40,046 bases of DNA, from positions 1 through 40,046 of the forward strand of contig JACAEC010000060.1 of the NCBI GenBank assembly GCA_013389055.1, written 5' to 3'. The position numbers were made by a program, and so were the translations under genes. Origin of the DNA: Hydrogenophilaceae bacterium. Lineage in GTDB: Bacteria; Pseudomonadota; Gammaproteobacteria; Burkholderiales; Thiobacillaceae. Positions 1 to 40,046 of the stretch are shown piece by piece. Within the stretch, counting starts at the first letter, position 1, and every line of letters starts with the position of its first letter. The notes under the pieces were generated by a model. It did not search any database. It was given only the letters and a program-made list of their open reading frames with translations, and was not told the DNA's origin.

Positions 1-1170
1 GCCTTCGCCGCCGAAATCAGGGCGGACTACGCCATCACCCGCGAACGCCATCTCAAACACAAGTCCGACACCGTCCGGCTGAAGCTTGCCGAGGCGCGTG
101 CCAACAAGTTCAGGATCGACTGGGCCAGCACCACGCCGCCCGTGCCGAAACAGCCCGGCGTCCACGTGCTTAAAGCCTACGACATCGCCAAGCTGGCCGA
201 GGCGCGCGCCAACAAATTCCAGGCCGACTGGGCAAGCTACCAGCCCCCGGCGCCCCGGCAATTGGGCGTGCAGGTGTTCCGCGAATACGACCTGGCCGAA
301 CTCGCCCGCTACATCGACTGGACGCCCTTCTTCCAGTCCTGGGAGCTGCATGGCCGCTACCCGCGCATCCTGGAGGACGAGGTGGTGGGCGAAGAGGCCC
401 GCAAGCTGTTCGCCGATGCCCAGGCCATGCTGAAAAAAATGATCGACGAGAACTGGGTCGAGGCCCGCGCGGTGATCGGCCTGTTCCCGGCCAACAGCGT
501 GAACGACGACGACATCGAGATCTATGCCGATGAGGCACGCCACCAGGTGCTGATGACCTGGCACAACCTGCGCCAGCAGATGCAGAAACCATCAGGTCAG
601 CCGAACTGGTGCCTGGCCGACTTCGTCGCGCCGAAAGCGAGCGGCGTGAAGGACTACCTCGGTGCCTTCGTCGTCACCGCCGGCATCAACGAGGACGCCA
701 AGGTCCGCGAGTTCGAGGCCCGGCACGACGACTACAGCGCCATCCTGTTCAAGTCCCTGTGCGACCGCTTGGCCGAGGCCTTCGCCGAGCGCATGCACGA
801 CCGGGTGCGCAAGGAGTTCTGGGGCTACGGCGCCGACGAGCAACTGTCGAACGAGCAGTTGATCGCCGAGGAATACCGCGGCATCCGCCCCGCCCCCGGC
901 TACCCCGCCTGCCCCGAGCACAGCGAGAAGGGCCCCCTGTTCGAACTGCTGAACGCCACCGCGCAGACCGGGGTCAAGCTCACCGAGAGCTTCGCCATGT
1001 GGCCGGCGGCTGCCGTCTCCGGCTTCTACCTGTCGCACCCGGACAGCCGCTACTTCGCCGTGGCCAAACTGGGCCGCGACCAGGTCGAGGACTATGCCCG
1101 GCGTAAAGGCTGGGATCTGGCCACTGCCGAACGCTGGCTCGCGCCCAATCTGGGCTACCAGCCGGATTGA
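1..1170 (+). CDS. metH: Cobalamin-dependent methionine synthase, C-terminal part (5' end outside window)
   Basis: The reading frame is open from the first base and ends at TGA 1168-1170, giving the last 389 residues of MetH, which moves a methyl group from methyltetrahydrofolate via cobalamin to homocysteine. The visible part is the linker after the B12-binding domain plus the whole AdoMet-binding reactivation domain. Hallmarks are YIDWTPFFQSWEL, PRILEDEVVG, VGLFPANSV in modified form, CLADFVAPK, the AdoMet-binding GIRPAPGYPACPEHSEK, KLTESFAMWPAAAVSG and the terminal WLAPNLGY. The methionine at 142 is internal, not a start. The segment just before the reactivation domain is tandemly duplicated (see the repeat at 82-297). 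Upstream domains cannot be judged. Identification by family motifs is very secure. Confidence 0.97.
   Translation, partial: AFAAEIRADYAITRERHLKHKSDTVRLKLAEARANKFRIDWASTTPPVPKQPGVHVLKAYDIAKLAEARANKFQADWASYQPPAPRQLGVQVFREYDLAELARYIDWTPFFQSWELHGRYPRILEDEVVGEEARKLFADAQAMLKKMIDENWVEARAVIGLFPANSVNDDDIEIYADEARHQVLMTWHNLRQQMQKPSGQPNWCLADFVAPKASGVKDYLGAFVVTAGINEDAKVREFEARHDDYSAILFKSLCDRLAEAFAERMHDRVRKEFWGYGADEQLSNEQLIAEEYRGIRPAPGYPACPEHSEKGPLFELLNATAQTGVKLTESFAMWPAAAVSGFYLSHPDSRYFAVAKLGRDQVEDYARRKGWDLATAERWLAPNLGYQPD
82..297 (+). repeat. Two tandem 108-bp (36-codon) copies inside metH
   Basis: Copy 1 is 82-189 and copy 2 is 190-297, in frame and directly adjacent. Both encode a segment starting KLAEARANKF and containing DWAS, PP, P, Q, GV and YD at matching positions. 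By hand count 24 of 36 residues are identical. In other MetH proteins this linker stretch occurs once, immediately before YIDWTPFF, so one copy is extra. The divergence between copies shows that the duplication is not recent. Confidence 0.9.
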
Positions 1171-1386
1171 GCCTGCCCGCGCCGCTCGCCTCGGTCAACC
1201 ACCTGCACTTCCAGGGCTTCGTGCGCGAAACCACGCTGCCGCTGCTCGCCGCGGACTGGTCGCACAACGGCAGCGCCCGAAGACATCGCAGCGGAACTTG
1301 CCCACCTGGCTCGGTCATAACTGCATTCGGCTTTCTTTTGCCCAGGCGGCGTGGCATTGTTCGCAGATAAGCTCATTCACTCCAGC
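1171..1386. other. Intergenic region metH–yhdP, no gene recognised
   Basis: About 215 bases without a convincing gene. A short plus-strand frame (1167-1370) overlaps the metH stop but resembles no family I know, and has no good ribosome binding site. The second half is less GC-rich than the first and probably carries the yhdP promoter, but no convincing -35/-10 pair was found. Confidence 0.5.
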
Positions 1387-4300
1387 ATGAACACCTTGAC
1401 CCGACGCCTGCTCCGCATTGCGGCCTGGATCGCCCTCGCCGGCGCCATCGGCTTCGCCGGGGTGATGCTCACGGTCAAATATGTGTTGCTGCCCCGGCTG
1501 AGCGAGCAACGGGTCCTGGTCGAACAAAGCATCAGCCAGGCCATCGGCCTGCCGGTCCGGATCGGCAGCCTGCTCGCCGACTGGCGCGGCATGCACCCGC
1601 GGCTGCTGCTGACCGAGGTCAGCATCCAGGCGGCCAACCAGGAAGTCCCGCTGACCCTGCCCCGCGTCGATGCCACGGTCTCCTGGAGCAGCCTGATCTT
1701 TTTCGAGCCGCGCCTGGCGGAGTTGAGCCTGCGCGCGCCGAAGCTGACCCTGCGCCGCGACAAGGCCGGGGTCATCTACGTGGCCGGCATCCCGGTCAAC
1801 CAGGCGGAGGCCGCCAGCGACTTTCCGGATTGGCTGCTGCGCCAGCGCCTGATCCTGGTCAGCGATGCCGAGGTCACCTGGCTCGACGAGAAGATCGGCG
1901 CTCCGCCGCTCAAGCTCAGCCAACTCAATGCCGCGCTGCACAACCTGCTGGGCCGCCACCGCCTGGGCCTGACCGCCCTGCCGCCGCGCGACGTGGCGAC
2001 TCGGCTCGACCTGCGCGGCGACCTGCGCGGCGGCAGCGTCAGGCAACCGGAAGATTGGTCCGGCCAAATCTACAGCCGCGTCGATGGCGTCGACCTGGCC
2101 GCCTGGAACCGACAGACGCCATGGGCGCAGGAGACGGTGCAAGGCGGCCACGGCAACCTGCGCTTCTGGGTCGACATCAAGAACGGTGCACTCAAGCAGG
2201 TGGTAGGCGACAGCCAACTGCACAACATCACCCTGCAATTCGCCAAGGACCTGCGCATCCTCGCCTTCCGCGATTTGGCGAGCCGCATCGTCTGGCAGCG
2301 CTCGAAGAAAGGTGGCCACGCCATTCATACCGAGGGCCTGCGCTTCAGCACCGCCACCGGCGAGACCTCCAGCGCCGCCAAGCTGAGCCTGCAACTCGAG
2401 CCGGATGCCAAGGGCCTGCTCAAGCCGACCCAGGCCGAGGCGCAAGGCCTGCGCCTGGAGGCGGTGACCGCGCTGGCCGATGCCATTCCCTTGCCGAAAA
2501 ACCTGCGCGACCTGATCGAAAACCTAAGCCCGCGCGGGTTCATCGACTTCGCCCAAGCCGAACAAGTCGACAACAATCGCTACCGGCTGGCAGCGCGCTT
2601 CCATCAGGTTGGCGTCAATGCCTACGGCAAGCTGCCGGGCTTTAGCAATCTGAGCGGCAGTGTCAAGACCGACCAGGACGGCGGCGAGGCCCAACTCGAC
2701 AGCCAGGCCGTGGGCCTCGACTACCCCAGCGTGTTCCGCAATCCGCTCGCCTTCTCCGACTTGCACACCCGCCTGAAATGGCAAACCCCGAAAGAAGGCG
2801 GTGTCGCGGTCGACATCGACACGCTGAAGGTCGTCAATGCCGACCTCAAGGGTGAAGCCAAGGGCAAGCTCCAGCTGAAGCCAGGCCAAGCCGCCCAAGT
2901 CGACATCCAGGTCCAACTCGACCATGGCGAAGCCAATGCGGTCTGGAAATACCTGCCGCACCCGGTTGCCGACGACGCCCATGCCTGGCTCAAGCAAAGC
3001 CTGATCTCCGGCTATTCCGACGACAGCCGCGTCACCCTCAAGGGGGCCCTCGACAAATTTCCCTTCGACAAAGGCGGCGGCGAATTCAAGGCCAGCATCC
3101 GGATGCGCAACGGCGTGCTCGACTACGGCCCCGGCTGGCCGCGGATCAGCAATATCCAAGGTTTGCTGGTCTTCCACGACAAGGCCATGTCCCTGACCAC
3201 CGAGCCGGGCGCCAAGATCCTGACCACACCCTTGGGCAAGGTCACTGCCCACATCCCCGATCTCTTCTATGCCCAGGATGAGCAACTTCTCCTCGACGGC
3301 AGTGCGGCCGGCCCGACCCAAGGCTTTTTCGATTTCATCCACGCGAGCCCGGTGTTCGAGCACACCGGCCGTTTCACCGAATCCATGCAGGCGACGGGCA
3401 ACGGCGAATTGGCGCTCCATCTGAAGCTGCCCTTGCGCCGCATCGCCGACACCACCGTCGGCGGCAGCTACCGTTTCCATGACAACCGCATCGAGCCCGG
3501 CCTGGGCTTGCCCACTCTCGACAGCGCTTCGGGACAAATCGACTTCACCGACAAGAGCGTCAGCGGCCAGCACATCAAGACCCTGGTATTCAAGCAGCCC
3601 GCCGAATTGACCATCGCCAGCGAGACCGGCGGCCGGGTCCGGGTCGACCTCAGGGGCCGAGCCACGGCCCAGGCCCTGGGCGAGTATCTGCCGGCCAATC
3701 TGGCACGCCGCCTCAGCGGGGCTGCCAACTATCGCGCTCAGCTCAGCCTCAAGGAACGCAAGACCACCCTGCGGGTCGAGTCCGACCTCACCGGCCTGGC
3801 CAGCAGCCTGCCGCCGCCCTTCGACAAGCAAGCCGCCGCACCGATGCCCTTGCTCATCACCAAGGCCGACCAGTCCGAGGCGATCAATCTGCGCTATGCC
3901 AATCTACTCGCCGCCAGCCTGGTGCCCGGCGACGCAGGCATCAAGCGCGCCACCTTCCGCCTGGGCGGTGGCGACACGACCTTGCCGGCCGAAGGCATCG
4001 CCCTGCGCGGCAGCCTGCCGTATCTCAACCTCGATGCCTGGCGCGAGTTCCTGCCGGGCAAGGTTCAGGCGAAGGCAGCCACGGTCAACGACGTGAACGT
4101 TTCCTTCGCCGAGTTGCTGGTGGAGAATCGCCGCTTCCACAACCTGAACCTCCAGGCCAAGCCCTTGCCCCGGGGCTGGCAAGTCAAGCTGAACGGCCAG
4201 GAGTTGCAGGGCGAGGCCAGTTACCTGCCCGCCGAAAACGGCAGCCCGACGCGGATCAGCGGGCAATTCAAGAAACTCGACATCCCGAAAGCCGAGGGCA

Positions 4301-5163
4301 CGGCTGGCCGGGATGCTGCGGCAAGCGCCGAGCCGCAGCCGGCGATCGACATCCGGGCCGATCGCTTCGGCCTCGAAAACCAGGACTACGGCGCCCTGAC
4401 CTTGCGCCTCGACCCCTTGCCGCGGCGCTGGCAGGTGCGCGAATTCGTCCTCGCCAGCCCCGACGGCCAGATCGCCGCGACCGGCGAGCTGTCCTACACC
4501 GCCCAGCGGCTGACCGCCTTGAATGTCACAGCCAGGACCGGCAACCTGGGCAACCTGCTCGGCCGCCTGGGCTACCCGAACGCCTTGAAGCGCGGCGAGG
4601 GCGAGGCCAGCGGCCAGTTCACCTGGCCCGGCGGGATCGAGCACTTCCAACTCGGCAAGTTCAACGGCGACCTGCGCCTCAAGCTCAAGAACGGCCAGTT
4701 CACCAAGATCGACCCCGGTGCGGCCAAGCTGCTCGGCATCCTCAGCCTGCAGTCCCTGCCCAAACGCATCACCCTGGATTTCCGCGATGTCTTCACCGAG
4801 GGCTTCGCCTTCGACGAGATCAGCGGCGACGTCGTGGTCGACCGGGGCAATGCCTACCTGAAAGGCCTCAGCATGGACGGCCCCACGGCCAAGGTGCTCA
4901 TGGGCGGCAAGATCGGCCTGGCCGACGAGACCCAGTTGCTACGGGTGACGGTGACCCCGCGGCTGGAGGAGAGCCTGGCGGTCGGCGCCGCCCTGATCGG
5001 CGGCCCGATTGCCGGGGTGGGCGCCTACGTCGCCAGCAAGGTGCTGAAAGACCCCTTGGGCCAAGCCACCACTTTCGAATATCAGGTCTCCGGCACCTGG
5101 GCCGACCCGGTGGTGGTCAAGCTCGCCAAGGCCCCCGCCGCGAAACGGGAGGAGAAACCCTGA
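1387..5163 (+). CDS. yhdP: YhdP family AsmA-like protein
   Basis: A 1258-residue protein of the YhdP/TIGR02099 type, AsmA-like superfamily. In enterobacteria YhdP spans the envelope and helps transport phospholipid from inner to outer membrane. The N-terminus has a short cationic stretch and one membrane segment (about residues 8-32, IAAWIALAGAIGFAGVML), followed by a very long beta-rich periplasmic region. The C-terminal AsmA-like part (roughly residues 1050-1240) contains GQFTKIDPGAAKLLGILSL, DFRDVFTEGFAFD and GPTAKVLMGGKIGL. I chose ATG 1387 over the longer GTG 1351 because it starts right at the membrane anchor. Length is typical. The stop overlaps the next start by one base (TGATG), implying co-transcription with the small exported protein, nit and tldD. 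Confidence 0.93.
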   Translation: MNTLTRRLLRIAAWIALAGAIGFAGVMLTVKYVLLPRLSEQRVLVEQSISQAIGLPVRIGSLLADWRGMHPRLLLTEVSIQAANQEVPLTLPRVDATVSWSSLIFFEPRLAELSLRAPKLTLRRDKAGVIYVAGIPVNQAEAASDFPDWLLRQRLILVSDAEVTWLDEKIGAPPLKLSQLNAALHNLLGRHRLGLTALPPRDVATRLDLRGDLRGGSVRQPEDWSGQIYSRVDGVDLAAWNRQTPWAQETVQGGHGNLRFWVDIKNGALKQVVGDSQLHNITLQFAKDLRILAFRDLASRIVWQRSKKGGHAIHTEGLRFSTATGETSSAAKLSLQLEPDAKGLLKPTQAEAQGLRLEAVTALADAIPLPKNLRDLIENLSPRGFIDFAQAEQVDNNRYRLAARFHQVGVNAYGKLPGFSNLSGSVKTDQDGGEAQLDSQAVGLDYPSVFRNPLAFSDLHTRLKWQTPKEGGVAVDIDTLKVVNADLKGEAKGKLQLKPGQAAQVDIQVQLDHGEANAVWKYLPHPVADDAHAWLKQSLISGYSDDSRVTLKGALDKFPFDKGGGEFKASIRMRNGVLDYGPGWPRISNIQGLLVFHDKAMSLTTEPGAKILTTPLGKVTAHIPDLFYAQDEQLLLDGSAAGPTQGFFDFIHASPVFEHTGRFTESMQATGNGELALHLKLPLRRIADTTVGGSYRFHDNRIEPGLGLPTLDSASGQIDFTDKSVSGQHIKTLVFKQPAELTIASETGGRVRVDLRGRATAQALGEYLPANLARRLSGAANYRAQLSLKERKTTLRVESDLTGLASSLPPPFDKQAAAPMPLLITKADQSEAINLRYANLLAASLVPGDAGIKRATFRLGGGDTTLPAEGIALRGSLPYLNLDAWREFLPGKVQAKAATVNDVNVSFAELLVENRRFHNLNLQAKPLPRGWQVKLNGQELQGEASYLPAENGSPTRISGQFKKLDIPKAEGTAGRDAAASAEPQPAIDIRADRFGLENQDYGALTLRLDPLPRRWQVREFVLASPDGQIAATGELSYTAQRLTALNVTARTGNLGNLLGRLGYPNALKRGEGEASGQFTWPGGIEHFQLGKFNGDLRLKLKNGQFTKIDPGAAKLLGILSLQSLPKRITLDFRDVFTEGFAFDEISGDVVVDRGNAYLKGLSMDGPTAKVLMGGKIGLADETQLLRVTVTPRLEESLAVGAALIGGPIAGVGAYVASKVLKDPLGQATTFEYQVSGTWADPVVVKLAKAPAAKREEKP

Positions 5164-5492
5164 TGCGCGTACCGCTTTGGCTTCTGCTCTGCGCTTTTCC
5201 GCTTGCCGCCTTCGGCCGAGATTGTGTACCCTCGGACGAACTGTGGTCGAAACCGCGCAATGCCGCATCGGTGCTGGCCGACCCGGCCGTCCGCGAATGC
5301 GTGCTGCCCTTCTTGAATAATGCCCAGGCCAAGCTGACACTGCGCCATGCCCCGGATGAAGAGGCCCAGTTGCGCGCGGCAGACCTGCGCTGGTGGCTGA
5401 TCGCGCTGGGCCTGGAAGCCGACCGGATCGCGCTGACGGAAGACCCTAAAGCCACCGAACCCCTTGTACTGGAACTGACGGAACCCAAGTGA
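5163..5492 (+). CDS. Small exported protein of unknown function between yhdP and nit
   Basis: A 109-residue protein with a clear N-terminal signal peptide (MRVPLWLLLCAFPLAAFG, cleavage probably near residue 18-19), so it probably acts in the periplasm. The mature part has two cysteines (in RDCVPS and RECVLPF) that could form a disulfide bond, a DLRWWLIALGLE segment and an acidic tail. I do not recognise a named family. It overlaps yhdP by one base and the next gene by four (GTGA), so it is translated as part of the yhdP–tldD run, and an envelope role alongside YhdP is a reasonable guess only. Confidence 0.8.
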   Translation: MRVPLWLLLCAFPLAAFGRDCVPSDELWSKPRNAASVLADPAVRECVLPFLNNAQAKLTLRHAPDEEAQLRAADLRWWLIALGLEADRIALTEDPKATEPLVLELTEPK

Positions 5493-6409
5493 CTCGCAAA
5501 ACAACCTCTGGCTTCGCCAAATCCCGCAGCCGCGCCACCCCCAAGGCCCAGGACAGTACCGGCCTGTTGCGCGTGGCCGCCATCCAGATGGCCTCCGGCC
5601 CCAATGTCTCCGCCAACCTGGCCGAGGCGGAACGGCTGATCCAGCAGGCGGTGACCGCTGGCGCCAAGCTGGTCGCCCTGCCGGAATACTTCGCCATCAT
5701 GGGCCTGAAGGACACCGACAAGGTCGCCGCCCGCGAGGCCGAAGGCCGCGGGCCGATCCAGAAATTCCTCGCCGCCCAAGCCAAGAAGCACAAGATCTGG
5801 CTGGTCGGCGGCTCGGTGCCGCTGGAGTGCGACAATCCGAAAAAGGTGCGCAACAGCTGCCTGGTCTATGACGACAAAGGCAAGCAGGTCGCCCGCTACG
5901 ACAAGATCCACCTGTTCGGCCTGGAACTCGGCAACGAGCGCTACAAGGAAGAGAACACCATCGAGCCGGGCAGCAAAGTGGTCGCGGTCGATACCCCGTT
6001 CGGCCGGATCGGCCTGTCGATCTGCTACGACCTGCGCTTTCCGGAACTCTACCGGGCCATGGGCGAGGTCGACATCATCGTGGTGCCCTCCGCCTTCACC
6101 GCCACCACCGGCAAGGCCCACTTCGAGACCCTGATCCGCGCCCGCGCCATCGAGAACCTGGCCTATGTCATCGCGCCGGCCCAGGGCGGCTACCACCTGT
6201 CCGGCCGCGAGACCCACGGCGACTCCATGATCGTCGACCCCTGGGGCAATGTGCTCGACCGGCTGCCGCGCGGTTCCGGCGTGGTCAGCGCCGCGATCAA
6301 CCGCGGCTACCAGGAGAGCCTGCGCAAGAGCCTGCCGGCACTGAAACACCGCAGCCTCAATTGCAGCAGCGCGATCAAGGTCGAGATCATCAAGGCCGAC
6401 GACGCATGA
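5489..6409 (+). CDS. Carbon–nitrogen hydrolase, Nit1/deaminated glutathione amidase-like
   Basis: A 306-residue nitrilase-superfamily amidase. The catalytic triad is visible: Glu66 (LPEYFAIMG), Lys139 (RYDKIHLFG) and Cys179 ([12 protein letters not shown]). The Nit1-type motifs favour an omega-amidase or deaminated glutathione amidase, a metabolite-repair activity, over a true nitrilase; substrate cannot be fixed from sequence. The GTG start overlaps the previous stop. It gives about 25 extra basic, Ser/Thr-rich residues before the conserved [12 protein letters not shown] strand, so a later start is possible, although no better start codon with a binding site is seen. It overlaps tldD by four bases (ATGA). 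Confidence 0.93.
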
Positions 6410-7869
6410 GCGGCGCCAACCAACACCTAGCTGGCGAGGATCTGTTCGCCACGGCCCAGGCGGCCTTGCTCGCCCCCAACGAACTCGAGCCTAGGCAACT
6501 CGACTCCGTGTTCGGCCTGCTCGCCGCGCACAAACTCGACGACGCCGACCTCTATTTCCAATACAGCCGGTCCGAGGCCTGGAGCCTGGAAGAGGGCCGG
6601 GTCAAGTCCGGCAGCTTCAGCATCGACCAGGGCGTCGGCGTGCGCGCCGTGGTCGGCGACAAGACCGCCTTCGCCTATTCCGACGACATCCGCCTGCCGG
6701 CCATCGAAGAGGCCGCCCGCACCGCCCGCGCCATCGCCGCCGTCGGCGGCACGGCTTCGGTCAAAGCGCAGACCCCGGTGACCGGCCGCAAGCTCTATCT
6801 GCCGCTCGACCCACTCGCCTCGCTGGCCGAGGCCGACAAGGTCGCCCTGTTGCACCGCGTGGAAGACTACGCCCGCAAATTGGACAGCCGCGTGAGCCAG
6901 GTCATCGCCAGCCTCGCCGGCGAATACGAGGTGATCTACGTCGCTCGTCTCGACGGCCGTATTGCCGCCGATGTCCGCCCCCTGGTGCGAGTCTCGCTCC
7001 AGGTCATCGTCGAACAGGACGGCCGGCGCGAGCAGGGCAGTTCCGGTGGCGGCGGCCGCACCGACTACGGCTATTTCACCGACGCCATCCTGGAGGACTA
7101 TGCCGAGCAGGCCGTGCACCAGGCCGTCACCAACCTCTCGGCCCGCCCGGCCCCGGCCGGCAGCATGACCGTGGTGCTCGGTGCCGGCTGGCCCGGCATC
7201 CTGTTGCACGAGGCCATCGGCCACGGCCTGGAGGGCGACTTCAACCGCAAGGGCAGTTCCGCCTTCTCCGGCCGCATCGGCCAGCGCGTCGCCGCCGCCG
7301 GAGTGACGGTAGTCGACGACGGCACCATCCCCGACCGGCGCGGCTCGCTCAACATCGACGACGAAGGCAACCCGACCGAACGCACCGTGCTGATCGAAGA
7401 CGGCATCCTCAAGGGCTACATGCAGGACGCCATGAACGCCCGGCTCATGGGCATGGCGCCGACCGGCAACGGCCGGCGCGAATCCTTCGCCCACCTGCCC
7501 ATGCCGCGCATGACCAACACCTACATGCTGGCCGGCGACAAGCCGCCGGAAGAGATCATCGCCTCGGTGAAAAAGGGCCTCTACGCCGCCAACTTCGGCG
7601 GCGGCCAGGTCGACATCACCAGCGGCAAGTTCGTCTTCTCCGCCGCCGAGGCCTACCTGATCGAGGACGGCAAGATCACCTACCCGGTCAAGGGCGCCAC
7701 CCTGATCGGCAACGGCCCCGATGCCCTGACCCGGGTGGCCATGATCGGCAACGACATGAAACTCGACTCCGGTGTCGGCACCTGCGGCAAGGAGGGTCAG
7801 AGCGTGCCGGTCGGCGTCGGCCAGCCCACCCTGCGCATCGACGGCCTCACCGTCGGCGGCACGCACTAA
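6406..7869 (+). CDS. tldD: Metalloprotease TldD
   Basis: A 487-residue member of the TldD/PmbA (U62) family. TldD works with TldE/PmbA as a heterodimeric zinc protease that degrades unfolded peptides and processes small ribosomal peptides such as microcin precursors and the CcdA antitoxin. The zinc-binding helix [11 protein letters not shown] starts near residue 268, and downstream are [20 protein letters not shown] and the family C-terminus with [22 protein letters not shown] in modified context. I chose ATG 6406, overlapping the nit stop, rather than the upstream TTG. TldE is not in the window. The order nit–tldD is common in beta- and gammaproteobacteria. Confidence 0.96.
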
Positions 7870-7907
7870 AGGATTCACCAACTGTCACACAACGGTCATC
7901 CTTGGCC

Positions 7908-7941
7908 TATATAAGAAAGTGCACTTCATCATATAAGGGAG
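7908..7941 (+). promoter_or_regulatory. Possible promoter -10 and ribosome binding site of the DUF2934 gene
   Basis: TATATAAG at 7908-7915 is a good -10-like sequence; the best -35 candidate (TGTCAC at 7883-7888) is weak. AAGGGAG around 7935-7941 is a strong Shine–Dalgarno sequence 7 bases before ATG 7949. The translation signal is convincing, the promoter less so. Confidence 0.4.
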
Positions 7942-7948
7942 TTCCATC

Positions 7949-8254
7949 ATGCCGAAAACCGAAGACAAGCCGAGTAAAAAGACCACCAGCAAAACCGAAA
8001 CCGCGGCCAAACCCAAGAAGGCCGCAAGTTCGGTCAAGGCAGCCACCGCCACCAAGACCACGGCAGCCAAGGCTACCACTGCCAGCAAACCCAAGAAGGC
8101 CAAGGCCCTCGACGCCGATCTGCGCCACAAGCTGATCACCGAAACCGCGCATTTCCTGTCGGAAAAGCGCTGCTGCGGCGCGAGTGAGATGGATGACTGG
8201 CTGTTCGCGGAGCAGTTGGTGGATGGGGTGAGTGGGGCGATAAGCAAGTCTTAA
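7949..8254 (+). CDS. Histone-tail-like Lys/Ala/Thr-rich protein with C-terminal DUF2934-like domain
   Basis: A 101-residue protein in two parts. Residues 1 to about 54 are a low-complexity basic tail rich in Lys, Ala and Thr with PKK motifs (KPKKAAS, KPKKAKA), like the tails of bacterial histone H1-like proteins. Residues about 58-95 resemble DUF2934: RHKLITETAHFLSEKR, then a Cys-Cys pair, then EMDDWLFAEQLV, matching the family's acidic D-W-x-x-A-E signature. Such tails usually bind nucleic acid; whether this one does is inference. It has its own strong ribosome binding site and is not in an operon with tldD (79-base gap). A 9-bp stem hairpin follows at 8324-8351. Confidence 0.82.
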   Translation: MPKTEDKPSKKTTSKTETAAKPKKAASSVKAATATKTTAAKATTASKPKKAKALDADLRHKLITETAHFLSEKRCCGASEMDDWLFAEQLVDGVSGAISKS

Positions 8255-8323
8255 CAAACCGATCCAAACATTGTTTCTACCTGGCACGTCTTAAACCCCG
8301 TAGATCACTATTCCTACGATAGC

Positions 8324-8351
8324 CCGTTGGCCGGGCGCCCACGGCCAACGG
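8324..8351. other. Perfect 9-bp inverted repeat between the DUF2934 gene and the aroG leader
   Basis: CCGTTGGCC at 8324-8332 pairs with GGCCAACGG at 8343-8351 around a 10-base loop. It could end transcription of the DUF2934 gene, but no T-run follows, so it may be a processing or rho-related hairpin or a protein site. Confidence 0.4.
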
Positions 8352-8499
8352 CATCCCGCATCGGAAGCTCTCTGTTCAGGGCAGGCACAACAACCGAAAC
8401 GGTTTTAATCACGCCCAACAGCACGAGCCAAAATCATTTCCCCCTCAAATCAACCACTTGCCTTGCCCCACCCCCGTCCTCTCTGCTACCATGCAGGCC

Positions 8500-8571
8500 A
8501 TGAACCTGAATTGCGCTGATTTTTTCTTTTTTCACTTTTATCCCACGCCCAAGGCGGCCGGGAGGAATTAG
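8500..8571 (+). CDS. Phenylalanine-rich leader peptide of aroG (attenuation)
   Basis: A 23-codon open frame (ATG 8500 to TAG 8569-8571; an in-frame ATG at 8491 would add three residues). It reads MNLNCAD, then FFFFHFY from 8521 to 8541, then PTPKAAGRN. Five Phe codons and a Tyr within seven codons is the signature of a ribosome-stalling leader such as E. coli pheL. It is followed at 24 bases by a terminator hairpin (8595-8622) and then by aroG, whose product starts phenylalanine synthesis. No strong Shine–Dalgarno sequence is visible (AGG in CAGGCC lies only two bases before ATG 8500), so the exact start is uncertain. Too short for ordinary gene finders. Confidence 0.82.
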   Translation: MNLNCADFFFFHFYPTPKAAGRN

Positions 8572-8622
8572 CGCGAGCAGCAAGCGAATCCCCGAAAACC
8601 GCCAGACCCCTGGCGGTTTTTT
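8542..8622 (+). promoter_or_regulatory. Transcription attenuator with mutually exclusive hairpins ahead of aroG
   Basis: Three competing pairings can be drawn. The 1:2 protector pairs CGCC 8546-8549 with GGCG 8553-8556 and CCC 8542-8544 with GGG 8560-8562. The 2:3 antiterminator pairs GGCGG 8553-8557 with CCGCC 8599-8603 and CGGG 8559-8562 with CCCG 8591-8594. The 3:4 terminator lies at 8595-8622. A ribosome stalled on the Phe codons (8521-8538) would cover strand 1 and free strand 2, giving antitermination; one reaching the TAG at 8569 would cover strand 2 and allow termination. This is the standard amino-acid attenuator logic; the pairings were drawn by eye. Confidence 0.75.
8595..8622 (+). 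terminator. Intrinsic terminator of the aroG attenuator
   Basis: CCGCCAG (8599-8605), loop ACCC, CTGGCGG (8610-8616): a perfect 7-bp GC-rich stem, extended by AAAA/TTTT and ending in a run of six T (8617-8622). It lies between the leader peptide stop and aroG, in the sense orientation. Confidence 0.88.
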
Positions 8623-8657
8623 GTTTCAGGGGCTGGCCCCAGCGAAGGACTAGGAAC

Positions 8658-9734
8658 ATGACCGGATACCGAACCGACGACACCCGCATCGAGCAGGGCG
8701 ACGAATTGCTCGCGCCCATGCAGATCATGCGCGAGCTCAGGGCCAGCCAGACGGCGCTGAAGACCACCTACACCGCCCGCAGCGCCATCCATGACGTGCT
8801 GCGCGGCGCCGACGACCGGCTGGTGATCGTGGTCGGCCCCTGCTCCATCCATGACCCGGCGGCGGCGCTGGACTATGCCAAGCGCCTGAAGAAGCTGGCC
8901 GACGAGCTGACCCACGACCTGATCATCGTCATGCGGGTCTATTTCGAGAAACCGCGCACCACGGTGGGCTGGAAGGGCCTGATCAACGACCCGCACCTGA
9001 ACGAGAGCTTCGATATCAACGAAGGCCTGCGCCTGGCGCGCAAGATCCTGCTGGAGATCAACGAACTGGGCCTGCCCAGCGCCACCGAATTCCTCGACCT
9101 GATCTCGCCCCAATACCTGGCCGACCTGGTGGCCTGGGGCGCGATCGGCGCCCGCACCACCGAGTCGCAGAGCCACCGGCAGCTGGCCTCCGGCCTGTCC
9201 TGCCCGATCGGCTTCAAGAACGGCACCGATGGCAACATCAGGATCGCGGTCGATGCGATCAAGGCGGCCGAGGCGCGGCATCACTTCATCTCGATCACCA
9301 AGTCTGGCCATGTCGCCGTGTTCAAGACCGCCGGCAACGAGGACACCCACGTCATCCTGCGCGGCGGCAAGCAGCCAAACTACGATGCGACCAGCGTCGA
9401 TGCCGTCTGCCGCGACCTGGCCGCGGCCGGGCTGCGCCCGCAGGTGATGATCGACCTGTCGCATGCCAATTCCAGCAAGCAGTTCGAGCGCCAGATCGAG
9501 GTCGGCCACGACGTGGCCCGCCAGGTCGCCGGCGGCGACCCCCGCATCATCGGGGTGATGATCGAGTCCCACCTGAACCCCGGCCGCCAGGACCTCTGCC
9601 CGGGCAAGCCCCTGGAATACGGCACCTCGATCACCGACGGCTGCATCGGCTGGGCCGACACCGAGCCCCTGCTGCGGGAGCTGGCCGAGGCGGTACGGGA
9701 GCGTCGGCTGAAGCAGGACGGCAACGGCGAATAA
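8658..9734 (+). CDS. aroG: 3-deoxy-7-phosphoheptulonate (DAHP) synthase, class I, probably Phe-sensitive
   Basis: A 358-residue AroG/AroF/AroH-type enzyme that condenses phosphoenolpyruvate with erythrose 4-phosphate, the first step of the shikimate pathway. Motifs include VVGPCSIHDP near residue 60, MRVYFEKPRTTVGWKGLINDP in modified context, LPSATEFLD, GARTTESQSHR, GFKNGTDG, and the late DLSHANSSKQ and ESHL metal-site strands. Length is normal. The start ATG 8658 has AGGA six bases upstream. The Phe-rich leader and attenuator just upstream indicate that expression responds to Phe-tRNA charging, which makes the Phe-sensitive isozyme the likely assignment; the feedback ligand cannot be read from the protein with certainty. 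Confidence 0.96.
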   Translation: MTGYRTDDTRIEQGDELLAPMQIMRELRASQTALKTTYTARSAIHDVLRGADDRLVIVVGPCSIHDPAAALDYAKRLKKLADELTHDLIIVMRVYFEKPRTTVGWKGLINDPHLNESFDINEGLRLARKILLEINELGLPSATEFLDLISPQYLADLVAWGAIGARTTESQSHRQLASGLSCPIGFKNGTDGNIRIAVDAIKAAEARHHFISITKSGHVAVFKTAGNEDTHVILRGGKQPNYDATSVDAVCRDLAAAGLRPQVMIDLSHANSSKQFERQIEVGHDVARQVAGGDPRIIGVMIESHLNPGRQDLCPGKPLEYGTSITDGCIGWADTEPLLRELAEAVRERRLKQDGNGE

Positions 9735-9738
9735 GAGG

Positions 9739-9744
9739 TAAAAT
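9739..9744 (+). promoter_or_regulatory. -10 element of the SRP RNA promoter
   Basis: TAAAAT sits just after the aroG stop and ends six bases before the first base-paired nucleotide of the SRP RNA (about 9750), the expected distance to a transcription start. No good -35 is seen inside the end of aroG. Confidence 0.5.
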
Positions 9745-9749
9745 TCGCC

Positions 9750-9849
9750 GTGGCGGGTCTCCCCGCATGGCTAAGTTGCCAACCTGGTCAGGTCCGGAAG
9801 GAAGCAGCCACAGCGACCGATGCCAGTGCCGGGGGTAAGGCTCGCCACC
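9750..9849 (+). ncRNA. ffs: 4.5S signal recognition particle RNA
   Basis: The conserved SRP helix 8 core is present: CAGGTCCGGAAGGAAGCAGCC (9789-9809), containing the GGAA tetraloop and the A-rich internal loop bound by Ffh. The ends pair (GTGGCG 9750-9755 with CGCCAC 9843-9848) to form the rod expected for the short proteobacterial 4.5S RNA. With Ffh and FtsY it directs membrane proteins to the translocon. Location just upstream of dnaX is common among bacteria. Exact ends are estimated from the pairing. Confidence 0.95.
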
Positions 9850-9857
9850 CCAACTTC

Positions 9858-9953
9858 TGGTAAGCGGTGAACAGTGAGCGGCAAGCGGATGACAACTTCG
9901 AACACAGCGCCTTGGCCTGTCGCGGCTCACCGCCTACTGCTGACCGCTTGCCA
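9858..9953. repeat. Imperfect long inverted repeat between SRP RNA and dnaX
   Basis: The 24-base arms 9858-9881 and 9930-9953 are inverted copies with about five mismatches, separated by 48 bases. The right arm ends four bases before the dnaX ATG, where a ribosome binding site would be expected and none is seen. It resembles the inverted repeat between ebfC and recR in style (AAGCGG/CAGT modules versus GGCAGTCG/CAGT). It could act as an SRP RNA terminator or processing hairpin, or be a dispersed palindromic element. Confidence 0.6.
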
Positions 9954-9956
9954 TAA

Positions 9957-11621
9957 ATGAGCCACCAAGTTCTCGCCCGCAAATGGCGGCCCAAATCCTT
10001 CGCTGAACTGGTCGGCCAGGAACATGTGGTCCGGGCGCTCTCGAACGCGCTGAACCAGGGCCGGCTGCACCACGCCTATCTGCTCACCGGCACCCGCGGC
10101 TGCGGCAAGACCACCATCGCCCGCATCCTGGCCAAGTGCCTGAACTGCGAGACCGGCCTGACCGCCACCCCCTGCGGCACCTGCCCGGCCTGCCGGGAGA
10201 TCGAGACTGGCCGCTTCGTCGACCTGATCGAGATCGATGCCGCCTCCTACACCGGCATCGACAACATGCGCGAGGTTATCGAGAACGCCCAGTACGCGCC
10301 CACCGCCGGCCGCTACAAGGTCTACATCATCGACGAGGTGCACATGCTGTCGAAGAGCGCCTTCAACGCCATGTTGAAGACGCTGGAGGAGCCGCCGGCC
10401 CACGTGGTGTTCATCCTGGCCACCACCGACCCGCAGAAGGTGCCGGTGACCGTGCTCTCCCGCTGCCTGCAGTTCAACCTCAAGCTCTTGCCGCCGGTGC
10501 GGGTGGCCGAGCACCTGAAGAACGTGCTCGCCGCCGAAGGCATCGCCAACGAGCCGGCCGCGCTGCCGCTGATCGCCCGCGCCGCCGCCGGCAGCATGCG
10601 CGACGCCCTGTCCCTGCTCGACCAGGCCATCGCCTATGGCGGCGGCACGGTGCGCGAGCAGGAAACCCGCGACATGCTGGGCTCGGTCGACCAGGCCTAT
10701 CTGTTCCCCATCCTCGAGGCGCTGGCCAATAACGACGGCGCCGCCCTCATGCGCGAGGCCGAGAACATCGCCGCCCGCAGCTTCTCCTTCGAGGCCGCCC
10801 TGCAGGACCTCGGCCTGCTCCTGCACCAGATCGCCCTGGCCCAGACCGTGCCCGAGGCGGTGGCCGAGGACGTGTCCGAGCGCGAGCGCCTGTTCGCCCT
10901 GGCCCGCACGCTCGACGCCGAGACCGTGCAGCTCTATTACCAGATCGCCGGCCTCGGCCGGCGCGACCTGGAATGGGCGCCCGACGAATACGCCGGCTTT
11001 GCCATGGCCCTGATGCGCATGCTGGCCTTCAGCCCCGGCGCGCCGGCGCCGGCCGTGACTGCGCCAGCCCCACAATCATTGCCGGGCAAGCAACCGCACT
11101 CCCTCACCCCTACCCCCTCTCCCGGAGGGAGAGGGGCATCTCCCCCCTCCCCCCTCGGGGGAGCACCCGTTCCGGGCATGAAGGGCGGGGGTGAGGGCGT
11201 ACTGGCCGCCGAAGCCCCGAGTCCGGCCGTCAGTGCCTCTGCTTCGGCAAGCGGCTTCGACGGCAACTGGCTGGCCCTGGCCGGCAGCCTGAACGGCCTG
11301 ATCGGCCAGTTGGCCAGCGCCTGCGAGCTGATCGAGCACGGCCCCAAGCTGCTGCGCCTGCGCCTGCCGGAAACGCAAAGAAGCCTGCTGGCTGGCTTCG
11401 GCGACAAGCTCAAGGCCGCCTTGCAGGAGAAGATGGGGGCCGGGCTCAAGGTCGAGTTCAGCTTCGGCGCCACCCAGGGTGCCGCCCCGGCCGAGGTCGC
11501 TGCCCGCAACAAGGCCGAGCGACAGGCCGAGGCCGAAGCGGCCATCCAGAACGATCCCTTCGTCCAGGCCGTGGTCCAGGAGCTCGACGGCAAAGTGACC
11601 CAGATTCAACCCCTTCAGTAA
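9957..11621 (+). CDS. dnaX: DNA polymerase III subunit gamma/tau
   Basis: A 554-residue clamp-loader ATPase that loads the beta clamp and organises the replicase. Walker A GTRGCGKT at 45-52, zinc cysteines 64, 73, 76 and 79, Walker [10 protein letters not shown], and the SRC sensor motif (SRCLQF) are intact. The C-terminal tau part (about 420-554) is shorter and less conserved. No A-rich slippery heptamer like E. coli's was noticed, so a separate gamma form from frameshifting is not evident. Residues about 382-414 (Pro/Gly/Ser-rich [12 protein letters not shown] and onwards) are encoded by an inserted palindromic repeat in the linker between the AAA+ and tau portions. No Shine–Dalgarno sequence precedes ATG 9957. 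Followed after 11 bases by ebfC. Confidence 0.95.
11101..11197. repeat. Palindromic repeat element inserted in frame within dnaX
   Basis: Outer 10-bp arms CCCTCACCCC (11101-11110) and GGGGTGAGGG (11188-11197) are perfect inverted copies. Inside are two further hairpins: CCCCTCTCCC/GGGAGAGGGG (11114-11123 / 11127-11136) and CTCCCCC/GGGGGAG (11147-11153 / 11157-11163). This cruciform architecture, and its peptide [12 protein letters not shown], match a widespread class of intergenic palindromic repeats of proteobacteria, here translated as 33 codons without breaking the frame. Confidence 0.9.
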
Positions 11622-11632
11622 GCGAGGCAACC

Positions 11633-11959
11633 ATGATCAAAGGCGGAATCGGCAACCTGATGAAGCAGGCCCAGCAGATGCAGGAGAACCTGCAAAAGGT
11701 CCAGGCCCAGATTGCGGAAATGGAAGTGGAAGGCCAGGCCGGCGCCGGCCTGGTCAAGGTGGTGATGACCGGCAAGCACGACGTCAAGCGCGTTGCCATC
11801 GACCCCTCGCTCATGCAGGACGACAAGGAAATGCTGGAAGACCTGATCGCCGCCGCGGTGAACGACGCCGTGCGCCGGGTGGAAACGGTCAGCCAGGAAA
11901 AGATGTCCGCGGTTACCGCCGGCATGCCGCTGCCGCCCGGCATGAAGTTCCCCTTCTAA
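11633..11959 (+). CDS. ebfC: YbaB/EbfC family nucleoid-associated protein
   Basis: A 108-residue protein with the YbaB/EbfC pattern: N-terminal [20 protein letters not shown] coiled helix, [28 protein letters not shown] in modified context, and a C-terminal LPPGMKFPF tail. The family forms a tweezer-like homodimer that binds DNA and associates with the nucleoid. The position between dnaX and recR is one of the most conserved small gene clusters in bacteria. ATG 11633 follows an AGGC-type weak binding site. Confidence 0.95.
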
Positions 11960-12021
11960 GTTGGCAGTCGACAGTGTTCAGTTTGCAGTAAGACCAGTGG
12001 CTTCCTCTGCCGACTGCCAAC
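11960..12021. repeat. Inverted repeat between ebfC and recR
   Basis: GTTGGCAGTCG (11960-11970) pairs perfectly with CGACTGCCAAC (12011-12021), and the stem continues after one mismatch (CAG/CTG). It begins directly after the ebfC stop. It resembles the SRP RNA–dnaX inverted repeat and may be a dispersed palindromic element or a terminator-like hairpin without a T-run. Confidence 0.6.
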
Positions 12022-12046
12022 TGCCCGCTACTGACTCGTTCAAGCC

Positions 12047-12639
12047 ATGAAACTGCCCGGCACGCTCGAAGCCCTGATCGATGCCCTGCGCGTGCTGCCC
12101 GGGGTGGGTCCGAAATCGGCCGCCCGCATGGCCTATCATTTGATGCAGCGCGACCGTTTCGGCGCCCAGCGCTTGTCCGCCTGCCTGAACACGGCGCTGG
12201 AGAAGCTGCATCATTGCGAGCGCTGCAACAACTTCAGCGAGACGCCGGTCTGCGAACTCTGCGCCAGCCCCCGGCGCGATCCACGCCTGCTCTGCGTGGT
12301 CGAGATGCCGGTGGACCTGAACCGGATGGAAGAGACCCAGGCCTACAAGGGCCTGTATTTCGTGCTGATGGGCCGACTCTCGCCGCTCGATGGCATCGGC
12401 CCCAAGGAGATCGGCCTCGATCGGCTGTTGCAACGGGCACAGGACGGCGTTACCGAAGAAGTGGTGCTGGCCACCAATTACACCGCCGAGGGCGAGGCGA
12501 CGGCACACTATGTCAGCGAACTGCTCAAGGCCCGCGGCCTCAAGGTCAGCCGCATCGCCCGCGGCATCCCGGCCGGCGGCGAGCTAGAGTATGTCGATGC
12601 CATGACCATCGCCCAAGCGTTTACCGACCGGAGGTCCCT

Positions 12640-12643
<4 letters not shown>
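12047..12643 (+). CDS. recR: Recombination mediator protein RecR
   Basis: A 198-residue protein of normal length. It has the N-terminal helix-hairpin-helix ([20 protein letters not shown], about 14-33), a four-cysteine zinc finger (Cys57, 60, 69, 72 in HHCERCNN and VCELCAS), and a Toprim domain with [13 protein letters not shown] and [13 protein letters not shown]. With RecF and RecO it loads RecA on gapped DNA. Its TGA overlaps the GTG start of the following HDOD gene (GTGA). Confidence 0.96.
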
Positions 12644-17156
<4,513 letters not shown>

Positions 17157-17168
17157 AAGTTCCCCTTC

Positions 17169-17238
17169 CGTCATTCCCGTGGAAACGGGAATCCAGTAAA
17201 AATAAAAAAACTGGATGCCCGCCTCCGCGGGCATGACG
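17169..17238. repeat. Dispersed palindromic repeat (CGTCATTCCCG…GGGCATGACG type)
   Basis: Starts CGTCATTCCCG, contains a small inner hairpin (TTCCCGT/ACGGGAA), a central ATCCAG…CTGGAT inverted pair round an A-rich spacer, and ends CCGCGGGCATGACG. This is a well-known type of dispersed inverted repeat in beta- and gammaproteobacterial intergenic DNA. Its right half contains an ATG (17215) in frame with the following gene. It could also fold in the purB transcript and separate purB from cnoX expression. Confidence 0.85.
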
Positions 17239-17256
17239 AACTCTCAGGACACGACC

Positions 17257-18111
17257 ATGACCCAATACGCATTCGACGTAGACAGCAGCAACTTCCAGCA
17301 GATCGTCATCGAGGGCTCCAGGCAGGTGCCCGTGGTGGTCGACTTCTGGGCGCCCTGGTGCGGCCCGTGCAAGGTGCTCAAACCCATCCTGGAAAAACTG
17401 GCCGAGGAATACGGCGGCAAGTTCATCCTGGCCAAGGTCAACTCCGACGAGAACCAGGAACTCGCCGCCCAGTTCGGCGTGCGCGGCATCCCCAGCGTCA
17501 AGGCCCTCTACGGCGGCCAGATCGTCGACGAATTCTCCGGCGCGCTGCCCGAGGGCCAGGTGCGCGAATTCCTCGACCGCATCATCCCCTCGCCGGCCGA
17601 GGAGTTGCGGCTGAAGGCCGCCGAATTGAAAGCCGGCGGCGATGCCGCCCAGGCCCTGCAAGTGCTCGCCCAGGCCTCGCAGCTCGACGCCGCCAACGAG
17701 AAGGTGCGCCTGGACGCCGCCGAGATCCTGTTAGAGGTCGGCCAACTCGACGAGGCCAAACGCCTGCTCGACAGCCTGTCGCCGGCGATGAAGCTGGAAG
17801 ACCGCGTGGTGCAGCTCACGGCCAAGCTGAACTTCGCCCTGTCCGGCCAGAGCGGCGGCGACGAACAAGCCCTGCGCGACAAGATCGCGGCCGACGCCAA
17901 GGACATGGACAGCCGCCTGCAACTGGCCAACCTGCTCGTCGCCGCCGGCCGCCCGGCCGAAGGCATGGACCAGCTTTTGGAAATGATCGCCATCGACCGC
18001 GCCTGGAACGACGAGGCCGCGCGCAAGACCATGCTCTCGGTGTTCAGCCTGCTGGCCGGCAGCCCGCTGGTGGCGGAGTATCGGCGCAAGCTGGCCAGCG
18101 CCCTCAACTAA
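17257..18111 (+). CDS. cnoX: Thioredoxin–TPR protein, CnoX (YbbN) family
   Basis: A 284-residue co-chaperone-like protein. Residues 1-110 are a thioredoxin fold with WAPWCGPCK (Cys35 and Cys38), GIPSVKALYGG and the cis-Pro; residues about 120-284 are TPR-like helices (AAEILLEVGQLDEAKRLLDSL, LANLLVAAGRPAEGMDQLLEM). In E. coli CnoX protects proteins from oxidation and hands them to GroEL and DnaK; E. coli lacks the CXXC pair, whereas this protein keeps CGPC and may be redox active. I chose ATG 17257 instead of ATG 17215, which lies inside the palindromic repeat. A decayed copy of its last codons is found at 22331-22429. Confidence 0.92.
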   Translation: MTQYAFDVDSSNFQQIVIEGSRQVPVVVDFWAPWCGPCKVLKPILEKLAEEYGGKFILAKVNSDENQELAAQFGVRGIPSVKALYGGQIVDEFSGALPEGQVREFLDRIIPSPAEELRLKAAELKAGGDAAQALQVLAQASQLDAANEKVRLDAAEILLEVGQLDEAKRLLDSLSPAMKLEDRVVQLTAKLNFALSGQSGGDEQALRDKIAADAKDMDSRLQLANLLVAAGRPAEGMDQLLEMIAIDRAWNDEAARKTMLSVFSLLAGSPLVAEYRRKLASALN

Positions 18112-18129
18112 GCCACCCGTGCAGGCCGC

Positions 18130-20004
18130 TTACAGCTCCACCTGCGTCCCCAGTTCCACCACCCGGTTCGGCGGCAGATTGAAATAGGCCGCCGGACTGC
18201 CGGCATTGCGGCTTTGCGCGATGAACAGCTTCTGCCGCCACAACGCCATGTCGCGCTCCGGCCGGGCGATCAGCGTCTCCCGGCCGAGGAAGAAAGTGGT
18301 GTCGGCCAGATCGCAGGACAGTTTCACCCCGGCGCAAGTCTGCAAGGTCTCGCTCAGGTCCGGCCGGTCCATGAAGCCGAAGCGGACTTCGGCGCGATAG
18401 AAGCGGTCGCCCAAGTGAGTGACGGTCACCCGGTCGGCCATGGCGACATAGGGCACGTCGCTGAATTGCACATTCAGGATCACCACCCGCTCGTGCAGGC
18501 TCTTGTAATGCTTGAGGCTGTGCAGCAATGCATGCGGCACCTGCCCAGGGTTGGGCGTGAGGAACACCGCAGTGCCGGCGATGCTGGGCAGGCTGGAACC
18601 CGCCATGGACTCGACGAAGCCGCTCAGGGGCAGGCCACCCTGGTCGCGGCGTTCCTTGAGCAGATCGCGGCCGCGCTTCCAGGTGCTCATCAGGATGAAC
18701 ACGCCGGCGCCGAAGGCGAGCGGGAACCATCCGCCGTCGACAATCTTGCTCAGGTTGGCGCCGAAGAAGGCCAGGTCCATGGCCATGAAGGCCAGCAGGA
18801 TCGCGCCCGCCGCCGGCCGGCTCCAGCCCCAGGCCCGGCGTGCCACGACATAGACCAGCAGGGTGGTGATGATCATGGTGCCGGAGACCGAGATGCCATA
18901 GGCCGCGGCCAGGTTGGTCGACGAGCCGAAACCCAGCACCAGCGCCACCACGGCGAGGAACAGCGCCCAGTTGATGCCGGGCAGGTAGATCTGCCCTCGC
19001 TCCAGGCTGGAGGTGTGCTGGACCAGCATGCGCGGGGCGTAGCCGAGCTGCACCGCCTGGTTGGTAATGGAATAAACCCCGGAGATCACCGCCTGCGAGG
19101 CGATCACCGTGGCCGCCGTGGCCAGCGCCACCATGGGATACAAGGCCCAGTCCGGCGCCATGTGATAGAAGGGATGGGCAATCGCCTCGGGCTGCGTCAG
19201 CAGCAGGGCGCCCTGGCCGAAGTAGTTCAGGGTCAAAGCCGGCAGCACCAGGCCCAGCCAGGCCAGGCGCACCGGCCGGGTGCCGAAGTGGCCCATGTCG
19301 GCATACAGCGTCTCGGCCCCGGTCACCGCCAGGAACACCGCGCCGAGGGCGAGAAAGGCCAGCCCAGGCTGGGCCTGGAAGAAGGCCAAGGCATGCAGCG
19401 GCGACAGCGCGGCCAGCACCTGCGGCGCCTGCAGGATGTTGCCCACGCCCAGGGCGGCCAGGGCCAGGAACCAGATGGTGGTGATCGGCCCGAACAGGCC
19501 GCCGACCCGGCCGGTGCCATGCCGCTGCACGGCTAACAGCGCCAAGAGCACGCCCAGGGTAATGGGGATGATCCAGTCCTTGAAGGCAGGGGTGGCCACC
19601 TCCAGCCCCTCCACCGCCGAGAGCACCGAGATGGCCGGGGTGATGATGCCGTCGCCATAAAACAGCGCCGTGCCGAACAAGCCCAGCAGCATGAGGGCGC
19701 GGGCCTGGCCCGGGTTGCGGGTATGCCGCTGCACCAGGGCGATCAGGGCCATGATGCCGCCCTCGCCGCGGTTGTCGGCACGCATGATGAAGGCGGCGTA
19801 CTTCAGCGTCACCACCAGCATCAGCGACCAGAAGATCAGCGACAGGATGCCGAGGATGTTGTCCGGCGTGATCGGCACCGGGTGGTGCGCGCCGGCGAAC
19901 ACCTCTTTCATCGTGTAGAGGGGGCTGGTGCCGATATCGCCGTAGACCACGCCGAGGGCGGCGAGGGTGAGGGCGGGCAGGCGCTTGTTGTCGCTGGTGG
20001 CCAT
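18130..20004 (-). CDS. kup: Potassium uptake protein Kup
   Basis: A 624-residue inner-membrane K+/H+ symporter of the KUP/HAK/KT family, with about 12 membrane helices (residues ~10-450) and a cytoplasmic C-terminal part. The family start LAALGVVYGDIGTSPLYTMKE, RADNRGEGGIMALIAL, GDGIITPAISVLSAVEGLE and GAVFLAVTGAETLYADMGHFG are seen in fragments of this form. ATG at 20004 is chosen since the upstream extension lacks similarity and runs into the kdpE 3' end. It converges with cnoX (18-base gap) and lies downstream of kdpE–kdpD in the same direction, suggesting K+-responsive control. Confidence 0.95.
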   Translation of the reverse strand: MATSDNKRLPALTLAALGVVYGDIGTSPLYTMKEVFAGAHHPVPITPDNILGILSLIFWSLMLVVTLKYAAFIMRADNRGEGGIMALIALVQRHTRNPGQARALMLLGLFGTALFYGDGIITPAISVLSAVEGLEVATPAFKDWIIPITLGVLLALLAVQRHGTGRVGGLFGPITTIWFLALAALGVGNILQAPQVLAALSPLHALAFFQAQPGLAFLALGAVFLAVTGAETLYADMGHFGTRPVRLAWLGLVLPALTLNYFGQGALLLTQPEAIAHPFYHMAPDWALYPMVALATAATVIASQAVISGVYSITNQAVQLGYAPRMLVQHTSSLERGQIYLPGINWALFLAVVALVLGFGSSTNLAAAYGISVSGTMIITTLLVYVVARRAWGWSRPAAGAILLAFMAMDLAFFGANLSKIVDGGWFPLAFGAGVFILMSTWKRGRDLLKERRDQGGLPLSGFVESMAGSSLPSIAGTAVFLTPNPGQVPHALLHSLKHYKSLHERVVILNVQFSDVPYVAMADRVTVTHLGDRFYRAEVRFGFMDRPDLSETLQTCAGVKLSCDLADTTFFLGRETLIARPERDMALWRQKLFIAQSRNAGSPAAYFNLPPNRVVELGTQVEL

Positions 20005-20089
20005 GTGGCATCCCGAAGCATGATGGGGATATTCATGATGGCAGCTTGGGGATAAAAAAGGCGTAAACGCCAGCGCCCGGCCGATGGTG

Positions 20090-20770
20090 TTAAAGCACCA
20101 TGCGGTAACCGACCCCGGTCTCGGTGAGCAAATGGCGGGGGCGGGTGCGGTCGGCCTCCAGCTTCTGGCGCAGGCGGCCGATGTAGATGCGCAGGTAATG
20201 GCTGTCGCCGGCATGGCCCTCGCCCCACACCGCGCGCAGAATCTGGCGCTGGGTCAGCACCCGGTCCGGGTGGCTGGCCAGATACACCAGCAGGTTGAAT
20301 TCGATCGGCGTCAGCTTCACCGGGCTACCGGCACGGCTGACCTGGCGCCGGGCCAGGTCGATCTCGGTCTCGCCGAAGCGGATCAGCGCTTGCTCCGGCA
20401 TATCGCGCGGCAGGCGCCGGCGCGACAGGGCATGCACCCGGGCCAGCAGCTCGGCCACGCCGAAAGGTTTGACCAGATAGTCGTCCGCCCCGGCCTCCAG
20501 CGCATCCACCTTGTCCGCCTCCTGGCTGCGGGCGGAGAGCACCAGGATCGGCGCATCGGACCAGGTGCGGAAGGCGCGGATGAACTCGCTACCGTCGGCG
20601 TCCGGCAGGCCGAGGTCGAGGATCACCAGTCCGGGCCGCCGCTCGGCGGCCTCGGCCAGTGCCAGGGAGACACTGCCTGCCTCGGCCACCGTCCAACCGT
20701 CCTGGGCCAAGGTCAGGCGCAGAAAGCGGCGGATGTCGGGCTCGTCCTCGACGATCAGCACTTGAGTCAC
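20090..20770 (-). CDS. kdpE: KdpE-like response regulator (OmpR family)
   Basis: A 226-residue two-domain regulator. The receiver domain (1-115) has the acidic pair in VEDE, phospho-acceptor Asp52 (ILDLGLPDADG) and Lys101 (YLVKPFG). The winged-helix DNA-binding domain (about 130-226) ends GHAGDSHYLRIYIGRLRQKLE and LLTETGVGYRMVL, which is KdpE-like. The GTG start overlaps the stop of the histidine kinase (GTGA). No kdpFABC operon is in the window; the neighbouring potassium transporter is kup, so that may be a target. Confidence 0.92.
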   Translation of the reverse strand: MTQVLIVEDEPDIRRFLRLTLAQDGWTVAEAGSVSLALAEAAERRPGLVILDLGLPDADGSEFIRAFRTWSDAPILVLSARSQEADKVDALEAGADDYLVKPFGVAELLARVHALSRRRLPRDMPEQALIRFGETEIDLARRQVSRAGSPVKLTPIEFNLLVYLASHPDRVLTQRQILRAVWGEGHAGDSHYLRIYIGRLRQKLEADRTRPRHLLTETGVGYRMVL

Positions 20771-22260
20771 GCCGCCTCCTCCTCCAACACCGGCGGCTTG
20801 CCCAGCGGCAGGTCGAAGCGCACGCGGGCGCCGCCTTCCGGCGGGTTTTCCAGTTGCAGCCTGCCGCCGTGGGCCTCGACGATGGCCCGGCTGATGGCAA
20901 GCCCGAGGCCATAACCGGCGCGCAGGCCGCCGCGGGCGAAGGGCATGGTGAGGTCGAGCCCGGCCGGGAAGCCGGGGCCCTCGTTGCTTACGGTCACTTC
21001 CACGCGGTCGTCCAGGCAGCGAGCCGCCACCCAGATGGCGCTGCCGGGCACGGCATGCTTGGCGGCGTTGTCGAGCAGGTTGGCCAGCACCCGCTCCAGC
21101 AGTACGGCGTCGAACTCCAGCAGCGGCAGGTCCTCCGGCAGATCGATCTCGACCGCGTGCGCGTCCAGCGCCGTACCCAACTGCTCGATCGCGCAGGCCA
21201 CCACCTCGTCCAGGGCCTGCCATTCCTTGCGCGGCGCCATGCCGCCGCCCGCCGCCAGGCGCGCCAGATCGAGCAGGTTGTTGACCATCTTGGCCAGCCC
21301 CGCCGCCTGGTTGCGCAATGCCTGCGCCGTCTCGCCGTGCGGTGGCGGCAGCGGCGGTTGGGCCAGGGCCAGGGTATCGGCCAGGCCGACCAGGGCAGTG
21401 AGCGGCGTGCGCAGGTCATGCGACAGGCTAGCGAGTACGGTGTTGCGCAGACGTTCCGACTCCATGCCCACCTGGGTGGCCTGCGCCACCTCGGCATAGT
21501 GCAGCCGGCCAGCCGCGATGCCGGCGAGCGAGGCCACCGCCGTCAGCAAGGGCCGTTCCCGGCGCAGCGTTTCCACATCCGCGTCGATCTGCAGCACGCC
21601 GAAGCTGCGGCCCGACGCCGTCATCGGCAGGAACGCGGTGCCAGGCCCGGCGCCGGTCGGCCCCAGCCGCTCCACCGGCTCGCCGCGCTCGTAGGCTCGG
21701 GTCGCCAGCTTCACATCGCCGTCGGGCGATTGTCCCTCGGCGCGCAGCCTGCCCCGGCTATCCGGCAGCCAGAGATGCGACTCGATGCCGGCCGTCTGCC
21801 GCAAAAAACTCCGGGTGAGCTCGGCGAGCTGCTTGACGCTGAAGGTGCCGGCCAGGTCCCGCGCCATCTCGTACAGGGCATGAGCCTGCCGCTCGCGCAG
21901 CACAGCCTCGCGCGCCTGCTGGCTCATGCGCGCCGTCAGCTGACCGGTAACGATGGCCACGGCCAGCATGACAAAGAAGGTGATCAGATACTGCACGTCG
22001 TCCACGGCCAAGGTAAGCCGTGGCGGCACGAAAAAGAAATCGAACAACAGCACATTGAGCACCGCCGCCAGCAGGGCCGGCCGGCTGCCCAGGCGCAGGG
22101 CCACCAGAAACACCGTCAGCAGAAAGAGCATGACCAGATTGGCCGGGTCGATCCAGTCGGCCAACGGCCAGGCCAGGCCTACCGTCACCAGGCAGGCGAG
22201 CACGGCGGCGGCATAGGAACAGGCGGGCCGCGTGCAGGCGGCCGGGAGATTCGACGTCAT
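20767..22260 (-). CDS. kdpD: Shortened KdpD-type sensor histidine kinase
   Basis: A 497-residue kinase matching only the C-terminal part of KdpD (full-length KdpD is near 900). Present: four membrane helices (about 15-108, DUF4118 type, with FDFFFVPPRLTLAVDDVQY), a GAF-like region (about 125-255), HisKA with phospho-acceptor His281 (LSHDLRTPLTAL), and a HATPase domain with N box Asn398 (LLDNAAKH) and GYGLGLAISRAIVEAHGG. Missing: the N-terminal KdpD ATP-binding domain and the universal-stress-protein domain, which in E. coli take part in K+ and c-di-AMP sensing and regulatory control. Upstream of ATG 22260 is only the cnoX remnant, so the missing part is not nearby as a broken frame. Confidence 0.9.
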   Translation of the reverse strand: MTSNLPAACTRPACSYAAAVLACLVTVGLAWPLADWIDPANLVMLFLLTVFLVALRLGSRPALLAAVLNVLLFDFFFVPPRLTLAVDDVQYLITFFVMLAVAIVTGQLTARMSQQAREAVLRERQAHALYEMARDLAGTFSVKQLAELTRSFLRQTAGIESHLWLPDSRGRLRAEGQSPDGDVKLATRAYERGEPVERLGPTGAGPGTAFLPMTASGRSFGVLQIDADVETLRRERPLLTAVASLAGIAAGRLHYAEVAQATQVGMESERLRNTVLASLSHDLRTPLTALVGLADTLALAQPPLPPPHGETAQALRNQAAGLAKMVNNLLDLARLAAGGGMAPRKEWQALDEVVACAIEQLGTALDAHAVEIDLPEDLPLLEFDAVLLERVLANLLDNAAKHAVPGSAIWVAARCLDDRVEVTVSNEGPGFPAGLDLTMPFARGGLRAGYGLGLAISRAIVEAHGGRLQLENPPEGGARVRFDLPLGKPPVLEEEAA

Positions 22261-22330
22261 GGCCGGGAATGATGGCAGGAGCGGGAGGAAAAGCGAAGAG
22301 GCTGGGGTTTGCTCGCTCGCGTCCGCAGCG

Positions 22331-22429
22331 ACGAGGCCACGCGCAAGACCATGCTATCGGTGTTCAACCTGCTGGCCGGCAGCCAGTTGGTGGCGGAGTA
22401 TCGGCGGAAATAGGCGAGTGCATTGAATT
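22331..22429 (+). pseudogene. Decayed copy of the cnoX 3' end
   Basis: Bases 22331-22410 match 18011-18090, the end of cnoX, at 73 of 80 positions by hand count, with a constant offset of 4320 bases. The reading frame D-E-A-T-R-K-T-M-L-S-V-F-N-L-L-A-G-S then Q-L-V-A-E-Y-R-R-K corresponds to the cnoX C-terminus, but the next codon is TAG where cnoX has CTG; beyond it ASALN and a stop codon still align. Nothing upstream of 22331 clearly continues the match. The fragment lies between the kdpD start and the AT-richer gene. Confidence 0.9.
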
Positions 22430-22443
22430 GATTCGGTAGGGCG

Positions 22444-22995
22444 CTATTTTTTTCCGAAAGCAGCTTGTACCTGGTTCATGTCGTATGACGCAGCCGAGTT
22501 AATCCAGGTAATTCTGGATTTGGAAAATTCCGGCGGGGAAATCGATGAGGGAGAAAACCTATAGGCGAATTGAAAGGAAACAACGGCGTTGCCGTCGTTG
22601 CTTTTCGCGTACTTGAATAGATTGAATTCCATGAATTTTGCATCTTTCGACAATATCAGGAAGTCGAGGATCGCTTCATTCTGGTCATTTACCATAACTT
22701 GTGCCGGGGCGCCGGGATTGGTCGCCTTGACCACTTGCGCCATCGCTGCAGCCGCCTTCTTGGCATCGTTGTCGATACGAGGCAGTTGCTGATAGCGGAA
22801 TCCGATGAGTTTGGTCCAGTTTTCCAGCGCTTCCCCATCACGCACGAACTCCACGAGTTTGTCGCCATTCGGCTGTGCCGCCTCAAACCGTTTCAAGAAC
22901 ACTTGGCCGTCAAAGGAAACGGCGGAATCCTCTGCATAAGCGCCTTGACAGGCGAAAGCAAAACCCAAGAGCAGTACGTTCAATAGTGTGCGCAT
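22444..22995 (-). CDS. Secreted protein of unknown function, AT-richer than surroundings
   Basis: A 183-residue protein with a signal peptide (MRTLLNVLLLGFAFACQGAYA, cleavage near residue 21), so periplasmic or exported. The mature part mixes alpha and beta segments (FLKRFEAAQPNGDKLVEFVR, ENWTKLIGFRYQQLP, DFLILSKDAKFMEFNLFKY) and holds no cysteine after the signal. I do not recognise a family. AAGGGAA precedes the start at good spacing. GC content sampled from two lines is about 37-45%, against about 65% around it, which with the neighbouring cnoX remnant points to acquisition by transfer. Confidence 0.8.
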   Translation of the reverse strand: MRTLLNVLLLGFAFACQGAYAEDSAVSFDGQVFLKRFEAAQPNGDKLVEFVRDGEALENWTKLIGFRYQQLPRIDNDAKKAAAAMAQVVKATNPGAPAQVMVNDQNEAILDFLILSKDAKFMEFNLFKYAKSNDGNAVVSFQFAYRFSPSSISPPEFSKSRITWINSAASYDMNQVQAAFGKK

Positions 22996-23257
22996 AACTT
23001 TCCCTTAGTTATCGTAAGCAAAGTAAGTCAACGGCATTAACACCCGACCGCAAGGTATGCTTGATCGGATCAGAAGGCCTTCAGCCGGCCGGCTTCGACG
23101 TGAAGACGAAACGACAACAACATGGCGACCTCTCTCGTTATGGTTGATTGAATCGAAATCCGCTGCTGGCGAGTCTCCGAATCATCATTGCTATTGTATT
23201 GGAACCAAAGTTCAGACCGATCCCAAGCGCCGCAGGATGCAAGCACCTAGTCACCAT
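22996..23257. other. Intergenic region, lower GC, no clear gene
   Basis: About 260 bases between the secreted-protein gene and the lipoprotein gene (both minus strand). GC rises gradually towards the lipoprotein side. It presumably holds the promoter of the secreted-protein gene (a TTGACT is present on the minus strand close to it, without a properly spaced -10). A 17-codon minus-strand frame (23070-23123) with an AGAGAGG before its ATG is present but has no other support. Confidence 0.4.
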
Positions 23258-23602
23258 TTAGTGGCAGCGGATATACAGCTTGCGAATCTCGAACTTGTTC
23301 AGCGCTTCCTGGTTGATCTCGCCCTTGATCGCCTGGTCGATCAGGCTGGGCGGCGGCATGACAGTGTTGGAAGCGGGCGGCTGGACGCCTTCGTAGTCGA
23401 GCACCTTGTAGCCGCGGCCGCGGCAGGTGTCGCCGGCCTTGGCCAGGCAGCTGCGCAGGTTGAGCAGGGGGCCGCTGCAGCCGATTTCGTAGTTGGCCCA
23501 GCCGTCCTGGCCGCGGTGTTCGGTGGAGGTGGCGCAGCCGGCCAGGGCGGCCGCGGCCAGTGCGAGGGTGATGCCGGTTTTGAGCGTGCCTGCTGCCTTC
23601 AT
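23258..23602 (-). CDS. Small lipoprotein of unknown function
   Basis: A 114-residue protein with a lipoprotein signal peptide and lipobox LAGC (lipidated Cys23). The mature part contains four further cysteines (IGCSGPL, RSCLAKAGDTCRGRGYKVLDYE, YIRCH), likely forming disulfides in the periplasm, and a Pro-rich stretch. The arrangement resembles small uncharacterised proteobacterial lipoproteins with a CxxxxxxxC-rich core. The ATG overlaps the stop of the gamma-carbonic-anhydrase gene (ATGA), so the two are cotranscribed. Confidence 0.85.
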   Translation of the reverse strand: MKAAGTLKTGITLALAAAALAGCATSTEHRGQDGWANYEIGCSGPLLNLRSCLAKAGDTCRGRGYKVLDYEGVQPPASNTVMPPPSLIDQAIKGEINQEALNKFEIRKLYIRCH

Positions 23603-24123
23603 CGATACTCCGCCGCGAGCTGCATGTAATGCCGGGCAGAATACTCGAAATAGGCCAGTTCTTCATCGCTCAGGCGGCGCAGGGCCTTGGCCGGGCGACC
23701 GAGGTAGAGCCAGCCGCTCTCCAGCACCTTGCCCTCGGGCACCAGGCTGCCGGCGCCGAGCAGGACCTTATCCTGCAACACGGCCTTGTCCATGACGATG
23801 GCGCCCATGCCGATCAGGCAATCGTTGCCGATAGTGCAGCCGTGCAGGATGACGCTGTGGCCGACGGTGACGTTGCGGCCGATGACGACCGGCGCGCCGT
23901 GCGGATCGGATGCGCTCTTGTGCGAGACGTGGAGCACGCTGCAATCCTGGATGTTGCTGCCTCTGCCTATGCGGATGAAGTTGACGTCGCCGCGGATGAC
24001 CGCGCCGGGCCAGACCGAGACGCCGTCGCCCAGCTCGACCTCGCCGATCACGGTGGCGGCAGGGTGGACGAAGACGTCTTTGCCCAGGGCAGGGGTTTGC
24101 TCTTTATAGCGTTCGATACTCAT
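23599..24123 (-). CDS. Gamma carbonic anhydrase-like protein (YrdA family, left-handed beta-helix)
   Basis: A 174-residue hexapeptide-repeat protein. Residues about 20-140 form the left-handed beta-helix (VIGEVELGDGVSVWPGAVIRGD, VNFIRIGRGSNIQDCSVLHV). The three zinc-binding histidines are at the expected spacing: His65, His89 and His94 (VLHV, VGHSVILHG). Family members bind zinc or iron and are related to archaeal Cam, but carbonic anhydrase activity is often not demonstrated. ATG 24123 (MSIERYKEQ) is chosen over an upstream frame extension lacking similarity. Divergent from the ATP-grasp gene. Confidence 0.92.
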   Translation of the reverse strand: MSIERYKEQTPALGKDVFVHPAATVIGEVELGDGVSVWPGAVIRGDVNFIRIGRGSNIQDCSVLHVSHKSASDPHGAPVVIGRNVTVGHSVILHGCTIGNDCLIGMGAIVMDKAVLQDKVLLGAGSLVPEGKVLESGWLYLGRPAKALRRLSDEELAYFEYSARHYMQLAAEYR

Positions 24124-24236
24124 TGGCCGACAATCTTTGACAAGGAGACTCAAGTATAAGGGCGGCGGCGCCGAATGCCCGCGCCCAGGCAAGCAGGCAT
24201 GGAATATGCATAAAGGTAGGCAAGAGGATAACGATC
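24124..24236. promoter_or_regulatory. Divergent promoter region gamma-CA / ATP-grasp
   Basis: This 113-base gap must carry promoters in both directions. TATACT on the minus strand (24153-24158) is a fair -10 for the carbonic anhydrase-like gene. On the plus strand TTGACA at 24137-24142 is a perfect -35, but the nearest -10-like TATAAG (24155-24160) is only 12 bases away, too close for a normal sigma-70 promoter. AGAGGA before ATG 24237 is the ribosome binding site. Confidence 0.35.
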
Positions 24237-25685
24237 ATGACCATCACCTGCCAAAACTACAGCCTGGGCGAAGCCTACGACGAACTGATCGGGCCGGACC
24301 ACCAGCCGCGCCCTGCCGCCAAGGCCCTGTGCGAGCACTTGGCCTCGCTCGGTGACAGCACACTTGCGACGCGCCGGCAGGCAGTCGATGCCGCGATCAT
24401 GGCCATGGGCATTACCTTCACCGTCTACAGCGATGCCGGCAATATCGATCGGGCCTGGCCGTTCGACATCATCCCGCGCATCATGGACCGCAAGGAATGG
24501 GAGCGCATCGATGCCGGCCTAAAGCAGCGGCTGACCGCGCTCAACCTGTTCATCAACGACCTGTACAACGAGCAGCGCATTGTCCAGGACGGCATCTTCC
24601 CGCTCGAGGTCTTGGCTGGCTCGAAGAATTTCCGCAGCCAATGTCAGGGATTTGTGCCCCAATTTGGGGTCTGGGCCCATGTCTGCGGCACCGACTTGGT
24701 GCGCGACCGGGACGGCACCATCTATGTCCTGGAAGACAATCTCAGGGTGCCGTCCGGCGTCTCCTACATGCTGGAGAACCGGCAAATGATGAAGCGGCTG
24801 TTCCCGGAACTGTTCCGGACCAGCGACATCCTGCCGGTGGACGATTATCCGACCCAGTTGCACGACACCCTGGCCGCCCTCTCGCCCCGATCCGGCGAGC
24901 GGCCGGTCATCGCGGTGCTCACCCCGGGCATCTACAACTCCGCCTACTTCGAGCACAGCTACCTGGCCCAGAAGATGGGGGCCTTTCTGGTCGAGGGCTC
25001 CGACCTGATGGTCGATGCCAACGACTGCGTCAACATGAAGACCATCTCCGGCCTGCGCCGGGTCGATGTCATCTACCGCCGGATCGACGACGACTTCCTC
25101 GACCCCGAGGCCTTCCGGCCCGACTCGACCCTCGGCGTGCCGGGCCTGCTGCGGGCCTGGCGCAAGGGCAAGGTGGGCATCGCCAATGCCCCGGGCGCCG
25201 GGGTGGCGGACGACAAGGTGGTCTATGCCTTCGTGCCCAAGATCATCAAATACTACCTGGACCAGGACCCCATCATCCCCAACGTGCCCAGCTACCTGTG
25301 CATGTACGACGATCAGCGCGACTACGTGCTGGCCAACCTGGACCAGCTGGTGGTCAAGCCGGCCAACGAATCGGGCGGCTACGGCATGCTGATCGGGCCA
25401 CGCGCGTCGGCCGAGGAGCGAGCCAGGTTCGCCGAGCTGATCCGGGAAAATCCGCGCAATTACATGGCCCAGCCGACGCTGTCCATCTCCACCGCGCCGA
25501 CCCTGGTCGATGACCGCCTAGCCGCTCGGCACCTGGACCTGCGCCCCTTCGTCCTGCAGTCCAACCGGCTCTATGCCACGACCGGCGGCCTCACCCGCGT
25601 CGCCATGCGGGAGGGCTCCCTGGTGGTGAACTCCTCGCAGGGCGGCGGCAGCAAGGACACCTGGATCGTGGACGTGAGGAACTAG
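24237..25685 (+). CDS. Circularly permuted ATP-grasp protein (DUF404/DUF407) of the Anbu locus
   Basis: A 482-residue protein of the circularly permuted ATP-grasp type 2 family. Typical segments are AYDELIGPDHQPRP, PFDIIPRIMDRKEWERI, GLKQRLTALNLFINDLYN, FVPQFGVWAHVCGTDLVRD, YVLEDNLRVPSGVSYMLENR, VYAFVPKIIKYYLDQDPIIPN in part, VVKPANESGGYGMLIGP and the STAPTLVDD strand. ATP-grasp enzymes join a carboxylate to an amine; comparative genomics places this type with alpha-E, transglutaminase and Anbu genes as a predicted peptide-synthesising or peptide-tagging system, without a proven substrate. Length is normal and no key segment looks damaged. It ends in TAG three bases before the alpha-E start. 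Confidence 0.93.
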   Translation: MTITCQNYSLGEAYDELIGPDHQPRPAAKALCEHLASLGDSTLATRRQAVDAAIMAMGITFTVYSDAGNIDRAWPFDIIPRIMDRKEWERIDAGLKQRLTALNLFINDLYNEQRIVQDGIFPLEVLAGSKNFRSQCQGFVPQFGVWAHVCGTDLVRDRDGTIYVLEDNLRVPSGVSYMLENRQMMKRLFPELFRTSDILPVDDYPTQLHDTLAALSPRSGERPVIAVLTPGIYNSAYFEHSYLAQKMGAFLVEGSDLMVDANDCVNMKTISGLRRVDVIYRRIDDDFLDPEAFRPDSTLGVPGLLRAWRKGKVGIANAPGAGVADDKVVYAFVPKIIKYYLDQDPIIPNVPSYLCMYDDQRDYVLANLDQLVVKPANESGGYGMLIGPRASAEERARFAELIRENPRNYMAQPTLSISTAPTLVDDRLAARHLDLRPFVLQSNRLYATTGGLTRVAMREGSLVVNSSQGGGSKDTWIVDVRN

Positions 25686-25688
25686 GCC

Positions 25689-26660
25689 ATGCTCTCGCGC
25701 GTCGCCGAAAACCTCTACTGGATGGCCCGTTACCTGGAGCGGGCGGAGAACACCGCCCGCCTGATCAACAGCACCACCCAAGTCCTGCTCGACCTGCCGC
25801 GCGGCGCCTCCTTCGGCTGGGATGTCCTGATCAAGGTGGCCGGCCAGGACTAGCAGTTCCAGCAACAGGGGGCGAACCTGGATGAAGACGGCACCGTGCG
25901 CTTTCTGATCGAGGATGCGGCCAACCCCAGCTCCATCCTCTCCAGCATCCACTACGCCCGGGAAAACACCCGCACCTTCCGCGAAGTGCTGCCCATGGAG
26001 ATCTGGGAGCGGATCAACAGCCTCTATCTGTTCATCCGCGACAACGCGGAGCGGGCCTTGCGCGGCCGCCGGGAGCGTTACGAAGTCCTCAACGGCGTGA
26101 TCGAGCGGCGGCAATCGATCGTCGGCCTGCTCATGGGCTCGATGAGCCACGACATCGCCTATCAGTTCATCAAGCTCGGCCGCAACCTGGAACGCGCCGA
26201 CATGACCACCCGGATCGTCGATGTCAATTCTGCCGTGCTCCTGCCTCAGGACAAGGCAGTGGCCGACCCGATCATGGAGCGGCTCTGGATGAGCACGCTC
26301 AACGCCTTGTCCGCCTACCAGATGTACCGCCGCCATGTCGGCGTCCACGTCCGTGGGCGTGAGGTGGTGAATTTCCTGCTCAAGGACCCCCACTTCCCGC
26401 GCACCGTTCGCCACTGCCTGGACGAAATCGAGGGCTGTCTGGCGGCCCTGCCCAACCACGTTCAGCCCATGCGCGCGGCCCGGCAGACTTGGCGCCGGCT
26501 GGACGGCATGTCCTTGGAAGACTTGCAGCCGGTGCTCTTGCACGAGTACCTGGACCAGATTCAAGCCGACCTGGGCGCAATCCACGCCGCGGTCAGCCGG
26601 CAATACTTCCATCTGCACCAAGCCCACGCCAGCCCTAGCGACCACCGAGAAAATCAATGA
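25689..26660 (+). pseudogene. Alpha-E (DUF403) gene interrupted by one in-frame TAG
   Basis: From ATG 25689 the frame reads MLSRVAENLYWMARYLERAENTARL, an alpha-E N-terminus, and reaches TAG at codon 55 (25851-25853, after VAGQD). The same frame then continues without further damage to TGA 26658-26660: NPSSILSSIHYARENTRTFREVLP, WERINSLYLFI, FIKLGRNLERADMTTRIVD, total 323 codons, the normal length for the family. Alpha-E proteins are helical and cluster with ATP-grasp, transglutaminase and Anbu genes. TAG also ends real genes here, so the code is not altered. It may be a recent nonsense mutation, a sequencing error or a restart (GTG 25896). The rest looks preserved. Confidence 0.85.
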
Positions 26661-26661
26661 C

Positions 26662-27897
26662 ATGAGCGCTTCCCTGAATTTCCCCCGCTACGGCGACAAG
26701 CAGAACTCGGCCTTCTTCGAGGAATACCTGGTCAAGCTCTTGGAAGAGCGCGACCGGGTCGGCCTGACCGATGCCATCCAGCAGATCGACACCTTGATGA
26801 TCACGGTGGAACCGGGCAACTCGCTGGCCTATGTGCGCGAGCTGTGCCTGATGACGCCCTATCACTATTTGGTCACCCTGGAATCGCAGGACCACTTCAG
26901 CCACATCCTGCGCATCGACATGAGCGCGCCGGACATCCTGGTGCGCGAGGTCAAGGATCCGAATATCCGCGGCATCTTCCGCAGCCTGAACGAGGTCTAT
27001 CCCATCGGCGCCCATAAGCCGAACTCCCGCTACATGGGCGAGGTGTTCCGGGTGAGCAACCTGCACGAGGTGGTCGAGCTGCAAAAGGCCCGGGAGATCC
27101 GCTTCTTCAACCAGGATCAGATTCGCAAGCTGGAGTTGCCCGGCAACATGGCCGTGGTGAAACCCTCGCCCTATACCCACAACATCGTCGGCTACTGGGA
27201 ACGGCCGGAGGCCGACATTCGGGTCTACGCCCTGGGCTGGTCGAGCATCCGCAGCGATCTGCAAGCCGCTTACCTGGAAGCCAAAGAAACCCAGGAGATG
27301 CTCGGCATCGACAAGCTGCTGCTGCCGATCGACCACCTGGCCACCCGCGTCTACAGCCAGAACCGGGAGGCCGCCATCCTCGAATACCTCAGCCTCAGCA
27401 GCTACTACTATTGGGGCTCCTACGACATCAGCAAGCAGAATTCCTCGACCAACGTCACCAAGAGCGTGCATTGCCGCAACGAATTGGAGAGCCCGGCCAA
27501 GGTCTTCACCGCCGCCAACCATCCCTATTTCGTCAATCACCTGCTCGGGCTGCCTTCACCGACCGAACAATTCGTGCGCAACTTCGGCCCCCGCCTGCAC
27601 CACATCGCGGTGGCCGTGCAAGACGGCGAGGTCGAGCACCAACCCAACATCGATTTCGTGGTCGATGCCTTGCGCCATTGCGGCCAGGATTTCCTGCTCG
27701 ACGTCATCGGCTCGCGGGAGGAAGGCCTCAAGCAGATCTTCTCCAGCGCCTCGGAATACTCCAGCCTGATCATCGAATACGTGCAGCGCTTCGGCGACTT
27801 CCAAGGCTTTTTTACCAAGGACAATGTCGCGGAACTGACCCATGCCGCCGGGGTCGAGGAAAGCCTGCAGACACTGGAGGCCGAAGCCCGCAGCTAA
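26662..27897 (+). CDS. Unassigned protein with C-terminal HPPD-like (VOC) metal-site domain
   Basis: A 411-residue protein starting one base after the alpha-E stop. The second half resembles the C-terminal half of 4-hydroxyphenylpyruvate dioxygenase: IDHLATRV (His225) followed by a beta-hairpin region, RLHHIAVAVQD (His314) with LRHCGQDFL, LKQIFS, and IIEYVQR (Glu372) before a GFF…DNVAEL tail. These three residues fit the His-His-Glu iron site of that family by position. Residues 1-200 are not the usual HPPD N-terminal domain and I do not recognise them. A vicinal-oxygen-chelate oxygenase or hydrolase is the best guess; the substrate is unknown. It probably belongs with the alpha-E/ATP-grasp genes by translational coupling. 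Confidence 0.75.
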   Translation: MSASLNFPRYGDKQNSAFFEEYLVKLLEERDRVGLTDAIQQIDTLMITVEPGNSLAYVRELCLMTPYHYLVTLESQDHFSHILRIDMSAPDILVREVKDPNIRGIFRSLNEVYPIGAHKPNSRYMGEVFRVSNLHEVVELQKAREIRFFNQDQIRKLELPGNMAVVKPSPYTHNIVGYWERPEADIRVYALGWSSIRSDLQAAYLEAKETQEMLGIDKLLLPIDHLATRVYSQNREAAILEYLSLSSYYYWGSYDISKQNSSTNVTKSVHCRNELESPAKVFTAANHPYFVNHLLGLPSPTEQFVRNFGPRLHHIAVAVQDGEVEHQPNIDFVVDALRHCGQDFLLDVIGSREEGLKQIFSSASEYSSLIIEYVQRFGDFQGFFTKDNVAELTHAAGVEESLQTLEAEARS

Positions 27898-27927
27898 GCT
27901 CGAAGCAATTCCGGAAAGGGAGGATCT

Positions 27928-28683
27928 ATGTACAAACTGGTTTTATTGCGCCACGGCGAAAGCACCTGGAATCAGGAAAACCGCTTCACCGGCTGGACCG
28001 ACGTCGATCTCTCGGAAAAGGGTTACCGGGAAGCGGCTGCGGCCGGTCGCGCCTTGCGCGACTCCGGCTACGCCTTCGACATCGCCTACAGCTCGGTGCT
28101 GCGCCGGGCCATCCGCACCCTGTGGGTGGTCCAGGAGACCATGGACATGCTCTGGCTGCCGGTGGAAAAGCATTGGCGCCTGAACGAGCGCCATTACGGC
28201 GCCCTGCAGGGCCTGAACAAGGCCGAGATCGCCGAACACTATGGCGCCGAGCAGGTTCACCTCTGGCGCCGCAGTTACTCGGTGCAGCCGCCGGCGCTCA
28301 CTGCGAGCGACCCTCGCCATCCACGCTTCGACCCGCGCTACCGCGATCTGCCCAAGGATGCGCTGCCGGCCACGGAGTCCCTGGCCGACACCATGCAGCG
28401 GGTCTTGCAGGTCTGGCAAGACAGCATCCAGCCGCATCTACACACGGGCAAGAAGATCCTCATCGTCGCCCATGGCAATACCTTGCGGGCCTTGGTGAAG
28501 CACCTGGAAAACGTGCCCGACGACGAGATCGCGGAGCTCAACATCCCGACCGGCGTCCCCCTGGTCTATGAGTTCGACCAGACGCACCGGATCATGAGCC
28601 ATTACTACCTGCACGAAGACACCGGCGACGCCGCTGCCGCGCGGCTGGTGATGGACCAGGCCGCGGCCAACCCGCCGCATTGA
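27928..28683 (+). CDS. gpmA: 2,3-bisphosphoglycerate-dependent phosphoglycerate mutase
   Basis: A 251-residue cytosolic glycolytic enzyme that interconverts 3- and 2-phosphoglycerate. It has the phospho-histidine motif LLRHGEST (His9), [28 protein letters not shown], and the second catalytic histidine in [12 protein letters not shown] (His182), with normal length. GGGAGG seven bases before ATG 27928 is a strong binding site. It follows the VOC-type gene by 30 bases and converges with ppc (gap of nine bases). Confidence 0.96.
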
Positions 28684-28692
28684 GCGGCCGGA

Positions 28693-31485
28693 TCAGCCGG
28701 TGTTGCGCATGCCGGCGGCGATGGCGTTGATCGAACGCAGCAGCGGCTCCAGCCAGGGGTTCTCGCCCTCGCCCTCGGCATCGCGCAATTTGCGCAGCAC
28801 CGCCACCTGAATGTAGTTGAGCGGGTCGAGATAGGTGTTGCGGTGCTGCAGCGACAGCGCCAGCTCCGGGGTCTCCGCCAGCAGGGTGGGGATGTCGGCC
28901 ACGTGCAGGATCTGGCGGACCGCCTCCTCGTGCCGATTGCCGACCAGATCGAAGATGCGCTCGCCCGCCCTGCGGTCCAGGCACAGGTGGGCGTACTCGC
29001 CGGCGATGTTCATGTCGGCCTTGTACAGGGCCATCTGGGCGTTCGACAGCAGGGTGCGGAAGAACGGCCACTGCCGGTACATCTGCTGCAGCTTGGCCAG
29101 CCGGGTCGGATCGTTGCCGCGCCAGAATTGGATGGCCGCGCCGATGCCGTACCAGGTCGGCAGGGCATGGCGCGACTGGCCCCAGGCGAAGACCCAGGAG
29201 ATGGCCCGCACCGAGCTGATCGAGCGGTCGCCCTTCTTGCGGTGCGACGGCCGCGAGCCGATGTTGAGCAGGCCGATCTCCTGCACCGGCGTCGCCTCGT
29301 AGAAGTAGTCGAGGAAACCCGGGGTCCGTTCGGTCAGGTCGCGGTAGACCGCCTCGCCCGAGCGGGACAGCTCGTCCATGATCGCCAGATAGTCCTTGCG
29401 GTCTTCCGCCGCCTTGCCGACCAGATGGGTGCTGGCCTTGAGCACGCCGGTGACGCCCAGGGTCAGCTCGTACTGGGCGGTCTCCATATTGTTGTACTTG
29501 TAGAACAGCACCTCGCCCTGCTCGGTGAGCTTGAGCTCGCCGCGCACGGTGCCCGGCGGCTGGGCCAGGATCGCCTCGTGGGTGGGGCCGCCGCCGCGGC
29601 CCAGGGTGCCGCCGCGGCCATGGAACAGCCGGCAGTGGATGCCATGGCGGTCGGACAAGGCGACGATGCGCTTCTGCGCCTCGTACAGGTTCCAGGACGA
29701 GGCGAGGATGCCGCCGTCCTTGCAGGAATCGGAGTAGCCGACCATGACCTCCTGGCCCTCGCCATAGGCGTCGAGCAGATGCCGGTAGACCGGGGTGCGG
29801 TAGAGCTGATCGAGCACCGCATCCGAATGCTGGAGGTCGCCGATGGTCTCGAACAGGGGCGAGATGCCGATGTGGCAATACCAGTTGTTGCCCACGCGCC
29901 CGGCCAGGCCGGCCTGGGCGGCGAGCAGCATCACCTCCATGATGTGCGAGGCGGTGTGGGTCATGGAAATCACGTAGCGGCCGAAGCACTGCTCGCCCAG
30001 GGCGCGGCGCATGTGAGCGATCAACTGGAACGTCCGCAGGGTCTCCTGGGTGTTCTCGCTCAAGGCGCCGACGTCGACCTGCAGCGCGGCCGGGTTGGCG
30101 ATCAGGTCGGCCAGGGTGGCCAGGCGGTTCTCTTCGTCGAGCGCCGGATAGTCGACGCCGATTGCCGCCTTGAGGATCTCGGCCACCGCCTCGGTGTGGC
30201 GGGTGGATTCCTGGCGGATGTCCAGTTGCAGCAGATGGAAGCCGAAGGTCTCGACCAAGTGGATCAGGTCCTGCAACTCGCTCTGGGCCAGATCGCGATC
30301 GCCATGGCCGATCAGGGAATCGCGGATCAGGTGCAGGTCGTCCAGGAAGGCCTGGGCACTGACATAGCCCTGTTCCTCGAAGCTGACGTCGACGCCGTCC
30401 ATGGCGCGCTGGACCAGGATCAGGTTGCGCCGGATGCGATAGCGCATGATCTCCAGCTTGCGCCGGTAGGGCTCCTGCGGGTGCGGGTTGGGCCGCTTGT
30501 CGAACAGCAGCTCGGCCTGGCGGCTGTCTTCCTCCAGACTCGCCATGAACTCGGCCGAGGGCCGGCACAGGCGCATCGACAGCGACAGCTGGTCGGACAG
30601 GCCGTCCAGCCGGCTCAGGTATTCCTCATAGGCGGTCACCGCCTGCATGCGCCAGGCCAGGGCGGTCACCTCGGCGGTGACGCCGGGATGGCCGTCGCGG
30701 TCGCCGCCGATCCAGGAACCGAAGCGCAGGAAGCTGGAGACCTTGACCGCATCGGCCGCCTCGGCGCCGTAGACGTCGCGCAGCGACTTGTGGAAGTTGC
30801 GGTAGACCAGGGTGACGGCCTGGAACAGCGACTGCGGGAAATAGGACAGGCCGGCCCGAATCTCGTCGCGCACCGCCAGCTTGAAGGCACGCACCTCATC
30901 GGTCTTCCACAGGATGCGGATCTGGTTGGACAGGCGGCTCATGGCCTCGTCGCGGTACATGCCGCGGATGCGCGGGTCGTCCAGCGCCTCCATGCTGAGG
31001 AAGATGTTGCGCAGGGCGCCCTTGATCGTCCGCCGCTTGGCCTCCGAGGGGTGGGCGGTGATCACCGGCATATAGCAGAGCTTGTCCAGCAAGCCCTGCA
31101 ACTCCGTCGCCGCCACGCCCTGCTCGCGCAGGCCCAAGAGGGTATCGTGGAAGGAGCCGGGCCACATATGCCTGCCGCGCTGCACCGCCTGGCGCCGCTT
31201 GCGCAGACTGACCACCTCCTCGGCGATGTTGAGCAGGCTGAAATAGATGTTGAAGGCGCGGATGATCTGGGACAGCGCCTCCGGCGGCTGGCGGTCGATC
31301 AGGTTGACCAGCGCCTGCCGCCGCTTGCGATTGTCCTTCTCCCGCAGGGCGACGAAACCGCGGCGCAGGTCGCCCAGGGCATCATAGACGGGGCGCGGCA
31401 GCTCGGCCTTGAGGATGCGGCTGAGCAGCAGACTGAGCAGGCGTTCGCGCGAGTGGAGTTCTTTTTCTTGGGACAGGGTCGGCAT
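28693..31485 (-). CDS. ppc: Phosphoenolpyruvate carboxylase
   Basis: A 930-residue enzyme that makes oxaloacetate from phosphoenolpyruvate and bicarbonate. The catalytic histidine motif appears as TAHPSEAKRRT (His145; most family members have HPTE), the second motif as GYSDSCKDGG (usually GYSDSxKDAG), and the third is canonical: FHGRGGTLGRGGGPTHEAIL, LTEQGEV. The C-terminal AAGMRNTG needed for activity is intact. ATG 31485 is chosen over a TTG nine bases upstream. The HPSE and KDGG variants suggest a divergent subgroup but the essential His, Arg and Lys are kept. Convergent with gpmA; upstream is glgP. Confidence 0.95.
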   Translation of the reverse strand: MPTLSQEKELHSRERLLSLLLSRILKAELPRPVYDALGDLRRGFVALREKDNRKRRQALVNLIDRQPPEALSQIIRAFNIYFSLLNIAEEVVSLRKRRQAVQRGRHMWPGSFHDTLLGLREQGVAATELQGLLDKLCYMPVITAHPSEAKRRTIKGALRNIFLSMEALDDPRIRGMYRDEAMSRLSNQIRILWKTDEVRAFKLAVRDEIRAGLSYFPQSLFQAVTLVYRNFHKSLRDVYGAEAADAVKVSSFLRFGSWIGGDRDGHPGVTAEVTALAWRMQAVTAYEEYLSRLDGLSDQLSLSMRLCRPSAEFMASLEEDSRQAELLFDKRPNPHPQEPYRRKLEIMRYRIRRNLILVQRAMDGVDVSFEEQGYVSAQAFLDDLHLIRDSLIGHGDRDLAQSELQDLIHLVETFGFHLLQLDIRQESTRHTEAVAEILKAAIGVDYPALDEENRLATLADLIANPAALQVDVGALSENTQETLRTFQLIAHMRRALGEQCFGRYVISMTHTASHIMEVMLLAAQAGLAGRVGNNWYCHIGISPLFETIGDLQHSDAVLDQLYRTPVYRHLLDAYGEGQEVMVGYSDSCKDGGILASSWNLYEAQKRIVALSDRHGIHCRLFHGRGGTLGRGGGPTHEAILAQPPGTVRGELKLTEQGEVLFYKYNNMETAQYELTLGVTGVLKASTHLVGKAAEDRKDYLAIMDELSRSGEAVYRDLTERTPGFLDYFYEATPVQEIGLLNIGSRPSHRKKGDRSISSVRAISWVFAWGQSRHALPTWYGIGAAIQFWRGNDPTRLAKLQQMYRQWPFFRTLLSNAQMALYKADMNIAGEYAHLCLDRRAGERIFDLVGNRHEEAVRQILHVADIPTLLAETPELALSLQHRNTYLDPLNYIQVAVLRKLRDAEGEGENPWLEPLLRSINAIAAGMRNTG

Positions 31486-31563
31486 GGAAATCAATCAGGG
31501 GGCTTGGCAGGGCTTCAGCTACGGCACACAAGGAGGCCGCGATTTTACCATGCCGGCCAGGCC

Positions 31564-34089
31564 CTATCCGCCCAAGCCGCCCTTGAATTCCCCCTGCGAC
31601 AACAGATCGATCTTGACCGGCTCGACCTTCCAAACCTCCCGGCAATATTCCCGGATGGTCCGGTCGGAGGAGAACTTACCGCTGCGGGCCGTATTGAGGA
31701 TGGACATCCGGGTCCAGCGCTCCTTGTCGAGATAGGCCAGATCCACCCCGGCCTGGCAGTCCAGATAGCCCTGAAAATCGGCCAGCAGCATATAGGGGTC
31801 GTGGTGCAGCAGGCCGTCGACGATGGGCCGGAACAGATCCCGGTCGCCCCGCGAGAAGCAGCCCTCGCGGATCAGGTCGATCACCGCCCCCAGCTCCGGA
31901 TTCGACCGGTAATGGTCCAGCGGCTGATAACCGCCGAGCTTGGCCGCCTGCACTTCTTCGGCGGTCAGGCCGAACAGGAAAAAGTTCTCGGCCCCGACTT
32001 CGTCGCGGATTTCGATGTTGGCGCCGTCCAGGGTGCCGATGGTCAAGGCGCCGTTCATGCAGAACTTCATGTTGCCGGTGCCGGAGGCCTCCTTGCCCGC
32101 AGTCGAAATCTGCTCGGACAATTCCGCCGCCGGATAGACCCGCTGGCCATTGGTGACGTTGAAATTGGGCAGAAAGGCCACCTTCAGGCGGTCGCGCACC
32201 GCCGGGTCCTTGTTCACCACCTCGCCCACCGCGGTGATCAGCCGGATCATCAGCTTGGCCATGTGGTAACCCGGCGCCGCCTTGCCGCCGAAGATGAAGG
32301 TGCGCGGCACGACCTCCAGGGTCGGGTTGACCTTGAGCCGGTGGTAGAGGGCGATGATGTGCAAGACGTTCAGATGTTGCCGCTTGTATTCGTGGATGCG
32401 CTTGACCTGAACGTCGAACAGGCTCTGCGGATCGATCAGCACGCCGGTGCGACGGCGCAGGAAGCCGGCGAAATCCTCCTTGTTGGCCCGTTTGATGAAG
32501 CGCCAGTCGGTGCGGAACGCGGCATCGTCGACGTAAGGCTCCAGCTGCCGCAGCTGATCGAGATCGCGCACCCAGTCGTCGCCGATGGCCTGGCTGATCA
32601 GGCCGGACAGCCTGGGGTTGGCCAAAGTCAGCCAACGCCGCGGAGTCACGCCATTGGTCTTGTTGTTGAATTTTTCCGGCCAGAGCTGGTAAAAATCGGC
32701 CAGCACATCCTGCTTGAGCAACTCGGTGTGCAGCGCCGCCACGCCGTTGATCGCGTGGCTGCCGACGCAGGCCAGATGGGCCATGCGGACATAACGCTCG
32801 CCGTGTTCGTTGATCAATGACAAGCGGTTGAGCCGCTCGTGATCGGTCAGATAGCGGATGCGCATTTCATCCATGAAGCGCGTGTTGATCTCGTAGATGA
32901 TCTCCAGATGCCGCGGCAGGATCCGGGCGAACAAGGCCACCGGCCATTGTTCCAGGGCCTCCGGCAGCAGGGTGTGATTGGTGTAGGCGAAGGTCTTGCG
33001 GGTGATGTCCCAGGCCAGCTCCCAGTCCATGCCCTGCTCGTCGACCAGCAGCCGCATCAGCTCGGCGATCGCGATGGCCGGATGGGTATCGTTGAGCTGG
33101 GCGGCGAACTTCTCGTGAAAGCGCTCCAGCGGAATCTTCTGCACCTGCATGATCCGCAGCATGTCCTGCAAGGAACAGGAAACGAAGAAGTACTGCTGCT
33201 GCAGGCGCAACTCCTTGCCCTGGATCTGCTCGTCGTTCGGGTAGAGCACCTTGGTGATGTTTTCCGACACCACCTTCTTGTTGACCGCGCCCCAGTAGTC
33301 GCCACGATTGAAGGTCGACAGGTCGAAGGCCTCCGGCGCCTCGGCCCGCCACAACCGCAGGGTATTGGCGGTGTTGTTGCGATAGCCGAGGATCGGCGTG
33401 TCATACGGCGTGCCGAACAGGGTCCAGGACGGCAGCCATTGCGCCCGGTGCCGGCCCCGCTCATCGGTGTAGTGGTGGGTATGGCCGCCGAGCTTGACCT
33501 CGACCGCCCACTCCGGCCGGGCGATCTCCCAGGGGTTGCCGAAGCGCAGCCACTTGTCGGTCAGCTCGACCTGCTGACCGTCGACGATGTCCTGGGCGAA
33601 GATGCCGAACTCATAGCGGATGCCGTAACCGAGTGCGGGAATTTCCAGGGTGGCCAGGGAATCCAGAAAACAGGCGGCGAGCCGGCCAAGGCCGCCGTTG
33701 CCCAGGCCCGGCTCCTCTTCCTGGCCCAGCATCTCCTCGAAGCTCAGGCCCAGCTCGCGGATGGCCTGCCGCACCGGGTCCATGATGCCGAGGTTGACCA
33801 GGTTGTTGCCCAGGTGGGGCCCCAGCAGGAACTCGGCGGAAAAATAGGCCACCGTGCGCGAGCCCTCACGGGTGTAGGTCTGCGCGGTGCTGATCCAGCG
33901 CTGCAGCAGGCGGTCGCGCACCGTATAGGCCAGGGCCATGTAGTAATCATGCTTGGTCGCCAGCGCCGGAAACTTGCCCTGGTTGTAGAACAGGTTGTCG
34001 AGGAAGGCGCGCTTGAGTCCTTCCTTGGTGAGATCGGTGCGCTCTTCGATGGAGGCGCCCCGGGCTTGGCTGATGGGAACGATGTTCAT
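31564..34089 (-). CDS. glgP: Glycogen/starch phosphorylase
   Basis: An 841-residue PLP enzyme releasing glucose 1-phosphate from alpha-1,4-glucans. The PLP lysine is Lys675 in EASGTGNMKFCMNGALTIGT, and the family segments LGNGGLGRLAACFLDS, GYGIRYEFGIF, QLNDTHPAIAIAELMR, TNHTLLPEALEQW, NGVTPRRWL, and VKRIHEYKRQ are present. ATG 34089 is chosen over GTG 34098 because AGGTGA lies five bases upstream of it; the transglutaminase stop TGA is at 34095-34097, so the genes are nearly overlapping and translated together. Confidence 0.96.
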   Translation of the reverse strand: MNIVPISQARGASIEERTDLTKEGLKRAFLDNLFYNQGKFPALATKHDYYMALAYTVRDRLLQRWISTAQTYTREGSRTVAYFSAEFLLGPHLGNNLVNLGIMDPVRQAIRELGLSFEEMLGQEEEPGLGNGGLGRLAACFLDSLATLEIPALGYGIRYEFGIFAQDIVDGQQVELTDKWLRFGNPWEIARPEWAVEVKLGGHTHHYTDERGRHRAQWLPSWTLFGTPYDTPILGYRNNTANTLRLWRAEAPEAFDLSTFNRGDYWGAVNKKVVSENITKVLYPNDEQIQGKELRLQQQYFFVSCSLQDMLRIMQVQKIPLERFHEKFAAQLNDTHPAIAIAELMRLLVDEQGMDWELAWDITRKTFAYTNHTLLPEALEQWPVALFARILPRHLEIIYEINTRFMDEMRIRYLTDHERLNRLSLINEHGERYVRMAHLACVGSHAINGVAALHTELLKQDVLADFYQLWPEKFNNKTNGVTPRRWLTLANPRLSGLISQAIGDDWVRDLDQLRQLEPYVDDAAFRTDWRFIKRANKEDFAGFLRRRTGVLIDPQSLFDVQVKRIHEYKRQHLNVLHIIALYHRLKVNPTLEVVPRTFIFGGKAAPGYHMAKLMIRLITAVGEVVNKDPAVRDRLKVAFLPNFNVTNGQRVYPAAELSEQISTAGKEASGTGNMKFCMNGALTIGTLDGANIEIRDEVGAENFFLFGLTAEEVQAAKLGGYQPLDHYRSNPELGAVIDLIREGCFSRGDRDLFRPIVDGLLHHDPYMLLADFQGYLDCQAGVDLAYLDKERWTRMSILNTARSGKFSSDRTIREYCREVWKVEPVKIDLLSQGEFKGGLGG

Positions 34090-34094
34090 GCGAG

Positions 34095-37000
34095 TCACCT
34101 GCGCAAATCAAGGGTGTATGGGTATTCGGCCAAGACCTCTTCGGCCGGCGGTGTCATCGGGCCGGCCCGCTCCGGCTCGGCTGAAAAGCGGGCGAGCACA
34201 TCGACCCAGGGCGACGGGGTGAAACTGCCCGGCGTGTGACCCCACTGCTGGTAGCGGATGTGACGTCGGGCCTCGGCCTCGTAGGCGTTGACCGGAAACT
34301 GCTCGTAGTGGCGGCCGCCCGGATGCGCGACATGGTAGGTGCAGCCACCGACGCTGCGGCTGTTCCAGGTGTCGATCAGATCGAACACCAGCGGGGCATG
34401 GACGCCGATGGTCGGATGCAATGCGGATGACGGCTGCCAGGCCCGATAGCGGACCCCGGCGACATATTCGCCCTGGACACCGGTATTGCGCAGGGGCACC
34501 CGGCGGCCATTGCAGGCCAGCACATAGCGGCCATCGGTCAAGCCGGTCAGCTTCACTTGCACGCGCTCCAGCGAAGAGTCGACGAAGCGGGCCGTGCCCA
34601 GGGCGGTGACCTCCTCGCCCAGCACCGGCCAGGGCTCGATCGCGGCGCGCAACTCCAGTTCGATGTCGCCGAACTGCATCGCCCCGTAGCGCGGGAAGCG
34701 GAATTCCAGAAAGGGCTCGAACCACTCGAGTTGGAAGGGATAGCCGTCGGCGTTGAGTTCGGCCACCACCTCTTTCAGGTCGCTCCACAAGTGATGGGGC
34801 AGCATGAAACGGTCATGCAGTTCGGTGCCCCAGCGCACCAAACGCTGGGCATAGGGCCGCTCCCAGAAACGGGCGACCAAGGCGCGCACCAGCAGCATCT
34901 GGACCAGGCTCATGCGCGCATGGGGCGGCATTTCGAAGGCGCGGAACTCCAGCAAGCCCTGGCGCCCGGCCGCGCTATCCGGCGAATAGAGCTTGTCGAT
35001 GCAGAATTCGGTGCGGTGGGTATTGCCGGTGAGATCGGCCAAGAGGTTGCGGAACAGGCGATCGACCAGCCAAGGCTGCGGGCTGCCGCCCGGCGGCACC
35101 TGCTGGAAGGCGATCTCCAGTTCGTACAGGGCCTCGGGCCGTCCCTCGTCGACCCGCGGCGCCTGGCTGGTCGGCCCGACGAACATGCCGCTGAACAGAT
35201 AGGAGAGGCAGGGATGGTGCTGCCAATAAGTGACCAGGCTGCGCAGCAGATCGGGCCGGCGCAGGAAAGGGCTGTCGGCCGGGGTCGGCCCGCCCAGGGT
35301 GATGTGGTTGCCGCCGCCGGTGCCGGTGTGGCGGCCGTCGAGCATGAACTTTTCCGTGCCCAGCCTGGCAAGGCGGGCCTCCTCGTACAGCGTCGTGGTC
35401 TGCGCCACCAGCTGTTCCCAACTGCGGGCAGGGTGGATGTTGACCTCGATCACCCCCGGGTCCGGCGTGACCAGGAGCTTTTCCAGGCGACCGTCGCTCG
35501 GTGGCGGGTAGCCCTCCAGCACCACCGGCAATCCTAGGGTTGCGGCGGTATGCTCCACGGCCGCCATGAGGTCCAGGGCGTGCTCCAATTGGTAGAGCGG
35601 CGGCAGGAAGACGTGCAGGCAGCCCCCGCGCGCCTCGACGCACAAGGCCGTGTGCGGCACGTCGACCAAGACCCGGCGGCTGTCGGCATGACCCTGCTGC
35701 TGGATTTCCGGATGCAACAGCGGCCCCCGCTCGATCTGGCTGTAGCGGGCCGCCACCTCGCCATGAAAGTCGGCCAGGGGCGCCTGCGGCGCGAAGGGAT
35801 CGGCCTCGTGCTCGACTTCTCTTTCCTCTTCGCTGATCCAAGGCAAGGAAGCGATCGGCAGGCGCAGGCCCATCGGCGAATCGCCCGGGCTCAGATAAAG
35901 CCGGCCGCGCCGGAAGCGCCACTCGGCCGAATGCCAACAGCTCTCGTGCCAGTTCCAGGAAAGCGGCAGCGCATAGCCGACCGGTTCGTCCAGCCCCTCG
36001 GACAGCTTGTCGGCCAGGCTGCGCCGTTCGATGGAATCGTTCAGCTTGGCCCGGGCCGGGTCAAGATTGAGCGGTATCTCCGCTTCCTTCTGCAGGTAAT
36101 GCAGGGCGTCTTCATAGGCGGGCTTGACATAGCGTGCTGCCAGGCCCAGGGAGCGTGCCAGGGTTTCGGCAAAGCGCCGGGCGTCCTCCCCGTTATGACC
36201 GTAATCCCACAGGGCCTCGGCCAGCCAGCGCTCGTCCCGCCAGATCGGCTGGCCGTCCTTGCGGAAATAGAGGCCCAAGGCCCAGCGGGGCAAGGGTTCG
36301 CCCGGATACCATTTGCCCTGGGCGCTATGCAGCAAGCCGCCGGGCGCGAACCGCTCCTTCAATCGCCGCACCAGCACTTCGGCCCGCTCCCGCTTGTGCG
36401 GTCCCAGTGCATCCGTGCTCCATTCCGGGGCATCCATGTCGTCGATGGAGACGAAGGTCGGCTCGCCCCCTTGGGTCAGGCGCACGTCCATCTGCCTCAG
36501 CCGCTCGTCGACCAGGCGCCCCAGCGCCGCAATGTGCCCCCACTGTTGCTCGGTGTAGGGCTTGGTCACCCGGGGGTCTTCCCGGAAGCGGGTCACCGTG
36601 TTGCTGTAGCTGAACTCGACTTCGCAGGGATCGCTGCCGCCCTCGATCGGCGCGGCGCTGGCCGGGTCGGGCGTGCAGGCCAGCGGAATATGGCCTTCGC
36701 CGGCGAACAGGCCGGAGGTCGGGTCGAGGCCGACCCAACCGGCGCCCGGCAGGTACACCTCGGCCCAGGCATGCAGGTCGGTGAAGTCCCGCTCGGGGCC
36801 CGAGGGGCCGTCGAGGGATTTTTCATCCGGAGCCAACTGCACGAGATAGCCGGAGACGAAGCGGGCGGCCAAACCCAGATGGCGCAGGATCTGGACCAGC
36901 AGCCAGCCGGTGTCGCGACAGGAACCGAGGGCCTTGGCCAAGGTTTCCTCGCAAGGCTGCACGCCCGGCTCCAGGCGTATGGTGTAGGCGATGGCCTGCT

Positions 37001-37457
37001 GGAGCTGTTGATTGAGCGCAACCAGGAACAAGATCGTTCTGCGCGGGCTGCGATCGATCCCGGCCAGGTAGGCCTCGAGCCGGGGGCCCAGCGCTTCGGT
37101 TTCCAGATAGGGCGCCAGTTGCCGTTTCAGGTTCGGCTCGTATTCGAACGGCCAGGTCTCTGCACTGTCTTCCAGGAAGAAATCGAAGGGGTTGATCACC
37201 GTCATGTCGGCGATCACCTCGACATCGACCAAGAACTCCCGCGTCTTCTCGGGAAAGACCAGGCGCGTCAGATAATTGCCGAAGGGGTCTTGCTGCCAGT
37301 TGATGAAATGGCCTTCCGGCCGGACCTTGAGCGTATAGGCCAGCACCGGCGTGCGGCAGTGGGCAGCCGGCCGCAAGCGCAGGACGTGGGGGCTCAGGCT
37401 GACGGGCCGGTCATAGCGATAGCGGGTGGTGTGACGAATAGCAACGTGGATGGCCAT
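34095..37457 (-). CDS. Transglutaminase–DUF2126 protein of the Anbu locus
   Basis: A 1120-residue protein. Residues 1-80 match the bacterial transglutaminase N-terminal region (IRHTTRYRYDRPVSLSPHVLRLRP); residues about 140-260 are the cysteine-protease-like domain with triad Cys180 (GSCRDTGWLLVQILRHLG), His229 (DLHAWAEVYLPG) and Asp245 (GLDPTSGL). Residues about 310-1115 are DUF2126 (TQGGEPTFVSIDDMDAPEW, HTGTGGGNHITLGG, YLFSGMFVGPTSQAPRVDEGRP). Such proteins are found with alpha-E and circularly permuted ATP-grasp genes in predicted peptide-modification systems; DUF2126's own activity is unproven. All three triad residues are intact. It starts 124 bases after the Anbu stop and runs directly into glgP. 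Confidence 0.93.
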   Translation of the reverse strand: MAIHVAIRHTTRYRYDRPVSLSPHVLRLRPAAHCRTPVLAYTLKVRPEGHFINWQQDPFGNYLTRLVFPEKTREFLVDVEVIADMTVINPFDFFLEDSAETWPFEYEPNLKRQLAPYLETEALGPRLEAYLAGIDRSPRRTILFLVALNQQLQQAIAYTIRLEPGVQPCEETLAKALGSCRDTGWLLVQILRHLGLAARFVSGYLVQLAPDEKSLDGPSGPERDFTDLHAWAEVYLPGAGWVGLDPTSGLFAGEGHIPLACTPDPASAAPIEGGSDPCEVEFSYSNTVTRFREDPRVTKPYTEQQWGHIAALGRLVDERLRQMDVRLTQGGEPTFVSIDDMDAPEWSTDALGPHKRERAEVLVRRLKERFAPGGLLHSAQGKWYPGEPLPRWALGLYFRKDGQPIWRDERWLAEALWDYGHNGEDARRFAETLARSLGLAARYVKPAYEDALHYLQKEAEIPLNLDPARAKLNDSIERRSLADKLSEGLDEPVGYALPLSWNWHESCWHSAEWRFRRGRLYLSPGDSPMGLRLPIASLPWISEEEREVEHEADPFAPQAPLADFHGEVAARYSQIERGPLLHPEIQQQGHADSRRVLVDVPHTALCVEARGGCLHVFLPPLYQLEHALDLMAAVEHTAATLGLPVVLEGYPPPSDGRLEKLLVTPDPGVIEVNIHPARSWEQLVAQTTTLYEEARLARLGTEKFMLDGRHTGTGGGNHITLGGPTPADSPFLRRPDLLRSLVTYWQHHPCLSYLFSGMFVGPTSQAPRVDEGRPEALYELEIAFQQVPPGGSPQPWLVDRLFRNLLADLTGNTHRTEFCIDKLYSPDSAAGRQGLLEFRAFEMPPHARMSLVQMLLVRALVARFWERPYAQRLVRWGTELHDRFMLPHHLWSDLKEVVAELNADGYPFQLEWFEPFLEFRFPRYGAMQFGDIELELRAAIEPWPVLGEEVTALGTARFVDSSLERVQVKLTGLTDGRYVLACNGRRVPLRNTGVQGEYVAGVRYRAWQPSSALHPTIGVHAPLVFDLIDTWNSRSVGGCTYHVAHPGGRHYEQFPVNAYEAEARRHIRYQQWGHTPGSFTPSPWVDVLARFSAEPERAGPMTPPAEEVLAEYPYTLDLRR

Positions 37458-37581
37458 GCCTATCTCTGGTGAAACCGATGATAGTTATCAAGCAAGAGCC
37501 ATGCCCGTAGCCGCAGCGGCCAGGCGCGATCGGATCAATGCGGGAAATGCCCGGTAACGGTGCAGGTATCTGCCGAGGCGA

Positions 37582-38358
37582 TCAGGGATTGGTCGGGAAG
37601 GGATAGACCCGGCCTTCGGTTTCCTGCGGCTGCTCCTCCCAGGGGAATCGGGGCAGATTGAGCAAGGCCAGGAGCAGGCCCTCGTTCCATTTCTCGGCGA
37701 TCTCCTTGGCGAAGGGATCGTCCTCGGTCAGGACCAGGCGGCGTCCTTCGTTCAGGCTGTCCCGTTCATAAATCATCAGCTCCACCGGCGGCCCGACGGT
37801 GACGTTGCTGCGGATGGTGGAATTCATCGAGACCATGGCACAGCGGGCGGCCCGCTCCAGGAAGGTGTCCTTTTTGACGACCCGGTCGAGGATGGGCTTG
37901 CCATACTTGACCTCGCCGATCTGGAGGAAGGGGTGCTCTCTCGACTCGTGAATGTAGTTGCCCTGCGGGTAGACCATGAAGATTTCCGGCGGGGCATTGC
38001 CGATCTGGCCACCGAAGATGAAGGTGGCCTCGAAGCTGGTGTTGGCGATATCGCGGCTCGCATGGGTGCGCTGCACCTGGGTGCTGACGACGCCGATATA
38101 GTCCGCGGCCTCCTGCATGGAATTGACGCTCAGCAGGTTGGGCAGCAAGCCGGCGGGAATGTCGCTGTTCAACTTCTTGACCACGGCCTGCGTCGTCGCC
38201 AGATTGCCGGCGGAGAGCAGAACGAAGAAACGATTGCCCGGCCAGACGAAGGTATGCATTTTGGAATAGACGCTGACGTTGTCGGTGCCGGCATTGGTTC
38301 GGGAATCCGAACAAAACACCAAACCGTCATCCACATTGATGGCAAGGCAGTAGGTCAT
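37582..38358 (-). CDS. Proteasome-type protease Anbu (HslV-like)
   Basis: A 258-residue protein of the bacterial proteasome-related Anbu family. The N-terminus MTYCLAI gives Thr2 as the nucleophile once Met1 is removed, with Asp18 (FCSDSRTNAG) and Lys33 (VYSKMHTF) in the Ntn-hydrolase positions; LLSAGNLATTQAVV and FIFGGQIG are also typical. Anbu assembles into open rings of subunits with little peptidase activity shown so far. ATG 38358 is chosen since the nucleophile must follow the start; the longer upstream frame is non-homologous. Anbu genes typically sit beside alpha-E, ATP-grasp and transglutaminase genes, as here. Confidence 0.93.
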   Translation of the reverse strand: MTYCLAINVDDGLVFCSDSRTNAGTDNVSVYSKMHTFVWPGNRFFVLLSAGNLATTQAVVKKLNSDIPAGLLPNLLSVNSMQEAADYIGVVSTQVQRTHASRDIANTSFEATFIFGGQIGNAPPEIFMVYPQGNYIHESREHPFLQIGEVKYGKPILDRVVKKDTFLERAARCAMVSMNSTIRSNVTVGPPVELMIYERDSLNEGRRLVLTEDDPFAKEIAEKWNEGLLLALLNLPRFPWEEQPQETEGRVYPFPTNP

Positions 38359-38591
38359 AAGTTGGGCACCGGCGAGGCGATGGGGTCGGACGATTCTAAC
38401 CGCATAGCCGACATGGAATAAACCCGAACCGGTCAGAATCTGCCGATGCCGAAGCAGACAGCCGCCTCTTGCATCGCAAACCCTTAGTGCTGGCATGGCT
38501 AGGCAGGCATTGCACCAAATCGAGGCACTGGAAATGCGGCGACGCGACCCCACGTATAATGAGTCGCAACCCAAACCGATAGCCCGAAATT
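38359..38591. promoter_or_regulatory. Divergent region Anbu / oligopeptidase with TATAAT box
   Basis: About 230 bases, less GC-rich than the flanking genes. TATAAT at 38555-38560 is a perfect -10 placed 32 bases before the oligopeptidase ATG; a matching -35 is not convincing. No gene recognised in either strand, and no clear Anbu promoter found. Confidence 0.5.
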
Positions 38592-40046
38592 ATGCAAAAC
38601 CCCTTGCTCGACTTTACCGGCCTGCCCCGCTTCACCGACATCCGCCCCGACCACGTCGGCCCCGCCATCGACCAATTGCTGGCCGAGAACCGCGCCCTGA
38701 TCGCCCGGCTGGCCGACAGCCCCGAGGTGCCGACCTGGACCAATTTCGTCGAACCGCTGGAAGATGCCAACGAGCGGCTGTCCCGCGCCTGGGGCCAGGT
38801 CTCGCACCTGCACTCGGTGCTGGACAGCCCCGAGCTGCGCGAGGCCTACAACGCCCGGCTGCCCGAGGTCACCCAGTATTACGCCGAGCTGGGCCAGCAC
38901 GATGGGCTCTACGCCAAGTTCAAGGCCATTGCCGCCAGCGAGGGCTACGCCTGGCTCAACCCGACCCGCAAGAAAGTGATCGACAACGAGCTGCGCGATT
39001 TTCGCCTGGGCGGCGCCGAACTGCCGGACGACCAGAAGGCGCGGTTCATGGAAATCCAGGAGGCGCTGGCCAAGCTCTCGGCCAAGTTCGAGGAGAACCT
39101 GCTCGACGCCACCAACGCCTATGCCCGCTACGTCGAAGACGAGAGCATGCTGGCCGGCCTGCCCGCCGACGCGATCGAGGCGGCGCGCGAAGCGGCCGCG
39201 AAAGACGGCAAGCCGGGCTGGAAGTTCACCCTGCGCGCGCCCTCCTATATTCCGGTCATGCAGTTCTGCGACCACCGCGGCCTGCGCGAGGAAATGTACA
39301 AGGCCTATGTCACCCGCGCCTCGGAATTCCCCCCTGACGGGGATAAAGGCGAGGCGAAATGGGACAACACCGAGCTGATCAAAGAGATCGTCAAGCTGCG
39401 GCGCGAGGCCGCGCAACTGCTCGGCTACAAGAATTACGCCGAGGTTTCGCTGGTGCCCAAGATGGCCAAGCAGCCGGCCGAGGTGCTCGACTTCCTCAAC
39501 CAGCTCGCCAAACGGGCCAAGCCCTTCGCCGAACGCGACATGCGCGAGCTGCGTGAATTCGCCGCCAGCGAACTCGGCCTGGCCGAGCCGGCAGCCTGGG
39601 ACCTGGCCTGGGTTTCGGAAAAGTTGCGGGTCGCCCGCTACGCCTTCTCCGAGCAGGAGGTGAAAGAATACTTCCCCGAGCCCCGTGTGCTGGCCGGCCT
39701 GTTCCGCCTGATCGAAACCCTGTACGGCCTGGAGATCCGGCCGACCCCGGCCCCGGTCTGGGATGCCGACGTGCAGTTCTATTCCATCCACGACCGCGCC
39801 GGGCAACTGGTCGGCCAGTTCTACCTCGACCTCTATGCCCGCGAAACCAAGCGGGGCGGCGCCTGGATGGACGACGCCATCTGCCGGCGCAAGAAGGGCG
39901 AGGCCATCCAGAACCCGGTGGCCTACCTCACCTGCAACTTCTCCCGCCCGGTCGGCGTCACCCCCGAAGGGGGCAAGAAGCCGGCCCTGTTCACCCACGA
40001 CGAGGTGATCACTTTGTTCCACGAGTTCGGCCACGGCCTGCACCAC
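38592..40046 (+). CDS. prlC: M3 family oligopeptidase A-like (3' end outside window)
   Basis: The first 485 residues of a zinc oligopeptidase of the PrlC/OpdA type, which degrades signal peptides and other small cytosolic peptides. From ATG 38592: MQNPLLDFTGLPRFTDIRP, NFVEPLEDANERLSRAWGQVSHL in part, DFRLGGAELP, YKAYVTRASEF, and at the end the zinc motif HEFGH (LFHEFGHGLHH) at the window edge. The frame stays open to the last base. It diverges from Anbu. The C-terminal metal ligand and the rest of the domain are not visible, so OpdA versus related M3 enzymes is inferred from N-terminal pattern. Confidence 0.93.
   Translation, partial: MQNPLLDFTGLPRFTDIRPDHVGPAIDQLLAENRALIARLADSPEVPTWTNFVEPLEDANERLSRAWGQVSHLHSVLDSPELREAYNARLPEVTQYYAELGQHDGLYAKFKAIAASEGYAWLNPTRKKVIDNELRDFRLGGAELPDDQKARFMEIQEALAKLSAKFEENLLDATNAYARYVEDESMLAGLPADAIEAAREAAAKDGKPGWKFTLRAPSYIPVMQFCDHRGLREEMYKAYVTRASEFPPDGDKGEAKWDNTELIKEIVKLRREAAQLLGYKNYAEVSLVPKMAKQPAEVLDFLNQLAKRAKPFAERDMRELREFAASELGLAEPAAWDLAWVSEKLRVARYAFSEQEVKEYFPEPRVLAGLFRLIETLYGLEIRPTPAPVWDADVQFYSIHDRAGQLVGQFYLDLYARETKRGGAWMDDAICRRKKGEAIQNPVAYLTCNFSRPVGVTPEGGKKPALFTHDEVITLFHEFGHGLHH

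Follow-up and report, generated by a model that had tools for sequence, protein, structure and literature searches.

The class I DAHP synthase gene aroG of the analysed window (the whole stretch of 40,046 nt) is very probably controlled by a ribosome-mediated transcription attenuator. We base this reading on the parts found in the sequence, their conservation across genomes, a constraint acting at the nucleotide level, the spacing of the parts and predicted folding. As expected of an attenuator, a short ORF rich in codons for an amino acid made by the pathway precedes the biosynthetic gene, an intrinsic terminator lies between leader and gene, and a mutually exclusive antiterminator is predicted from the sequence (core invariance, codon choice, and spacing) and from folding (table 1). 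The first-pass annotation had proposed a protector, an antiterminator, and a terminator following a Phe-rich leader directly before aroG; this geometry holds and is conserved across genomes, and the 23-codon frame, the position of its FFFFHFY run and all the coordinates proved correct when the sequence was read again.

Table 1. Features of the aroG leader region, in window positions
Feature	Position	Strand	Details	Basis
Possible -35 box, TTGCCC	8463-8468	+	18 nt before the -10 box	By eye from the sequence
Probable -10 box, TACCAT	8487-8492	+	TG at 8484-8485	Ends 7 nt before the leader ATG
Leader peptide ORF, MNLNCADFFFFHFYPTPKAAGRN	8500-8571	+	Start ATG 8500, stop TAG 8569-8571, 23 sense codons	Sequence reading; kept in relatives
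Control codons, FFFFHFY	8521-8541	+		Sequence reading
Protector hairpin	8542-8562	+	8542-8544 with 8560-8562, 8546-8549 with 8553-8556	Minimum-energy folds, pair conservation
Antiterminator 5' part	8553-8563	+	GGCGG 8553-8557, GGGA 8560-8563; GGCGGCCGGG read at 8553-8562	Core conservation, codon test
Intrinsic terminator hairpin	8595-8620	+	Core CCGCCAG 8599-8605 / CTGGCGG 8610-8616, loop ACCC; T-run (six T) 8617-8622	Folding, covariation
aroG, class I DAHP synthase, 358 aa (proposed regulated gene)	8658-9734	+		NCBIfam NF006723, PF00793

The aromatic-rich leader ORF is not a chance occurrence. In a census of the short ORFs of the whole 40-kb window (8-40 aa, counted by stop, both strands), it was the sole one among 474 distinct ORFs with six F/Y/W per eight residues, and one of only two with at least five. 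An extra in-frame ATG at 8491, three codons 5' of the leader ATG (8491-8499), overlaps the -10-like box. The 7-bp GC-rich stem and six T previously claimed for the terminator were read where they had been placed, together with the loop; A-U pairs lengthen the stem beyond its core, and the segment 8582-8624 folds at -18.8 kcal/mol (z = -4.94, 0/200 shuffles as good). The fold of 8480-8660, proposed earlier as a check, gave z = -3.21, again with none of 200 shuffles as good, and the regions 8500-8590 (z = -1.88, 8/200) and 8552-8605, the antiterminator segment (z = -1.51, 10/200), fold only mildly better than shuffles. The GGCGG core can pair with CCGCC (8599-8603) in the 5' arm of the terminator, and the adjoining GGGA may pair with 8589-8592. 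A simple scan of 8200-8700 listed no terminator and no sigma-70 promoter, which counts against the element; in our reading, the terminator was missed because the A-U pairs that extend its stem use up part of the T-run, and the promoter because 8 matches out of 12 and an 18-nt spacer fall under the cut-off.

AroG was present in 54 of 61 genomes, the window's own included. We classified 138 aroG upstreams (58 loci, one with two copies, and 79 of 80 named contigs; L101 was dropped, its upstream being too short): 67 had an aromatic leader and a terminator, 12 a terminator only, 6 an aromatic ORF only, and 53 neither. The terminator-only class comprises seven upstreams read by eye and five assigned by rule alone (L039, L048, L086, L105, and L138); the six aromatic ORFs without terminator (L066, L069, L085, L093, L112, and L119) are taken for chance. 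The rule identifies, among other named carriers, Thiobacillus, Burkholderia, Paraburkholderia, Caballeronia, Cupriavidus, Noviherbaspirillum, Rugamonas, Janthinobacterium, Massilia, Oxalobacter, Bradyrhizobium, and Mesorhizobium, to which Tepidiphilus was added by eye, and the pair of leader and terminator is absent from the loci sampled from Azoarcus, Thauera, Chitinimonas, Methylotenera, and enterobacteria. Within the window's family, the element was found in 31 of 34 aroG loci, 27 by rule and 4 by eye (L007, L012, L015, and L029); the exceptions are L028, which keeps one Phe, L034, with neither leader nor terminator, and L019, where the leader is lost. Relatives devoid of the Phe run or of the alternative pairings, which the first-pass annotation had named as telling against its proposal, are not what this survey shows, both being conserved across genomes. 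About 120 nt before aroG in L019 (genome G018), the terminator and a promoter-like box remain while the Phe leader is gone, and this locus is a candidate case of sensor loss in nature, after which termination would be constitutive.

The strongest evidence for the element is a constraint at the codon level. Alignment A3 holds 65 of the 67 leaders (L006, in which the rule chose another hairpin, and L089 were left out), and the codon test was made on the 60 that carry GGCGG in one frame, the five out of frame being excluded. The codon immediately ahead of the core specifies any of nine residues (L, Q, K, M, T, P, R, S, and E), and its third base is G in all 60 cases; five of these codons are ATG, in which G is obligatory. 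The next codon is GCG in 59 of the 60 (GTG in the other) versus 965 of 2463 Ala codons (39%) in AroG genes, an enrichment with a Fisher p of about 1e-22 when the kinship of the leaders is ignored, and the codon that follows starts with G in 59. G-ending, GCG, and G-starting codons together keep GGCGG and fit the prediction of an RNA-pairing requirement, not of a peptide constraint. In alignment A2, made of 29 near leaders (26 of the window's family, L035, L060, and L062, with L017 out of frame), 27 leaders have GGG as the aligned Gly triplet, a codon that accounts for 92 of 808 Gly codons in AroG, and 27 have AGG or AGA as the aligned Arg triplet, versus 22 of 731 Arg codons.

Covariation was assessed for each of the three pairings. 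The terminator covaries, with 97.2% of cells paired, 14 cells changed on both sides and 0/500 shuffles as high. No covariation was detected in the antiterminator, where 76.3% of cells are paired versus 76.1% in shuffles (217/500 as high); its core pairs are kept in 60-62 of 63 distinct rows, the flanks doing no better than shuffles, and a core that hardly varies cannot covary. Support for this putative pairing comes from invariance, codon choice, and spacing, not from covariation. In the protector, 188 of 196 cells (95.9%, 29 sequences) are paired and 8 unpaired, with no compensatory change; the only variation among standard pairs is from C-G to U-G, and the score equals that of column shuffles (500/500).

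In a refinement that the first-pass annotation does not mention, the leader ORF is probably leaderless or nearly so, as judged from the sequence around its start. No Shine-Dalgarno precedes its ATG in the window. Across 111 leaders, a -10-like hexamer ends 6, 7, and 8 nt before the leader ATG in 12, 25, and 7 cases, where shuffles lead one to expect about 1.1-1.2 per gap; such a hexamer is found in 40 of the 111 leaders overall and in 25 of the 29 in the window's group (27 of its family, L060, and L062). Bradyrhizobium-type leaders have TATATG at the same place, outside the strict rule, and Burkholderia- and Massilia-type leaders have TATA-like boxes farther upstream. Shine-Dalgarno-like words occur before 6 of 111 leaders versus 50 of 66 aroG starts, the latter being inferred via alignment and scored over a stretch 4 nt longer. 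With a -10-like box ending 7 nt before the ATG, transcription is predicted to start at or next to the leader ATG. A leaderless transcript start has been reported for trpL of Sinorhizobium meliloti (accessible text of PMC10117765).

The spacing of the parts suits a stalled ribosome. Counted from the first base of the last aromatic codon, GGCGG follows at 14 nt in 39 of 60 leaders and at 11, 17, and 20 nt in 8, 6, and 7 others (range 11-20). With an Escherichia coli ribosome footprint, which reaches 12 nt past the first base in the A site, a ribosome paused at that codon would just leave the core free. We simulated folding in 61 leaders (4 of the 65 were left out), with transcripts cut after the 5' arm of the terminator and pairing called at P > 0.5. 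The core was predicted to pair with CCGCC in 54 of 61 when the ribosome stalled at the last aromatic codon (7 failing), in 58 when it stalled at the middle one, in 20 without ribosome, and in none with the ribosome at the stop, the latter by construction. The earlier suggestion that the geometry fits stalling on Phe codons gains support from the 14-nt spacing and from the pairing predicted in stalled leaders. The CCGCC arm was paired upstream at 0.994 versus 0.677 with the intervening segment shuffled, on average, all 61 leaders lying above their shuffle means. At equilibrium the terminator wins in the fold model even when 8552 onward is free, so the switch would have to be kinetic, as in known attenuators.

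From these sequences we infer stalling, termination, the signal, and initiation of transcription at or beside the leader ATG, in the following scheme. When charged tRNA-Phe is plentiful (with tRNA-Tyr for the one Tyr codon), the ribosome would pass FFFFHFY, reach the stop at 8569 and cover GGCGG, and RNA polymerase would stop at the 8595-8622 terminator. Under Phe shortage, the ribosome would stall in 8521-8541 with its leading edge near 8551, leaving GGCGG free to pair with the emerging CCGCC; the terminator could then not form and aroG would be transcribed. Without translation, the protector hairpin would hold GGCGG and termination would follow.

The signal may be broader than Phe. Among control residues, F occurs in 111/111 leaders, Y in 103, and W in 58, so that the wider set looks multi-aromatic, and the codon starting 14 nt ahead of GGCGG specifies Y in 33 of 60 leaders, F in 13, and H in 7. 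Given also that a single DAHP synthase, feeding all branches, was found in the window's own draft genome, it is a serious possibility, falling a little short of probable, that stalling at any Phe or Tyr codon (or Trp codon in other lineages) de-represses aroG, the whole aromatic pool being sensed as in multivalent branched-chain leaders. This would be a variant of the attenuator proposed above and does not exclude it. Against it, Y is lacking in 6 and W in all of the 29 leaders of the window's group, in which F is always there, and the Phe-Tyr-Phe leader of Corynebacterium glutamicum answers to Phe, not Tyr, according to the accessible part of PMC11802643. We hold Phe as the main signal in the window's element, with a likely contribution of Tyr (present in 23/29 leaders of the group) and with Trp playing a part only in other lineages. 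Control by Phe, as first claimed, stands in this refined form: Phe codons are universal, Tyr codons usual, and Trp codons common elsewhere. Phe codons are biased, TTT to TTC being 189 : 77 in leaders versus 58 : 398 in AroG. Codon bias of this kind is discussed for regulatory codons (PMC1183508, in the part accessible), and the bias could also stem from a need for unstructured U-rich RNA. His, though no product of the aromatic pathway, appears somewhere in 41/111 leaders, in Burkholderia- and Thiobacillus-type genomes, and may reflect chance CAT/TAT exchange or a function.

The hairpin is strong and placed between two genes, and L019 has it without a leader, as might be expected if it merely ended transcription of the upstream gene, or terminated constitutively, with the Phe-rich ORF present by accident. 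We consider this very improbable, given that conservation extends jointly to leader, GGCGG, codon choice, and spacing, that the leader and the upstream gene are separated by a promoter-like -10, and that the leader RNA keeps company with aroG even when searched for by itself. Searches with R1, a covariance model of the leader RNA, were made without the AroG protein. Of 200 genomes from the order (Burkholderiales, placed in Gammaproteobacteria by the GTDB scheme), 46 gave full-length matches with E < 1e-7; matches with E <= 1e-4 came from 5 of 274 genomes sampled across the class, two of which belong to other orders. In the phylum, at the same cut-off of 1e-4, 51 of 398 genomes had matches, 22 of the 51 outside the class, and 50 were full-length (G049 matched in the terminator only). 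All 53 full-length loci fetched (L139-L191), which were taken best first and not as a random draw and include 8 already used in building R1, directly precede aroG. An R1 tally of 83/200 genomes at E 0.01 was set aside on account of the weak or partial matches: among 12 such places fetched (L192-L203), 11 had neither AroG nor an ORF with at least 5 aromatics in 8, and the remaining one, L200, is the degenerate aroG of G018.

The distribution of the attenuator follows the phylogeny of the gene. On an AroG tree of 184 rows, of which 4 were unlabelled and 5 relabelled "leader" by eye, the leader label requires 10 changes versus 52.4 in shuffles, a difference to which near-copies contribute. Named alphaproteobacterial rows form one group of 20, all with leaders, which adjoins other leader-bearing rows, the next branch being weakly supported. 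This pattern suggests that the element was inherited with the gene, and perhaps transferred with it.

At the element, no Rfam family reached threshold, either in the window or across 20 aroG loci (the window's included); SRP RNA alone gave hits at threshold in these sequences. RF01859 (Phe_leader) gave a weak full-length alignment at 8499-8625, with 21.5 bits for a gathering score of 55 and an E-value of 0.21, and stays below threshold. This lack of a family at threshold, together with conservation that is shaped by coding (in-frame aromatic codons, ATG, and stop), makes it scarcely credible that this structured 5' region with its terminator is riboswitch-like, with a metabolite or protein as ligand of the RNA and the ORF playing no part in sensing.

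The identity of the downstream gene is well supported. AroG scores 575.8 bits against the NCBIfam AroG equivalog NF006723 (cut-off 568), and its best matches among solved structures are DAHP synthases, including chains named Phe-sensitive or phenylalanine-regulated; the closest named loci belong to a Thiobacillaceae MAG (82%), Tepidiphilus (80%), a Pseudomonadota MAG (80%), and Thiobacillus (79%). In its own genome, the class I DAHP family (PF00793) occurs at two places, AroG and a second match that we rejected as another DAHP synthase because it is KDO8P synthase (KdsA). Neither a class II DAHP synthase nor a TyrR-type HTH was found in this genome and 8 others searched; in 14 named genomes used as positive controls, the same searches detected the class II enzyme in 2 and a TyrR-type HTH in 1 (E. 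coli). For the window's own genome these absences are provisional, because the assembly is a 94.9% complete draft. No short ORF with at least 4 F/Y/W in 8 was present at its loci for pheA, two chorismate-binding genes, and KdsA.

Around the element, a Lys/Ala-rich ORF of 101 aa (7949-8254, + strand), without Pfam or NCBIfam match, lies 5' of the leader. Between it and the aroG promoter region, a GC-rich inverted repeat without T-run, CGTTGGCC...GGCCAACG, was seen by eye at 8326-8350 and may be a terminator or a repeat element. A bacterial small SRP RNA (9752-9849, 74.6 bits) starts 18 nt past the aroG stop and is followed by dnaX and two ORFs that resemble YbaB and RecR by eye; of 19 further loci searched, several of them short, 7 likewise have SRP RNA close to aroG.

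In mechanism and parts, the element belongs with the classical attenuators of pheA, pheST, and trp; what sets it apart is a start that is probably leaderless and a mix of Phe, Tyr, and Trp codons that changes between lineages. The E. coli pheA leader (pheL, RF01859) and pheST attenuator share with it the logic of a Phe-codon leader followed by a terminator; unlike them, the element found here would control aroG instead of pheA, scores far below the RF01859 threshold and shows a mix of aromatic residues in relatives. The aroR-aroF attenuator of C. glutamicum was reportedly characterized by Neshat and colleagues in 2014. In the published descriptions of that system, as far as accessible, an aromatic (Phe-Tyr-Phe) leader attenuates a DAHP synthase gene in response to Phe (PMC11802643 and PMC4046766); it differs by being actinobacterial and by acting on aroF. 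The uORFC-13-1 motif before aroF of Acholeplasma, compared here by its description in the accessible text of PMC8632094, likewise joins a predicted uORF with Phe codon(s) and a terminator upstream of a DAHP synthase gene, for which Phe attenuation is predicted, but is described only from Acholeplasma and environmental sequences. The S. meliloti trpL/rnTrpL attenuator also has its leader ORF on a leaderless transcript, shown there and predicted here, but is a Trp attenuator before trpE (same portion of PMC10117765).

Other literature is less close. For Shewanella aroF, Tyr attenuation was suggested long ago, according to a table entry in PMC2659441 (in part), and a comparative study of proteobacterial regulons names TyrR, TrpR, and pheA and trp attenuation, with no aroG leader in the parts available (PMC5343134). 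The accessible portion of PMC6429828 mentions two uORFs with F and Y at shikimate genes, and its genomes (HIMB5, C. novyi, T. lienii, Arcobacter, and Baumannia) include no betaproteobacterium; one of its motifs could be related to the aroG element. A literature search, whose reach did not extend to key older papers and supplements, recognised no aroG leader for alpha- or betaproteobacteria. The first-pass view of Phe attenuation of DAHP synthase as a distinct regulatory wiring stands insofar as no description was found for these lineages within that reach, and gives way insofar as C. glutamicum aroR-aroF (PMC11802643, in part) provides a precedent.

These data may define an attenuator family, as yet unnamed, that is passed on together with the genes of class I DAHP synthases, a proposal on which we find the balance even. 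It would span Burkholderiales-type bacteria, at least one other family of the class, and Bradyrhizobium- and Mesorhizobium-type alphaproteobacteria, and might pass from class to class as a unit of gene plus leader; it would be leaderless in several lineages and combine a nearly invariant GGCGG/CCGCC switch with Phe, Tyr, and Trp codons tuned by lineage, one RNA setting the whole shikimate flux where no TyrR was found. The alignment is ready for an RNA family entry, and the codon differences between lineages amount to a natural experiment on the signal read by an attenuator when its pathway is shared. If the proposal is true, the first committed step of aromatic synthesis would be placed under a leader peptide and not under TyrR/TrpR-type repressors in lineages that include Burkholderia, Cupriavidus, Massilia, Thiobacillus, and Bradyrhizobium, and the engineering of aromatic production in such bacteria would need to account for the element.
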